53,515 bases of DNA. It comes from a virus. Both the position numbers and the translations under genes were made by a program. A model generated the notes under the pieces. That model did no database searches and had not been told where the DNA came from. It saw only the letters and a program-made list of their open reading frames with translations. Within the stretch, counting starts at the first letter, position 1, and each line of letters opens with the position of its first letter. Of this stretch, positions 1 to 53,515 are shown piece by piece. The stretch lies in IMG/VR virus record IMGVR_UViG_3300021373_000958, positions 1-53,515 of that record; one strand, given 5' to 3'.

Positions 1-1041
1 CCTATTCTGGGCGTAGTATGTAGTGCTCGTATTATTTAGAGTGTCATAAGATTCAGGTGACCACTTAGCACCAGATGTTTGACCAGTAATTACTTCAGCG
101 GTAGTGAAGGTTCCTGTTCTGTTGATGACCTGTAGAGATCTTGTAGTAGCATCCCAGGACTTGACTTCTGCTCTGTTGTCTTTTGGCGAGTAGTCGATTG
201 TAACGGTAGGTGCTGAAGTATACCCAGAACCACCGTTAGTGATAAGGATGCCAGTAACAAGACCAGTCGAACTAACTGATGCTGTGGCTGTTGCTCCACT
301 TCCTCCGCCTCCTGAGATTGTAACTGTAGGTGGTAATGCAGAATTGTAATGCAATCCACTATCAGTAATGGTGATGCTATCTACAGCATCTCCATCTGTT
401 GTTGCTGTCGCCTTAGCAAGGAACTCATCGCCAACAACTTCCTCACCAACAACAAATGCTCCTGTGCCACCAGGATCCATAACAAGTTTGATGGCAGCGC
501 CAAACTCCAGTTCAATATCATCAATCTCTTCAACACCTGTCTCAAAGGTATCGCTACCGAGTTCATAGAGTTCACAAGTTAATATGTAGAATTGGATCTT
601 GCCAAACTGGAAGAATGGACTTTCTTTCTCTACAAACTTGATCTCGTAGATGTCTTGTGTTAGTGGGAAGTAAAGAAGGTCTCCTTCATTAGGTCTTCCG
701 TCATAAGTTAGAGTTGGTTGCTCTGCTGCTACTACCTGATCCCAACGTCTAGTTGAGACACGGAATACAACCTCGTCTGTAATTTTCAATCCAAACTTAC
801 TGACAAACTCTGCTCCGTCAGCAAATCCAGTTACATTTTGTAGAAGCATCTCAATCTGAAACTGCTCCTGATACTTTGAATATCTTACCTCTTCAAGAGT
901 ATTATCTTGAAGCATAGTTCTAGGCAGATAATAGATATCTGTTCCGAACAATTTAATTTGCTCGTCAACTAGATCCTGGTAGAGGTTTTGCTCTCCAGGA
1001 TCTCCCTGATAGTATGTTGGAAAGTAAGGACTAGTAGGCAT
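1..1041 (-). CDS. 14: neck protein gp14, 3' end cut by window edge
   Basis: Open for 347 codons from ATG at 1041 to the window edge, so the C-terminus is missing. In T4, gp14 and gp13 form the collar that closes the DNA-filled head and takes the tail. The opening (MPTSPYFPTYYQGDPGEQNL) and the position directly after gp13 fit gp14 of cyanophages. The visible part already exceeds T4 gp14 (256 aa). From about residue 235 it carries two copies of a G-x-G-Y repeat (GGGGSGATATAS, then GGSGYTSAPTVTID) that also occurs in the giant tail proteins of this window. The start lies 2 nt from the gp13 stop, implying translational coupling. The name is inferred from synteny and remembered family sequence. 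Confidence 0.85.
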   Translation of the reverse strand, partial: MPTSPYFPTYYQGDPGEQNLYQDLVDEQIKLFGTDIYYLPRTMLQDNTLEEVRYSKYQEQFQIEMLLQNVTGFADGAEFVSKFGLKITDEVVFRVSTRRWDQVVAAEQPTLTYDGRPNEGDLLYFPLTQDIYEIKFVEKESPFFQFGKIQFYILTCELYELGSDTFETGVEEIDDIELEFGAAIKLVMDPGGTGAFVVGEEVVGDEFLAKATATTDGDAVDSITITDSGLHYNSALPPTVTISGGGGSGATATASVSSTGLVTGILITNGGSGYTSAPTVTIDYSPKDNRAEVKSWDATTRSLQVINRTGTFTTAEVITGQTSGAKWSPESYDTLNNTSTTYYAQNR

Positions 1042-1042
1042 C

Positions 1043-1843
1043 TTATCCGATCATATCCATAGGTGGAATAGCATACTTGCTGAGAACTTCGCTTTCGATT
1101 TTCTCAATTTCTGCTAGTGCGTCTGTGTAGAGTTCTCTGCCGTTGAGGGTGATACCACCAGGCAGTTGAACATTGTTGAACTTGATTAGGTTCTGACCCC
1201 ACTGCTTCTTCATCAGAGCAGTAGCATATCTCTTCACGAACATATCATTATACATTTCAGTCGCATCTGTAGGATCGATGAGACGATGTGCTTCAATCAA
1301 GAGCCAGGTATCCTCTTTGAGGAATGACTTATTGATGTCAAGATACAAACGATCACGACGCATGGTGTATCTGAACTGCTGGAATGATCCATTGTTGAGG
1401 ACCATATCTAGAGTTTCTAGATACTGTTTATTCATATAGTAGTTGAGGATATCAAGTGATCCAAACGCATACAAGTCGTTCAGGAACAACTGATATTCAA
1501 CACCAAAAAGGTTTGAACGAATTGAGTTGCTGACTAGACCGAATACTCTGGTGACACCTACAACATGATCTGGAATGGGAATATAATTTGTCGCCTCTTC
1601 CCAGTTCGTAGTTCCAGATGATGTGGTATCTTCACCATCAAATCTTGTTAGATCATCAGCATTGATTTTGTGTCTTAGGTATGCTCTCTCCATACCATTG
1701 TAGCAGTTCTCTTGGAAGAACTGGATGGTATCGTCAATAACATTGTTTACCTGTTCGTCGTCAATATTAACTTGGAGGACAGGCTCACCAAGCTGCCTCT
1801 TACAGTAAGTGATAAGATCAGCCCTAGAACTTGGAGATGCCAT
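1043..1843 (-). CDS. 13: neck protein gp13
   Basis: 266-residue protein (T4 gp13 is 309 aa) beginning MASPSSRADLITYCKRQLGE, the usual opening of cyanophage gp13. With gp14 it forms the neck connecting portal and tail. I chose ATG at 1843 rather than the in-frame TTG at 1852 because it matches the family N-terminus; an AGAAGG Shine-Dalgarno lies upstream. That Shine-Dalgarno is inside the 3' arm of a terminator-like hairpin (1854-1888), while a late promoter at 1891-1898 would start transcription within the hairpin. gp14 follows after 1 nt. Confidence 0.9.
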   Translation of the reverse strand: MASPSSRADLITYCKRQLGEPVLQVNIDDEQVNNVIDDTIQFFQENCYNGMERAYLRHKINADDLTRFDGEDTTSSGTTNWEEATNYIPIPDHVVGVTRVFGLVSNSIRSNLFGVEYQLFLNDLYAFGSLDILNYYMNKQYLETLDMVLNNGSFQQFRYTMRRDRLYLDINKSFLKEDTWLLIEAHRLIDPTDATEMYNDMFVKRYATALMKKQWGQNLIKFNNVQLPGGITLNGRELYTDALAEIEKIESEVLSKYAIPPMDMIG

Positions 1844-1850
1844 TACACAC

Positions 1851-1888
1851 AAAAAATCCCTTCTTACCTATTTAGGAAGAAGGGATTT
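1851..1888 (-). terminator. Rho-independent terminator overlapping the gp13 ribosome binding site
   Basis: Perfect 12-bp inverted repeat (AAATCCCTTCTT at 1854-1865, its complement at 1877-1888), with a further 3-bp pairing in the loop. On the minus strand it is followed by TTTTTT (1851-1856). It lies between the small coiled-coil gene (stop 1894) and gp13. The 3' arm contains the AGAAGG that should serve gp13, so read-through RNA would hide the gp13 start. Confidence 0.8.
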
Positions 1889-1890
1889 AG

Positions 1891-1898
1891 TATTTATT
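1891..1898 (-). promoter_or_regulatory. T4-type late promoter for gp13
   Basis: The minus strand reads AATAAATA, matching the T4-like late consensus NATAAATA. It sits 48 nt upstream of the gp13 start and overlaps the stop codon of the preceding gene. The expected start site, about 6 nt downstream, falls at the edge of the terminator hairpin, so RNAs from this promoter would lack its 5' arm. Confidence 0.75.
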
Positions 1899-2088
1899 CT
1901 ACTACTTCGGTTGGTGCTACTTGACCCTCTTCTCCTTCTCCTTCAAGAAGACCTAGAGTTTCTAAACCACCTTCTAGTTTTAGTTTGTATTCTTTTGCTT
2001 TAGTCAGATTTGTTTCTAATTCCGAAATCTGTTTTGCGGTTTGAGCAATCTGCTCTTCAAAGTTTTTCTTTAATGTTGCTGGATCCAT
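1894..2088 (-). CDS. small coiled-coil protein next to gp13
   Basis: 64 residues from ATG 2088 (MDPATLKKNFEEQIAQTAKQ); an upstream in-frame GTG at 2097 is possible, but a GGTGA Shine-Dalgarno suits 2088. Residues 5-45 are heptad-like and charged, predicting a single coiled coil, followed by an acidic Gly/Glu tail. It has its own late promoter (2117-2124) and is followed by a terminator. Similar short coiled-coil proteins often sit beside gp13 in cyanophages. The role is unknown, perhaps a minor virion or assembly factor. Confidence 0.7.
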   Translation of the reverse strand: MDPATLKKNFEEQIAQTAKQISELETNLTKAKEYKLKLEGGLETLGLLEGEGEEGQVAPTEVVE

Positions 2089-2116
2089 AGTAATCACCGT
2101 GAATTGTGTGTGTAAG

Positions 2117-2124
2117 TATTTAGT
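2117..2124 (-). promoter_or_regulatory. late-promoter-like octamer ACTAAATA
   Basis: The minus strand reads ACTAAATA, 29 nt upstream of the 64-residue coiled-coil gene. The same variant octamer recurs before the DUF4815 giant (27183-27190) and before the 71-residue gene (42396-42403), suggesting a second flavour of late promoter. Confidence 0.55.
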
Positions 2125-2721
2125 CTATCTCTGTTGAGGGATAGGAACAAAATTGCAAGAAAAAATTACTCTTTCTTCATCTGATAAATTTTTTGGAGCA
2201 TAGTGATTTAGCATACTGGGAAAAAATATAATGTCACCAGATTTGATGTCTTCTGGGCAAAACATTTGAGTTACACCGCCAATATAATCTCCGTGTGGAG
2301 AAATAAAAGTTGTTGGCATATGCTTTTCTTGATCAAAATCAATATAAAGCACACAACTAAATCCCAAAGATCCGTGGTTATGTACACCATGTAGTTGATT
2401 ATTAGTCAGTTTTTCAAACCATGCTCCACTTACTGTCCAATCAACACTTGCTAGTTCTGGGATTAGCTTAGGAACTTCATCAAAGAATTTTTGTGCAGTT
2501 GGTGTAATAATACTCAGCATATTCTGTAGATACTGAGGACTGCTATTATACTTTGCATTTGCTTGAAAATCTGTATAGAGATTATCTCCATCTCTACCAT
2601 CTTTATTGATTTCCTCAATGAAAGAATTTGCATACTGCGAAAGTGCGTATGTCTTATTCAATGTATCCCAATCTTCTATGGAATACTTCCCGATCGGGAT
2701 CTGAAAAATATTAGTAATCAT
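2125..2721 (-). CDS. 2OG-Fe(II) oxygenase family protein (TIGR02466-like)
   Basis: 198 residues. A putative 2-oxoglutarate/Fe(II)-dependent hydroxylase with a double-stranded beta-helix pattern. Candidate iron ligands are H114 and H116 (HGVHNH) and H173 in GDIIFFPSMLNHYAPKN; R184 (EERVIFSCNF) fits the 2-oxoglutarate anchor. It starts inside the end of the upstream oxygenase gene by an ATGA overlap at 2718-2721, so the two are translationally coupled. It sits in a late tail operon, so the target may be a virion protein, but this is inference. The first ligand pair is HxH rather than HxD, as in the third oxygenase at 48423. Confidence 0.75.
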   Translation of the reverse strand: MITNIFQIPIGKYSIEDWDTLNKTYALSQYANSFIEEINKDGRDGDNLYTDFQANAKYNSSPQYLQNMLSIITPTAQKFFDEVPKLIPELASVDWTVSGAWFEKLTNNQLHGVHNHGSLGFSCVLYIDFDQEKHMPTTFISPHGDYIGGVTQMFCPEDIKSGDIIFFPSMLNHYAPKNLSDEERVIFSCNFVPIPQQR

Positions 2722-3407
2722 AACAAATCAAAGAAAAATACTTGTGTTAGCCTTGAATTTTCTGGAGTGGTTCCAAAATACTTCGTTGCAGAATGAAAAT
2801 GTTTAGCATTGAAAATAACACATCTATTAAAAACATTTTCACAATATTCTAGCATCTCCCATTCATCAAAGTTTGATGCTTGTTCTGGCGTGAATAATTG
2901 TTCTTTATCAGTTTTATAAAATTTTCCAGTTTCTTTATGTTTAAAAAACCCAGTTCCAGTTCCTTCTGGTGGATCTGGAGTTAAGTATACAACTCCCGCA
3001 AATGAATTCATTTCGTCGGAATGTATCCACATTTTTGAATTTTCATCACAATACTGGAAACATCCATTAGACATTGGCAGAAAAGGATTTAGATATATAT
3101 CTGTTCCTTTTATTTTCATCTCCATATTTGTTAGATCGAATTCAAGGAGATCAAATGATACTTCTTTGTCAACTGCTAATGTAAATGCCCATCTGGTTGT
3201 ATCTATGGAACGACCCAAACTTCGTTCCATTTTATCTTTATTTTCAATTAGATTTTTTAGACATGCCTTTGTTCTTCTGCCTGGATAAATCTCAAAACCA
3301 TTAGCTCTTTTTTTATCGCCTGGTATGTTATCGTCAGTTTTAAATTTTGACAGGGCAAGATCTCTGACCCCATATGGGTCGTCATACCAATTATCAACTA
3401 TGATCAT
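2718..3407 (-). CDS. prolyl-hydroxylase-like 2OG-Fe(II) oxygenase (DUF6445-like)
   Basis: 229 residues starting MIIVDNWYDDPYGVRDLALS. The metal site is clear: H129-x-D131 (MWIHSDE), a distal His in AKHFHSATKYFG (H203 or H205) and R219 before TQVFFF. The N-terminal layout (dPygvRdlAL, then xGRRTxxxL) resembles the DUF6445/prolyl 4-hydroxylase-like group common in cyanophages. It overlaps the next oxygenase by 4 nt. The substrate is unknown; paired hydroxylases beside fibre genes could modify structural proteins, but nothing in the sequence proves it. Confidence 0.75.
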   Translation of the reverse strand: MIIVDNWYDDPYGVRDLALSKFKTDDNIPGDKKRANGFEIYPGRRTKACLKNLIENKDKMERSLGRSIDTTRWAFTLAVDKEVSFDLLEFDLTNMEMKIKGTDIYLNPFLPMSNGCFQYCDENSKMWIHSDEMNSFAGVVYLTPDPPEGTGTGFFKHKETGKFYKTDKEQLFTPEQASNFDEWEMLEYCENVFNRCVIFNAKHFHSATKYFGTTPENSRLTQVFFFDLL

Positions 3408-3422
3408 AATAAAATTAAATTC

Positions 3423-3746
3423 TTATTCTGGTTTTGGAAACTGATCTTTAATTTCTTGAATTGCTGCTTTCCAACCATCATAACCAAGATGGAAGAGCAT
3501 GTCTAGTTGCTCATGATATTCTGGATATGCTTCAATTCTTTGATTTGCATATAGTTGTTCGGCATCAAACTTTGCTAGCAACTCAGCGTGCTTAGCTTCA
3601 ATCTCTTCTTTAGATGGTTGTGCGTGGACATTATCTGGCATCCACTCAACATTGCCGTCTTCATCAATTGAAAACATTGCTCCATCTGGATACATTGCAT
3701 GTAAAGTATCCGCAAGATCTGGACGTGGGGTTAATCTTCTAAACAT
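3423..3746 (-). CDS. XkdW-like protein, putative tail-fibre assembly chaperone
   Basis: 107 residues. The N-terminus contains MYPDGAMFSIDEDGNVEW; the C-terminus (YPEYHEQLDMLFHLGYDGWK followed by IKDQFPKP) matches the hallmark of XkdW/phage tail-fibre chaperone-like domains (Y-P-x-x-x-E-Q-L-D-x-L-...-W-...-I-K-x-x-x-P-K-P). Such proteins usually follow fibre genes; here it follows three fibre-like paralogues. A perfect late promoter (TATAAATA) lies 25 nt upstream. The family call is by eye, and the chaperone role is inferred from position. Confidence 0.65.
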   Translation of the reverse strand: MFRRLTPRPDLADTLHAMYPDGAMFSIDEDGNVEWMPDNVHAQPSKEEIEAKHAELLAKFDAEQLYANQRIEAYPEYHEQLDMLFHLGYDGWKAAIQEIKDQFPKPE

Positions 3747-3770
3747 TGGTGCTTCAATCTTCCAGCGTAT

Positions 3771-3784
3771 TATTTATATTTATT
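3771..3784 (-). promoter_or_regulatory. double T4-type late promoter
   Basis: Two overlapping octamers on the minus strand: TATAAATA (3771-3778, the exact T4 consensus) and AATAAATA (3777-3784). They lie 25-38 nt upstream of the XkdW-like gene and overlap the stop of the preceding fibre-like gene. Confidence 0.75.
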
Positions 3785-4337
3785 ATGGTCTAATACTTTC
3801 GTAAATTGTGGCACTGCAAAGACCAGTCTCATAACTATCCTGACCCCAAGAACCTACGGTTCTGTTTTGATAGAACGTATAGTTACCTGTACTAGAACTT
3901 CTCACAGCTGGACAAAAATAAGTATATCCAGTTGTATTAGCAATACAGTGATATAACAGATACCAGCAAGATGGTGTAGAACTTTCGTTTCTATCATACC
4001 ATCCAGATGCGTATCCCATCCATCTATTGTTGTTTGTGGAGTTTCTGCCTTGCTCACCGCCAGTTGTGACTAGACCGCCATTTCTGTGAATTAACCAAAC
4101 ATTATCTTGGTGTAATTCTCCCATAATCATAAACTCAACAATAAGTCTACTGGAAGATGCAGTTGGGGTAATTCCAATAGTAAGATCTCTCAAAGGAGTT
4201 CCACTTCCACTATTTGGTGATGAAAGTGAATTTTTTCTCTCACTCATTACAGTATTTACCTGAATGACTGGTCCATTATTTGTGAGGATATTTCTTCCTG
4301 CTAAGGTTTGAATTGTATTTGTTTTAATTAGTGACAT
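3783..4337 (-). CDS. tail-fibre-like protein, paralogue 3 of a tandem triplet
   Basis: 184 residues, homologous to the two genes transcribed before it. Shared landmarks in order: MSxI/L-x-T/V-N near the N-terminus, a G-x-V/I-Q-x-x-x-V segment, S-x-P-N-S, an ITP strand, YDRN-SSTP near the middle, PAVRSSS, an F/L-Y-x-NR strand and a C-terminal QDSYE. This pattern suggests a small beta-rich adhesin or fibre tip. The function is inferred from the location between a giant fibre gene and a chaperone-like gene. No transmembrane or enzymatic motif is visible. Confidence 0.65.
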   Translation of the reverse strand: MSLIKTNTIQTLAGRNILTNNGPVIQVNTVMSERKNSLSSPNSGSGTPLRDLTIGITPTASSSRLIVEFMIMGELHQDNVWLIHRNGGLVTTGGEQGRNSTNNNRWMGYASGWYDRNESSTPSCWYLLYHCIANTTGYTYFCPAVRSSSTGNYTFYQNRTVGSWGQDSYETGLCSATIYESIRP

Positions 4338-4342
4338 GATTT

Positions 4343-4909
4343 TTATCCTCTTGTTACTTCAAACGCAATCATGGAAGAATAGCAAATTTCATAACTATTT
4401 TGCCCAGCAGAACTCTGAGTTCTATTTAGATATAATGTTCTGTTGCTACCATTAGAAGATCTAACCCCAGGAGTAAATCTAATCTGGGAAAGAGTGTTTG
4501 CTTGCCAAGTTCCTTGTAAGAAATAATTTCTTGGGGTAGAACTATTATCATCACCAGTATAATCACCAGCAATCATACCAGAGTGTCTTGGGTTGAAATT
4601 GTGAAATGAGTTTGCATCTACTCCATATGGCAAACTTTCATCTTTACCATAGTCACGAAGAATTGTTATAACTGTGTCGTGATGAATTTCACCAGCCAAA
4701 CATAGTTGAACAACAATAAGATTATTAGGATGCTGTGGCGTAATAGTTAGAGTTAAAGAAGTTACTGGAGTAAAAATATAACTATTTGGAGCACTCCATG
4801 TATTTCTAGCATCTGTTCTTACATGAACTGTCTGAACAATATTTCCACTATTGTTCAAAAGTTTTTTGTTGGATGTGTTTACAATTGAATTTACTTTAAG
4901 TGTGCTCAT
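4343..4909 (-). CDS. tail-fibre-like protein, paralogue 2 of a tandem triplet
   Basis: 188 residues from ATG 4909 (MSTLKVNSIV). An in-frame start six codons upstream exists, but 4909 aligns with the paralogues and makes an ATGA overlap with the preceding stop. It keeps the triplet's landmarks (LLNNSG-NIVQ, ITP, an SSTP segment, PGVRSSN, LYLNR, QNSYE) with a diverged centre. The tandem copies may give alternative receptor-binding specificities or a heteromeric tip; this is inference. Confidence 0.65.
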   Translation of the reverse strand: MSTLKVNSIVNTSNKKLLNNSGNIVQTVHVRTDARNTWSAPNSYIFTPVTSLTLTITPQHPNNLIVVQLCLAGEIHHDTVITILRDYGKDESLPYGVDANSFHNFNPRHSGMIAGDYTGDDNSSTPRNYFLQGTWQANTLSQIRFTPGVRSSNGSNRTLYLNRTQSSAGQNSYEICYSSMIAFEVTRG

Positions 4910-5466
4910 ACTGCTACCTCCCAGCAAACTCCAGATGATACGGTAATTTCATATGCGTTTTGACCATTGTTGCCACTACCAACACAGCGATTTAAATAGA
5001 ACGTTCTGCCTGATGAGTTAGAACTTCTAACAGCTGGTCTATAAGATCTGGATGATGTGGAACCAGCAATTCCAGACCAGAAAATTACCGTGTTTTGTGG
5101 AGTTGAACTATTGTTTCTGTCATAAACTGAAGGAGCAGCACCAGTCCATCTTGAATTTGAATATGAGTTATATCCTTGAGCTCCACTTTGAGTAATAAGA
5201 CTACCATCCTGATAGACAGTGAATACTGCGTTTTCATTATTAAATTCGCCGTTAACCATCCACTTACAGATAATTCTGTTAGCGGAATTTCTTGGGGTGA
5301 TGGTCAAATTTAACTGTGAAATTACAGTTCCATTACCAGAGCCTGGTGCTGAAAATGTAGTTCTAGTATCAGTCCTTACAACAACACATTGGACGATAGA
5401 TCCAGCTGTATTTAAAAGTGGTCTACCATCTACAGTTTGGACAGCATTAGTTCGTATAGTGCTCAT
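4906..5466 (-). CDS. tail-fibre-like protein, paralogue 1 of a tandem triplet
   Basis: 186 residues, first of three tandem paralogues in the transcript. N-terminus MSTIRTNAVQTVDGRPLLNT; landmarks ITPRNSANR, YDRNNSSTP, YRPAVRSSNS, TFYLNR and QNAYEI match its two neighbours. A late promoter (5491-5498) lies 25 nt upstream, so the triplet and the following XkdW-like gene probably form one late unit. It is probably a virion surface protein. Confidence 0.65.
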   Translation of the reverse strand: MSTIRTNAVQTVDGRPLLNTAGSIVQCVVVRTDTRTTFSAPGSGNGTVISQLNLTITPRNSANRIICKWMVNGEFNNENAVFTVYQDGSLITQSGAQGYNSYSNSRWTGAAPSVYDRNNSSTPQNTVIFWSGIAGSTSSRSYRPAVRSSNSSGRTFYLNRCVGSGNNGQNAYEITVSSGVCWEVAV

Positions 5467-5490
5467 TACTATTAGTTACTCCGTATTGAC

Positions 5491-5498
5491 TATTTATT
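5491..5498 (-). promoter_or_regulatory. T4-type late promoter for the fibre-like triplet
   Basis: The minus strand reads AATAAATA, 25 nt upstream of the first triplet gene, in the short gap after the 2996-codon fibre gene. Confidence 0.75.
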
Positions 5499-5505
5499 AA
5501 GATTA

Positions 5506-8500
5506 TCAAATGACTGTCCAAGTTCCACCATTGCCAATGTATACGGTGATGTTACTATTAACCGTAATTGGACCATAACTACATGCGTTTAGTGTTGTTG
5601 GAATTGTGAGGTTTTCGGCAATAGATTGTCTGTTTGCCTTGACAACACCATAAGTATCCAACCACTGACGATCGCCATTAGCATAGAGAACGTTGTTATT
5701 ATTGTTGGAGTTATTTCCGAGAGAAGTGCTTCCAAATGATGCAGTATATGTTCTGAAAGTCTTAGCGTAAATGTTACCAGTATTGGCATCAATATCTCCA
5801 CCAAATACCGCTTGGTTATTTGTTAGGTTGAGATACAATGGCCATCTGCTATTAGCAACTTGAGTCCATGCGCCTGTAGAAGCATTTGTAGCACCGCATA
5901 AGAAATACATCAAGTTGGAATTGACATGAATGTATCCTGATCTATTGTTGGTATCTCTAAATGTGATAGTTGGAGCAGTTCCAGTCATCATGATACCATC
6001 ACTGTTACCAGTTAGTCTTGCAACACCAGCAGTCAGAGTTGCTGTATTAGAAGAACCAAGATATAGGTTACCACTGTTATCCATGTAACCAACATTGCTT
6101 CCACCTCTTCTAAATCTTACAACCTCGGTGCTGTTAGAACCAGCGTTGATATACCATCTGTTTGAGTGATACTCAAGTTTACCAACTCCAGATCCAGCGT
6201 CACCACTCCAAGTGGATGTAGAAGTTTGAGTAATTCTAGTGCTATTACCAGTCAGAGAAATGCTACCAGTTAGAGTTACATTTCTTGCACTTACAATATC
6301 ACCAGTACCAAGTGTTAGAGATGTTCCAAAAATTCCACCAGCACCATTAACTCTAAATGTCTCAGCGTCATTACCTCTAACTTGTATAGCGTAGGTTGCT
6401 CCAGATCCAACATCAACTTTAAGACCATATTCATTCGCGCTACCATTATATTTGTCAACAATCAGACCCCAATCATTGTTGTTGGTTGCTGTGATGTATA
6501 CCGTAGCATCATTTGTTGCACTAGCAGTTCCACCATTGATTACTACCTCTGGCGATTCAATTCTTCCAGTAAATGTAACTGTATTGGAATTATATGGATA
6601 TTGGAATACTACCGTATTAGTTCCGTTATCTTTTCTATAGAATGCAATTCTATCAGCGAGTTCACCAGAAGAGAATGTAGGTGAACCATCACCATTATAT
6701 GCAAGACCACCACCGTAAGTAGATGACTGACCAACATAGAGATATCCAGTTCCCTGTGAGTTACCATATGCTTCAAAACCAGCGTTGTTGGAATCATTCG
6801 TTAGGACACGAACAAATCTTCCCGAACCAGTAGCAGTGGAACCAACAGTCAGGTTACCAGTCATGGTATCGCCAGACTTCAGGACGTTCAGAGAAGCAGC
6901 ACCAGTTAGAGATGCAGTAATGTTGTTAGCAGCAAAATTACCACTACTATCTCTGATTACAGCGGTTCCGTTTGCAACGCTACTGTTATAAGATCCACTA
7001 GATAGTCCAACCTCAAAAGTAACGTTACCTTCGTTCCAAACTTTGTTATTGTTTAGTGTGAGACTGTTTGGATCAAAAGCAGTAATATTCAGAGATCCCT
7101 GACCAGGATTTCCTGCTGTTCCACCACCAGTGGCAGTAATTGAAACATCAAATGCATTACCATTACCACTAGATCTGAACAAGATCTCTGGAGAACCAGA
7201 TACTGCAGAAGCACCAAGGGTTAGTGCAGCTTGTCCACCACTACCAGTTAGTGATGCCAACTCATAAGTTGTTAGAGTTGCTGGTGTGTAGTCATCAAAT
7301 GGAACGTTAATTGAGGCGGTTCCAATTCTGATAGCACCAGAAGCACCAAATCCACCGTTATCAAGTCGTACTCTTAGAATAGTGTAATGTTCGGTGGGAT
7401 CTGTATTAGTATCATCTGTGATTACATTGAGAACATATACCGTTCCAACACCTTGCGAATCGCTATCATATAGATTGATTGTTTCATTAATTAAGAATGG
7501 GAAAGTGTTTAGAACTCGTCCAGAAATATAAACATCAAAAATTGAGTTTCCAGAATAGTTTTTGACACTTAGTGTTTCATAAATGTGAGTGTTATCAAAC
7601 AACTCTGGCATATGAGAAGCACCAATTCTTCCGAAATTGATATTTCTTCCATTTTGATACCAAGTTCCTTGCTTACCATCAAGAACATCAGCATCTAGAC
7701 CAGATCCAACACCATCATTTCCATCATGCCACAATAGTCTCCAATCAGACCATTCCGAAACACCTGCTCCAGATCCACGCAACCAAAGATTGTTTTTATC
7801 GGTAAACGCTAACTGTCTTACACCACCACCAGTATCATCATTAGAAGTATCTCCAAACTGACGGAAAGTGATAACACCATGATATCCGCTGTCTGGATCA
7901 TCTGGTCTAGTTGGATCTGCCAAACCATCTGATAAATTAGTCTTCCAAGCGGATGTGATACCAACATTAAATGTATTTGGCAATCCGCTGTTTCCAGAGT
8001 TTAGTGTCTGAGTATTCAGACGAATTGTGTTACCAGACTGACCACTGATAGAGATGCTGTAAGTACCACTACCAAGTTTTGATGGTCCGATACTAGAATC
8101 GATGAAGTATTGACCATCTAAGTAGTAGTTACCATGCTGACCATCTAGTTTGTCAGCATCAAATCCAGATTCTGGTCCCTGGTCAATGTAAACACCACCA
8201 CCAGAAACAAATCTAAACTGACCAATTCTTCCAGTTGCTGTATCTGATTTGAGGAAACGAACGATACCAGCATTACCATATGGATCAGCATCAAGAGTTT
8301 TATCATCAACTCTTCTAATGTCCATTCCAATAACGCCACTGTTTTTAACAGAGTTAGCAACTTTAGCTGCAAGAACAAGACCGTTACCAGTGCCAAGAAT
8401 AGTTGGGTTTGGAGAAATTGTATAATCGTCAGTGAAGTTTGATCCTCCATCTGTTACGATAACGCTGGTAACACCACCATTAGTAACAACGATGTTAGCG

Positions 8501-11500
8501 AAACAGTCCGTTCCAACTCCACCAGAAGAAACGTCAACACCAAAGTATTCACCATCGGTGTATCCATTTCCAGGGTTGGTAATTACAATCTTATCAATAT
8601 AATTTACTTTTACGTTAGAAGCATCAAATACTAGTGGAGAATCTGGTCTGATAAATTCAACAACTGCCCCAGAAGGAACGCTAGATTGAATTGGTGTACT
8701 TAGCGTAAGTGTTGCTTCGCCGTCTGCTACAACAATTTGAGAAATTGTGGTATCTTCTGCAAAATATGATCCAGGAACTAACTCATGACCAATCAGTAAC
8801 TGACTATCGGCATTGAAAACCAATTGCTGTGATGGAGTATTTGAAGCGGAAATCGTCTTGAGGAAGTAACGATTTTCTAGTGCTTTGATAGTCTGAGTTA
8901 CTGGTTTATATGTTTGATCACCAGCAAGGAATGTAAAGGAAGATGCAGCTCCATCACCAAGCAATGTCGTAGACATCTTGCCAGGACCAGTGATATTATT
9001 AACAGCAACTGATGTTGTAGATAGAGAAACCCAGTTATCAATATCTTGTGCTGAAGTATTGACAACACGTAGAACATTTACTAGATTTGGAGCTGGGGCG
9101 TGATCTTCAATATTATCTGTATCTTCAATCTTGATATTGTTGACAATATTTGCATAAACACGAGATTCAATTAATGAATTAGCGGAGGCAGTTGTTCCAC
9201 CAGCACCAGGAGCACTGAAGCTAATTCCTGGTGCCGTTGTATAACCTTGACCACCAACATATCCAGCATTCTCTGTGATAGTAATAAGAATTACTTTTCC
9301 ATCAGCGATAGTTGCTGTTGCTGTTGCCGTAGTTCCTGAGGCAGGAGCTGCAATACTTACTGTTGGAGCAGAAGTGTATCCAGAACCACCATCTACAATT
9401 TGAATTTCGTATACTACACCTTCAACATAATCAGTAACTTGTTGAATACCTCCAGTGATATCACCTGTCAGAAGTTGACCATTAGTAAATACAAGAGTAG
9501 GATCAACATTAATTCCGAGATAAGAACTTGTTAGATCATTTTCTAGAATGTATGATGTGTTAGTATCACCTTGAATTGCGATATCACCCGCAAGTGGACC
9601 TTCTAGAGAAAGTCTTTCTGCTTCATCAGCAACCGTATAGATGCTGAATGGTCTTAGTGCTGGGATCTGGTCTAGAGAGATCTTACCACTATCGGTAAGT
9701 TCAACCAGTGCTCTAGGAACTGCGCTAGTTGAATATGGTTTGTTTAGATAGGGACCGAGGTTGTTTCCAATGTAATCCTTGACTGCCTTCTGAGTTGAAA
9801 TCAGTGAGTTGCTGGAGAATGCTCCACCAAGGTCATTAGCAGCAGAGAAACCTGTAACAACAACGTCACCACCTTTCAATTTGAGGAATTCAACTTCGGA
9901 GATCGAAACCGTTCCAGTAAAGGTAATGTTACCAGTTCTGTTTTCAATCTTTGCGAACGTTCCAACCTTAAAGTCTCCAAGTTCGTCAGTTCCAGAAACA
10001 TAAACACGACCATAGTTTTCAGAAACCTGTTCGTATCCATCAATCTTAGTTCCGCCGTTTTCTGGTAGAGCATTATAGTCTGTTCCAGAACCAGCATATT
10101 CCCAAGTGTGTGAAGAGGAGTTAACGATAGATGGTCTGTGAAGTCTAACCTGTGTGCCAACCATTGTGGCATCATCTACGTTAAGAACTGGAGTTTGAGT
10201 TGCTTTATCCTGAATAAGAATAGGAGCGTTCAGTGAGAGAGATGCTGTGAAAGGAGGACCAACAGTTACAGAACCTACACTATCAACAAAATACTCAATG
10301 TTAGGATCTTGGTTCTCAAAATCTGCAAATTTTACAACATAGTGCTCAAGTGGTTCTCTTCCAAGACCACCAACACGAAGAATTGTGCTACCGTTTGGAG
10401 TAATGTTTGTGCTTACAACCGTTCCAATGTCGAACGAATATGCTTCATCTCTGTAACCAGTTGCTCTCAGAGCATAGATACCGAAGTTAGTAGCAGAGTT
10501 AGTAATAGAAGCATAACCACCAGATTCTGCGAGAACACCATCTTTAGCAAATAGAACGAATACCGAAACCAGCTGGGTGTATCCATCGTTAATGATCTTA
10601 TATCCAGTTCCGTTGAATGAAACAATGGTAAACTGTGCAGCAACCATGGATTTACCCTGGTTGGGAGTTTCTGCATTGCCGTTAGCGTCTAGACCTGGGA
10701 ATGGACAGTTTGGTTGCTTAACCTTACTACCATCGATTTCGCAACCACCACCACCTTTAAAGGAAATAACAGAAGCGTTTTGAATATATGGAGATGCTTC
10801 AATAATAGGAAGATCCATATATGTTGATAAAATATTGACACGTTTTTGGTCAATATCATACATTGAAAGTTCTGGAACGTTTAAAATGGAATCTGTATTG
10901 TATAGAGTTCCGTAAGTTTTTGCAGGTGGAGTTCCACCTGCAAGAATATCATCTACTGTTTGGAAAGATGTTGTAATGGTTGAGACAACATCAGCACAAG
11001 TTGGTGTAGTAGTATCTTCGGTGACAGTTGAATCTGTATACAGAGGTAAGATGGAATACAGTGGTTGGTATACTGGCTCTGAGTATGCACCAGTTCCAGT
11101 ATGCCAATTTCTTACTGCAAGAATACAAAGATCTCTTACCTTCTCAAAGGCATATCTTGTAACAGGAAGTTCTGGTTGAGAAATGCCAGTAAGAACTCCT
11201 CCAGTGAAATATGCTTCAGCGGAGGTAACCATACCAGAGTTACCACCCAGAACCATGTCTCTTCTTAGAGATTGGAGAATGTAACCAATATCTCTCTTAC
11301 AGACATTCTCACCTACTACATAATCTCCATAGTTAACCGTTGGGAGATTGTTGAGGTTTCCATTGGATACAGCATCTGTAATAACACCAACTAAGGTGTC
11401 GATTGCTGCTCTAACATTTGCACAAGAGTTAGGATCTGTGTTGGATCCAGTTGCGGGATCTGCGGTAATTGTTAAGTCAGTTACAGTTAACTGGTTTGTA

Positions 11501-14496
11501 ACTGCTTGCTTCATCAAATCTCTTGCTTTATTAAAAGCAGTGATAGATTCCGCTTCTTCTCCAACTAATCCATTACTGATTGGATTTCCGCTTCCATCAA
11601 AGTAATATTTTGTAGCAAGAATAATATTTGAGTTGCCGCCATTATAAAGATCGTTTGCAGTCGCTTTTACAATATACCCGATATCACGCTTGCATTTTAC
11701 AGGATCTGGATTTGTAAATGTTGGATGAACAATAGCAATTTCATCATATGCAGTGTCTACAATTTCTGTAAAGTTGGCGTAGATTAGATTTCTACCATCC
11801 TTAAATCTGTGTCCATCTGTATCGACATTATCATCTGGAATATAGAAATCTGGGAATTGAGTTGATACGAAACCAATTGTTTCTTCGAGAATTAACTCTT
11901 CATTTCTAGCAATCAACTCAGATGCATCTAGATACCTATCAGCAGCGTTATTAGTGATAACATCAACGAATAAGTAACCTAGAGTATCAATCGCAGCAAC
12001 AACATCTGCACAGGTAGCAGATGGTCCTGGTGTGAATGTGCTGTCCTCAATTACAGAAGTGTCTGTGTAATACGAAAGTGCCGAATATTCTGGGGTATAT
12101 TGTGGTTCTGAATATAAACCAGAACCAGTGTGCCAGTTTCTTACAGCAAGTTTACACAAATCTTTTGCGATTTCAAATGCTCTTACAGTTTCTGTAATTT
12201 CGTTACCAATGTATCCAATTTGTGTTCCTGAGACATAACGGTTTGCAGCTTCAATAACATTAAAGTTGCTGCCAAATTGTAAATCCTGAACGATAGAATA
12301 TACAAAGTGTCCAATATCTCTACGACACTTATTTGGATCTGGTTGGGTAAATGTCGTGAAGTTTACACCGTCAAACTCATCTGTGACTTTAAGATAAGTT
12401 TCGTCCTTAATAAACTCAACGTTATTCTTGATTAAGTTTGTAGCATCTTGCCATCTTCTTCCGAGTGATGGAGTTGCTTCAAAATTATTTGGTGAGTTTA
12501 GAAGTGATACTAAAACATAATGGGAATATCCTCTAACATTTACAGCAACTGGAACAAAGTTTGAATCGGTAAATGATGGAAGTTTCTTTGGAATTACAAA
12601 TCTTCTTGCGCGACCATCAGCATCTTCAATAATCTTATAAATTCTCTGAACACCGTTTAGTTCTGCTAGATTTCCTACCAATCCAGTGATAAGGACTTCA
12701 GATCCTTCTTTAAAATCATGAGTATTTGCTCTACCAGTAATTGGGTTGGTGTAGAATACAATACCACCAAGATCATCGTCTCCACCAAATCCACCAGTAA
12801 ATGTTCCCTGTAGAGAACCATCAATTCTGGTAATTGAAATTGGAGTTCCTGGCTCTGTTCCATGGAATACAACTTCGCCTTCCGCACGAATAGATTTTAG
12901 GTCGTTAGAAACAAATTCGTATGTTGTGATGTTTGGATCTGTTCCAACATCATATTGGTAAATATCAGCAAAGTTGAATGCTCCACTGACAACTTCAATA
13001 TCAACAGTACCTGTTGTATATCCATCAGGCGCTTCCGTGGAATCGTATGTAACACCGATCACAGTACCAATGGCACTACTGTTAACACCTTGAACTGTTG
13101 CTCCAATTGTTAAGAAAGAACTAACTGGATCTCCTCCAACAACTTCAATACCAGTATGATCCTGGAACGTAATTCTAAACTTTTGCTTACCAAAAATTTG
13201 GTGACCGATTGGGAAGTTTCTTAGGAAATCTCCACCAGCAGTTGGTTCGTAGTAAAGTCTTTGCTTATCGTCAAAAGCAACAGCGAAATCCCAAGTTTCG
13301 TCTGCTCTTCCTTCTGAATCTAGTTTATCTCTAAAGACAATTCCGCTAATATAGTTCTTGTCCGCAAACTTGAACATGTGTTTGCGAGGATTTTTTGGTC
13401 TGATAATTACCAGACGTAGGTTATCACCAACAACTGAACAATCGGGTGGAATTGAAATTGGGTTATCTTCTGAATAATCGCCACCAGAAATAATAACTGT
13501 TTCCTTTACACCAATAGTTTCGGTAGCGATCTGACATGCTCTCTTAATTGTTCTTACAGGAGTTGCAGCAGATCTACCTGTGTTTACGTCATCACCAATT
13601 TCTTGTGAAACATAAACACGACCACCAACGTCATTGGTTGCTAGATTGAGAACATATTCTGTAGTAGCAATTCTGTCTGATCTATCTCCTAGAGGTGGAG
13701 TTACAGATCTTGGATATACAGTTTGACCATAAAATGGTTTTTCTTGATCGTCAACTCTATAACCAATATGCTTTAGAGTTACTTCTCCATTAATATCCGA
13801 TCCATCTTTGAATAGTGGAGCATTGGTTCCTGTTCTACCAGTATTTTCTACACGATATACATTATCTCCAAAATATAGATACGTATCTTCGGGGTAAGTT
13901 GTTGAGGCTTCCCAAATACTTCCAGCAGCATTTGAGTAGATTTTTAAGTCTGGAGCCCTGAAGTTGATATCTGGAGTAACAAAGTTTTCAATATCAAGGT
14001 TTAAAATTCTTGCAGTATCAGAAATAATAGACGTTGATGTTCTGATAGCACCGTTAACGTCGAGTTCATAATCTACGCTGTCCAAAAACGCAGTTGCAGA
14101 AGCACCAACGCCACCTCCACCAGATACTGTAATTGTTGGTGGAGTAGAATAACCAAAACCAGGATTGTCAACAGAAATGCTACTTACTGCTTCTCCCAAA
14201 ACATTAGCAGTTGCTGTTGCTTGAACGCCAAGAATAGGATCATCTGGAGCGGAGATAATTACATCTGGGACAGAAGTATATCCGCTACCCGTGGTATCAA
14301 CAGCAATTGATTCTAGTCTTCTACCAGTTCTATTAACACCAACTCTAGGCAGTTTACTAGTAGGATCAATAAGGAAACGCATAATTTCCTTTTCATCTGT
14401 TCCAGCACCAGAACGGACTGTCAAGTCATCTGAACTAGCAATTTTTAGATTTGAAGACCTAAGCTCCTGCTTGTCGGCATTAAATTCTAAACTCAT
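5506..14496 (-). CDS. giant tail-fibre protein (2996 aa)
   Basis: Modular fibre with no enzymatic N-terminus. Approximate residues: G-x-G-Y repeats at 65-140 and again near 1700; a pectate-lyase-like beta-helix start near 290-400 (YVSQEIGDDVNTG, then TIKRACQIA); three helical repeats near 720, 930 and 1060, each with C-x-RDIG, GGN or GSN and A-x-RNW or a relative; two D-A-D-x-LDG-x-x-x-x-x-Y fibre repeats near 2115 and 2269; beta-rich fibre shaft to the end. The last 35 residues (LTIPTTLNACSYGPITVNSN, ending GTWTVI) form a C-terminal tip motif seen in other marine phage fibres. The gp11/gp12 position between baseplate genes and gp13 fits. A late promoter lies 40 nt upstream. The exact place in the virion is inferred. 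Confidence 0.85.
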   Translation of the reverse strand: MSLEFNADKQELRSSNLKIASSDDLTVRSGAGTDEKEIMRFLIDPTSKLPRVGVNRTGRRLESIAVDTTGSGYTSVPDVIISAPDDPILGVQATATANVLGEAVSSISVDNPGFGYSTPPTITVSGGGGVGASATAFLDSVDYELDVNGAIRTSTSIISDTARILNLDIENFVTPDINFRAPDLKIYSNAAGSIWEASTTYPEDTYLYFGDNVYRVENTGRTGTNAPLFKDGSDINGEVTLKHIGYRVDDQEKPFYGQTVYPRSVTPPLGDRSDRIATTEYVLNLATNDVGGRVYVSQEIGDDVNTGRSAATPVRTIKRACQIATETIGVKETVIISGGDYSEDNPISIPPDCSVVGDNLRLVIIRPKNPRKHMFKFADKNYISGIVFRDKLDSEGRADETWDFAVAFDDKQRLYYEPTAGGDFLRNFPIGHQIFGKQKFRITFQDHTGIEVVGGDPVSSFLTIGATVQGVNSSAIGTVIGVTYDSTEAPDGYTTGTVDIEVVSGAFNFADIYQYDVGTDPNITTYEFVSNDLKSIRAEGEVVFHGTEPGTPISITRIDGSLQGTFTGGFGGDDDLGGIVFYTNPITGRANTHDFKEGSEVLITGLVGNLAELNGVQRIYKIIEDADGRARRFVIPKKLPSFTDSNFVPVAVNVRGYSHYVLVSLLNSPNNFEATPSLGRRWQDATNLIKNNVEFIKDETYLKVTDEFDGVNFTTFTQPDPNKCRRDIGHFVYSIVQDLQFGSNFNVIEAANRYVSGTQIGYIGNEITETVRAFEIAKDLCKLAVRNWHTGSGLYSEPQYTPEYSALSYYTDTSVIEDSTFTPGPSATCADVVAAIDTLGYLFVDVITNNAADRYLDASELIARNEELILEETIGFVSTQFPDFYIPDDNVDTDGHRFKDGRNLIYANFTEIVDTAYDEIAIVHPTFTNPDPVKCKRDIGYIVKATANDLYNGGNSNIILATKYYFDGSGNPISNGLVGEEAESITAFNKARDLMKQAVTNQLTVTDLTITADPATGSNTDPNSCANVRAAIDTLVGVITDAVSNGNLNNLPTVNYGDYVVGENVCKRDIGYILQSLRRDMVLGGNSGMVTSAEAYFTGGVLTGISQPELPVTRYAFEKVRDLCILAVRNWHTGTGAYSEPVYQPLYSILPLYTDSTVTEDTTTPTCADVVSTITTSFQTVDDILAGGTPPAKTYGTLYNTDSILNVPELSMYDIDQKRVNILSTYMDLPIIEASPYIQNASVISFKGGGGCEIDGSKVKQPNCPFPGLDANGNAETPNQGKSMVAAQFTIVSFNGTGYKIINDGYTQLVSVFVLFAKDGVLAESGGYASITNSATNFGIYALRATGYRDEAYSFDIGTVVSTNITPNGSTILRVGGLGREPLEHYVVKFADFENQDPNIEYFVDSVGSVTVGPPFTASLSLNAPILIQDKATQTPVLNVDDATMVGTQVRLHRPSIVNSSSHTWEYAGSGTDYNALPENGGTKIDGYEQVSENYGRVYVSGTDELGDFKVGTFAKIENRTGNITFTGTVSISEVEFLKLKGGDVVVTGFSAANDLGGAFSSNSLISTQKAVKDYIGNNLGPYLNKPYSTSAVPRALVELTDSGKISLDQIPALRPFSIYTVADEAERLSLEGPLAGDIAIQGDTNTSYILENDLTSSYLGINVDPTLVFTNGQLLTGDITGGIQQVTDYVEGVVYEIQIVDGGSGYTSAPTVSIAAPASGTTATATATIADGKVILITITENAGYVGGQGYTTAPGISFSAPGAGGTTASANSLIESRVYANIVNNIKIEDTDNIEDHAPAPNLVNVLRVVNTSAQDIDNWVSLSTTSVAVNNITGPGKMSTTLLGDGAASSFTFLAGDQTYKPVTQTIKALENRYFLKTISASNTPSQQLVFNADSQLLIGHELVPGSYFAEDTTISQIVVADGEATLTLSTPIQSSVPSGAVVEFIRPDSPLVFDASNVKVNYIDKIVITNPGNGYTDGEYFGVDVSSGGVGTDCFANIVVTNGGVTSVIVTDGGSNFTDDYTISPNPTILGTGNGLVLAAKVANSVKNSGVIGMDIRRVDDKTLDADPYGNAGIVRFLKSDTATGRIGQFRFVSGGGVYIDQGPESGFDADKLDGQHGNYYLDGQYFIDSSIGPSKLGSGTYSISISGQSGNTIRLNTQTLNSGNSGLPNTFNVGITSAWKTNLSDGLADPTRPDDPDSGYHGVITFRQFGDTSNDDTGGGVRQLAFTDKNNLWLRGSGAGVSEWSDWRLLWHDGNDGVGSGLDADVLDGKQGTWYQNGRNINFGRIGASHMPELFDNTHIYETLSVKNYSGNSIFDVYISGRVLNTFPFLINETINLYDSDSQGVGTVYVLNVITDDTNTDPTEHYTILRVRLDNGGFGASGAIRIGTASINVPFDDYTPATLTTYELASLTGSGGQAALTLGASAVSGSPEILFRSSGNGNAFDVSITATGGGTAGNPGQGSLNITAFDPNSLTLNNNKVWNEGNVTFEVGLSSGSYNSSVANGTAVIRDSSGNFAANNITASLTGAASLNVLKSGDTMTGNLTVGSTATGSGRFVRVLTNDSNNAGFEAYGNSQGTGYLYVGQSSTYGGGLAYNGDGSPTFSSGELADRIAFYRKDNGTNTVVFQYPYNSNTVTFTGRIESPEVVINGGTASATNDATVYITATNNNDWGLIVDKYNGSANEYGLKVDVGSGATYAIQVRGNDAETFRVNGAGGIFGTSLTLGTGDIVSARNVTLTGSISLTGNSTRITQTSTSTWSGDAGSGVGKLEYHSNRWYINAGSNSTEVVRFRRGGSNVGYMDNSGNLYLGSSNTATLTAGVARLTGNSDGIMMTGTAPTITFRDTNNRSGYIHVNSNLMYFLCGATNASTGAWTQVANSRWPLYLNLTNNQAVFGGDIDANTGNIYAKTFRTYTASFGSTSLGNNSNNNNNVLYANGDRQWLDTYGVVKANRQSIAENLTIPTTLNACSYGPITVNSNITVYIGNGGTWTVI

Positions 14497-14535
14497 CTTA
14501 CTGGAAACTCCAAGATTTTATTGTATCCCTCGTTC

Positions 14536-14543
14536 TATTTATT
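14536..14543 (-). promoter_or_regulatory. T4-type late promoter for the 2996-residue fibre gene
   Basis: The minus strand reads AATAAATA, 40 nt upstream of the ATG at 14496, in the 58-nt gap before the fibre gene. Confidence 0.75.
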
Positions 14544-14554
14544 ACGAGATTAAA

Positions 14555-15058
14555 TCATAAAGTGCAAGTTATGACTTGTATATATCCAATCCACTTTGCA
14601 TTATCTGCAGCGCCAGATCTGGTAGTTGCGTAACTATATTTGTTATTTGCACCACCATCGTATTCTTCTACTGCCCAAGTCTGATCTGAAGGAACCTTAT
14701 CAGAAATAATACTTTTAATATTTGATCTAGAAATAACATCACCAGTTGCATCTACTGTAACAACAGTTTCAAATTTTACAGAGTAATATGCAGAACCAGT
14801 TGTGTTAATACCAATAATTTTTGAGTTGATAAAATTAATTGTATTGCTAGGAAGATCGATCAAATTACTTCCATCTAAGGTCATAAATCCAGTATTTACA
14901 CCTCTAACAATATAATCATTTTTAATGGCATCGGTGTAGTTTGCATTTTGAATTGATAAACTATTGATATTCTTCAAATCTCTTTCAGCAGATATAACTG
15001 GTGTATATCCTACAGAAAATCCATGCCCCGAATCTAGCGGATTGTTTGTTAAAGCCAT
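14555..15058 (-). CDS. putative virion structural protein
   Basis: 167 residues, start MALTNNPLDSGHGFSVGYTP. Mostly short beta strands with Ser/Thr/Asn-rich turns; no signal peptide, membrane span or catalytic motif. It lies between two large fibre or baseplate proteins with an 11-nt gap on its upstream side, so it is probably a small fibre-associated or connector protein. I do not recognise the family; the function is inferred from context only. Confidence 0.6.
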   Translation of the reverse strand: MALTNNPLDSGHGFSVGYTPVISAERDLKNINSLSIQNANYTDAIKNDYIVRGVNTGFMTLDGSNLIDLPSNTINFINSKIIGINTTGSAYYSVKFETVVTVDATGDVISRSNIKSIISDKVPSDQTWAVEEYDGGANNKYSYATTRSGAADNAKWIGYIQVITCTL

Positions 15059-15069
15059 GTTAGGTTACT

Positions 15070-18000
15070 CTATTTTTTTACGTTAGTTCTGACTACGGTG
15101 ATGTTAACAATTTCACCAGTAGTAATACCACTATCTAATGCTAAAGACAAACGAACTTTTCCAGTGGCATTAAGATCTACTACAGCAGCAAAAAGATTTG
15201 TAGTTTTGTTTGTTCCATATTCAACAGTATATAGGTCACTTCCTTTTACAATCACACTAATTTCTTCTGTGTGAATGTCTTCTGTCGTTGTGTTATATGC
15301 TGTTACAATAACTTTTGAACTCTTTGCTTCTACTGGATCATACAAAACAACAGTTCCAGTATCAGTAGTTCCTTTGGTTAGAACTACATCATCTGTCTTG
15401 ATTTGAACGTCATCCAATTCAAAAGTTTTTAGGAAGGCATCAATAAATTTGACCCCCTCAAAAACTCCAGTTCCATATCCTTTATTCAAGAAAATTTCGC
15501 CAGCATCAGACAATCTTAATACTGTATCGATAGTTAGACCAGTGCTGAGACCAAGATCTAAATTATTTACCGACGAATATACAAGAGTAGTTGTAGCGTC
15601 TGATACATCAATTCCAGAATGTAGATTATTGAATGTTACATTCTCAACATTAATATTGAGTGCATTGCTTGTCGAACTAATACTGTCAATAGTTCCAAAC
15701 AGAACTTGTGACTGTGTTACTTGTAAAGTGTTGTCGTCGTTGTTGTAGAAGTATAAAATGTTTTCATTAGCACCTGCAGCAGATTCTGGAATAATATAAG
15801 TATTTCCATCTACGTCTCTTACTCCGCCAAGAGAAGACCAATTTGAAGCAGCAGCATTGTATCCTTCATACTGATTGATCTCATTGTTATATCTAATAGA
15901 ACCAGCAACGGGAGTTCCTCTCTGCAGGTTATCTCCAACTGGAACTGCAAGAGATCCTGTCGCTGTTACGACGAGATTAGAACCATCTGGAATTTTAATA
16001 GAAAGATTTCCATCTGCTTCAATCTCTTCGCCAGTTATTAATAAATTTCTTCCACTGATAGTATTTGATGCATGAATTGTGCTGTCTGTAAAGATTACTT
16101 CATTGATATCTTCAAATTCGATGTTTCCCGCTGTAGTTCCATACCAAGTTAGTTCTAGAGCTACAGCAATTTCGGTAATTGTAATCGTTAGATCATCAAC
16201 TCCATCAGTTCCTCCAATAAGAGAACCAAGAATAGTAATAACATTATCTACTCCTCCCCCACTAGTAGAATAACCACCAGATCCTTGACTTAGAAGATTT
16301 ACTTGAACTGTTCCAAGTTGGAATATAATTTCAAATTGTGCAGAACCATAAGTATCATCATAACTATACGTTCCTGCCGCATTATTTCCAGATGGAGTTG
16401 AAACGGTAAATTCTGCAATAGCACCAGCAATAGTTGGTGTGCCTCCATTAGCGGTTACGGCACCAGTTTCGTGTGTTGGAGCAATTGTATCTGACAGACC
16501 AGCAACAGTTACTTCATATACATTAAGATCTTGATATAACAATTCTCCAAGACCATAATATGTGTTTCCTGCCCATACTGTATAAGATGACACATCTGTG
16601 GACTTAAACTTATTTGCAGACTTTAAATTGATTGTTGATTGACTGATGGTTAGACTATTGGTTCCTCCATTATAGAACCAGAAAGTATTATCATTTGCAC
16701 CAGTAAATTCTTCAGCAAGAATATATGTATTACCATCAACGTCTCTTACACCACCCAGAGATGACCATGCTGCGGCAATACCATTATATCCTTCATACTG
16801 CTGCGTCTCAGTGTTAAATCTAATTGAACCACTTTCTGCTTTTGCTCCTTGTGGTCTTTGACTAATATCTCCAGACGGAATAATTAATGACATCGTGCCA
16901 CTAACTTTAGCATTTGTATTTGCTATAGGGGCAAGAACAACATCCGAAGTTCCTAGAGATGCAACTGTGTTATTAGTAATAGTAAGTTGGTCGTTAGAGT
17001 TAAACGAACCAGTTGACTTCAATACTCCACTGGTGGTTAAATTGCCAGTTGATGCTTGAACGGAAAGTGCTGCTCCAACATTAAAATTATTACCAGGAGT
17101 TACTGTAAAATTAGTAGTTCCTCCAGTTGTGACTGCAATTCCAGCACCTCTATCTGTTAATGTCGCAATTTTAAGGGCACTGATCTCACCATTTGTGGAA
17201 GTAAGTGTGGATACGGTTCCAGTTGTTGCTGTTAGATTTGTTGTGACGGTATCTAATGCAGTTACACTACCATCAATAATATCAAGAGAAACACTATCTA
17301 AAATAGTAACACTATTTACTAGTAATTGAAATCCAGATCCTGGTGGATTTGGATTATTTGGATTTATAGTTATGGAAGAAGTTCCTCCATAATTTGGATT
17401 ACCTGTACTGAAATAATACAGAGTTGATGGGAATGTATCAGATACAATTACTGTTAATTTATTATTCTCAGCATCACGAGTAACTCCATTTTGATACTCA
17501 GTTGGACCATCAATAGTTTGACTTAAAGCAAACGGATTGGATGCAGAATATGTAAATTCATAAGATCCGCCTTCGTATAGAGTTAAATTTGGAGTATATT
17601 GAGCTCCATTTCCATCATCAAGATCAATTCCCGCTCTATTCTCCGTTGTGACGGTATTAACAGTGTAAACTGGAGTTGCAACTCCATTTAATACTACAAG
17701 TTCTGTAGCTGAAAAATTTCCATCTTGTAAAACTACTGAAGCAATATTTCCACCAGAAGTGGTAATTTCCTTAATTGAAAATTGAGTTCCATCTAATGTT
17801 GAAAGTTCTAGAGTATCTCCAATGGAAAATGTTGCAGCAGAAATAGTTTCTACAAATGTAATCCTCTGTACCGTAATATCTGATACTGTATATGGGGTTG
17901 GTACAGTTAAATTAGCATCATTTACATTAAGAACATCTCCAGTAGCATAACCATTGCCACCATCGACAATCGATACAATTGAAACAGCCTGTGTTGCAGA

Positions 18001-18861
18001 AATGGTATATCTAAATCCAGAACCACCACCATATGGAGGAACAATAGTAATTGTGGATGCACCATCAATTTCTGGATTTGCAGATAATTCTAAAGTAGTT
18101 GCATCGATAATAGATGAAACGATAGTCCCTGCCGCAATTCCAGTTCCAGTTACCGTTGAATTTACAAGAACATTTGATGTATCATCAATTATGATCTGAA
18201 CATCTGCAGTAGACAAAGTTGTTGTTGCTGTTCTTTGTCCATAAAGACCAAGGATAGTATTTGCTGTATATCCAGTGCCATACTGTCCAATTGTTAAGGT
18301 ATCTACATTTCCACTAGCATTAACTGTTATTGTAAAAAATGCATCCGAACCAGATCCAGAAATAACTTGAAGTGGAATTGATGTATAGGATCCTTCAGTA
18401 TAACTAGATCCAGCGTTAGTAATAGATCCAACCCAATCTGTAACTGTAATATCAGCAGTAGCTCCATTACCTGTTCCACCAACAAGAGGAACGGCAGAAT
18501 ATGCTCCAATGCTATATCCAGAACCAGGAGAGGTAACAATAATGTCGTTATTAGTAATATAATATTTTCTTAAATTGATATCTGTATAGTATACAGTTCC
18601 CGTAATTGCTAAATCTACAATATCTTTATCAGATGCTGCAGCAGATAAAACACCAAGAGTTTTTCTGTAAAAACCGAGAGAATTTTCATTCGCATAAGAA
18701 AACGACGGCGCGGAAACGCTGCCATCTAATAATTGAATTCCTCCAAAAGTTTGAGAGGCTGAACCAGAGGAAAGATTAAATAAATCTTGCCCGATAGAGT
18801 TGATCGTTTGCCTTTGTTTTTCAAAGGTATCTGTCTTTGCAACGGATCTAAGAACTGCCAT
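15070..18861 (-). CDS. large fibre/baseplate-associated structural protein (1263 aa)
   Basis: Starts MAVLRSVAKTDTFEKQRQTI with a short helical N-terminus, then long beta-rich sequence. G-x-G-Y modules occur near residues 115-200 (SPGSGYSIGAY, AGSSYTEGSYTSIP, YGTGYTAN). A roughly 75-residue unit occurs twice, near 690-750 and 1000-1060; each copy has SIRxN-x-E-x-x-QYEGYN, then SSLGGVRDVDGNTYI and a GAN-x-N-x-x-x-FYN segment. The C-terminus (residues 1150-1263) looks like an attachment domain. Its start overlaps the 68-residue coiled-coil gene by 14 nt. Probably a side-fibre or baseplate spoke protein in place of T4 gp10/gp11. Confidence 0.75.
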   Translation of the reverse strand: MAVLRSVAKTDTFEKQRQTINSIGQDLFNLSSGSASQTFGGIQLLDGSVSAPSFSYANENSLGFYRKTLGVLSAAASDKDIVDLAITGTVYYTDINLRKYYITNNDIIVTSPGSGYSIGAYSAVPLVGGTGNGATADITVTDWVGSITNAGSSYTEGSYTSIPLQVISGSGSDAFFTITVNASGNVDTLTIGQYGTGYTANTILGLYGQRTATTTLSTADVQIIIDDTSNVLVNSTVTGTGIAAGTIVSSIIDATTLELSANPEIDGASTITIVPPYGGGSGFRYTISATQAVSIVSIVDGGNGYATGDVLNVNDANLTVPTPYTVSDITVQRITFVETISAATFSIGDTLELSTLDGTQFSIKEITTSGGNIASVVLQDGNFSATELVVLNGVATPVYTVNTVTTENRAGIDLDDGNGAQYTPNLTLYEGGSYEFTYSASNPFALSQTIDGPTEYQNGVTRDAENNKLTVIVSDTFPSTLYYFSTGNPNYGGTSSITINPNNPNPPGSGFQLLVNSVTILDSVSLDIIDGSVTALDTVTTNLTATTGTVSTLTSTNGEISALKIATLTDRGAGIAVTTGGTTNFTVTPGNNFNVGAALSVQASTGNLTTSGVLKSTGSFNSNDQLTITNNTVASLGTSDVVLAPIANTNAKVSGTMSLIIPSGDISQRPQGAKAESGSIRFNTETQQYEGYNGIAAAWSSLGGVRDVDGNTYILAEEFTGANDNTFWFYNGGTNSLTISQSTINLKSANKFKSTDVSSYTVWAGNTYYGLGELLYQDLNVYEVTVAGLSDTIAPTHETGAVTANGGTPTIAGAIAEFTVSTPSGNNAAGTYSYDDTYGSAQFEIIFQLGTVQVNLLSQGSGGYSTSGGGVDNVITILGSLIGGTDGVDDLTITITEIAVALELTWYGTTAGNIEFEDINEVIFTDSTIHASNTISGRNLLITGEEIEADGNLSIKIPDGSNLVVTATGSLAVPVGDNLQRGTPVAGSIRYNNEINQYEGYNAAASNWSSLGGVRDVDGNTYIIPESAAGANENILYFYNNDDNTLQVTQSQVLFGTIDSISSTSNALNINVENVTFNNLHSGIDVSDATTTLVYSSVNNLDLGLSTGLTIDTVLRLSDAGEIFLNKGYGTGVFEGVKFIDAFLKTFELDDVQIKTDDVVLTKGTTDTGTVVLYDPVEAKSSKVIVTAYNTTTEDIHTEEISVIVKGSDLYTVEYGTNKTTNLFAAVVDLNATGKVRLSLALDSGITTGEIVNITVVRTNVKK

Positions 18862-19054
18862 TTTTGATTAACTCTCTCAGTAGTGATTTGATTTCAGTGA
18901 TTTCATTCTTCAACATATTTATGTCGTCCAACGCGGAATTAAGACGCTTCAACTTACGCCTAGCTTCTATAGCAGAATCGTTGTAATTCAAGATGGCACC
19001 TGTGGTCTCGTCCCTGACAAGACCATCATGCCCTTCAACTTTGATATACGACAT
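18848..19054 (-). CDS. small coiled-coil protein conserved in cyanophage tail operons
   Basis: 68 residues starting MSYIKVEGHDGLVRDETTGA, an N-terminus I recognise from short proteins at this position in cyanophages. Residues 30-65 are a Lys/Glu/Leu-rich heptad coil (ALDDINMLKNEITEIKSLLR). It sits 9 nt after the DUF4815 gene and overlaps the next gene by 14 nt, so it is coupled to both. The role is unknown; an oligomerisation or attachment helix for the flanking structural proteins is plausible. Confidence 0.75.
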   Translation of the reverse strand: MSYIKVEGHDGLVRDETTGAILNYNDSAIEARRKLKRLNSALDDINMLKNEITEIKSLLRELIKNGSS

Positions 19055-19063
19055 ACGCGGAAA

Positions 19064-22000
19064 TTAGAACGATGCTACTGCTCTGATATCTTGAACCTTA
19101 GGAGCGAATGCTGGGTCAACAGTCTTCATTACAATCTTAACAGCAAACGAAGAGAACTCAGGAAGATCTGCAACGCTATACTTCAATTCTTGATACGAAG
19201 ATTGTTTCTCAACAGTTCCAGAGATGCTGTTCTCACTGGATGCAATCTCTAGATTATCAGGACCTCCATCAGCATTGAAGTATTCCCAATCAATATCTTC
19301 GAAGTTTTCTTGACTGGATGCCTTCTTAAATCTGTAGAGAACTCTGATGTTTGAGATATCCTTGATGTTAGCGGTAAGTCTTACATCAATAGATGTTCCA
19401 GGATTGCCAATTGCAACCTCCTTAGTTACATACTTAGCAACCGCAGAACTGTTCTTTGAAGAATCTTCGGAAACAAAATCAATACCGTTAGAATATGTGA
19501 TGCTTCCAACTTCCAGATAAGATGCTTCGACATCATCCTGAGAAGCATACTTGACATAATCGCCAATACGGAAGATATCAGAAACTTGTTCTGAGGTCTG
19601 AGCATTTCTTGCGAATGCTACATTATCAATAATTCTTCCAGTAAAATCATTACTAATTGGTTGAGTGTCGGTTCTTAAGATTAACTCTTGTGTTTTGTTA
19701 TTCCAAAGAACTGATTTACCAGTAATCTTATTGTCATAAGTCTCAAGAATTACTGATGGATTGCGAGCAACGATAGTTGCACCATCAGCAATATCAAAGA
19801 ATAGTTCAACAGGATTTGAATCTACGGTAACGCTAGTGAGTGATGCTTGATTTCCAAGAGAAACAGTTTCTCCAATCTGGAAGAACTGTGCCGTCTTAAC
19901 TCTTACATAAACAACAGCACCATTTACTCTGGCAATAGTTCCAGATGCTTTTGTAGTTACTCCCTTGATAGTTTGACCTGCTTGGATTTCAGTTCCACCA
20001 TTTCCTGCAAGTTGGAATTGATAAACTGGATAGAACTTGATGATTTGATCTCTTCTACCAAATCTGTCTTCTTGACCGCTTGCGTTTTCAACTCTGGAAG
20101 TAGATGTCTTAACAGAAGCAGAAGACAAATCAATCAATGGCGATAGATTAGAAACTGTAGAAGTCATCACCATCTTATATGTCAATGACTGATTTAGACT
20201 ATTGAGGGTCTCATTAATCTCGGATGCGATCAACTTTTGATTGGTAAAGTATTGTGGTTCATTCAAGAAAGTTCTCTCATAGTCTGTCTGAGAATATGAG
20301 GTATAATTTGTCGTCGTAGAATCGACGGGAACTACATTAGTAGTCTTGACATAGTTCTCAAGTTTTGTTCCAGTGAATGAAAGGTAATTGACTTGAGGAT
20401 ATAAAGTTTCAAATTTTCTGTTGTGTGATGCATAAACATTAGTTCCACCACCAAATGCATTGCTAGAAGCGTTTGCAGTAGAAGTGATGTTGTATGTGTC
20501 AATACCACTGTTTGAAATCTTAAACAGGTTGCTGTTTAAGATGTCAGAGGTGACGCCTCCTGTCTCTTGTGCAGTCCTATAGAAGACATACGACCTACCA
20601 GATGTCTCAAATCCATGGTCTCTGTGTGAAACCTTAACGATAGAGTTGTTGTTCTTGAATAATTTTGAGGTGGCGTTAGTATTTGCACTAGCATTAGTTT
20701 CAAATGGATTGTAGTCAAGAAGTTCATAACCCAAGTTATCATTCTTAAGTAGAAGTTCTGCAGGTTTGCTGATGTCAAACTCTGCACGATATAGAGTGAA
20801 CTTGAGATCTTCAAAAATGTCTTCTGTCCAACTCTCAGTATTTTGAGACTTGTAAACAGATCCTAGTGATGGTTGAGTTGTAATAACAGTGCTGGTAGCA
20901 ATATCAGTAGCACCTAGTTTAGATGACCAGAGCATATAGTCGGTAGAATCTGTTTCTACAACTAGAGCATACTCACTATCATTTTGTAGGTATACAGGAT
21001 ACTCAAATCCAAAGTATGTTGGGGTTGTGGACTGCGTAACTCCTTCGTTATCGACCGCTACGCCCATTCTAACTGCAGGTGTGTCAATCTCAATAAAGGT
21101 TTGGATTTCGCACCCTCCAGCGCCATTTCCGACGCCTCTGACAACGACTGAAGGAGCTTCTGTATATCCAAAACCAGATAGAGAAACTTCAGCATTGTAG
21201 ATTTTACCACCAGAGACTTTGATTGCTGCAGTAGCGGTAGATCCACCAGGAAGTTGTGGACTTTCGATAGTTAGGATTGCACTATCATAGTTTTGTCCTG
21301 GGTTAGTAACTCTGACCTTAGAGACTTTTCCACTATCTTTTGCAATCGTAATCTTTCCAGTGGTTCCCTGAGTAGCATTTGCTGTAGTTACAGATGGAAT
21401 AGTTAGATCTTCATTCTGAACGAACGACTTACCATTGTGATTGCTTAGAACGAAAGTATAAACTTGCTCGTTTGTGAGACTATACTTACCAGATGAAGTT
21501 GCTACCAATTCAACGTTATTTTTATCAAAGATCTTGAGAATAGGTCCAGAAGCAGCAGAACTTACTCCTGTAACATTTTCTCCCTTGTAAACAGCAACAT
21601 CGCCATTCGCATAACACTTGAGAAATGTATTAGGTGATAGAACCTTCTCGGATCCAGGAACAACATTCTTTCCTGGTTTCTCTGCATCTACATTGGTGAG
21701 GTATGCTTTAATTGGAATATTGCTGCTCTTCTTGCTGAAGTAGAGATCAACACCAGTTACAAAACATCCGCCCTCTAGATTTTCAACTTTAAATGTCTGT
21801 GCTAGTGGGTTGGGTCTTACTGGATTATCAGTGTTGCTTTCAATTAACTGAACACCTTCATTTGACTTGAAGTATGAAGGTTTCGTAGATACAATAGTTC
21901 CTGGGTTCTCTGGAAGAATACCCGTGGCATAGTATTTGACCTCGGTATAACTATCAACTTCATCCTTAGGTGCATTGGTAGCACTAGAAGTAAATCTGAA

Positions 22001-25000
22001 GGTTAGAATACCAGAAGTGATTGATACTTCTTCTGCATTTGTATCATAAGATAAAGTATCTACGCTGCCGTTCCAAGTAGCATTTTCGATTGGTGGGAAA
22101 CCAGCAGGAAGAACAATCAAACCAGATGCATTTCCATATTCATCAGTGGTGATTGGACCATTAAATGCTGATAGTGAGTTACCTGCAAGACCAGTAAATC
22201 TTAGATCGGGATTTACCCAACGACTGATGTCTCTTCCCTCTAGGAATACATACATCTTAGTATTGGGTTTCATTCTTCTAATCACATACTTAACGGGAAC
22301 ACTTCTCGCAAAGAATGATAGTGAATTGGAAACAAGACTTCCTCTTACGTTCTTGGTTTGGACACCTTTACCAACATCATTATTTTGTGGACTAATATTT
22401 GAAGAACTGGAAACAGATGCAGACTGAACCTTTGTAGATGCCTGCTGACTATTAACCTCACCTAAAGAATTAATTGAAGTAAATGAAGGTGAAGATCCAA
22501 CCCAGTTAACTACAAATGAGTTGTGAATGCTGGAGAACGCTTCCTTAACATTATCTTTTGCCAAGAAAATATTAAAGAGACTTGTGTTTGTATCGACAAC
22601 TAGTGGTTCTTCATTTTGATCATACCACTGATCAATTGATGGGGACAGTTCACCATCTCCAACATACTGAAGAACAACAAATGGGTTTGGATTAATCTTT
22701 GTTGATGCAAACTCATTGCCAAGTAGATTTAAGTTTGAGTATGGTAGAGTGACAACATTGTTTACTTTCTTATAACCAGAAACTGCTCTCTGATCTTCTC
22801 TTACATTAACTTCGACTAGTTTAATGCTATCTTCTTTCGACTGTGGACGAAGAACTGATTGCTGAGGATCAATAGCACATGCATAATCAAGTGAGGTCAA
22901 ATTACCAACGCTATGTGCCTCAAAATTATCAACAAAGAAACCAGACTTAAATCTGTCTAGACCAACTTCATCCTTGACCTGCATGTTGAGAGCTTGCTGC
23001 TCAAGGATGCTAAGAGTAGTGTAATACTCAAGACGCTCAATACGCTTCTCCAATTTACCGATATCTCGCATAGTATAGCGACGATTATCAACTGGAGTAA
23101 TTCTTACATCCTTGCTAGTCTTAGTGAAAGCAGGAATGTACGCATAGAATAGAGGAACCGCATCTTCAATAGGATCTGGTTTGGATGGGTTGAGAGAAGA
23201 ATTCCCTTCTTTTACTAGGAACTCTCCTTTCTTGTTAAGGAATACGCCATCAATACGATCTAGATACTGGATTTGACTGAAGGAGAAAGTATACTCAATA
23301 CCAGCATCTGGAGCAGGAGTGCTAGAAACAACAGCGCCAGGACCAGCAAATGCTCCCTCGGTAACTTCTAGTAGCGACTTATCTAGATAACCTGGGATGA
23401 TTGCTGTGGTGTCTACCTTAGGTCTAAAATCAATTACATTTTTAAGTTCTACATTACCAAGAACAGGAGAGTTGAAAGAAGGAATTTCATCTTCAGGAAC
23501 ACCTGCTTCGTGTAGGTAACTGTCAATTGTGCAGAAGTCTCCTTGAGATTGCTCGAAATAATCAAAAGCAATAACAAGTTGTCCTACAGATGCTTCAAAT
23601 CCTGGTTTGAGAACTAATCTTGAAACATCATATACGGTGTCTCTTTGACCGTCATCAAATGTATATCTAGAAGTAACATCAGTTCCAGAAACCAGATTGC
23701 CAGCAGTATCAACGTCTGGAGCTTGTGAAGGAGTTCCTTCATAGACATATCTTAGTTTGAAGACATCGGAATATGAGAGGGTCTCGATAACTTCAGTATC
23801 GTAATCAGATCCTCTAAGAGGAATAACTCGGTCACCAGATGATGTAACAACAATTCTCTTATTTCTTACAGCAGTCTTAAGTCTTGGTTTTGCGTTAGAT
23901 ACTTCTAGAGTTGCGGTTAACTTAAGTTTAGGGAACGCACCATTAGAAGGAATAGTTCCAAAATAATCAGATGTTAGTTGTAGACTAATAGATCCAGAAG
24001 TAAGACCACTGGCAGTATCAGTAGAAGATGAGATTTCTACAGCATCTGTAGGAATATAAATGATATCACCCTTTGCAATGCTTGGAGCATCGCCTGGGTC
24101 AAGAACTGTAATGATATAATTTTCTTCTGTGAATGCAGCAAATCTTTGTGTTCCAAATGGCAACTGTGCTGCAAATGTAATCGTTCCACCAGAAGTGGAA
24201 GCAGTTGTTACAAAATCTCTGCGGAAATAATACTTAATCTTAGTGTCATCACCACCAGCAGAAATTTGCTCTACTTGCTTACTGCCAGTTGGGAATAGAA
24301 GGGTTCCACCATTAGTATTGTCTGGTCTAGGTCTTAGACGAACAATACTTGTATTTGTTACATCACCAGGAAGAGCTGTATCTAGATAAATTCTAGTCTT
24401 AGCAACCCCCGCTGCTTGAGTTGCATACTGAACAATGGCACGAACTAGATTGTTATCCTGGTCAGAGAATTGAATTAGATCTCCCTGCTGAACAATGCTA
24501 GAGGCATCGGCGCTGAAACTCGTTGATTCGACAAACATCGTTCCTTTCTTGCCGAAGAAAGTGTAATCAGTTACAGCGGAGATGTTTGAATATGATTGAT
24601 TATCTACAACTAAATCAGCACTAAACTTATTGCTACCACCAGAACCATACGCACCACCAATAGATTTGACATTCTGTGGTGTATATGTAGTAACAGCATT
24701 TCTAACTAAGACAGCACGGACAGCAGCAGCACCTGCGCTATCGGTAGTTCCAGCAATTACAATTTCTGGTGGTTGGGTGAATTCTAAGTTTCTGAGAGCA
24801 GCTTGGTTATTGATTGCTACTTTATAGATTTTACCGCCATAAACAGTTGGTTCGATCTTAGACGAATCATACTCAACACCATTTAATAAGATGGTAGCTC
24901 CAGCAGAATAACCAGATCCTCTCTCGATAACAGTGAAGTGTGAGATAGTATTATCTTTTGCAATCTTTACTGTATTTGAATCTTCATCTCTGATTGTTTC

Positions 25001-27148
25001 ACCAGACTTGAAGTTTCCAGAAATGGTCTTAACAAAAAGTAGTCTGTCTGTTGAATAGACACCAGAAGCAGGTCCTTCTACAACACCATATGCACCACTT
25101 TCTAAACCAAATACATACTTACCTTCATCAAATCCAGCAGGAACAGTTTCTAATAGAATTCTCGTAAAGAATTGTGGATCAAAATATGAGAAACCAAAGA
25201 TGCTATTATAGGTCTCGGATCCTCCACCAAGACGACCTTTTGATAAAACAACATCAGAATCCGAATTAAATCCTTCTCCTCTCTTCTTAAGGAAGAAGTT
25301 GCTTGGTTTTACTTTCCCAATAACTGGAGTGATTGAACCTCTGTAATCTACTACCTCTGCCCAATAATCATCATTGTCCTGAGCGTCCCCATTCGAAAGG
25401 AAGATCTTTCTCTTCTTCTCGGAATCTCCCTCATCATATTCAAGGAGCAGATTTTCCAATTCTGCTTTATTGCCAAATACAGTAAGCTCTAGGAATTGTT
25501 TGTTTGCATTATCACTAATTCCAGGTCTATTGATAGTAGCATAAGCAAGAGTTGTTACCGTTCCAATATCAGTTGCTGTGCCATCGGCACTTCTAGATTT
25601 GATAAAATAGAGTGTCTTATAATTTGTTTGGAAATTGGCATCTGTCAATGCACCTAAAGTAGGTTGACCATTAAGACCAAGAACATCTAAAGTGATAGTC
25701 TTAATAGCATCATTTGCTGTAAATGTAAGACCTCTTCTGGAAACAGTTTGTCTGTGGTCAGTAGTTGCCTCTGTGCCATTTACTCCAATAGAACCATCAG
25801 AGAAAGTGCTGTAAAGGAAGATATCTGGATATGCCGTAAGATCAGAACCTTCCTTGTTTAGTGGAACACTACCAAAAACATTGGTAACCGAGAAAGTTGG
25901 GAGACCTTTTGTTTTTAGTGTGATGTTATCACTGGTCAGACTTTCTCTTGCTTTATTGATCTCAAGATACTTGGTCTCTTTGTTTACAATTTCATATCCT
26001 TTAATATAGGCTTTACCAGGACCAATGCTAGCAACCATTTTTCTGGAAGCTTCGCTAGCACTGTATCCATTATAAAGACCAAACTCATCGGCACCATAAA
26101 GACCTTTATTGCCGTCTTTTTGTGCCCACTCACGAATATCAATATCAAAATTATCTACAACGTAATCACCGCTCTCGTCAAATGTTCTGCGAGCAAGAGT
26201 TTGCTCAAGAACACTGAAGTCTGTAGAAGTAACTTTTCTTTGAACAACTCCTCTCTTAACTGTGAGGAGCTGAATAAAGTTCTTGTCGGTGATTGCATCT
26301 AAAGCAAACTCTTTCATCTCTAGACTAATTTTTAGTCTATGTGCTCCAGGTGCAGTATAGTTAGAAGATCCAATTGCATTATCATATAGAGAAGCATCTG
26401 CTTCTGGAGTTACAATCTCTTCTTTGATTGTAAATCCTACTTTTGCCGATGGTTTGTCATAATATTCTTCAATGACAAGAAGTTGCTCTTCATTTCTAAC
26501 AAAATATCCATTAACAAAGTAAATACCTTCCTGCACTTTGACTGCAGAAGCAAATCCCATTGCAGGACTTTCTAGGGAAATAACTTCTCCTGTATCTGGG
26601 TTGGTGACTAGAATGCTCGTAGGAAGAACACTACCATCGGTTCCGACAACTAGAAGTGGAGTATTAACACCATCTACTACTTCTAGTGTTTCACCTTGAC
26701 GGAAAGTTGGTTCAATGTTTGAGTTACCACTATTAATATAGCTAACAAAAACTGTATCTGCGGTGCTTTCAGTTGCTAACTTTGCAGACAAAACAGTTCC
26801 TACAACGCCAGAAGTGAGACCTTGGAGTTGCTGTCCAACCAACTGAGTAATATCATACTTTTTGTAGACAATATCAGTGCCATCAGAAACGGCGACTTCC
26901 GAAACTGACGATAGTTTTACATAATCTAATTTTGTGTTTAAACCTACCTCACCAGGAATTACTTGTTCTCCTTGCTTGAAAGCATATTTACCAAAACTCT
27001 CGATCTGGTTTTGGAGAATAGATTGAACTTGAGTTAATTCTCTACCTTGAATAGAGTACCCAGGACGGAAGAGAATCTTATAAAAATTCTTATTCGCGTC
27101 AAAGTCCTCGTAATAAGGATTTACATTGAGGTTAGTCTTCTGAGGCAT
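19064..27148 (-). CDS. giant DUF4815-type baseplate/tail structural protein (2694 aa)
   Basis: The N-terminus (MPQKTNLNVNPYYEDFDANK, then FRPGYSIQGRELTQVQSILQ) is the signature of DUF4815, a structural protein of T4-like cyanophages. The region after gp8 is where T4 has gp9/gp10. The rest is long beta-rich sequence with G-x-G-Y modules near residues 745 (ERGSGYSAGATILL) and 1950-2010 (GQNYDSAILTIESP, LSGFGYTEAPSVVV). It is probably a peripheral baseplate or fibre attachment protein. It is expressed from its own promoter (27183-27190) just past the gp8 terminator. The DUF call is confident; the exact virion location is inferred. Confidence 0.85.
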   Translation of the reverse strand: MPQKTNLNVNPYYEDFDANKNFYKILFRPGYSIQGRELTQVQSILQNQIESFGKYAFKQGEQVIPGEVGLNTKLDYVKLSSVSEVAVSDGTDIVYKKYDITQLVGQQLQGLTSGVVGTVLSAKLATESTADTVFVSYINSGNSNIEPTFRQGETLEVVDGVNTPLLVVGTDGSVLPTSILVTNPDTGEVISLESPAMGFASAVKVQEGIYFVNGYFVRNEEQLLVIEEYYDKPSAKVGFTIKEEIVTPEADASLYDNAIGSSNYTAPGAHRLKISLEMKEFALDAITDKNFIQLLTVKRGVVQRKVTSTDFSVLEQTLARRTFDESGDYVVDNFDIDIREWAQKDGNKGLYGADEFGLYNGYSASEASRKMVASIGPGKAYIKGYEIVNKETKYLEINKARESLTSDNITLKTKGLPTFSVTNVFGSVPLNKEGSDLTAYPDIFLYSTFSDGSIGVNGTEATTDHRQTVSRRGLTFTANDAIKTITLDVLGLNGQPTLGALTDANFQTNYKTLYFIKSRSADGTATDIGTVTTLAYATINRPGISDNANKQFLELTVFGNKAELENLLLEYDEGDSEKKRKIFLSNGDAQDNDDYWAEVVDYRGSITPVIGKVKPSNFFLKKRGEGFNSDSDVVLSKGRLGGGSETYNSIFGFSYFDPQFFTRILLETVPAGFDEGKYVFGLESGAYGVVEGPASGVYSTDRLLFVKTISGNFKSGETIRDEDSNTVKIAKDNTISHFTVIERGSGYSAGATILLNGVEYDSSKIEPTVYGGKIYKVAINNQAALRNLEFTQPPEIVIAGTTDSAGAAAVRAVLVRNAVTTYTPQNVKSIGGAYGSGGSNKFSADLVVDNQSYSNISAVTDYTFFGKKGTMFVESTSFSADASSIVQQGDLIQFSDQDNNLVRAIVQYATQAAGVAKTRIYLDTALPGDVTNTSIVRLRPRPDNTNGGTLLFPTGSKQVEQISAGGDDTKIKYYFRRDFVTTASTSGGTITFAAQLPFGTQRFAAFTEENYIITVLDPGDAPSIAKGDIIYIPTDAVEISSSTDTASGLTSGSISLQLTSDYFGTIPSNGAFPKLKLTATLEVSNAKPRLKTAVRNKRIVVTSSGDRVIPLRGSDYDTEVIETLSYSDVFKLRYVYEGTPSQAPDVDTAGNLVSGTDVTSRYTFDDGQRDTVYDVSRLVLKPGFEASVGQLVIAFDYFEQSQGDFCTIDSYLHEAGVPEDEIPSFNSPVLGNVELKNVIDFRPKVDTTAIIPGYLDKSLLEVTEGAFAGPGAVVSSTPAPDAGIEYTFSFSQIQYLDRIDGVFLNKKGEFLVKEGNSSLNPSKPDPIEDAVPLFYAYIPAFTKTSKDVRITPVDNRRYTMRDIGKLEKRIERLEYYTTLSILEQQALNMQVKDEVGLDRFKSGFFVDNFEAHSVGNLTSLDYACAIDPQQSVLRPQSKEDSIKLVEVNVREDQRAVSGYKKVNNVVTLPYSNLNLLGNEFASTKINPNPFVVLQYVGDGELSPSIDQWYDQNEEPLVVDTNTSLFNIFLAKDNVKEAFSSIHNSFVVNWVGSSPSFTSINSLGEVNSQQASTKVQSASVSSSSNISPQNNDVGKGVQTKNVRGSLVSNSLSFFARSVPVKYVIRRMKPNTKMYVFLEGRDISRWVNPDLRFTGLAGNSLSAFNGPITTDEYGNASGLIVLPAGFPPIENATWNGSVDTLSYDTNAEEVSITSGILTFRFTSSATNAPKDEVDSYTEVKYYATGILPENPGTIVSTKPSYFKSNEGVQLIESNTDNPVRPNPLAQTFKVENLEGGCFVTGVDLYFSKKSSNIPIKAYLTNVDAEKPGKNVVPGSEKVLSPNTFLKCYANGDVAVYKGENVTGVSSAASGPILKIFDKNNVELVATSSGKYSLTNEQVYTFVLSNHNGKSFVQNEDLTIPSVTTANATQGTTGKITIAKDSGKVSKVRVTNPGQNYDSAILTIESPQLPGGSTATAAIKVSGGKIYNAEVSLSGFGYTEAPSVVVRGVGNGAGGCEIQTFIEIDTPAVRMGVAVDNEGVTQSTTPTYFGFEYPVYLQNDSEYALVVETDSTDYMLWSSKLGATDIATSTVITTQPSLGSVYKSQNTESWTEDIFEDLKFTLYRAEFDISKPAELLLKNDNLGYELLDYNPFETNASANTNATSKLFKNNNSIVKVSHRDHGFETSGRSYVFYRTAQETGGVTSDILNSNLFKISNSGIDTYNITSTANASSNAFGGGTNVYASHNRKFETLYPQVNYLSFTGTKLENYVKTTNVVPVDSTTTNYTSYSQTDYERTFLNEPQYFTNQKLIASEINETLNSLNQSLTYKMVMTSTVSNLSPLIDLSSASVKTSTSRVENASGQEDRFGRRDQIIKFYPVYQFQLAGNGGTEIQAGQTIKGVTTKASGTIARVNGAVVYVRVKTAQFFQIGETVSLGNQASLTSVTVDSNPVELFFDIADGATIVARNPSVILETYDNKITGKSVLWNNKTQELILRTDTQPISNDFTGRIIDNVAFARNAQTSEQVSDIFRIGDYVKYASQDDVEASYLEVGSITYSNGIDFVSEDSSKNSSAVAKYVTKEVAIGNPGTSIDVRLTANIKDISNIRVLYRFKKASSQENFEDIDWEYFNADGGPDNLEIASSENSISGTVEKQSSYQELKYSVADLPEFSSFAVKIVMKTVDPAFAPKVQDIRAVASF

Positions 27149-27182
27149 TGTACTCCGCCAACTACTAGTATCTAGTCCCTAG

Positions 27183-27190
27183 TATTTAGT
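27183..27190 (-). promoter_or_regulatory. late-promoter-like octamer for the DUF4815 gene
   Basis: The minus strand reads ACTAAATA, 35 nt upstream of the ATG at 27148 and immediately after the gp8 terminator, so the DUF4815 unit can be restarted independently of gp8. Confidence 0.6.
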
Positions 27191-27196
27191 AGAGAT

Positions 27197-27227
27197 AAAA
27201 AAAATCCCCCCATTGCTGGGAGGATTT
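27197..27227 (-). terminator. Rho-independent terminator after gp8
   Basis: On the minus strand AAATCC pairs with GGATTT, then after one mismatch three more G-C pairs close an AGCAAT loop (27202-27227). A run of eight T (27204-27197) follows. It lies 16 nt after the gp8 stop. Confidence 0.85.
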
Positions 27228-27243
27228 GATAATGTCCAATAAA

Positions 27244-29055
27244 TCAGAATTCGATAACTAGTTTGATATCTTCGATCTGGTCAGGAGCACGAGTGATAAG
27301 ACGACGGTTTTCGATGTAGATAACCTCACCAGAGTTATTCTCAATTTCGGGGGATGCTAGACCTGCAGCAAAAGTAGATCCCAGAAGAGCACCAGCATAA
27401 GTAGTAGAGACAAAACCCGATGCTGTAGAACTTTCTCCAGTAATAGCATTAGCACCATTGCTTTCAAATGCTCTTACAACACCCTGATTTGTGTGAGCAT
27501 CATTGGTTTGAATATACTTAAGAACACCGTCAGTTGTAGAACCGCTGTCTAGTGTCCAAGAAACGACCGTTCCGTATGCAAATCCACCTGCTACAGTTTG
27601 GAAAATCTTTTCATCAACCGCATAGTCTGCACTAGCACCAGTGATCTTGACAGCTTTCAGACCAGAAAGTGTATCTGCTGTTGCAAATGTAGTTGTTCCC
27701 CAGGATAGCGGATCTGCAATGATACCAATACGACGGAAGTCATTATCAACTGGGAAGTCACCAGCACCTTCTGCATAAGTTAAGCGAATATTGGTCATTA
27801 CACGCTTACCATTCAATTCGGTTTCGTGATCGGAACCATGACCACCTTGAGGAGGTAAAATTGCTTCTAGTGCAGCATTTCCACTGTAACCGCTAACACT
27901 ATTGGTCAAACCAGCATCACTGAATAGATTACCAGTTTCTAGAAGGATGTTTGCATAGGTGTATCCAGATCCACGAGACTGAATGCTTGCGGAAGTGATA
28001 GTGCCAGAACCATTAGTTACTAGTTCTACAACTCCACCTACACCATCACCCTTAATTCCAGTATAAAGAGTTTGTGAAATTGGAAGACCTGCTCCACCAT
28101 CTTCAATAACTACTGTATCAATAGCACCAGGAACTGCTAGTGCTTCAACTGCTTGACGTGAAGTGTTGCTGCGAAGAACGACTGGCATGAAGTCGGAAGA
28201 CAAGAACTTCAGAACATCATCTGTTGGGATGGTATACATGTATTTCCAGATGTAACCAGCACCAGTGGTTTCTGTATAGAGACCTGTTCCTGCATCGTAG
28301 TTAGGAGCGCCAGTGGATGGTTCTTCCGTAGCGTTTTGACCAGTTGTGTTTGAAGGATTTTCGCCATTGAATAGGCACTTGAATACTTCATATTGGGAGT
28401 TCATTACATAGAACTTAGCATCAGCGATAGAAGCAGCACCAGTTGCGGCTTGCTTACCAATCTGACCGCCACCGCCAGGAGTATCTGCATAATCTGGTTT
28501 CCACATGTCAAACTTAGGATTGGCAACTAGATCCCAGTTGTAACGACGGATAACTGTTCTTGCGAAAGCATCGTTAATGCGCTTTGCAGCAATGATTTCG
28601 TCATATAGAGCAATTTTTTCTCTCTGATTGTCTAGTGGGAGAGGTGGAACATCTTCGGTTGCATAACGATAAACACCAGACTTAGCAGTAGCACCTGTAT
28701 CGGATCCACCAGATCCGCCAGTGCGGCACTTAAGATCAGATCCCAACGCTGGAGCAGAGTTAACACCGTTGCTGCCAAAAACGTCGGTTAGAAGAAGGGC
28801 GCTATCATAAACAGCAGCAATTGTGGCACGGAAAGTAGTGGAACCATATGTTCCTACATACACTTCATCGCCAATTGTAAAAGAAGTAGCATTCTTGGAA
28901 TAAATTTCTAGGTATGCTCTCCATGGTTGTGGACGACCCACGAAGAAATACATTCGTGAACGCTCTGCACTAGTGTCAGTCGCGCCCTCAGTGAGAGATT
29001 CTAGGAATTGCTTCGCGTTAAAAATACGAAACTTATCAGAAATAATAGCAGCCAT
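27244..29055 (-). CDS. 8: baseplate wedge protein gp8
   Basis: 603 residues, versus 334 in T4. The N-terminus (MAAIISDKFRIFNAKQFLES, then RSRMYFFVGRPQPW) is characteristic of cyanophage gp8. In T4, gp8 joins gp10, gp7 and gp6 in each baseplate wedge. A G-x-G-Y module lies near residues 340-370 (SRGSGYTYANILLETG), probably an insert relative to T4. It has its own perfect late promoter (29093-29100) and terminator (27197-27227), so it is a single-gene transcription unit in addition to any read-through. Confidence 0.85.
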   Translation of the reverse strand: MAAIISDKFRIFNAKQFLESLTEGATDTSAERSRMYFFVGRPQPWRAYLEIYSKNATSFTIGDEVYVGTYGSTTFRATIAAVYDSALLLTDVFGSNGVNSAPALGSDLKCRTGGSGGSDTGATAKSGVYRYATEDVPPLPLDNQREKIALYDEIIAAKRINDAFARTVIRRYNWDLVANPKFDMWKPDYADTPGGGGQIGKQAATGAASIADAKFYVMNSQYEVFKCLFNGENPSNTTGQNATEEPSTGAPNYDAGTGLYTETTGAGYIWKYMYTIPTDDVLKFLSSDFMPVVLRSNTSRQAVEALAVPGAIDTVVIEDGGAGLPISQTLYTGIKGDGVGGVVELVTNGSGTITSASIQSRGSGYTYANILLETGNLFSDAGLTNSVSGYSGNAALEAILPPQGGHGSDHETELNGKRVMTNIRLTYAEGAGDFPVDNDFRRIGIIADPLSWGTTTFATADTLSGLKAVKITGASADYAVDEKIFQTVAGGFAYGTVVSWTLDSGSTTDGVLKYIQTNDAHTNQGVVRAFESNGANAITGESSTASGFVSTTYAGALLGSTFAAGLASPEIENNSGEVIYIENRRLITRAPDQIEDIKLVIEF

Positions 29056-29092
29056 GGGTTTCTTTGTCCGACGTTGTAGTTTGTGCCTGAGT

Positions 29093-29100
29093 TATTTATA
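29093..29100 (-). promoter_or_regulatory. T4-type late promoter for gp8
   Basis: The minus strand reads TATAAATA, an exact T4 late consensus, 38 nt upstream of the gp8 ATG. Confidence 0.8.
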
Positions 29101-29113
29101 TTTATGCAGTTAT

Positions 29114-32100
29114 TTAGTTAATTGCAAACGGTATCACTTCATCGCCACTTGAGATAGTATTTGGTCCAGATATGACTGTGCAACTATTGAAAGATGTATT
29201 TGACTTACTGGTGTAAGAAATGAGAGTTCCTTGTGCAGTAAAGAGATGACCACTATCTGGGAAATATGCAGTGTTATTGACATTCAGAATGAATGGAATA
29301 GTTCCAGTAAATGCACTGTGAGTAACTGGATTATTGATAGATGGGCGAACCAATCTAAAGACTCTACCAGACTTCATGTAACTAGAACTATGTCTTTCGG
29401 TAAAATCTCCAATTGTCAGTGCGGGGTAATAAATTGCCATATCACCAATCGCAATTCCAGAAACACTCATGACACCACTGTCAACAAATACATCACCAAA
29501 ATTGCCAATAGAAGGTCCTAGTTTTGCTAATGTGTAATCTCCTCTATAATCAATTTGTCCAACAACAAATGTGAAGTTGTTGATAATAACTACGTTTCCG
29601 TTTCTTTGTGTGACATCTTTGGATGCTAGTTGAATTGTAGATCCACCTCTCAAAATAATTTCATCAGTGAAGAATACCTCTTCGACATATCTATCAATAA
29701 ATCCAGTTTCGGGTGGTTTAACAATGACTTCCCTATTAACAATCAGACTATCTGAAATCGTAGTGATCTTCTGAATCTCTAATTCAATCACAGATGAAAC
29801 ATCTGAAGTAGTAATTTCGAAATCACTCTCAATCGTAACAAAACCAGCAAATGTTACTGCGATATCTGTATTCTGAATAGGAGCAGCGATTACAGAACCA
29901 ATAATCTCTTTTGTTGGAGTTGCAATTGAGTATGTTGGCGAAGAAATTTGTCTTTGAGTTTTTCTTTCGATCTCACGACTTGTGGTGCTTGCACTGACAG
30001 TGGTTACTCCACTCTCACTTTCAATTACTACTACACCGCCATAAACCACGGATACTGGATCTGGGATTTGACGTAAGAAAGTTCCAGCAACCCAGTTTTG
30101 AGCAATTGTATTTTGCTCTCCTCTTTGTACTTTGAGGAAACGATCACCAATCTTACGATAGTAGTAAACTACCTCGTCGCCAATTAACAAATATCCAGAA
30201 GTCTTAAATTTGCTAGTGTCTGCAATGTATATAATGTTTTCACTAGCTTCAAGATCAATTTGTAGATAAGCACCAACTTCAAAGAAGTTAATATTATCAA
30301 TAGCGTTATTAAGAATAATATTTTGTAAAGATGTAGTAATCTGTCTACTAGCAGATACAACAGAAGTTGATGTAATATCTTCAATAGGAGTAGCAACTAT
30401 AGAAACATATTCGCAAACATCTTTAAATACATCAATTTTCTCTACTGTGGTATTCAGTGGAGCAGTATACTTTAATAATTTAGATCCAGCGGAAAGGTTA
30501 GTTCCAACTTCCTCTTCTAACTGAATTTCTTCTTCTAGTTCCCAGTCTACCTTTTTGGGACTATCTGCAACAATAGCAGATGTTGCAAATCCCAGTGGTG
30601 GTGGGAAACTGATAAGATCAACAGTTGAAGATATAATTATACCAGCAGTTTCAACATATGGATTGACCGCAATATTAATAAGTGATACGCCGATGTCTCT
30701 TTCTGAGAGAATTTCATATCTTCTAGAAACAACCGCTATGGGCGCTTCTTCGTAACCAGAACCACCATCAATCAAATCAACACTAATTACCTGTCCTTTA
30801 CTTACCAGAACGTTTGCTCTAGCACCACCGCCCCTTCCAGTCTTAGGAATAAATTTAATAACTGGTGGTGTGTAATATTGATATGCTGTTGGTTGAGTTA
30901 TAGGATCATAACTACGTTGGTTCCACTCCAACCTCTCAATCTTACCAGTAAGATTACCATTGCTATCTTTTTCCATGATAGCAACAACGGCAAGACCTTC
31001 GCCTCTTGTTATTCCAGTATATGTTTCAATAGATACTGCAGCATAGATTTCATTAGATAGAGTATTGCCATCTCTGCCATCTTTGCTAGTTGCAGTTGCT
31101 GGAAGTTGTTTTACAGATCTAAATCCTTCTTCTCCTTCAACGCGAATTTTGTCACCATTTGCAAGATATACAAATGGATTTCTGTAAGATTTTCCAATAA
31201 TAGTTCCTTTCCAGAGAGCACTGTCATCTTTCAGAATTTTTCTTCCATCATCGTCTGTATTCAAAGATAATGCTGATGATGTGATATCACTATCACTAAT
31301 AGTATACTGAATGTCATAACGACCCTTAACTGCAAATACAAAATCTAATCCGTCTTCGATGTATCCATTTTGAGATTTAACATCAAATTCAATAGTTCCA
31401 GCATTATTAAAGAAGTTTGAAACTTCACCAATAATATTAAATGTTCCATCTGCTCTCTGTTGCCATAGGTGAATTAGATTTCCAATCTTGTCTCCCATCC
31501 AAGCATAAGTTCCAAACTCATTAATGATTGTAGATGTTAATCCAGAAATTGTTAGTTTTCCTCTAGCATAGTAAGTATCTGGTGCAAAATCGTAGATATT
31601 CAAAATCTGACCAACATCTCTTCCATAAAGATATCTCATGTCAATCTTCATTTCCTTTTGGATGGGAACATTGAAGTAAATGTTTGGACCAGAAATTGTA
31701 TAAGAATATCCTTTTCTTTGTAAAACGCCATCTAGGAAGACGTATAAGTTATCTTCCGATTCTACATTTTGTACGGTGTTATCGATAACATCCAAAATTA
31801 AGAATGGACCATTCCTAATTCCATCAACCAAATCATAATCAATTGTAAGGCGTTTGTAGTTGCCAACACCAACACCAACAATTTTTTCAACTGCTGTTGG
31901 CTCACCAATACTCTTGGCACTAAAGTCTTGATCCCAAATTGGAGCAACATCAAATTTGATGATGTTTGGAATTACAGTTCTATCAATAAAGTATGCATCA
32001 AATAGTGGGAAGTTTTCTGTATACTTTGGTCTTTGCAATACAGCATTAATTGTCAAGAATAGATCTTCATCTTCTTCAACAATTACTTCGGAACCATCTT

Positions 32101-35100
32101 CCCAATACAACTCAAATTCTTTAGTTTCACCATCAATATAATCTGGGAGTGTTCTGGTAACTGCCTCTTGCTGTAGAATATCATCAACGTTTGAAGTCAA
32201 AGAATCGACAGAAGAAATTACATCATTACACTCTTGTGCTAGAAGTAGAGGATCACCAATAATATTGTAATTAGAATAGGTTAGTGTCTGTGACCAGTTA
32301 CCTGCCTTATTTGGATTTTGGTTTGTTTTACTAACTAGACCCTTACCCTCAGATAGAATTGTGTCAACAATACTATTGTAAGTGTCAAGGGCACTTTCTA
32401 CTTCAGCGCAGAAAGGACTTTGACTGTCAACCAGAATATTGTTGTCAACGACTGGTGTAATAGCAGTATAAATTCCAGCACCAAGAGTGTTTCTCATTGC
32501 TTGGATCATCAAGTTTTTTGCATACTCAAATGCAGCAAGACTTTCTGTTAGTTCATTGTTGATGAATAGTAAGTTCTCGGATTCTGGATATTTTGCTTTT
32601 ACATAGTATAGTTGTCCAAACTCAACAACTTTTTCATTTCCACCGAAACGGAGATGATAGACATATGCATCCACTAAGAAACCAAGATCTCTTTGGCACT
32701 TAGTTCCTTTTGAATTCCAATCAACACCAGGATATGTTGCTTCTGCCCATCCAATAGTTTCTTCTTGAATATATGCTTTGTTTGCTGCAATTAAATTAGC
32801 AGCATCATAGAAAGTGCCGTTGTTAATGCCACTCCATGAGAACGTTGCCTGATCAGTTCCAGAGAAGGATACGGGTGCAGTAACTGTAAAGCCAGGAGGA
32901 ACAGAGAAAGTATTTCCAGGAGCAACTGCACCTGTGTTGGTAGCAAAGGATCCTCCAGTTGCTGTTCCACTCAACAAAGTGGTTCCTGCTGGAGCTCCGC
33001 CGCCACCTGAAGAGTTTGATAATGCACTGTTATTTAAAGTGACTTGTGTTGCACTGTCAATAGAAACAATGTAAGTTCCAGATGGGAATGCTCTGCCAGA
33101 ACTTACAAACATACCAATAGCGAGGTTCTCAGTATCAGTGACATTCATAGTTCTAGAACCTTGAATGTATATTACACTGCTGTCTGTGTAATCCCAGTTT
33201 CTAATGGCAAGTTTTGCTAGTCTTGCTGCATACTTAAAGATACCAGTAGATTGAGATCTATTGTTTTGAATGTATAGATAATCGCTATCTGTGTTGAAGA
33301 TGGAAGTGTAGTCTACAGTTTTAATGTTTCCACCAAATCTAAGATCGTGCTCATATGCATCGAGAATAGAACCGATGTTTACTTCATAATCATCTTGCTT
33401 TGTGCTCCAATCTAAAGATGGATATGTTGCTTTTGCATATCCGATAGTTTCTTCGACAATGAATTGACGATTTCTCTCAACCTGATTAGCAGCATCTAAC
33501 CACCTACCATTACGTTGGAAAATGTTTCTAATTTTCTTGAAGTATCTTGCATTATACTGATTATCTTTAAATGCAACATACTTTCCATAGAAAGTAACAC
33601 CATTATAATATGTAATATCAGACTGTCCTTCACCAGTTTGTTTCTGATATGGTCCAAGAGGTGGTTGACTGAAGATGATACGATCACCAGATACAGTGAA
33701 AGCAACTCCTGGTTCTTGTAGTACACCATCTAGACTAATTACTAGATTTTTGTCACTATATGGACTAAATGGAACTCCGCTGTCATTTAAAATCTGGAAT
33801 GATGTTGTTCCCTGCAATCTGCCATCGGTATCATAGTATCCATCGAAAGGAGCATCAAGTGATACTTCAAACGCACGCATTTCATTGAACAAGAACTCAC
33901 TAGTAGCAGCAGAACCAAATCCTCTACGAATTCTTTGATTTTCTACCTTTTGAACAATCTGCGTAACAGTTCTAGTAGTGTTCTCTACAGTAATTTTATT
34001 TTTTGCAGGATCCCAAAGTTGAATAATTGAGAAATGAGATGCTTTTGGTGTTTCTGCTGGCATCTCAACTGGTGCCGTCGCCTCAACATCAACTTGACCA
34101 AATAGTTTAAATCCAGCGGGGTGAGTTGTGGACTTAATTAATTCACGCCATTGACCAATGGGTGTCTTGGATTTTACAACATATGAGTAGTCTTGATAGA
34201 AGAAACTATCCAAGATCTTCTGATTTGATACTCCAAGTTTTCCTCTGTCGGACTTGAAATATCCAATGTTGTCATAGAAACCAGTGATTTGTTCTGCAAA
34301 TGTGCTTACAAAAATTGCTTTGATTGTCGCAGATACTGGAGAATTTAGAGACTGGACAGTTTGATTTTCTCTGAAGATACCTTCTACATCCTCCACCTTC
34401 AATAAGTTCGAACCAAATCTCCATTCAGATACTCTAGCACGAGCGACTTCAGTAGATCCAATTCTCTGAACTACAATTTCACCTTTACTAAAATCTCCAT
34501 TGAAGTTGGAAAGTGATAAAACTGATTTGGTATTAAATGTCGATGCTACTGTTCTATCTCTATGGAATGCACCTCCATTGTTAACAATAGAAATACTTCT
34601 CGGAATACCAACAGTTTGACTTTCTGCAAATGCTTCAACATCACTTTCGACAATAGCAACTTCTGGAGCAAAGGTATATCCAACACCAGGATTATCAATA
34701 GTAATGGAGAAAATCTCCCCATTTCTTACAACAATTTTAAACTTCGCATCAACACCATCACCATTGGTAATAATAACTTTTGGATTTACATAATTTGATC
34801 CTTTCTCGTCAATTCTAATACCAACAATAGTGCTGGTAGGAATATCAAATAAAACAGTAGCAGAAGCTCTGAAGTTTTCATTTGAATCTACGCCGCTAAT
34901 TGCTGGAACTTTTTTGTAATTTAATCCTAGATTTGTGATTGCAAATGAATTGATTTCACCAATAGCGAACTGACCAGTAGTAGTATAAGAAATGGATCCA
35001 GAACCATCCCAAAGAGGCTCGCTATTAATATCATAAACAAAACGAGTTGGGGTAACATAATTGAGAGTTTTTACTCCTTGTAGTGGGTCTGTAATTATTT

Positions 35101-38100
35101 TTAGAGAAGCACCATCTGCCTGAACAATACCTTTTCTATCATAATAGTAGAAATTGGTAAAGTTAGTGCCAGTTTTTGTTTGATATGCATTGCCAGCAAG
35201 TCTTGCACCAAAACCGAACTTGACATCAGTAAATGATCCTGCATTTCCAGGAAGAATTGTAGATGCTGTTTTCTCTACAGTTTCTAAGTTAAAACTTCTG
35301 CTTGGGGACATATCAAAGTATGTTCCAGTCAAAGAAGAGTGTGAAGTATCAAAAACATACTTGTAGAACTCTTGAATATTGATATTTGGATTTGGAGTGA
35401 ATGATATGTTATCTTCTGAGAATTCAAACTTATAATTCAAATCACCAGCAGATCTCACAGCAACAAGTCTGGAGGGACTGCTGCTATCGAAGAAACTGGA
35501 ACTTAGAGTTACTTCATTTGCATTTGTTGTCTGAGTAGCATAATCATAAACAATTACAATTTTTTGGGTTTCTCTATCATATGATTGGACATATCCAGAG
35601 TTAGCACCAGCAAAAATTTGGAAGTTTGGATCGAAGTTGTATCTTGGTTTGTATAGAGATACAACATCGCCGTTATAGTGATCAGAAGATTTAGTTCCTT
35701 CAAGACCTCTAGTTACAAATAATGTGTTGTCAGTAATTGTTTGAACTTCCACAACTTCATTATTAATGGAAAGTAAGTCACCTTCTGCAAATCCAATAGA
35801 AGATTTTACTTGCAGTGCGGAAGAATTTCTAGAGATTCCTACATGATCAACATAAAGTGTAAATCTTGAAATCGATTGTGACGCAATTGATCGAGAAAGA
35901 CTTTCATCATCTATAGATAGATAATCTCCTTTTGCGTATCCACTTCCAGGATTTGTTAAAGTTATAGAAGAAACTCCTGCTGATACTGTAGCAAGTATTT
36001 CTAGATCTTGACTGATAAGATCTCCATTACCATCCCTAACCAACATAAATTCTGGGAAGGTTTGGATTAAGAAATCTCCGTTTGTATAACCATATCCACC
36101 TTCTTTGACGAAAATAACATTGTCCTTGATGACTCCACTTTCGATAGAAAAGTTTGCAAGAAGTCCAGTTCCATTTCCGCCACTAAGGGGAATATTTTTG
36201 TATACACCATCTTTGTATCCAGAATGTGTTCCAGAAACAGTAAGTTTCGAAACATTGTTACTCGTCACAGTGACTAAAGCTTCTGCTCCAGACCCAGAAC
36301 CTCCTGTTAGAGGAACACTAGTATAAGTCCCTGCAGTATAGTCTGCACCACCGTTTAAAATTTGATATCTACCAATACCAGTGAAATCAACTTCATTTCT
36401 TACAATGGGAGCAATAAGAGTTGCTTCTTGATATAATCTCTTTCTCAAGTAATATGTCTTTGTCTTTGTTGTATCGTCTGGATTGACATCAATAGTTACT
36501 TTGTCTCCAATGCCAAGACCATGTGCGACATCAGTTTCAATCAAAGCAACACTCTGATTGACTTCAAATGGTTCTAAGTTGTCGCTGAGTGAAGTTAGAG
36601 TTACAATTCTGGATCCAATGGTGTTGAATAGATTGCTAGACTGAATAAAGTAATCTTCATCTACAATCCAAGTTCCTGTAAGAACTTTGATTTTAACGAC
36701 GTTTTGGCGATTTGTGCTTTCTAATACTTCTGCTGTAGCAATTGGTGTGTTAACACCATCTGTTAAACTTAATATAGCACCTTCTGTATATGAACTATCT
36801 TGATCTACCAAGATTGAGAAAGTCTTGATATCAGCAGAGAATGTGCCTGTGGTATCAAAAGTGCCAACAACTTCCTTGAGAACGATTACATTGTCACTTG
36901 CTACAGTTCCAACAATTCTACCAGACGCTCCAGAAGATGGTTGTCTTAGTGTATCATCAGCAAATAAGAATGCCGTTTGAATTGTTGTAAGTTTTACTAC
37001 CTTTGTCTCTTTGCTTTGTAGATAATTGACAGACTTACCTTTAACAGAAGCAACATTTGCCTCTACCTCGGAACCTTCTGTTCCTTGGTTGTCAAAATAT
37101 ACTTTTGAATTTACAGAGAAGTTAGAAGACGATCTAACAGCATCAATATTATCAATAGTTCCCGATGAAACATCAGAAATGCTCGCAATTAAACCTTCTC
37201 CATTCCTAGACATGCCAGGAACATAATATCTCTTTGCATTCTTTGGAATATCATTCTGATTGATGTCAGAATTATAATTGCTGTCTACTGGGAGAGAATA
37301 GAAATTTGCACCTATGATATAAGGGAACTGTGGTACTTGATTGCTATCAATAGTAAGGAAATAAGCATAAATTCCTTCTGGAAATTCTGGGGTAATGCAA
37401 AATCTTCCATTGTTTTCGTCTAGTGATCCGTTGCGATGAGTATACTCATAGTCATCGATAAAAGATCCAAGTGCGTACGTATTGACAGAAGGACCACCAG
37501 AACGAGAATTTTTGATAGAATAACCAGATGTCATTCTAACAATAGAAGATTGTGGATCTAGTGGATTTTGATGTGCAAAAGGTCCATAGATTGGATTGCC
37601 ATCATAAGCAAAACCAATGATAGGAGAGTGAACTTTATTTGCTGGTTCTGTTCCAGCACTATTCAAGTTATCATTTAAAGCAACACGCAAAGCTTTTGGA
37701 TTGGCAACATAACCATATCCATATTCTAATGCATTGTTATAATTTTGGAAAATGTAACCATTCTCTGTATCAAGATTATTCTTTAACTTTTCAAATCTAT
37801 TGAAATTCCATTCTTTAAGGAGAGGAATGCCAGTAGCGTCTTCTCCAACGGGAATAATGTCTACAATTACAGTTTGCTGAGTGTAGAAGTTACCCTCATC
37901 AATTTTTTCGAAATCTGTAATTCTTCCATCGCCATCAACAATTGCCTCGTAATTAGCAAATCTTCCTCTACCAGCATTATCCCTAATTCTTACAATAGGT
38001 GGAGAAGAATAATATTCACCAGGATTGTCGATAACTAAACTTGTAACTTTTCCTCCAGTTACAATAGCACGAACTTCTGCTCTTCTTCCAGAAGTAATTG

Positions 38101-39898
38101 TAATCTCTGGGGTTGTTGGGAAAATATCATTAGTATCAACAATAACTCTCTCAACTACTTGACCAGCAAGAACTGCTCTTGCCTTATTTGGAACTTCATC
38201 GACTAAAACAAATGGAGGTTTTACATAACCTCTACCTTGAATGTCAATTTTAATTTCTTCTAGTCTGCCAAATCTTACGCTGTCAGTGTCTCTATAACTA
38301 TAGGTACGAACACCGTTGAGGAGAATACCAGTATCTGCTTTAGGTGTTTGATATCTTTCAGTGGATGTTGTTGCTCTCTTTCTAATTAAACGCAAGACTT
38401 TTTGATCTAGAACTTGCTCATTGACAGTAGAACCGTCTAAAATCTTGTGTGATGGGAAACTGGATGAGGTAACATAGTAATATTGATCATCTTCATGAAT
38501 AGAAGTAACATTTGTAGGAACTTCATTGAGAGATGCTGCTACAGATGGCAAAGTTGGAACATTTACATCTGCTCCAGTGCTCAACAACCAACGAGTTTGA
38601 TTGGTTCCGCTAAAAACAATTTTTGGATCAGCAGTTATAAATCCAGGTGCAGAAACTTGAATTCTATCACCAACACTGGAATATGGTTGAGCATCTTCTG
38701 GTGTGAGGTTATATACAACACCAAGAATGATAAGAGTAACACCAGATCCAGAAATTTTTACTGGTTTGTATACAGAAGTTCCCGCCGTATGAATAACAGC
38801 ACCAGATGGTTGTCTATTCTTAATGATAAATTGAGTTGCTGTTTTCTCTTCAAAGTCAATTGTTTCGTCACCAATCAAAACAGAACCTTTTTTGTCCCAA
38901 CCTAACGTTGAGAACACATCAATCCTGTTGCCAGTGGTAGCAGTTCCTGATAATGTTTTTTCCAGTTTAGTTTTTGTGGAAACAAAAAACTCACCATTTA
39001 CAGTTTCTGGAGCAAGAACCAAATTGACAATCTGTTCTTCGTCTCTTGTTCCATCTGAAGAAACATTATCTACCGTTGCAGAGGCATATCCATACTCAGA
39101 TGTCTCGGTCTGAACTACTTGTCTGCCAATTAAATCGTTAACATTTCCAGAAACTAGTTTGCACTTAAGTGCATATACATTAATCCAATCAGCATTGGAT
39201 GACTTATATGTGTAATCTTTTGGTTTATATACTTCTGGTTTGTTGTCAATATCTTGAGCAACAATTGTATTGAAGATAAACTTAATAGAACTGGTTGTTC
39301 CCTTTGCCTTGTAGAACTTAGAGATATTCTTGATTAATGTTCTCTTGTCTACTTCCCCCTTTAAATATTTTTCTGGAAATGAACCAAGATATTGCTTCTC
39401 AAAATTCTTTACTAACGCATAAAGAAAGAGATTGCTTACATTATATACTTTTTGTCCAGAATTATGAGGTGCTGCTTCTGTACTGCTAAAGTTGCTTGAA
39501 TTATACAGATCACCAAGAGTTGTGTTACCACTAACACCCCTAGAGCACTCTTGTAGTTCTGTATCTGTTCTGGTAGCATAAAAAATGATTTCGTTATCAA
39601 TTCTGACGTAACCATTCTTTTCTGGGAATGATTGTGCATCCTCTAAAACGATGGTTGTGTCGCTATCAGTAATAGAAGTTACTAGAACATCATTTTGCTT
39701 GAGGATGTTCTTTTCGTAGTAATCAATGTCTGCATATTTTTGGAGGTTGTTGATAACATCCAAAGTGCCACCTTGCACTTCCTGTGCTTCATAATACTTT
39801 TGCACAAACTTACTGAAAAGTTCATACTCCGTACTGATGAATTGAGGAAGCTGCGATTCGATTAGAGTGGAAATTCTCTTAGTCTTTACAGCAGGCAT
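29114..39898 (-). CDS. giant gp7-position baseplate wedge protein (3594 aa)
   Basis: Starts MPAVKTKRISTLIESQLPQF, a conserved N-terminus of cyanophage baseplate proteins located between gp6 and gp8, the position of T4 gp7 (1032 aa). A YHYH-like domain is visible near residues 760-890 (IIGFAYDGNPIYGPFAHQNP). G-x-G-Y modules recur near 556-660, 1680-1760 and 3049. Two helical repeats near 2156 and 2440 (ATYPSLDW... and ATYPGVDW..., with RFGGN, then A-x-RNW or a relative) match repeats in the 2996-residue fibre. At 3.5 times the T4 length it probably extends outward as a wedge arm or fibre. It is 4 nt from gp6 and has no separate promoter. Confidence 0.8.
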   Translation of the reverse strand: MPAVKTKRISTLIESQLPQFISTEYELFSKFVQKYYEAQEVQGGTLDVINNLQKYADIDYYEKNILKQNDVLVTSITDSDTTIVLEDAQSFPEKNGYVRIDNEIIFYATRTDTELQECSRGVSGNTTLGDLYNSSNFSSTEAAPHNSGQKVYNVSNLFLYALVKNFEKQYLGSFPEKYLKGEVDKRTLIKNISKFYKAKGTTSSIKFIFNTIVAQDIDNKPEVYKPKDYTYKSSNADWINVYALKCKLVSGNVNDLIGRQVVQTETSEYGYASATVDNVSSDGTRDEEQIVNLVLAPETVNGEFFVSTKTKLEKTLSGTATTGNRIDVFSTLGWDKKGSVLIGDETIDFEEKTATQFIIKNRQPSGAVIHTAGTSVYKPVKISGSGVTLIILGVVYNLTPEDAQPYSSVGDRIQVSAPGFITADPKIVFSGTNQTRWLLSTGADVNVPTLPSVAASLNEVPTNVTSIHEDDQYYYVTSSSFPSHKILDGSTVNEQVLDQKVLRLIRKRATTSTERYQTPKADTGILLNGVRTYSYRDTDSVRFGRLEEIKIDIQGRGYVKPPFVLVDEVPNKARAVLAGQVVERVIVDTNDIFPTTPEITITSGRRAEVRAIVTGGKVTSLVIDNPGEYYSSPPIVRIRDNAGRGRFANYEAIVDGDGRITDFEKIDEGNFYTQQTVIVDIIPVGEDATGIPLLKEWNFNRFEKLKNNLDTENGYIFQNYNNALEYGYGYVANPKALRVALNDNLNSAGTEPANKVHSPIIGFAYDGNPIYGPFAHQNPLDPQSSIVRMTSGYSIKNSRSGGPSVNTYALGSFIDDYEYTHRNGSLDENNGRFCITPEFPEGIYAYFLTIDSNQVPQFPYIIGANFYSLPVDSNYNSDINQNDIPKNAKRYYVPGMSRNGEGLIASISDVSSGTIDNIDAVRSSSNFSVNSKVYFDNQGTEGSEVEANVASVKGKSVNYLQSKETKVVKLTTIQTAFLFADDTLRQPSSGASGRIVGTVASDNVIVLKEVVGTFDTTGTFSADIKTFSILVDQDSSYTEGAILSLTDGVNTPIATAEVLESTNRQNVVKIKVLTGTWIVDEDYFIQSSNLFNTIGSRIVTLTSLSDNLEPFEVNQSVALIETDVAHGLGIGDKVTIDVNPDDTTKTKTYYLRKRLYQEATLIAPIVRNEVDFTGIGRYQILNGGADYTAGTYTSVPLTGGSGSGAEALVTVTSNNVSKLTVSGTHSGYKDGVYKNIPLSGGNGTGLLANFSIESGVIKDNVIFVKEGGYGYTNGDFLIQTFPEFMLVRDGNGDLISQDLEILATVSAGVSSITLTNPGSGYAKGDYLSIDDESLSRSIASQSISRFTLYVDHVGISRNSSALQVKSSIGFAEGDLLSINNEVVEVQTITDNTLFVTRGLEGTKSSDHYNGDVVSLYKPRYNFDPNFQIFAGANSGYVQSYDRETQKIVIVYDYATQTTNANEVTLSSSFFDSSSPSRLVAVRSAGDLNYKFEFSEDNISFTPNPNINIQEFYKYVFDTSHSSLTGTYFDMSPSRSFNLETVEKTASTILPGNAGSFTDVKFGFGARLAGNAYQTKTGTNFTNFYYYDRKGIVQADGASLKIITDPLQGVKTLNYVTPTRFVYDINSEPLWDGSGSISYTTTGQFAIGEINSFAITNLGLNYKKVPAISGVDSNENFRASATVLFDIPTSTIVGIRIDEKGSNYVNPKVIITNGDGVDAKFKIVVRNGEIFSITIDNPGVGYTFAPEVAIVESDVEAFAESQTVGIPRSISIVNNGGAFHRDRTVASTFNTKSVLSLSNFNGDFSKGEIVVQRIGSTEVARARVSEWRFGSNLLKVEDVEGIFRENQTVQSLNSPVSATIKAIFVSTFAEQITGFYDNIGYFKSDRGKLGVSNQKILDSFFYQDYSYVVKSKTPIGQWRELIKSTTHPAGFKLFGQVDVEATAPVEMPAETPKASHFSIIQLWDPAKNKITVENTTRTVTQIVQKVENQRIRRGFGSAATSEFLFNEMRAFEVSLDAPFDGYYDTDGRLQGTTSFQILNDSGVPFSPYSDKNLVISLDGVLQEPGVAFTVSGDRIIFSQPPLGPYQKQTGEGQSDITYYNGVTFYGKYVAFKDNQYNARYFKKIRNIFQRNGRWLDAANQVERNRQFIVEETIGYAKATYPSLDWSTKQDDYEVNIGSILDAYEHDLRFGGNIKTVDYTSIFNTDSDYLYIQNNRSQSTGIFKYAARLAKLAIRNWDYTDSSVIYIQGSRTMNVTDTENLAIGMFVSSGRAFPSGTYIVSIDSATQVTLNNSALSNSSGGGGAPAGTTLLSGTATGGSFATNTGAVAPGNTFSVPPGFTVTAPVSFSGTDQATFSWSGINNGTFYDAANLIAANKAYIQEETIGWAEATYPGVDWNSKGTKCQRDLGFLVDAYVYHLRFGGNEKVVEFGQLYYVKAKYPESENLLFINNELTESLAAFEYAKNLMIQAMRNTLGAGIYTAITPVVDNNILVDSQSPFCAEVESALDTYNSIVDTILSEGKGLVSKTNQNPNKAGNWSQTLTYSNYNIIGDPLLLAQECNDVISSVDSLTSNVDDILQQEAVTRTLPDYIDGETKEFELYWEDGSEVIVEEDEDLFLTINAVLQRPKYTENFPLFDAYFIDRTVIPNIIKFDVAPIWDQDFSAKSIGEPTAVEKIVGVGVGNYKRLTIDYDLVDGIRNGPFLILDVIDNTVQNVESEDNLYVFLDGVLQRKGYSYTISGPNIYFNVPIQKEMKIDMRYLYGRDVGQILNIYDFAPDTYYARGKLTISGLTSTIINEFGTYAWMGDKIGNLIHLWQQRADGTFNIIGEVSNFFNNAGTIEFDVKSQNGYIEDGLDFVFAVKGRYDIQYTISDSDITSSALSLNTDDDGRKILKDDSALWKGTIIGKSYRNPFVYLANGDKIRVEGEEGFRSVKQLPATATSKDGRDGNTLSNEIYAAVSIETYTGITRGEGLAVVAIMEKDSNGNLTGKIERLEWNQRSYDPITQPTAYQYYTPPVIKFIPKTGRGGGARANVLVSKGQVISVDLIDGGSGYEEAPIAVVSRRYEILSERDIGVSLINIAVNPYVETAGIIISSTVDLISFPPPLGFATSAIVADSPKKVDWELEEEIQLEEEVGTNLSAGSKLLKYTAPLNTTVEKIDVFKDVCEYVSIVATPIEDITSTSVVSASRQITTSLQNIILNNAIDNINFFEVGAYLQIDLEASENIIYIADTSKFKTSGYLLIGDEVVYYYRKIGDRFLKVQRGEQNTIAQNWVAGTFLRQIPDPVSVVYGGVVVIESESGVTTVSASTTSREIERKTQRQISSPTYSIATPTKEIIGSVIAAPIQNTDIAVTFAGFVTIESDFEITTSDVSSVIELEIQKITTISDSLIVNREVIVKPPETGFIDRYVEEVFFTDEIILRGGSTIQLASKDVTQRNGNVVIINNFTFVVGQIDYRGDYTLAKLGPSIGNFGDVFVDSGVMSVSGIAIGDMAIYYPALTIGDFTERHSSSYMKSGRVFRLVRPSINNPVTHSAFTGTIPFILNVNNTAYFPDSGHLFTAQGTLISYTSKSNTSFNSCTVISGPNTISSGDEVIPFAIN

Positions 39899-39902
39899 TT
39901 AC

Positions 39903-41696
39903 TTACTCTTTATATGCAGTGAATGAGGAATTGGCAACATCAACATCAAGATAAACCTCGCGGAGTGCCTTAATGTCATTAGAAAGTGGTTTTACTCTAA
40001 CCGAAATGCGATTATCAAAGAAACTACCTTTGATGATAGTTAAATTATAAATTTTTAGTTCACCTTTTAAATAATCAATATCGCCAACTTCGCTGTCAAG
40101 AACAACCTTTTCACCAGTTACGCTATCTAGTCTATATAGGACAATTTTGCCATCCCTATCTTCAAGATAGACATCAAAATTGGGATACTCAGTTACCCTA
40201 AACCCAGTTGTGGAAAGGACTGGATCGTCACAATCAACATCAAAAGCATTCTGGTAACAAATCTCATAGTAGAAGGTTGAATTGAGTTGAGGATAGAAAT
40301 CCTTCCTCATTGTTACAGAAGTTAAATTAGAATTAATTGCTTGATCTGCATCGTCAATAACACCAATTGCTTTACTGTATCTAAACTTGCCATTGAACTT
40401 CTCTGTATTAGAATTATCAAGATAAGACTGAACCGAAGCAATAACTTTATCTCTAATTTGAGCAGGAGTTTCGTCAGTCTTTGTTCTATCGTAGTAAACC
40501 TTACTTGTTAGTTCGACATATAGAATAGAAGGATCGATCAATACTGGTTCAACAGATGCGACAATATACTTCTCTAATTCTGTTACAATTTCATTTTTAG
40601 TGAGAGAAGTTAAGTAACTTGCATCATTTGGTTTCAATGCAATGAAAACTTTTCCATACTGTGGAGGGTCCTGATCTTCGCCTCCAAAGATGATAATATC
40701 GCTCGTGGCGGGATATATCCTACGAACGATTGCTTCGTAGTCCTGGGCGGTTACAGCGCGGTCCTGGGTGCCATATGACTTGGGAGCGGTATATTTAATT
40801 TTCTTGGTGCTCTCAATTTCCTCTCCACCAGAGGATGGAGTAGTGGAAGCAATGGAAACGGAAACATTGGGAGTAATACCATTTGGGTTTTCAAGTACAC
40901 CAGAGAAAACAAATGTCCTTACGCCATTGCTAGATGGTCCAGAAGTTGTGATATATGAGACTTCAACACGAGATCCATTCTCAAGTTTCTTTCCTAATAC
41001 TCCATCACCCAACAAAATTTCATATCTTTCATCTTCAATTTCGTCTAAGAAGAATACTTTTGAATTTCCGTCGATACCGAGAATATTATCTGCAACTAGA
41101 TATGGTTCACTAAAACTACCACCACCAGGATAAACTTTCACTCTAATGGTGTTAGTATCAATGTTGCGGTTGTCAAGAACAAATCTTTGCGTCTTGAGTG
41201 CTGTATTGACGGTGAATGTATTAGTAAGGAAAGTTCCCTCTCTCAAAGGAACATCAGTAAAGGTTGCAACACCGTTAGCTACCTGTGCCGTAACATCATC
41301 AACGACAACATACTGATAAATGCTATTATCATATGAAGCAATAAATCCTGTTCCTTTCTTCAAAAGCAACTCAGTATCAGTTGTAGCGTTTTGATAAGTT
41401 GCTGTAAAGGTAATATATGCTGTAGGAGAGGTTGCGCTCTTGGGTCTGTACCCTAATTGCTTTGCAATCGCTACTACGTTGTCCCTGAGGGTCGCTGAAT
41501 CAATGAATAGTTCATTGACCACCATGTTGGTGTTAAACGCCGTATAATAGGTGTTATAGGCGAGTGTATCGATGAGAGTGGATAATGCCGATCCCTCAAA
41601 ATCATAATCAGTAAAATCTGAATTTGCTCTGAGATAATCTTTCAGAGCAGCTTTGATATCTTCAAAGTCTAAGTTAGCAACTTGTGTATATGGCAT
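39903..41696 (-). CDS. 6: baseplate wedge protein gp6
   Basis: 597 residues (T4 gp6 is 660). The N-terminus MPYTQVANLDFEDIKAALKD, followed by STLIDTLAYNTYYTAFNTNM and an LRDNVVAIAKQLGY segment, is the conserved gp6/J-like wedge domain. It forms the ring of wedge iris fibres around the hub. It overlaps gp25 by one base (TAATG) and precedes the gp7-position giant by 4 nt, so gp25, gp6 and the giant are one coupled late operon. Confidence 0.95.
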   Translation of the reverse strand: MPYTQVANLDFEDIKAALKDYLRANSDFTDYDFEGSALSTLIDTLAYNTYYTAFNTNMVVNELFIDSATLRDNVVAIAKQLGYRPKSATSPTAYITFTATYQNATTDTELLLKKGTGFIASYDNSIYQYVVVDDVTAQVANGVATFTDVPLREGTFLTNTFTVNTALKTQRFVLDNRNIDTNTIRVKVYPGGGSFSEPYLVADNILGIDGNSKVFFLDEIEDERYEILLGDGVLGKKLENGSRVEVSYITTSGPSSNGVRTFVFSGVLENPNGITPNVSVSIASTTPSSGGEEIESTKKIKYTAPKSYGTQDRAVTAQDYEAIVRRIYPATSDIIIFGGEDQDPPQYGKVFIALKPNDASYLTSLTKNEIVTELEKYIVASVEPVLIDPSILYVELTSKVYYDRTKTDETPAQIRDKVIASVQSYLDNSNTEKFNGKFRYSKAIGVIDDADQAINSNLTSVTMRKDFYPQLNSTFYYEICYQNAFDVDCDDPVLSTTGFRVTEYPNFDVYLEDRDGKIVLYRLDSVTGEKVVLDSEVGDIDYLKGELKIYNLTIIKGSFFDNRISVRVKPLSNDIKALREVYLDVDVANSSFTAYKE

Positions 41697-42088
41697 TATC
41701 GTGTGCGCTCTAAGAAGAATTCTACTGCTACTGGTGCATCTTCTCTACCAACAATGGTATACTTCAATTCAACTTGAAAACCATTATTATCAAAATCTGG
41801 AACACACAAGATAGAATTGATACTAATTCTTGGTTCATATCTGTTCAGAGTATTCCTGATTTCAGATTTGATTAGTCCAGCACTACCATAATCAAGTGGT
41901 TCGAATAATACCTTTTGAACATTACATCCCAATTGAGGTTGGAATGGTCTTTCTCCTTTCATAGTAAGAAGTAAGGCAGTAATCGATTGAACGATAGCTG
42001 CCTTGTCTTTTACCTGAACCAAATCATTGGAAACAGGATGCTTCTTAAATGTTACACTCAGATCTTTGAATGTCTGAAAGGTCGGCAT
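41696..42088 (-). CDS. 25: baseplate wedge protein gp25
   Basis: 130 residues (T4 gp25 is 132). It shows the lysozyme-like wedge fold: FKDLSVTFKKHPVSNDL, then the conserved QLGCNVQKVLFEPLD segment and an EPRI segment. gp25 docks the first sheath-compatible ring on the baseplate and contacts gp6, its immediate neighbour. A late promoter (42113-42120) lies 25 nt upstream. The stop shares one base with the gp6 start. Confidence 0.95.
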   Translation of the reverse strand: MPTFQTFKDLSVTFKKHPVSNDLVQVKDKAAIVQSITALLLTMKGERPFQPQLGCNVQKVLFEPLDYGSAGLIKSEIRNTLNRYEPRISINSILCVPDFDNNGFQVELKYTIVGREDAPVAVEFFLERTR

Positions 42089-42112
42089 TGAGACACAGCA
42101 GTAGGCTGTTTC

Positions 42113-42120
42113 TATTTATT
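42113..42120 (-). promoter_or_regulatory. T4-type late promoter for the gp25-gp6-giant operon
   Basis: The minus strand reads AATAAATA, 25 nt upstream of gp25. It overlaps the stop codon of the preceding 71-residue gene by one base. Confidence 0.75.
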
Positions 42121-42335
42121 CACTCGTGCCAACGCTCAACAAAATCGTCAAATCCGCCCGCCCCTCCACAAGGGCGTTCTAGGCGGTCTTCGGGAAGTGG
42201 GTATAGTTCTTCCTTCATCTTGGATCTACGACGCTTTGTAGCGGCATCTAGAAGGCGATCACTGTCCGTTTCAGTAATGAGTGTCATGCCTTCTTCGATA
42301 AATTCTTCACTTTTGTCTACTGGAAATAGTCCCAT
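42120..42335 (-). CDS. hypothetical late protein upstream of gp25
   Basis: 71 residues, start MGLFPVDKSEEFIEEGMTLI. The middle is basic (AATKRRRSKMKEE); the tail is Gly-rich (CGGAGGFDDFVERWHE). The ATG is preceded by GAGAGG seven bases upstream, within the 3' arm of a perfect 12-bp hairpin (42341-42380). I do not recognise a family; its place between tail genes suggests a minor tail or assembly protein. Confidence 0.65.
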   Translation of the reverse strand: MGLFPVDKSEEFIEEGMTLITETDSDRLLDAATKRRRSKMKEELYPLPEDRLERPCGGAGGFDDFVERWHE

Positions 42336-42380
42336 TGAAAAACCTCTCTAAAGTCTGTTTCCAGAACTTTTAGAGAGGTT
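42336..42380 (-). terminator. 12-bp hairpin plus T tract, overlapping the next ribosome binding site
   Basis: On the minus strand AACCTCTCTAAA (42380-42369) pairs perfectly with TTTAGAGAGGTT (42352-42341) across a 16-nt loop, then TTT and C follow. It looks like a terminator ending the small-gene unit upstream. GAGAGG in the second arm is also the only Shine-Dalgarno of the 71-residue gene, so it could instead work as a translational switch. Confidence 0.65.
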
Positions 42381-42395
42381 GCTATCTCTTCTTAC

Positions 42396-42403
42396 TATTT
42401 AGT
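42396..42403 (-). promoter_or_regulatory. late-promoter-like octamer upstream of the 71-residue gene
   Basis: The minus strand reads ACTAAATA. Transcripts would start near 42390, upstream of the 12-bp hairpin, so unlike at gp13 the whole hairpin would be in the 5' leader. Confidence 0.45.
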
Positions 42404-42432
42404 TTCGGAGTACCGCTCGGCGCTTTCGGTCC

Positions 42433-42579
42433 TCAACGACCCTGACCGCGATAACGCTTCTTACGACCATTACGAGAACTCGCACCCAGATGAGTGTTCT
42501 TCGAACGACCTTGACGGGTCTTCTTCGGAGCACCCTCGGTGTAGTTCGACTTTACCAAACCAACCTTTGCTTTTGCCAT
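42433..42579 (-). CDS. small basic protein conserved in T4-like cyanophages
   Basis: 48 residues, translated by hand from ATG 42579: MAKAKVGLVKSNYTEGAPKK, then many Arg/Lys/Gly/Ser (TRQGRSKNTHLGASSRNGRK), ending YRGQGR. It is very basic and low in hydrophobics, so it probably binds nucleic acid or an acidic partner. The N-terminal pattern K-A-x-x-GLVK-x-NYTEGAPxKTRQG is one I recognise from cyanophage genomes, with no assigned function. It sits 15 nt after the PAAR-like gene. Confidence 0.8.
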   Translation of the reverse strand: MAKAKVGLVKSNYTEGAPKKTRQGRSKNTHLGASSRNGRKKRYRGQGR

Positions 42580-42594
42580 AAAACTCTAAGTGTG

Positions 42595-42963
42595 TTAACC
42601 AATTACTATTGTAGGATATTTGTAAGGACCTGTCAAGGGTCTCGGGGTGCCTGGCGCAAAAACCAGCACAGTCTCATCCCCACTTACTGCGAAAAGTTTC
42701 CCATTGATATGCACTGACGTGTTAACCCTGGGTACAAGCACTCGATCGCCTGGGAGACAACTCGTGTTGGGTGGAATTGGCGTACCCTCTACCGAAGATA
42801 ACACAATGTTCTCAACAACTGGATAATGCTCTACTTGCTCCCCTTCGAAGTATACATTGGGACTGATAGTAGTCTCCCCTCCAATCTCCTCTGCAGGATA
42901 CACACAAGGCAATCCAGCAGCACTTGGAGTGTCTAGACAATCTGATCCAACTACATTAGGCAT
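42595..42963 (-). CDS. PAAR-like spike-tip candidate
   Basis: 122 residues. The segment from residue 81 (NTSVHINGKLFAVSGD, later GTPRPLTGPYKYPTIVIG) has the shape of a PAAR-type protein: a V-x-x-NGK-x-xx-xGD strand pair and a Gly/Pro-rich loop ending in a strand. Cys at 9, 20 and 69 could bind metal or pair. T4 gp5.4 is a PAAR spike tip encoded near the baseplate genes, which matches this position. Sequence similarity is weak, so this is a structural guess. TAATG overlap with the upstream gene. Confidence 0.45.
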   Translation of the reverse strand: MPNVVGSDCLDTPSAAGLPCVYPAEEIGGETTISPNVYFEGEQVEHYPVVENIVLSSVEGTPIPPNTSCLPGDRVLVPRVNTSVHINGKLFAVSGDETVLVFAPGTPRPLTGPYKYPTIVIG

Positions 42964-43193
42964 TACACTACTTTTGCAACGATTGCTAAATCTTTCTTAA
43001 TTCCTTCTACATTGTTATGTAGATAATCTAAAGTATCACTTAGAGATTCGTGCTGTCTACTGTGAGGTCGCCTGTACATCAATTGTGGTCTCTCCAGGGC
43101 TGATATCCGCTGGTCCAGGTTCTGCAACCTCTCGGACAGCTTCAGGAGTGCTGCTTCCAATTTCTGCTGCTGCTGTAGTAACTCTTCCATCAT
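42963..43193 (-). CDS. coiled-coil protein
   Basis: 76 residues, start MMEELLQQQQKLEAALLKLS; residues 3-35 are a strong Leu/Gln/Glu heptad coil. A very good Shine-Dalgarno (AAGAGGAGAT) sits a few bases upstream of tandem ATGs at 43193 and 43190. The first 137 nt overlap, in another frame, the end of the 80-residue gene (43057-43299). The stop shares a base with the PAAR-like start. Function unknown; possibly a trimeric attachment helix for a spike or fibre. Confidence 0.75.
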   Translation of the reverse strand: MMEELLQQQQKLEAALLKLSERLQNLDQRISALERPQLMYRRPHSRQHESLSDTLDYLHNNVEGIKKDLAIVAKVV

Positions 43194-43299
43194 TTTGATC
43201 TCCTCTTAGGAATGCTTCACTTGCACGACTTTCGAACTCATCACAAAATGCGTCGAAATTTTCTAGAATTTTTTCAAAATCTTTTAAATTACTTTCCAT
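43057..43299 (-). CDS. hypothetical acidic late protein
   Basis: 80 residues: an acidic helical first half (MESNLKDFEKILENFDAFCD) and an Ala/Pro/Glu-rich flexible second half. A late promoter octamer lies 40 nt upstream at 43339-43346. The second half is read from the same DNA as the start of the coiled-coil gene at 42963-43193. The Shine-Dalgarno is weak (GAAAGC). No family recognised. Confidence 0.6.
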   Translation of the reverse strand: MESNLKDFEKILENFDAFCDEFESRASEAFLRGDQNDGRVTTAAAEIGSSTPEAVREVAEPGPADISPGETTIDVQATSQ

Positions 43300-43457
43300 A
43301 ATGCTTTCAGTATTTGAGTGAAACTATCATTCTTTGAATATTTATTGGATGACTTTTTCGGGCGGTTTTGTCTGGCGACATTTTTTTGGAATTCATAAAA
43401 TCTCCTCATCGAATTCCTCTGACGTATCGCTTCTGCCCTCTGAGATCCTTGGGACAT
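43284..43457 (-). CDS. small basic hypothetical protein
   Basis: 57 residues from ATG 43457 (MSQGSQRAEAIRQRNSMRRF), chosen because AAAAGG precedes it; the in-frame ATG at 43475 has no Shine-Dalgarno. Rich in Arg/Lys/Gln/Asn, perhaps RNA- or DNA-binding. It overlaps the 80-residue gene by 16 nt and contains that gene's late promoter inside its coding sequence. First gene of the late block; its own promoter is at 43513-43520. Confidence 0.6.
   Translation of the reverse strand: MSQGSQRAEAIRQRNSMRRFYEFQKNVARQNRPKKSSNKYSKNDSFTQILKALWKVI
43339..43346 (-). promoter_or_regulatory. internal late promoter for the 80-residue gene
   Basis: The minus strand reads AATAAATA inside the coding region of the 57-residue basic protein, 40 nt upstream of the next start (43299). 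Confidence 0.55.
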
Positions 43458-43512
43458 TCTTTGACCTTTTTTCATGGGGAATTTTTTTGGGAATTTTTTT
43501 ATTTGCGAAGAA

Positions 43513-43520
43513 TATTTATC
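43513..43520 (-). promoter_or_regulatory. late promoter heading the late block
   Basis: The minus strand reads GATAAATA, 56 nt upstream of the ATG at 43457. The leader then passes two copies of AAAAAAATTCCC (43477-43500). It is the first late octamer met when entering the structural genes. Confidence 0.65.
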
Positions 43521-43590
43521 GGTCGTCTGGATACTTTTGTAGGTTAGGGAAGTAGTCGATTTTTGAAATCGCTTGGCGCCCTTAAGTATA

Positions 43591-43619
43591 ACAAAGGGGG
43601 GGCAATTAACTGTCCCCCC
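43591..43619 (-). terminator. G/C-rich terminator after the HicA-like gene
   Basis: The minus strand reads six G, then ACAG-TTAATT-G, then seven C: a 9-bp stem with a 6-nt loop (43596-43619), followed by TTTG. It begins 14 nt after the HicA-like stop and marks the boundary between the early small-gene region and the late block. Confidence 0.7.
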
Positions 43620-43632
43620 GTATACCTTACTG

Positions 43633-43809
43633 TCAGGCGCTAAGTGTCACCAATCGCCTCGCAATGTGTCGTGCTGTGTGTTCTTTAGGTCTGTATGGAA
43701 TAGTCATCACATTGCCTGATTTGTGTATCCATTTCTCATGCTTACTGCCATTGCGTTCTTTAATCCAACCGTTGGCAAGTGCTAAGCGTTTGAGTTGCTT
43801 GTCTGTCAT
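43633..43809 (-). CDS. HicA-like (YcfA) toxin-fold protein without a HicB partner
   Basis: 58 residues, translated by hand from ATG 43809: MTDKQLKRLALANGWIKERN, then GSKHEKW, a VMTIPYR strand, EHT and ARHIARRLV. This is the HicA mRNA-interferase fold: an N-terminal helix with xLxxxGW, a G-S-x-H motif carrying the catalytic-type His (H24), a V-x-x-IP strand and a C-terminal helix. HicA toxins cleave mRNA and are neutralised by HicB, usually encoded next door; neither neighbour looks like HicB. It could be an inactive RNA-binding protein or a host-directed interferase. A terminator follows 14 nt downstream. Confidence 0.75.
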   Translation of the reverse strand: MTDKQLKRLALANGWIKERNGSKHEKWIHKSGNVMTIPYRPKEHTARHIARRLVTLSA

Positions 43810-43847
43810 GTGGTTAGTGTAGAGAAATGCCTAGGTGCTAGGATGGG

Positions 43848-44021
43848 TCACCATGTGGGCAAGCGGTCGATCGCTTCCTGTGCATGGTGCTCTGCAAAGA
43901 CGCCAGCGATCATGTAGGCGCTGTGTGCTGTGCCCTGTAGAGTGTTGCTGCTGACCCATCCTGTCTGGCGGGTGCTGATGTCAGAGGCGAGGCGGAAGCA
44001 GGTGGGGTGGCGCTTAGTCAT
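43848..44021 (-). CDS. hypothetical small protein
   Basis: 57 residues, translated by hand from ATG 44021 (MTKRHPTCFRLASDISTRQT) to TGA at 43848. Contains a predicted amphipathic helix in the second half (AYMIAGVFAEHHAQEAIDRL). A TATAGT -10-like hexamer lies at 44044-44049. The DNA is GC-richer than the structural genes. No family recognised. Confidence 0.6.
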   Translation of the reverse strand: MTKRHPTCFRLASDISTRQTGWVSSNTLQGTAHSAYMIAGVFAEHHAQEAIDRLPTW

Positions 44022-44069
44022 GCTGTGCTGTGTGTGATGGGGTTACTATAGCATGGGGGGGGCGACCCC

Positions 44070-44339
44070 TCAGAGGTCTGCCATCATCTCGTTCATCTCA
44101 TCAGCGTCGATCGCCACGCTGTCCCATGCCACGCCGTCGCCAGTCTTGACGAGGTGGCGACCGATCTGCCCGTCAGTCATGCAGCGCACGAACTTATCCC
44201 AAGGGGTCTCGTCATCAGAGCAGAACTCGACACACGCCTTAGCGGTGTTGTAAAGAAATTCATCGTTGCCGATCCACAGGGCAGCGTTCCAAGTCTCGTA
44301 GGTTGCCCAACCGTTGTAAGTGGAGAGGGTGCTGGTCAT
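44070..44339 (-). CDS. DUF7249-like small protein
   Basis: 89 residues from ATG 44339 (MTSTLSTYNGWATYETWNAA); an in-frame start 28 codons upstream gives an unlikely basic extension. The N-GWATYETWN-x-ALWI-x-ND motif near residue 9 matches a short-protein family of phages and bacteria that I believe is named DUF7249, function unknown. It ends in an acidic helix (DADEMNEMMADL). Confidence 0.7.
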   Translation of the reverse strand: MTSTLSTYNGWATYETWNAALWIGNDEFLYNTAKACVEFCSDDETPWDKFVRCMTDGQIGRHLVKTGDGVAWDSVAIDADEMNEMMADL

Positions 44340-44383
44340 GTCGTTGTGTTTGTTTGTTGTGTGTATCCTAGTCGGTCTGCCGC

Positions 44384-44554
44384 TCAGTCGCGGTCGCTGA
44401 TGTGCCAGGTTGTGGATTGGCACTCAGGGGCAGGGAAGGGGAAAGGGCGACCCTCAGCGAACGCCTTGCGATTGGCAGCGGATCGTGCCATCATGGTGTT
44501 GTGCTGTTGAGTGTAGGATGCCATGATGGCGGCGAGGTCAGGTGTTTTGTTCAT
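44384..44554 (-). CDS. hypothetical small protein
   Basis: 56 residues from ATG 44554 (MNKTPDLAAIMASYTQQHNT). The longer in-frame start at 44629 would run through the promoter, so it is rejected. The C-terminal half is Pro/Phe-rich (EGRPFPFPAPECQ). The -10-like CATACT (44561-44566) lies only about 7 nt upstream of the ATG, implying an almost leaderless mRNA. Unknown function. Confidence 0.6.
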   Translation of the reverse strand: MNKTPDLAAIMASYTQQHNTMMARSAANRKAFAEGRPFPFPAPECQSTTWHISDRD

Positions 44555-44560
44555 GCTCTT

Positions 44561-44602
44561 AGTATGGCAGGTCTTGAGGCGCTTTGGGGGAAATGGTGGA
44601 CA
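44561..44602 (-). promoter_or_regulatory. TGTCCAC-box promoter, copy 1
   Basis: Minus strand: TGTCCAC at 44602-44596, a 29-nt C-rich spacer, then the -10-like CATACT (44566-44561), then the ATG at 44554. One of six promoters with this layout between 44.5 and 46.8 kb. Confidence 0.5.
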
Positions 44603-44607
44603 GTGCC

Positions 44608-44769
44608 TCAATCGTCCCAGTTCATCCATGCCTCGGGTTTGACGCCGCCAGGTGCTTTGATGGCGAACAGGACGCCAAACCCCATAGCAAGGGCGAACAG
44701 TAGGGCGACCTTGCCAGTGCCCTCAGGCAGTTGGTGGAATAGGTCGATGATGGGGGAGAGGTCGGGCAT
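44608..44769 (-). CDS. single-span membrane peptide
   Basis: 53 residues from ATG 44769 (MPDLSPIIDLFHQLPEGTGK), chosen over the in-frame ATG at 44841 because the longer form would cross the promoter. Residues 21-38 (VALLFALAMGFGVLFAI) form one transmembrane helix; the C-terminus is short with two Trp. Probably an inner-membrane peptide made early. No family recognised. Confidence 0.6.
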   Translation of the reverse strand: MPDLSPIIDLFHQLPEGTGKVALLFALAMGFGVLFAIKAPGGVKPEAWMNWDD

Positions 44770-44792
44770 CGGTCGTTTGCTTTGTTCCTTGT

Positions 44793-44835
44793 ATTCTACA
44801 GGGTCAGGGGCGCACAATCTGCTCAACAGTGGACA
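44793..44835 (-). promoter_or_regulatory. TGTCCAC-box promoter, copy 2
   Basis: Minus strand: TGTCCAC at 44835-44829 (inside the end of the upstream 37-residue gene), 30 nt, then TAGAAT (44798-44793), 24 nt from the next start at 44769. Confidence 0.45.
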
Positions 44836-44917
44836 GTGCATCTGCCGTCACATTACGGGCAGGGGTGCTGGTCCAGAATAGGACGCCAACCGCTGCTAGG
44901 ATGATCAGGCGCATCAT
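44804..44917 (-). CDS. 37-residue membrane or signal peptide protein
   Basis: Translated by hand from ATG 44917: MMRLIILAAVGVLFWTSTPA, then RNVTADALSTVEQIVRP. One hydrophobic helix followed by a short amphipathic tail; either a transmembrane anchor or a signal peptide ending near TPA. The pattern (hydrophobic helix with FW, then an xxTxDALxxx...VRP tail) is one I have met in tiny cyanophage proteins. ATGA overlap with the 73-residue gene supports the start. Confidence 0.65.
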   Translation of the reverse strand: MMRLIILAAVGVLFWTSTPARNVTADALSTVEQIVRP

Positions 44918-45135
44918 TTGGCAACCCCAAAGACGAGATCAGCGATGGCGTTGGTGTTCTCATCACAGCGGCACCACTTGATAGGGTCACCGTTAGGAGG
45001 GCACATCCAAATCATGCACTTCTCACCCCATGCCTGACCTAGGCGGAAGGCGTGATTCATGTCCTTTGCCCACAGGCACCCGTTAGGATCGAACTTGCCC
45101 CATGCTGTGGGTTGAACTGCGATGGCGTTGGTCAT
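44914..45135 (-). CDS. hypothetical Cys/Trp-rich protein
   Basis: 73 residues, MTNAIAVQPTAWGKFDPNGC. Cys occurs at about positions 20, 40, 45, 55 and 57 (NGCLW, KCMIWMCPP, WCRCDE), which could form a small zinc site. Four-base overlaps with both neighbours (45132-45135 and 44914-44917) place it in a three-gene coupled set. Function unknown. Confidence 0.65.
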   Translation of the reverse strand: MTNAIAVQPTAWGKFDPNGCLWAKDMNHAFRLGQAWGEKCMIWMCPPNGDPIKWCRCDENTNAIADLVFGVAK

Positions 45136-45260
45136 TTGGTCTTGCGTTTCGATGTAACCAGTATAAGGGCAGAGATGGCGCGTTTGGCGAGTTGAGTGGA
45201 CACCTGCTCAACTGGATGCCATTCTGCCTTGGGCAGGTAGGGCATAGAGTAATGTGCCAT
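45132..45260 (-). CDS. hypothetical 42-residue protein
   Basis: Translated by hand from ATG 45260 (MAHYSMPYLPKAEWHPVEQV) to TGA at 45132, ending in a basic tail (TSKRKTK). Contains a short hydrophobic helix (AISALILV). ATGA overlap with the next gene supports reality. The downstream TGTCCAC box (45196-45202) lies in its coding sequence. Confidence 0.55.
   Translation of the reverse strand: MAHYSMPYLPKAEWHPVEQVSTQLAKRAISALILVTSKRKTK
45161..45202 (-). promoter_or_regulatory. TGTCCAC-box promoter, copy 3
   Basis: Minus strand: TGTCCAC at 45202-45196, 29 nt, then TTATAC (45166-45161) preceded by TGCCC; 26 nt to the start at 45135. It overlaps the 42-residue gene. Confidence 0.45.
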
Positions 45261-45297
45261 TTGCCGTGGTAGTGTGGTTGTACTAATTCGAGCCGCG

Positions 45298-45325
45298 ATT
45301 CTCAATTAGAAAGTCTATTGAGAAT
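45298..45325. repeat. 9-bp perfect inverted repeat
   Basis: ATTCTCAAT (45298-45306) and ATTGAGAAT (45317-45325) around a 10-nt loop. It is in the gap between two small genes, with no T tract on either strand, so it is more likely an operator or RNA stem than a terminator. Confidence 0.5.
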
Positions 45326-45348
45326 GACAGATTAGAGGTGCTAAGTTA

Positions 45349-45537
45349 TCACTCCCCCAACAATTCGGGGTAGTATTCTTTCACCTCACCAATCAACTCA
45401 TCTACAGTGTACTTGTCCAAATTCTCATCGAATTGATCATACAAAAGCGCCATCATGTCTTTGATGTCCATACCATCCAAGATGGTGTTGATATAGTTTG
45501 CTTGCAGTTCGTCGCGGTCGATGATGTTGTCAGTCAT
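45349..45537 (-). CDS. small acidic protein conserved in cyanophages
   Basis: 62 residues: MTDNIIDRDELQANYINTIL, then DGMDIKDMMALLYDQ, a DKYTVDELIGEV segment and EYYPELL. All-helical and acidic. I recognise the layout (I-D-R-x-ELQ ... MDxKDxM ... LDKYxVDELIxEVxEYYPxLL) from short proteins in cyanophage early regions; no function is known. Single gene followed by an inverted repeat at 45298. Confidence 0.75.
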   Translation of the reverse strand: MTDNIIDRDELQANYINTILDGMDIKDMMALLYDQFDENLDKYTVDELIGEVKEYYPELLGE

Positions 45538-45573
45538 GATGATTGTGTGGTGATAGTGTTACGAAAGACCCGC

Positions 45574-45933
45574 TCAGGAGAGCAACAGTTGATGAGACAG
45601 AGCGCCCATCTTCATACCGTTACGAAACTCAGTCACAAAGAATTCAGTGCCATTGTAGAGACGAACAAACCACTGATAGTTCTTTTGGAATACACCTTCG
45701 CCAGCAATAGCGCACTCGCTGAAGATAGCATTCAGGCGAGACTTGGTGGTAGTAGACTGCCAACCACCATCAAAGATGCGAATGTAGTTCTCACCCACAT
45801 CTGCAATGTGGTTGCCGTGCAAATACACTTTGCTCTCTTGAGTGTCAGCGTCAAACTCTACACGAGTGTTAGCAGAATGCCAGTTGTCGCTGTTAGCGAT
45901 AGCGTTGAGCATTTGGCGTTCGATTTTACGCAT
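45574..45933 (-). CDS. conserved hypothetical protein
   Basis: 119 residues starting MRKIERQMLNAIANSDNWHS. Alternating strands (TRVEFDADTQESKVYLHGNH) then a W-Q-STTTKSRLNAIF segment and a second sheet with Phe/Tyr (QWFVRLYNGTEFFV). The RQML-x-AI opening with a YLHG-x-xI strand and a TTKSRLNA helix recurs in small cyanophage and cyanobacterial proteins of unknown role. Driven by TGTCCAC-box copy 4. Confidence 0.7.
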   Translation of the reverse strand: MRKIERQMLNAIANSDNWHSANTRVEFDADTQESKVYLHGNHIADVGENYIRIFDGGWQSTTTKSRLNAIFSECAIAGEGVFQKNYQWFVRLYNGTEFFVTEFRNGMKMGALSHQLLLS

Positions 45934-45961
45934 GAAAGTCGTTGGTTTTTGAACTTGAAAC

Positions 45962-46003
45962 TACAATACAGGATCAGGGGGGCAATGGGGAGAATGGTGG
46001 ACA
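45962..46003 (-). promoter_or_regulatory. TGTCCAC-box promoter, copy 4
   Basis: Minus strand: TGTCCAC at 46003-45997, 26 nt including CCCC runs, then TGTATTGTA (45970-45962), 29 nt from the start at 45933. It lies in the intergenic gap. Confidence 0.55.
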
Positions 46004-46015
46004 CTCCCCCAATTG

Positions 46016-46213
46016 TCACATGCCGAAGAACTCTTCGAACTCGTCAGCGATACGATCGATTAACCAGTCGCTAGCGTTCACGCTGAACACATCACAGACC
46101 CAATCGACGCAATCGTTGAGATCAGTCATGTTAGAACACATGTACTCCCGAAGGGCGGGAGCGATATCCAGATCGAACTGGTGGACCATGGAGGAAGTGA
46201 GGTTGTTTGTCAT
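46016..46213 (-). CDS. hypothetical small acidic protein
   Basis: 65 residues, MTNNLTSSMVHQFDLDIAPA, rich in Asp/Glu with WVCDVF and WLIDRIADEFEEFFGM helices. The ATG lies only 7 nt from a TATAAT hexamer (46225-46220), so its mRNA may be nearly leaderless. No family recognised. Confidence 0.65.
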   Translation of the reverse strand: MTNNLTSSMVHQFDLDIAPALREYMCSNMTDLNDCVDWVCDVFSVNASDWLIDRIADEFEEFFGM

Positions 46214-46219
46214 GTAGAC

Positions 46220-46262
46220 ATTATAGGCACGGGTGGGGACGATCTGCGAGGCAAAGTGGACA
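46220..46262 (-). promoter_or_regulatory. TGTCCAC-box promoter, copy 5
   Basis: Minus strand: TGTCCAC at 46262-46256, 30 nt, then a perfect TATAAT (46225-46220) preceded by TGCC. It has the best -10 of the set. Confidence 0.6.
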
Positions 46263-46276
46263 CTCTGCCAACTGTC

Positions 46277-46534
46277 CTAGTCCTGGGTCGTGTAATCTAT
46301 ATCAAAGGTAGACTCACATTCAGGCATATCGTTATCATCCAGGATGATACGGTAGTCTATACTTTTCACACAATATCCTGCAGCAGCAGTAATCTCTTCT
46401 ACGAGATCATCACCATCATCTGCCTCCCAAAATGTGCCGATGTAATCATCAAAAAACTCAGCACATTCTTGCTCAGTCATAGGATAGAGACTATCCTCAA
46501 AATCGAACTCAATTTGTGTAACTTGGAATTGCAT
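46277..46534 (-). CDS. conserved hypothetical acidic protein
   Basis: 85 residues, MQFQVTQIEFDFEDSLYPMT, then a YIGTFWEADDGDDLVEEITA segment and GYCVKSIDYRIIL. A small alpha/beta protein; the I-G-x-x-(F/W)-E-x-DD-x-(D/E)-LV-E-x-I...WCVKSIDY-type layout is common in cyanophage hypotheticals. Function unknown. A 17-bp direct repeat lies just upstream of the ATG. Confidence 0.7.
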   Translation of the reverse strand: MQFQVTQIEFDFEDSLYPMTEQECAEFFDDYIGTFWEADDGDDLVEEITAAAGYCVKSIDYRIILDDNDMPECESTFDIDYTTQD

Positions 46535-46535
46535 G

Positions 46536-46577
46536 GTTAGTGTCAGTTAGTGATGAATGAGTTAGTGTCAGTTAGTG
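46536..46577. repeat. 17-bp direct repeat
   Basis: GTTAGTGTCAGTTAGTG occurs at 46536-46552 and 46561-46577. Each copy is itself two near-identical GTTAGTG units around TCA. The second copy contains the stop codon of the 53-residue gene (46568-46570). It may be a small duplication at the gene junction. Confidence 0.6.
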
Positions 46578-46729
46578 CCGAACATTTCTTTGTACAAATC
46601 GAGATCCTGGTTCTTATACTTTTCATTGGTTAACCAAATCTCTTGTTCAATCCAGGCAACTTGCTGCCGTGCTTTAATCAAACTCTCACGCAGTTCGTAT
46701 AACTTTTGGTTGCGCTCAGTGATAGTCAA
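46568..46729 (-). CDS. small coiled-coil protein with a TTG start
   Basis: 53 residues, translated by hand: (M)LTITERNQKLYELRESLIKA... wait-free of stops from TTG 46729 to TGA 46568; the first 19 residues after Met are LTITERNQKLYELRESLIK. The sequence is helical and charged, with a QEIWLTNEKYK segment. No ATG or GTG is available in frame below the upstream TGA; an ATT directly before the TTG is the only alternative. It begins 26 nt from the copy-6 promoter. Confidence 0.55.
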   Translation of the reverse strand: MTITERNQKLYELRESLIKARQQVAWIEQEIWLTNEKYKNQDLDLYKEMFGTN

Positions 46730-46754
46730 AATGGAAAAATCCCGTCAACATGTA

Positions 46755-46796
46755 TACAATACACGATAACGGGACAGATGGGGGATTAGGTGGACA
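46755..46796 (-). promoter_or_regulatory. TGTCCAC-box promoter, copy 6
   Basis: Minus strand: TGTCCAC at 46796-46790, 26 nt, then TGTATTGTA (46763-46755), identical to copy 4; 26 nt to the TTG start at 46729. A 6-bp inverted repeat (TCCCGT/ACGGGA, 46740-46745 and 46769-46774) encloses the -10. Confidence 0.55.
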
Positions 46797-46798
46797 GT

Positions 46799-46957
46799 TC
46801 AATAAGTGTCATAGTATTCGTCCGTTTCCCTCTTGAATTTGGTAACTTTCTTTTTAGTCTGCCTTCGAATGTTCTTTACTTCATAACCAAAGTCTTCGAA
46901 TTCTTCATCGAATTGTTGAAACTTTTGGTTGTCGGACTGATTGTAACGTTTGCCCAT
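46799..46957 (-). CDS. hypothetical small charged protein
   Basis: 52 residues, translated by hand from ATG 46957: MGKRYNQSDNQKFQQFDEEF, a VKNIRRQTKKKV basic stretch, ending TDEYYDTY. Predicted helical with separated acidic and basic patches. No known family. It is followed at once by the copy-6 TGTCCAC box. Confidence 0.65.
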   Translation of the reverse strand: MGKRYNQSDNQKFQQFDEEFEDFGYEVKNIRRQTKKKVTKFKRETDEYYDTY

Positions 46958-46990
46958 GATTTGTGGTGAATGTTAACTCAAACTGTGTGA

Positions 46991-47236
46991 CTATTTAGAT
47001 TGAACAAGGGCACCATCTCGGACTTGTTGGTGTAGAAATCGCCCAACAGATCCTTTACCATTGTTCATCTCAACATCGATCAATTCTTCACTCAATTGTT
47101 GTTGGAATTGTTCAGTATCTTTACAGTCAAATGTATATTCTTTGTCTATATTACTATTATACACTACTTTAACTACATTATCCTCTATAGTAATACTATT
47201 AATAGCACTACTATTCAGATTTTGATAGGTTTTCAT
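46991..47236 (-). CDS. KTSC-like domain protein
   Basis: 81 residues. SSAINSITIEDNVVKVVYNS, then a KEYTFDC strand and KGSVGRFLHQQVRDG near the C-terminus fit the KTSC domain: S-S-x-I-x-x-I, two beta strands with Y-x-F/Y, then KGSx-(G/F)-x-F-h. KTSC proteins are small, sometimes fused to lysyl-tRNA synthetase; their function is not settled. The leader upstream contains a long inverted repeat (47271-47354). The call is by eye. Confidence 0.5.
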   Translation of the reverse strand: MKTYQNLNSSAINSITIEDNVVKVVYNSNIDKEYTFDCKDTEQFQQQLSEELIDVEMNNGKGSVGRFLHQQVRDGALVQSK

Positions 47237-47621
47237 GTCTTTTGGTGTTAATTGTTAAAGTTTAAAGTTTAAAAATCCAAAAAACTTAAAAAAACAAGAA
47301 TTTAAGTTTTCTCATTTTTTCAAAATCTTAAAAAAGTCAGTTTTTTGGATTTTTGAGATTTAGAGAAAACTCGAAAGTCCTCCCCTTGCCTCATGACAGT
47401 ATTATAGGGCACCTTGGAGGGTCTCTGAGGGTTTCTGTGCCACTTTGAGGACTGGCACATGTGTTCTTGACTTTCGATAGGTAGCGTGCTAAGCCAACAT
47501 CTCCACCGCGCCTTTACCCTATTTAATTAACCATTTCTTATTATTGATTATCAATAAGACTTCCTTATTGAGAACCATTGGTATCACTAGCGCGGAGCAC
47601 CTTGAAAACTACATAATTTTC
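47237..47621. other. 385-bp intergenic region with stem-loops and a TATAAT
   Basis: The longest gene-free stretch. It holds a 16-bp inverted repeat (47271-47354), TTTAAAGTTTAAA repeats near 47259-47273, a minus-strand TATAAT (47405-47400) preceded by GTGCCC like other -10s here, a 7-bp stem TGTGCCA/TGGCACA (47436-47459), separated TCGAAAGTC/GACTTTCGA arms (47371-47379 and 47470-47478), and one copy of a 16-bp near-palindrome (47541-47556). No convincing protein or tRNA gene. Probably a regulatory region for the KTSC-like gene. Confidence 0.55.
47271..47354. repeat. perfect 16-bp inverted repeat
   Basis: AAAAATCCAAAAAACT (47271-47286) and its exact complement (47339-47354) are separated by 52 AT-rich bases. 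In the minus-strand RNA this would fold into a long hairpin ending 35 nt before the KTSC-like start, with a short T run after the second arm. Confidence 0.65.
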
Positions 47622-47637
47622 TTATTGATTATCAATA
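47541..47637. repeat. two copies of a 16-bp near-palindrome
   Basis: TTATTGATTATCAATA occurs at 47541-47556 and 47622-47637, 81 bp apart. Each is an imperfect palindrome (TATTGA...TCAATA). The second copy is the last five codons and stop of the 53-residue gene; the first lies downstream of it and can be read as LIDNQ-stop. Confidence 0.6.
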
Positions 47638-47783
47638 GCACGATGCTTCGTAACACCTATTACATTTTGCCCTGGGTTGAGATCTTTTACAACTTGTGCT
47701 GCATCTTCATAGTCAATAGCATCTGCTACTGTATGGTATCTTACCATATGATATTCTTCATCCCATGTCTGTACACTATACAT
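47622..47783 (-). CDS. hypothetical 53-residue protein
   Basis: Translated by hand from ATG 47783: MYSVQTWDEEYHMVRYHTVA, a DAIDYEDAAQVVKDL helix, then GQNVIGVTKHRAIDNQ. A small alpha/beta protein. It overlaps the preceding gene by 8 nt and is the last gene before the 385-bp intergenic region. No family recognised. Confidence 0.65.
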   Translation of the reverse strand: MYSVQTWDEEYHMVRYHTVADAIDYEDAAQVVKDLNPGQNVIGVTKHRAIDNQ

Positions 47784-47985
47784 TATTCTTCTCTTGTTTA
47801 ACTGTTTGGTAGTATAGTTTATAGTATCGTTGTTTCATATCATTGATGATAGCATTGTCATCATCAAATGCCATATACTTTGTTAGTTGGTATGCTCCTT
47901 CCAGTTCACTGATTAGTCTGAGTATGTTTATACTTGATGGTTCTAATCCACCATGTTTAAATTGACTGGACTGTTGGGATTGCAT
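47776..47985 (-). CDS. hypothetical helical protein
   Basis: 69 residues, MQSQQSSQFKHGGLEPSSIN, then ISELEGAYQLTKYMAFDDDN and a Tyr/Lys-rich helix. From ATG 47985 it overlaps the upstream membrane peptide gene by 43 nt in another frame and lacks a clear Shine-Dalgarno; the only later in-frame ATG would give 32 residues. Unknown function. Confidence 0.55.
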   Translation of the reverse strand: MQSQQSSQFKHGGLEPSSINILRLISELEGAYQLTKYMAFDDDNAIINDMKQRYYKLYYQTVKQEKNNV

Positions 47986-48110
47986 ACTAGTAGATCATAT
48001 GTTGGTTGTTGACAGAAGTATTGTGGTGGTGGTTCAGGTAGTCTTGATAGTGTAATGATAGCAATGATGATTTGTATGAATGGTAGGGCGAATACGATTT
48101 TGTCTCTCAT
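47943..48110 (-). CDS. small membrane peptide
   Basis: 55 residues, translated by hand from ATG 48110: MRDKIVFALPFIQIIIAIIT, then LSRLPEPPPQYFC and a polar tail. One N-terminal transmembrane helix or uncleaved signal anchor. The ATGA overlap with the upstream gene supports the start. Two Cys and a Pro-rich linker suggest an exported tail. Unknown function. Confidence 0.6.
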   Translation of the reverse strand: MRDKIVFALPFIQIIIAIITLSRLPEPPPQYFCQQPTYDLLVCNPNSPVNLNMVD

Positions 48111-48331
48111 TCAAATACTGGTATAACTTTAGGGTTCCATTCTTCTCTTACTGCTTTCATTATGTGTTTGGGCACACCATAGTAACCCATATGCATCCAT
48201 ACACAGTCAACATAGCGTAGATCTTCTCGATCTGCGTCTACAGTGAATGCATCACAGTATTGTACAATATCATATGGGACTTCAATCTTTTTCCATGTGA
48301 TAGGTTCTTCAACATAGTATGGTACAGTCAT
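48107..48331 (-). CDS. hypothetical protein
   Basis: 74 residues, MTVPYYVEEPITWKKIEVPY, with CDAFTVDAD, YVDCVWMHMGYYGVPKHIMK and a NPKVIPVFE end. Aromatic-rich alpha/beta. ATGA overlaps on both sides place it in a tight operon with the 32-residue membrane peptide and the following small genes. No family recognised. Confidence 0.65.
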   Translation of the reverse strand: MTVPYYVEEPITWKKIEVPYDIVQYCDAFTVDADREDLRYVDCVWMHMGYYGVPKHIMKAVREEWNPKVIPVFE

Positions 48332-48426
48332 TTGAATCGTTTAATTGCGTCTTTTACTGGCCAAGTGTATTCTAGTGTTGCTACTAGAAGAATAGTGAAT
48401 GAGAGAACAAAGAATGTACTAATCAT
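48328..48426 (-). CDS. 32-residue membrane peptide
   Basis: Translated by hand from ATG 48426: MISTFFVLSFTILLVATLEY, then TWPVKDAIKRFK. One transmembrane helix and a basic cytoplasmic tail. Four-base ATGA overlaps with the oxygenase stop (48423) and the next start (48331) argue strongly that this tiny ORF is translated. Confidence 0.6.
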   Translation of the reverse strand: MISTFFVLSFTILLVATLEYTWPVKDAIKRFK

Positions 48427-48956
48427 AGTGCTAGATTAAATGAGAGGGCGATGCGTTCTTCATCAGTAGTAGAGAAATATACTCTGTGTCTAAGTGATGC
48501 AGGGAACATTAACATTTGCCCTTCTACTGGTGTGAACTTATAGACAGTGTAATAATTATACTGTTGTTGTAGTTCTGGTTTGAATGAATTGATTGCTTTG
48601 TATTGTGCGAAGCAATCAGGATGTTCAAACTCTAGTGGTGCTGGATCTGGTGGTAGTTTCAACCATAATACACCTGCCCAATCATTTCTTGGATGTTGGT
48701 GTGAGTAATTACCTTGTAGATTAGTATTGACCATATACCATGCTAGTGATGAAGTATATGGGAATGGAATATATGGTGAGAGTAGATCAGGTAATGGTTG
48801 ATAGTTAGAATGCCATCCACCCATATTAGATGCTTTCATTCCTTTGGTATCTTGTTGTCTGAGTTTGTTTAATTCAGGCAATAGATCTTTGTAGTTTGGT
48901 ATTTGGAATTGTAGCACCATTGTAGGGAACAATGGGATGGCATTACATTCAATCAT
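48423..48956 (-). CDS. 2OG-Fe(II) oxygenase family protein (TIGR02466-like)
   Basis: 177 residues. Putative iron ligands are H86 and H88 (NYSHQHPRNDWAGVLWL) and H157 (FPASLRHRVYFS), with R168 (EERIALSFNL) as the 2-oxoglutarate anchor. This is the same HxH...H...R layout as the oxygenase at 2125-2721, but it lies in the early region, far from the structural genes. It overlaps the AbrB-like gene by 8 nt and the membrane peptide by 4 nt. The substrate is unknown. Confidence 0.7.
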   Translation of the reverse strand: MIECNAIPLFPTMVLQFQIPNYKDLLPELNKLRQQDTKGMKASNMGGWHSNYQPLPDLLSPYIPFPYTSSLAWYMVNTNLQGNYSHQHPRNDWAGVLWLKLPPDPAPLEFEHPDCFAQYKAINSFKPELQQQYNYYTVYKFTPVEGQMLMFPASLRHRVYFSTTDEERIALSFNLAL

Positions 48957-49149
48957 CTACTTTCTTAATCGTGATAGTATTATCATCATTGACAATCCAT
49001 TCTAACACATCACCTTCTTGCCAGTCAAGTTCATCTAGGATCTCATCTGGTAGAGGGAGAATGCATTCATCACCGTCCTCCTCCAGTGTAACAGTATAGT
49101 TTGTATTGGGGGTTGTATCGTTCAATGTATTTTCTAGCATGTTCTTCAC
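48949..49149 (-). CDS. AbrB/MazE-like (SpoVT-AbrB) small protein
   Basis: 66 residues. The YTVTLEEDGDECILPLPDEI opening, then LDELDWQEGDVLEWI and a TITIKKV strand match the swapped-hairpin AbrB fold: a polar strand, a (I/L)-P-LP-x-x-(I/L)-L helix, then W-x-x-GD-x-L-x-W. Such proteins bind DNA and often act as antitoxin repressors. No toxin gene is adjacent. ATG 49149 (or 49140) is used; the first 80 nt also encode a protein-like sequence in another frame (49070-49196). Confidence 0.7.
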   Translation of the reverse strand: MKNMLENTLNDTTPNTNYTVTLEEDGDECILPLPDEILDELDWQEGDVLEWIVNDDNTITIKKVDD

Positions 49150-49196
49150 AGGTAAACCAACACTTTTTCTTTTCAGTTAGATCATCAAGGAAATAG
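49070..49196 (-). other. protein-like overlapping frame, possible +1 frameshift extension
   Basis: In a frame different from both neighbours, the minus strand encodes KKKCWFTCEEHARKYIERYN, then PQYKLYCYTGGGR and a stop at 49070. The Cys/aromatic pattern looks like a real small domain, yet no ATG, GTG or TTG opens it. It could be a +1 frameshift product of the 138-residue gene at TTT-CCC-C (49202-49196), or an ORF with an unusual start. Confidence 0.3.
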
Positions 49197-49601
49197 GGGA
49201 AAGATGTCAGGTGGGGGAACAGTTCGATCTTGCGACTGTTCTGTATCTTGATCTCTTGCTGCGAGGAAGTCTTCCGCGTTTTGGATGTCTTCGAAGAGTT
49301 CGATTGCGGACTGGTCGATGAACTCGTAGAGCGTGGTGTCTTTTTCGTCGTGGGGACCGACTTCGTAGGACGCTTGGATGTATTCTTGGTAGGCGATTTC
49401 GTCTTCGATGTGGTCGTTGATTTGGTTGACTGCTTCGGTTGCGTTGTCAAGGACGCCAAGTTCTTCGAGAGACTTGAGTTTGTCTTGGATTGCGTTGATG
49501 AAGTCTTCTTCTGTCCAGGTGTTGAACATCTTTTCGTTGGGGTCGTTTTCGTCCCAACTGATTGTGAACGTGTTTTCGCCATCTTGTGTTACCTCAATCA
49601 T
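49185..49601 (-). CDS. hypothetical acidic protein
   Basis: 138 residues, MIEVTQDGENTFTISWDEND, then DPNEKMFNTWTEEDFINAIQ and long acidic helices; the tail is PPPDIFPLFP and ends at tandem TGA codons. Strongly acidic. The start overlaps the preceding stop by 8 nt. Just before its stop lies TTT-CCC-CTA, a +1 slippery context leading into the frame of the feature at 49070-49196. Function unknown. Confidence 0.75.
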   Translation of the reverse strand: MIEVTQDGENTFTISWDENDPNEKMFNTWTEEDFINAIQDKLKSLEELGVLDNATEAVNQINDHIEDEIAYQEYIQASYEVGPHDEKDTTLYEFIDQSAIELFEDIQNAEDFLAARDQDTEQSQDRTVPPPDIFPLFP

Positions 49602-49977
49602 CGCCTAAATGGTCCGCACATGCTAGTGTATCACACTCATTCTTATATTGCAACTCATAGGGTGTGAGTGCTTCATTGAGTGCTTCTAATACATTCTCTT
49701 TGAAACTACGATACGGAATGAACAGTTCATCCTCACCATTCTTATACTCTGGGTGAGCATCTTTGAATGCATACTCAGTATCATAGATCAGTGATTGCGT
49801 GATGTCTCTGAGGACTTCTTGACATGTGCCAGGCAGGTTGGAATAATTACCACCACCAGTGCCATACATCATATCCTTCACTTTGTTCATCATGTTGATG
49901 TACACTTGTGCTTTCTGTTCGAACAACAGTTCAAACTCTTGTTGATGTTCTTCAGTTTGAAAATCAGGGATACTCAT
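49594..49977 (-). CDS. hypothetical helical protein
   Basis: 127 residues, MSIPDFQTEEHQQEFELLFE, with a NMMNKVKDMMYGTGGGNYSN loop and a long C-terminal helix. No signal peptide or catalytic motif. ATGA overlap with the membrane protein gene upstream (49974-49977). Unknown function. Confidence 0.7.
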   Translation of the reverse strand: MSIPDFQTEEHQQEFELLFEQKAQVYINMMNKVKDMMYGTGGGNYSNLPGTCQEVLRDITQSLIYDTEYAFKDAHPEYKNGEDELFIPYRSFKENVLEALNEALTPYELQYKNECDTLACADHLGDD

Positions 49978-50189
49978 TTGTTCTTCTCACAATAAAGGAA
50001 ATACTTGTACTCAGCGAGTTGATTGTTGGTCCATCTAATTATATCACACTCTTTGTATGTGCCAACTACATCAGCAGATGGTTCAGCGATTGGTATATTA
50101 TTATTACCAACAACCATGGCAATTACTACAAAAGCAAATGCCGTGATGGCAATACTAAATGCGACACCATTACGAAACTCATTAGTCAT
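49974..50189 (-). CDS. small single-span membrane protein
   Basis: 71 residues from ATG 50189 (MTNEFRNGVAFSIAITAFAF); an in-frame ATG 20 codons upstream overlaps the preceding gene heavily and is rejected. One transmembrane helix (residues 9-27), then a polar exterior tail with two Cys (YKECDII, YFLYCEKNK). Eight-base overlap with the upstream gene, four with the next. Function unknown. Confidence 0.65.
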   Translation of the reverse strand: MTNEFRNGVAFSIAITAFAFVVIAMVVGNNNIPIAEPSADVVGTYKECDIIRWTNNQLAEYKYFLYCEKNK

Positions 50190-50364
50190 AAGTGGTAAAG
50201 AGAAATACTTTGAGTGTTTGTCCGTCATCCTGAAGTGATACTTGAACATTAGAGCATTCGTATCTTACAAACTCTCTTCCTTCACCAGTAATTACTTCAA
50301 CACGAGTTACATCAGGATAGTTCTTTAGGAAATCTCCATTTGGTTGTTGAATGTCTTCACTCAT
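50182..50364 (-). CDS. small conserved hypothetical protein
   Basis: 60 residues, MSEDIQQPNGDFLKNYPDVT, then VEVITGEGREFVRYECSNVQ and SLQDDGQTLKVFL. All-beta. The FVRYECSNVQVSLQDDGxTLKVFL pattern resembles tiny cyanophage proteins of unknown role. ATGA overlap with the upstream 155-residue gene. Confidence 0.7.
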   Translation of the reverse strand: MSEDIQQPNGDFLKNYPDVTRVEVITGEGREFVRYECSNVQVSLQDDGQTLKVFLFTTYD

Positions 50365-50828
50365 GCTACTCCATCAGCACTGTCAACTAATGCTTCCATG
50401 TCAGAATGTCCCCATGGTGGCATATGATCACCTTTGATCTTCGGTTCACTACCAAAGTTCTTCTCATAATGAGCATTCATTTTTGCCCATTGAGCATCAC
50501 GCTCTTTCCACTGTTCATACTTCTTGTCAAGATCTTCATCCATGGTGAGTTCATACTCAGCACATACTTTACGCTGATCTTCCTCACGCACACAGTCATT
50601 GAATACCAATGACATAGCACCAGAGCGAATGGATTGTGGGTCCATGCCTACACATAGCATGAATTTCTCAAATAACTTGAAATACTGTTTGGCATTGAGA
50701 TCAGCAGCAGGTGCTGTAATCAAATAATGCTCTTCAGGAATGTAATCATCACTAGTCCAAGATGATGTACCATAGGTGGGAGTGAAGGTAGCATCAAACT
50801 TAAATTGTACTTCTGCTTCGTAGGTCAT
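50361..50828 (-). CDS. conserved hypothetical protein
   Basis: 155 residues, MTYEAEVQFKFDATFTPTYG. A middle helix-rich part (AKQYFKLFEKFMLCVGMDPQ, SIRSGAMSLVFNDCVRE) and a charged coil (EDLDKKYEQWKERDAQWAKM). It resembles a cyanophage early protein family without known function. Four-base overlaps with the genes on both sides. Confidence 0.7.
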   Translation of the reverse strand: MTYEAEVQFKFDATFTPTYGTSSWTSDDYIPEEHYLITAPAADLNAKQYFKLFEKFMLCVGMDPQSIRSGAMSLVFNDCVREEDQRKVCAEYELTMDEDLDKKYEQWKERDAQWAKMNAHYEKNFGSEPKIKGDHMPPWGHSDMEALVDSADGVA

Positions 50829-51028
50829 GAATATGTCCTCATGAATTGATCAAGGGTGAAGATGTCATCAGTCTGTGTCTCTTCTACTAGTTCATCATAG
50901 GATAGATCCTTGATTGCGTCAAGGTATTCTTCTGGTGTGGGATCTTCCTCTGGGTCAAAGTCATCATGGCATAACCACTCATACTCTTTGACTAGAGCAT
51001 CAATTAGTTCTTGATTAGTGTATGTCAT
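50825..51028 (-). CDS. small acidic hypothetical protein
   Basis: 67 residues from ATG 51028 (MTYTNQELIDALVKEYEWLC), chosen for its ATGA overlap with the metallopeptidase gene rather than the in-frame start at 51055. Highly acidic (HDDFDPEEDPTPEEYLDAIK). Common in cyanophages as a short acidic protein; role unknown. Confidence 0.7.
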   Translation of the reverse strand: MTYTNQELIDALVKEYEWLCHDDFDPEEDPTPEEYLDAIKDLSYDELVEETQTDDIFTLDQFMRTYS

Positions 51029-51693
51029 TTGATAAAACCTTCCTCTTCCAACCATTTGCGTGTGAGTGGTGTCGGTTCATAAACTGTCCACATATTACCA
51101 TCAGCACATGCTTTGAGTGCTTTCATGGTCATGCCTTCAGTTTTACCTGCCCATGTTGCTTCTGCTTCCCATGGTACAGCACTAGCAGGATATGTTTTCT
51201 CTGCAATCTCACGCCACAGAGGTGGCACTGCCTCTTCAGGTTTAATAATAGCAATCATGCTATTCTTGATACTACCTGCCATACAATCTTGTGCAGCGTG
51301 CCATCCTTCATGCCTCATTACACTCATCAGAGTATTATAACGCTTCACGAGTGTACCATTGAGGAAGAAGTTATTACTGACTGTGTGATAGACACCACGA
51401 TGACCAGGAGGGAAATACTTCTCAGGTGCCATGTATACTTTGACACCAACCTTGCCCAATGATGTCATCATCTCATTGAACTCTGTGCGGACTGGCTCCA
51501 TCATGCCATACTTCTGATAGTATTTGCCTACATCAGCAGCAGATTTGATCTCAACTACACCATCAGTACACTCACGAAGGATCATACATCCCATGGCATC
51601 GTAAGTATAATATCCCTTGATGTCTGCTTCCTTAGCTTTAGACGCTGGGATCATCATTGTCATCAGGATTGCGAGGATTAGCGAACGTGCCAT
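51025..51693 (-). CDS. secreted HExxH metallopeptidase-like protein
   Basis: 222 residues. The first 20 (MARSLILAILMTMMIPASKA) look like a signal peptide with an AxA-type cleavage site (SKA). H128-E-G-W-H132 (MRHEGWHAAQDCMAG) is a zincin HExxH site, and E176 or E178 in PWEAEATWAGK could be the third zinc ligand (gluzin type). A phage-made, exported zinc peptidase could act in the host periplasm, on cell-surface proteins or during lysis. The start overlaps the preceding gene by 56 nt. No named peptidase family is identified. Confidence 0.6.
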   Translation of the reverse strand: MARSLILAILMTMMIPASKAKEADIKGYYTYDAMGCMILRECTDGVVEIKSAADVGKYYQKYGMMEPVRTEFNEMMTSLGKVGVKVYMAPEKYFPPGHRGVYHTVSNNFFLNGTLVKRYNTLMSVMRHEGWHAAQDCMAGSIKNSMIAIIKPEEAVPPLWREIAEKTYPASAVPWEAEATWAGKTEGMTMKALKACADGNMWTVYEPTPLTRKWLEEEGFIK

Positions 51694-51814
51694 AGTTGTA
51701 TGTGTAATAAAGGAAGTTGTTGATGCTACGCTCGATGCCTAGCGATTGTTTCACATCCAACCATGACTGATACTCTAGTTGGAGATCTTCACCTAATTCA
51801 AGAGTGACTTTCAT
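51638..51814 (-). CDS. small conserved hypothetical protein
   Basis: 58 residues from ATG 51814 (MKVTLELGEDLQLEYQSWLD), rather than the longer in-frame start at 51868. It contains VKQSLGIERSINNFLYYTYN, then an acidic DDNDDPSV tail. Its last 56 nt also encode the signal peptide of the metallopeptidase gene in another frame. Confidence 0.6.
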   Translation of the reverse strand: MKVTLELGEDLQLEYQSWLDVKQSLGIERSINNFLYYTYNYGTFANPRNPDDNDDPSV

Positions 51815-51956
51815 TGTATTTCCTGATGGAGAACATGATGCTGTCTGCTTTAGCATAATCCCCAGCATTACATGCTTCCATGTAACTGAGGATCATCTTC
51901 TTCAGTTCATCACTCAGAGGTGAGTTGGGCGTAGAGTTGGAGGAGTTCTTCTTCAT
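51798..51956 (-). CDS. hypothetical 52-residue helical protein
   Basis: Translated by hand from ATG 51956: MKKNSSNSTPNSPLSDELKK, then MILSYMEACNAGDYAKADSI and MFSIRKYNESHS. The core (residues 14-47) is a helix-loop-helix TPR-like pair. The start overlaps the previous gene by 47 nt; an internal ATG at 51896, with GAAGAAG just upstream, is a plausible alternative that would avoid most of the overlap. Confidence 0.5.
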   Translation of the reverse strand: MKKNSSNSTPNSPLSDELKKMILSYMEACNAGDYAKADSIMFSIRKYNESHS

Positions 51957-52134
51957 TGTAGTAGAGGGTTTCTTCTTCTTCCATTTGCTCAGGATCTAAC
52001 CACTCAAAGAACTCATCGGCAATAGCGAGAGCACTGTCATGGTCTTCTTCTACCATCAGTTCTTTGAAACGATCAGTACACCAATCGTAGATAAGATCGC
52101 GCTGGTAAGAAAGGCGTTGGGTGTCAGTGCTCAT
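51910..52134 (-). CDS. small acidic hypothetical protein
   Basis: 74 residues, MSTDTQRLSYQRDLIYDWCT, then DRFKELMVEEDHDSALAIAD and an EEEETLYYNEEELLQLYAQL tail. Very acidic, all-helical. Two bases from the next upstream stop. No family recognised. Confidence 0.65.
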   Translation of the reverse strand: MSTDTQRLSYQRDLIYDWCTDRFKELMVEEDHDSALAIADEFFEWLDPEQMEEEETLYYNEEELLQLYAQLTSE

Positions 52135-52136
52135 GA

Positions 52137-52385
52137 TCAGAGTTTGTTGGCGAACAGGATGTTGTTGAGGTGGTCGTATTGAATGAATTCTACATCATCA
52201 GGGAGCAGAGAGACAGCGGCAGCAGCAAAATCGTTAGGAAACTTCTTGAAGAGACGCCAGAACTTCTCTACACCATCATAATCTAGATCATCGTGAGGGA
52301 GAACACGGATCTCATACTGACCACGAGTGTAACGATTAGGGAAAGGATTGATAAACTCGCGGATGTGCTCTTGTAGCATGTTCAT
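52137..52385 (-). CDS. hypothetical protein
   Basis: 82 residues from ATG 52385 (MNMLQEHIREFINPFPNRYT), chosen for its ATGA overlap rather than the in-frame start at 52448. Contains YEIRVLPHDDLDYDGVEKFW, FKKFPNDFAAAAVSLL and DDVEFIQYDHLNNILF. Mixed alpha/beta. Function unknown. Confidence 0.65.
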   Translation of the reverse strand: MNMLQEHIREFINPFPNRYTRGQYEIRVLPHDDLDYDGVEKFWRLFKKFPNDFAAAAVSLLPDDVEFIQYDHLNNILFANKL

Positions 52386-52609
52386 TTGATAAAGACCTCT
52401 TGAGCGTGTTCGATGTGCAGTTGCGCTGCTTGCTTCAGATAATAACACATGTGAGCAACATAGTCCACATCTTCTTCATTAGGATCGAAGTCGTAAGCAC
52501 AATCCCAATCCACAGTGCCGTCTGGATTAACAGGCGCACCGTAGAAATCATCACCATCGAGGGCAAAAGCATGATCGTCAGCAACAATATAGAACTGAGG
52601 AGCAGACAT
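52382..52609 (-). CDS. small conserved hypothetical protein
   Basis: 75 residues, MSAPQFYIVADDHAFALDGD, then DFYGAPVNPDGTVDWDCAYD and a helix-rich end (VAHMCYYLKQAAQLHIEHAQ). The beta-hairpin opening and helical tail are typical of a short cyanophage protein; no function known. ATGA overlap with the next gene. Confidence 0.7.
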   Translation of the reverse strand: MSAPQFYIVADDHAFALDGDDFYGAPVNPDGTVDWDCAYDFDPNEEDVDYVAHMCYYLKQAAQLHIEHAQEVFIK

Positions 52610-52660
52610 TGGAGGAGAAGCGAATGAACTAGAGTAATTTAGCAGAGAAAGCGCGGAATG

Positions 52661-53074
52661 TCAACGCATGTAGAGGTAACCACCTGCCCAGTCACACTTT
52701 TCAAACATCTCTTCGCGGGAAGGAATAGAGAGAAGATTGTAACGAACACCCTTGGCAGGCGCTTTGGTGTTAGCAGGTTTGTAGACCTCACCAGTCTTCT
52801 TGTCAATGAAAGCGTGGATACTATCACGCTTGCCGTTGATGGTCATGTAGATCTTGTGATACTTACGACCATCAGAGTTCAAGTCATAACCATAACCATC
52901 AGGAGCATCTTGAGTGAGAGCATCACACAGCATCAGGCAATACTTCACGATGTTGAGGTGAATGGTGTTGCGGGCGGTTTGCTCGGAAGCGAACTGGGCG
53001 AAGGTGGCGGTCATGTCGTTGTCTGAACTGAGATCAGTATAGAGGGTCTTGGTGGGGTTCGGGAGACTGATCAT
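52661..53074 (-). CDS. conserved hypothetical protein
   Basis: 137 residues, MISLPNPTKTLYTDLSSDND. The C-terminal half is distinctive: GRKYHKIYM, then SIHAFIDKKTGEVYKPANTK, APAKGVRYNLL and CDWAGGYLYMR. The H-A-F-x-DK-x-TG-x-VYKPA ... APAKGVRYNLL ... DWAGGYLYxR block recurs in cyanophages and some bacteria, suggesting a folded domain of unknown role. ATGA overlap with the upstream gene. Confidence 0.75.
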   Translation of the reverse strand: MISLPNPTKTLYTDLSSDNDMTATFAQFASEQTARNTIHLNIVKYCLMLCDALTQDAPDGYGYDLNSDGRKYHKIYMTINGKRDSIHAFIDKKTGEVYKPANTKAPAKGVRYNLLSIPSREEMFEKCDWAGGYLYMR

Positions 53075-53277
53075 GCCACTTCCTCAGCTGGCACACGGGA
53101 CACGGTGAGACGCTTGAAGTCATACTGACGCCAGGCATCACATGCCTCGTTCACCATACGATTGTGCTGACGGTCCATGCCCTTGGCAGTGGTGCAACGC
53201 TTGACCTTACGGAAATACACGATGGGGATCTCGGTCTCGGGCATGTCGATCTCGATCTTGTAGTGTGAGTAGGTCAT
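53071..53277 (-). CDS. small conserved hypothetical protein
   Basis: 68 residues, MTYSHYKIEIDMPETEIPIV, then YFRKVKRCTTAKGMDRQHNR and a basic end (KRLTVSRVPAEEVA). An AGGA Shine-Dalgarno precedes the ATG. The promoter candidate at 53304-53345 (TGTCCTA variant plus TATACT) lies just upstream. Function unknown. Confidence 0.65.
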   Translation of the reverse strand: MTYSHYKIEIDMPETEIPIVYFRKVKRCTTAKGMDRQHNRMVNEACDAWRQYDFKRLTVSRVPAEEVA

Positions 53278-53303
53278 GGGTGGTGTCCTTTGCTGATGTA
53301 ATC

Positions 53304-53345
53304 AGTATAGGGCAGATCAGAGCAGTTCTCGTGCCTCGTAGGACA
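53304..53345 (-). promoter_or_regulatory. possible seventh TGTCCAC-type promoter (TGTCCTA variant)
   Basis: Minus strand: TGTCCTA at 53345-53339, 29 nt, then TATACT (53309-53304) preceded by TGCCC; 26 nt to the start at 53277. The box has one mismatch, but the spacing is the same as in the six exact copies. Confidence 0.4.
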
Positions 53346-53439
53346 GTTCCTCAACTGGCATATCGCGTTCGATCTCGGTCACATCGTATTCTTCATCGAG
53401 TTGATCCAGGAGCCAGCGGTCGAGCATAACTTCATTCAT
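53317..53439 (-). CDS. hypothetical 40-residue acidic protein
   Basis: Translated by hand from ATG 53439: MNEVMLDRWLLDQLDEEYDV, then TEIERDMPVEELSYEARELL. Helical, acidic, no membrane span. There is no clear Shine-Dalgarno, so confidence is moderate. Confidence 0.5.
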   Translation of the reverse strand: MNEVMLDRWLLDQLDEEYDVTEIERDMPVEELSYEARELL

Positions 53440-53442
53440 GGT

Positions 53443-53515
53443 TCAAAAAAGGGTAAGTTGTTGAAAGTTAATGTGGTCAGAGCAAGAGTCATCGTCTTGC
53501 AGGCCTAGCATGTCA
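53443..53515 (-). CDS. C-terminal fragment of a gene entering from the window edge
   Basis: One frame is open from the edge to TGA at 53443 and ends LGLQDDDSCSDHINFQQLTL-F. Its composition is protein-like, and it ends 4 nt before the next start (53439), typical of this gene-packed region. An ATG at 53511 is possible but would make only 22 residues. Confidence 0.35.
   Translation of the reverse strand, partial: DMLGLQDDDSCSDHINFQQLTLF

Follow-up and report, generated by a model that had tools for sequence, protein, structure and literature searches.

A 24-bp dyad upstream of the −10 hexamer marks a class of putative activator-dependent early promoters in a marine T4-like cyanophage

Introduction

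How do lytic cyanophages seize the host RNA polymerase within minutes, given that they are without MotA/AsiA and yet seemingly turn on numerous scattered small genes in concert? Marine T4-like cyanophages are without T4-like middle promoters and without motA and/or asiA (PMC5780444). The question is raised here by positions 44561-46796 of the window (the whole 53,515-nt stretch of viral DNA that was analysed), where a first-pass annotation had proposed six minus-strand promoters, each with a TGTCCAC box at near-constant distance from a −10-like hexamer and followed by one small gene.

Results

The TGTCCAC boxes are clustered and fixed in spacing

All six boxes are present on the minus strand where the annotation had placed them. 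The near-constant distance was also found, at 28-30 nt from box end to −10 start and not the 26-31 nt proposed: 28 nt to TATTGT in the 46796 and 46003 copies, 29 nt to CATACT in the 44602 copy, and 30 nt to TATAAT, TATACT and TAGAAT in the 46262, 45202 and 44835 copies, respectively. Five of the proposed hexamers stand; that of the 45202 copy is TATACT, the earlier TTATAC being one base off. Over the whole 53.5-kb window TGTCCAC is not enriched (9 observed, 7.4 expected). When the minus strand of 44501-46900 was shuffled with its dinucleotides preserved (n=1000), the box occurred 0.28 times per shuffle on average, with a maximum of 3, and none of the 1000 shuffles contained any box/−10 pair, compared to the six observed. 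The signal in the window is one of local clustering and spacing, not of overall box abundance.

The box is one half of a dyad

An unbiased 7-mer scan was conducted on 88 sequences (80 viral-contig loci, 7 relatives and the window's end). Ranked by fixed distance to a −10, TGTCCAC came first among all 7-mers (90/193 contexts versus 2.1 expected), followed by TGGCACA, GTGTCAC and the left-half words TGTGACA/TGTGCCA. The unit is not the 7-mer box itself but a 24-bp dyad, TGTGNCAGTT-N4-AACTGNCACA, which is centred near −53.5, extends from about −65 to −42, and has a right half that can take the form TGTCCAC. In the iterated model the left half reads GTG[CA]CAGTT and the right half is its reverse complement. 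TTGR, which had been noted upstream of several boxes, is indeed there, as part of this left, inverted half-site rather than as a separate feature. The class contains two half-site forms that differ in length, with TGTCCAC, TGGCAC, TGGCAT and TGTCCTA as right-half variants in the window, and the gap to the −10 is 28-32 nt across the class, the narrower 28-30 nt applying to the TGTCCAC form.

The claim that TTGACA is missing at −35 is borne out, as the column frequencies upstream of the −10 in aligned spacers reveal no −35 consensus, and a TTGACA-like −35 of the sigma-70/T4-early type, 16-18 nt upstream of the −10, is absent from the class. Conservation falls mainly on the columns of the dyad and the −10; the spacer and flanks drift. 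An ATG peak lies exactly 6 nt downstream of the −10 (41/238 copies); many copies carry an ATG at the predicted +1 and would give leaderless mRNAs.

Scanning with the trained model raised the count in the window from six to ten copies. The TGTCCTA at 53345, suggested earlier as a possible seventh member, is real, and three copies that had been overlooked (47459, 53095 and 44424) were found by the model. The dyads, with the orthologues in which the composite of dyad and −10 is kept, are as follows:

44402..44424, minus strand: dyad, TGGCAC form; −10 TAGGAT 44370-44365; gene 44339-44070 (kept in 16/26 orthologues); PWM score 19.7
44596..44619, minus strand: dyad; −10 CATACT 44566-44561; gene 44554-44384, ATG 6 nt past the −10, predicted leaderless (10/13); PWM score 29.7
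44829..44852, minus strand: dyad; −10 TAGAAT 44798-44793; gene 44769-44608; PWM score 27.5
45196..45219, minus strand: dyad with weak left half gcatccagttg; −10 TATACT 45165-45160; gene 45135-44914 (16/25); PWM score 22.6
45997..46020, minus strand: dyad; −10 TATTGT 45968-45963; gene 45933-45574, Pfam Kyano_Gp96 (54/69); PWM score 30.6
46256..46279, minus strand: dyad; −10 TATAAT 46225-46220; gene 46213-46016, ATG 6 nt past the −10, predicted leaderless (3/4); PWM score 32.2
46790..46813, minus strand: dyad; −10 TATTGT 46761-46756; gene 46729-46568 (5/7); PWM score 29.3
47437..47459, minus strand: dyad, TGGCAC form; −10 TATAAT 47406-47401; ATG 6 nt past the −10 opens a 24-codon ORF, with gene 47236-46991 next (6/7); PWM score 33.9, the window maximum
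53073..53095, minus strand: dyad, TGGCAT form; −10 TATACT 53041-53036; gene 53014-52661 (2/2); PWM score 27.8
53339..53362, minus strand: dyad, TGTCCTA form; −10 TATACT 53309-53304; gene 53277-53071 (5/6); PWM score 25.9

Judged from sequence, the same predicted promoter stands ahead of no fewer than ten small genes.

The composite is conserved among T4-like cyanophages

Conservation upstream of orthologous genes, on which the first-pass annotation had staked its proposal beforehand, was found: the composite is kept in 126/174 orthologues (72%) of composite-bearing genes, against 8/139 orthologues of neighbouring genes without it. Of 600 positions drawn at random from these dense regions, 54 had a composite no more than 200 bp away, a much lower rate than the 72%. 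The Syn9 orthologue of the Kyano_Gp96 gene, gp90, carries it too. The idea that these promoters form one class, with an upstream site at fixed distance and a −10 in a layout unlike that of T4 MotA promoters, is supported at the sequence level.

The composite also occurs in IMG/VR loci and is conserved among T4-like cyanophages. Sites with a model score of at least 18 numbered, in phage versus Markov-random sequence, 28 and 1 for S-PM2d, 23 and 0 for S-RSM4, 21 and 0 for P-TIM40, 17 and 2 for P-HM2, and 45 and 0 for S-CRM01; Syn9 has 13 such sites and P-SSM2 has 33, while T4, Ma-LMM01 and P-SSP7 have none. Strong sites (score at least 20) concentrate in one small-gene block per genome: 9/11 in Syn9 (42.5-54.4 kb), 13/18 in P-TIM40 (44-57 kb), 11/17 in S-RSM4, 13/23 in S-PM2d and 9/15 in P-HM2. 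The Syn9 and P-TIM40 blocks are, we take it, the early blocks. HTVC008M, a SAR11 phage of the same family by classification, contains no dyad with up to 3 mismatches. S-TIM5, which belongs to an unrelated cyanomyovirus lineage and infects Synechococcus, has a diverged dyad with the same geometry and different flanking bases.

An activator is the favoured reading

We consider that these sites probably function in a marine T4-like cyanophage as early promoters that depend on an activator. Host RNA polymerase would recognise the −10 hexamer through its main sigma factor, and a dimeric DNA-binding protein sitting on the 24-bp dyad near −53.5, in place of a −35, would recruit the polymerase; scattered small take-over genes would therefore come on as a set. 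The predicted start lies about 6 nt past the −10, in many copies at the A of the ATG. From sequence we infer dimer binding, activation rather than repression, and the start sites, as well as early timing here, which is taken from relatives because the window is a virus fragment.

Two other roles are conceivable for a dyad placed ahead of a −10, namely repressor binding and recombination. Under the former reading, a phage repressor would shut the early promoters later in infection and initiation would need the −10 alone. A dyad at fixed distance fits repression as well, and sequence by itself is silent on the sign of control; however, the class has no −35 and the site spans about −65 to −42, 28-32 nt from the −10, an arrangement typical of activators (compare Mu Mor, an activator that replaces the −35; PMC4390567). 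We regard repression as unlikely.

The dyad halves could instead pair in RNA as a stem-loop, such as a terminator for the gene upstream, since the inverted repeats adjoin the upstream stop codon. Against this, bases at the variable positions of one half are independent of those in the other (Fisher p 0.28), the middle column is Watson-Crick in 0.28 versus 0.43 expected, i.e. below chance, no U run follows the dyads, and of the four copies folded, three gave z −1.2 or weaker. Because the halves do not covary, the dyad is better read as a DNA operator, and an RNA stem is hardly credible. A general terminator in the spacer was likewise rejected, as spacers fold no better than shuffles. One locus does contain a hairpin:

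46735..46775, minus strand: stem-loop GUCCCGUUA...UGACGGGAU with a U run after it; folding energy −20.1 kcal/mol, z −5.2

The −10 of the 46796 promoter lies inside this terminator-like stem-loop, which also overlaps its start region. The stem and U run are kept in S-RSM4, S-WAM2 and S-B43, with a shorter stem in S-CAM4, and the 46796 locus appears to be a combined terminator and promoter.

The overlap with a strong terminator hairpin at this copy bears on whether the repeats serve as recombination cassettes of the PeSL kind (a promoter with a stem-loop), with sequence kept for gene shuffling and not for regulator binding. Copies do lie between small genes that are variable, and in relatives nearly identical cassettes stand in front of different genes. 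However, conservation is mostly in the dyad and −10 amid drifting spacer and flanks, the spacers are not extra foldable (49% are more stable than their own shuffle mean), and the geometry is kept in distant phages. We find this explanation quite unlikely; gene shuffling may be a by-product of the repeats.

The source of the putative activator

If the dyad is an activator site, its binder may come from the phage or from the host. A host (picocyanobacterial) transcription factor, exploited from the first minute of infection, would overlap with the main explanation, and we give it a sizeable, though less than even, chance. Early genes need to be read before phage proteins exist, the element tracks host kinship as well as phage kinship (none in HTVC008M, a diverged version in S-TIM5), and at other promoters of S-PM2 a host protein, PhoB, does act (PMC10976474). 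However, allowing up to 3 mismatches, the dyad is not matched anywhere in WH7803, RCC307 or WH5701, and the palindrome shows no excess in eight cyanobacterial genomes, nor over a reversed-pattern control in 151 host-family genomes (about 76 matches each, tallied by hand). The host loci inspected mostly lacked a well-placed −10, and a host operator is thus unsupported. The flanking bases of S-TIM5 differ, which suggests a co-evolved phage regulator. On balance, we lean slightly towards a phage-encoded, perhaps virion-delivered, binder over a host one.

Among the phage proteins compared, no candidate binder clearly tracks the element. The conserved Syn9 proteins DUF7207, DUF6433, DUF3110 and DUF6267 occur in all carriers compared and have no clear DNA-binding domain; the same holds for phrog_385 ('transcriptional regulator'), which also lacks a supporting Pfam domain. 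The MazE-like protein at 49149-48949 was not found in P-TIM40, P-HM2 or S-CRM01. The basic 48-aa protein at 42579-42436 occurs in S-TIM5 as well as in every carrier, but HTVC008M may have a weak homologue. As for an Ogr/Delta activator, PF04606 is absent from nine phage records, and none was found in the seven carrier phages searched.

Discussion

In T4 middle promoters the MotA box occupies the −35 position. The present class likewise has an activator-type site upstream of the −10; its conserved site, however, ends near −42 with no conserved box at −35, and the T4 genome carries no copy of the dyad. P2/P4 late promoters share a dyad centred near −55 and a −10 with no good −35. Their Ogr/Delta site has the arms TGT-N12-ACA (PMC3931495), compared to TGT-N18-ACA here, and serves late promoters, whereas ours are presumably early. 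Mu middle promoters similarly combine a −10 with no −35, and Mor, a dimeric activator that replaces the −35, binds a 16-bp dyad just upstream, centred at −43.5 (PMC4390567); we propose a comparable arrangement here, on a 24-bp site near −53.5. As in the PeSL cassettes of T4-like phages, which combine promoter and terminator (Arbiol 2010 and Comeau 2014, as cited in PMC4503421), putative early promoters here lie between small variable genes and the 46796 copy overlaps a terminator; a stem-loop is, however, not a general part of the class. At the level of consensus comparison, the YTTAAYYW repeats of the Pho box bound by PhoB (PMC10976474) are not contained in the dyad.

Literature searches for the motif or its description returned no relevant match. 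Doron and colleagues reportedly described, in 2016, a 'novel regulatory element' of early genes in Syn9 and P-TIM40 that is said to be widespread in T4-like cyanophages. The present composite is likewise dense in the small-gene blocks of these two phages, without a host −35 and of wide occurrence in T4-like cyanophages, and the class is very probably that early element, as the abstract reportedly describes it, and hence probably not new. The dyad centre, the two half-site lengths, the leaderless starts and the S-TIM5 variant are finer detail that may already be in that paper. The same study is said to have found host-like middle promoters; our 7-mer scan picked up, in the same regions, a separate host-like class with CTTGACA 15-18 nt before the −10, which matches them.

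An operator defined this closely (a 24-bp dyad at fixed spacing, with half-sites of two forms) offers a bait for the putative activator, and the diverged S-TIM5 version is a natural specificity swap. The dyad model can also be run over any cyanophage contig to predict its early genes, and it yields short, testable promoters. As a tentative and rather doubtful extension, the T4-like and S-TIM5 lineages might share an undescribed family of virion-delivered dimeric activators that act on lineage-specific dyads near −53.5, replacing the −35 and often giving leaderless mRNAs, for early transcription. If the binder is in the virion, these phages would have an early-transcription strategy unlike that of T4.

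Structure of the predicted dyad promoter

All six TGTCCAC boxes and −10 hexamers that the first-pass annotation had placed on the minus strand at 44561-46796 are present, with a box-to-−10 spacing of 28–30 nt, although the hexamer of the 45202 copy (copies are named by the first base of the box) is TATACT and not TTATAC. Over the whole window TGTCCAC is not enriched (9 observed versus 7.4 expected). Shuffles of the cluster region contained a mean of 0.28 TGTCCAC copies, and the six box/−10 pairs observed there compare with 0 in 1000 shuffles. At its small-gene end the window, an IMG/VR virus fragment, most resembles S-RSM4 (80% identity), S-WAM2 (86%) and S-H9-1 (79%), all marine T4-like cyanophages.

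With the orthologue of gene 45933-45574 as anchor, we collected 80 loci from viral contigs and tested all 7-mers for a constant distance to a −10. TGTCCAC ranked first (90 of 193 distinct contexts versus 2.1 expected), with spacings of 28, 29 and 30 nt equally frequent; its reversed word gave no signal. TGGCACA and GTGTCAC also scored high at roughly the same position, as did TGTGACA/TGTGCCA 17 nt farther upstream. In the aligned sites the left half is GTG[AC]CAGTTG and the right half its reverse complement, giving the consensus TGTGNCAGTT-N4-AACTGNCACA, centred near −53.5 if the −10 is taken as at −12. TGTCCAC is a right-half variant with one extra base, GTGGACA being the corresponding left-half variant. 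Judging from these alignments, the unit is a 24-bp dyad, a putative operator, and not the 7-mer alone. As first described, the aligned sites have no −35 element; the TTGR reported 6–8 nt upstream of the box is real, but it belongs to the left half, as its inner end, and is not a separate feature.

Copies in the window and their conservation

A model of the composite (dyad plus −10 at fixed spacing), trained on viral-contig loci only, found ten strong matches in the window:

46796, 46262, 46003, 45202, 44835 and 44602, minus strand: dyad composites, the six already annotated
53345, minus strand: dyad composite, previously suggested as a possible seventh member
47459, minus strand: dyad composite, new, top score in the window (33.9)
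53095 and 44424, minus strand: dyad composites, new, found by the model

The three new copies are invisible to a TGTCCAC search because their right half is TGGCAC or TGGCAT. No score exceeded 13 in the structural genes (1-43 kb). The G+C content of the promoter-rich block at 43500-46500 is 47–58%, versus 34–46% in the structural genes and first adjacent small genes.

Conservation upstream of orthologous genes, on which the original proposal hinged, is borne out. For the ten window genes with an upstream composite and at least one orthologue, the composite is kept in 126 of 174 orthologues; for adjoining genes without it, it occurs in 8 of 139 (cases were counted only if the upstream sequence was distinct, and totals are our own sums). 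Gene 45933-45574 is Pfam Kyano_Gp96, and its Syn9 counterpart, gp90, also has the element upstream.

We considered whether the dyad is kept as an RNA stem. The variable positions of its halves are independent of each other (p 0.28) and Watson-Crick pairs in the middle column stand at 0.28 versus 0.43 by chance; the dyad is therefore not conserved as a stem, which points to a DNA rather than an RNA element. Spacers in general fold no better than shuffles. A separate terminator-like hairpin with a U run overlies the −10 of the 46796 copy (z −5.2) and is conserved in S-RSM4, S-WAM2 and S-B43, with a shorter form in S-CAM4. By its sequence, this copy would unite a terminator with a promoter, as in the PeSL units (promoter/stem-loop cassettes of T4-like phages).

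Distribution among phages and hosts

Sites scoring at least 18 number 28 in S-PM2d, 23 in S-RSM4, 21 in P-TIM40, 17 in P-HM2, 13 in Syn9, 33 in P-SSM2 and 45 in the freshwater phage S-CRM01, some being counted on both strands because the dyad is palindromic. Markov-random sequence gives 0–2 such sites, and T4, Ma-LMM01 and P-SSP7 none. With up to three mismatches, the palindrome occurs 4–17 times per carrier genome (T4-like cyanophages having the composite); WH7803, RCC307 and WH5701 have no match. Across 151 genomes of the host family, it has no more matches than a reversed-pattern control (about 76 each, hand tally). We found none in HTVC008M (which infects SAR11 and is placed in the same phage family), siphovirus PSS2 or KVP40.

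A diverged form of the dyad, about GNCAGTTG-N3-AACTGGCCCA, is present in the cyanomyovirus S-TIM5 (JQ245707), which belongs to an unrelated lineage; an unbiased 6-mer scan recovers it independently. These dyads are grouped at 163-171 kb, have the dyad-to-−10 spacing of the T4-like cyanophage composite, and often have an ATG, predicted to be leaderless, 6 nt past the −10.

Promoter-stem-loop density in the S-PM2 ORFan region was judged low in a 2015 paper (PMC4503421); the first 17.5 kb of S-PM2d contain 13 sites scoring at least 20, both strands counted. The putative Pho box of S-PM2d250, CCTATACT GAT CTCAGTTC (PMC10976474 Table 2), may not be one, since it resembles the −10/start region typical of the dyad promoter class (TATACTgatctcagttca; compare window 53041-53020).

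Proposed mechanism and relation to known early elements

A dimer on the dyad, immediately upstream of the absent −35, would recruit host polymerase to the −10. Of 238 strong sites, 41 have ATG at exactly 6 nt past the −10, so that a sizeable share of transcripts should be leaderless; a second ATG peak lies at 21–28 nt. In the window the 6-nt distance is seen at gene 46213, at gene 44554 and at the short ORF downstream of the 47459 promoter.

An activator would be required immediately, which favours a protein of the host or the virion. The lack of host sites and the differing S-TIM5 flanks favour a phage-encoded one. Well-studied analogues exist in phage Mu (Mor at the middle promoter, PMC4390567) and in P2 (Ogr at the late promoters, PMC3931495), but their geometry does not match the dyad promoters; no Ogr-type protein was found in the phage records searched.

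Separately, three small minus-strand genes were noted in the window. A MazE/AbrB-like DNA-binding protein (48949-49149) has homologues in S-RSM4, Syn9 and S-PM2d, with none found in P-TIM40, P-HM2 or S-CRM01. A highly basic 48-aa protein (42436-42579; 15 K/R, 1 acidic; phrog_516) is kept in all T4-like cyanophages examined and in S-TIM5. The product of 43633-43809 weakly resembles HicA-like toxins (25.0 bits in Pfam, slightly below cut-off; PHROG 353 'toxin').

Doron et al. 2016 reportedly found that a novel regulatory element controls the early genes of Syn9 and P-TIM40 and that host-like promoters drive middle genes, both being said to be widespread in T4-like cyanophages. Because the composite is dense in the small-gene blocks of these same two phages, and a distinct TTGACA class also emerges from our unbiased 7-mer scan, the window composite, matched by reported description, probably belongs to this kind of early element.
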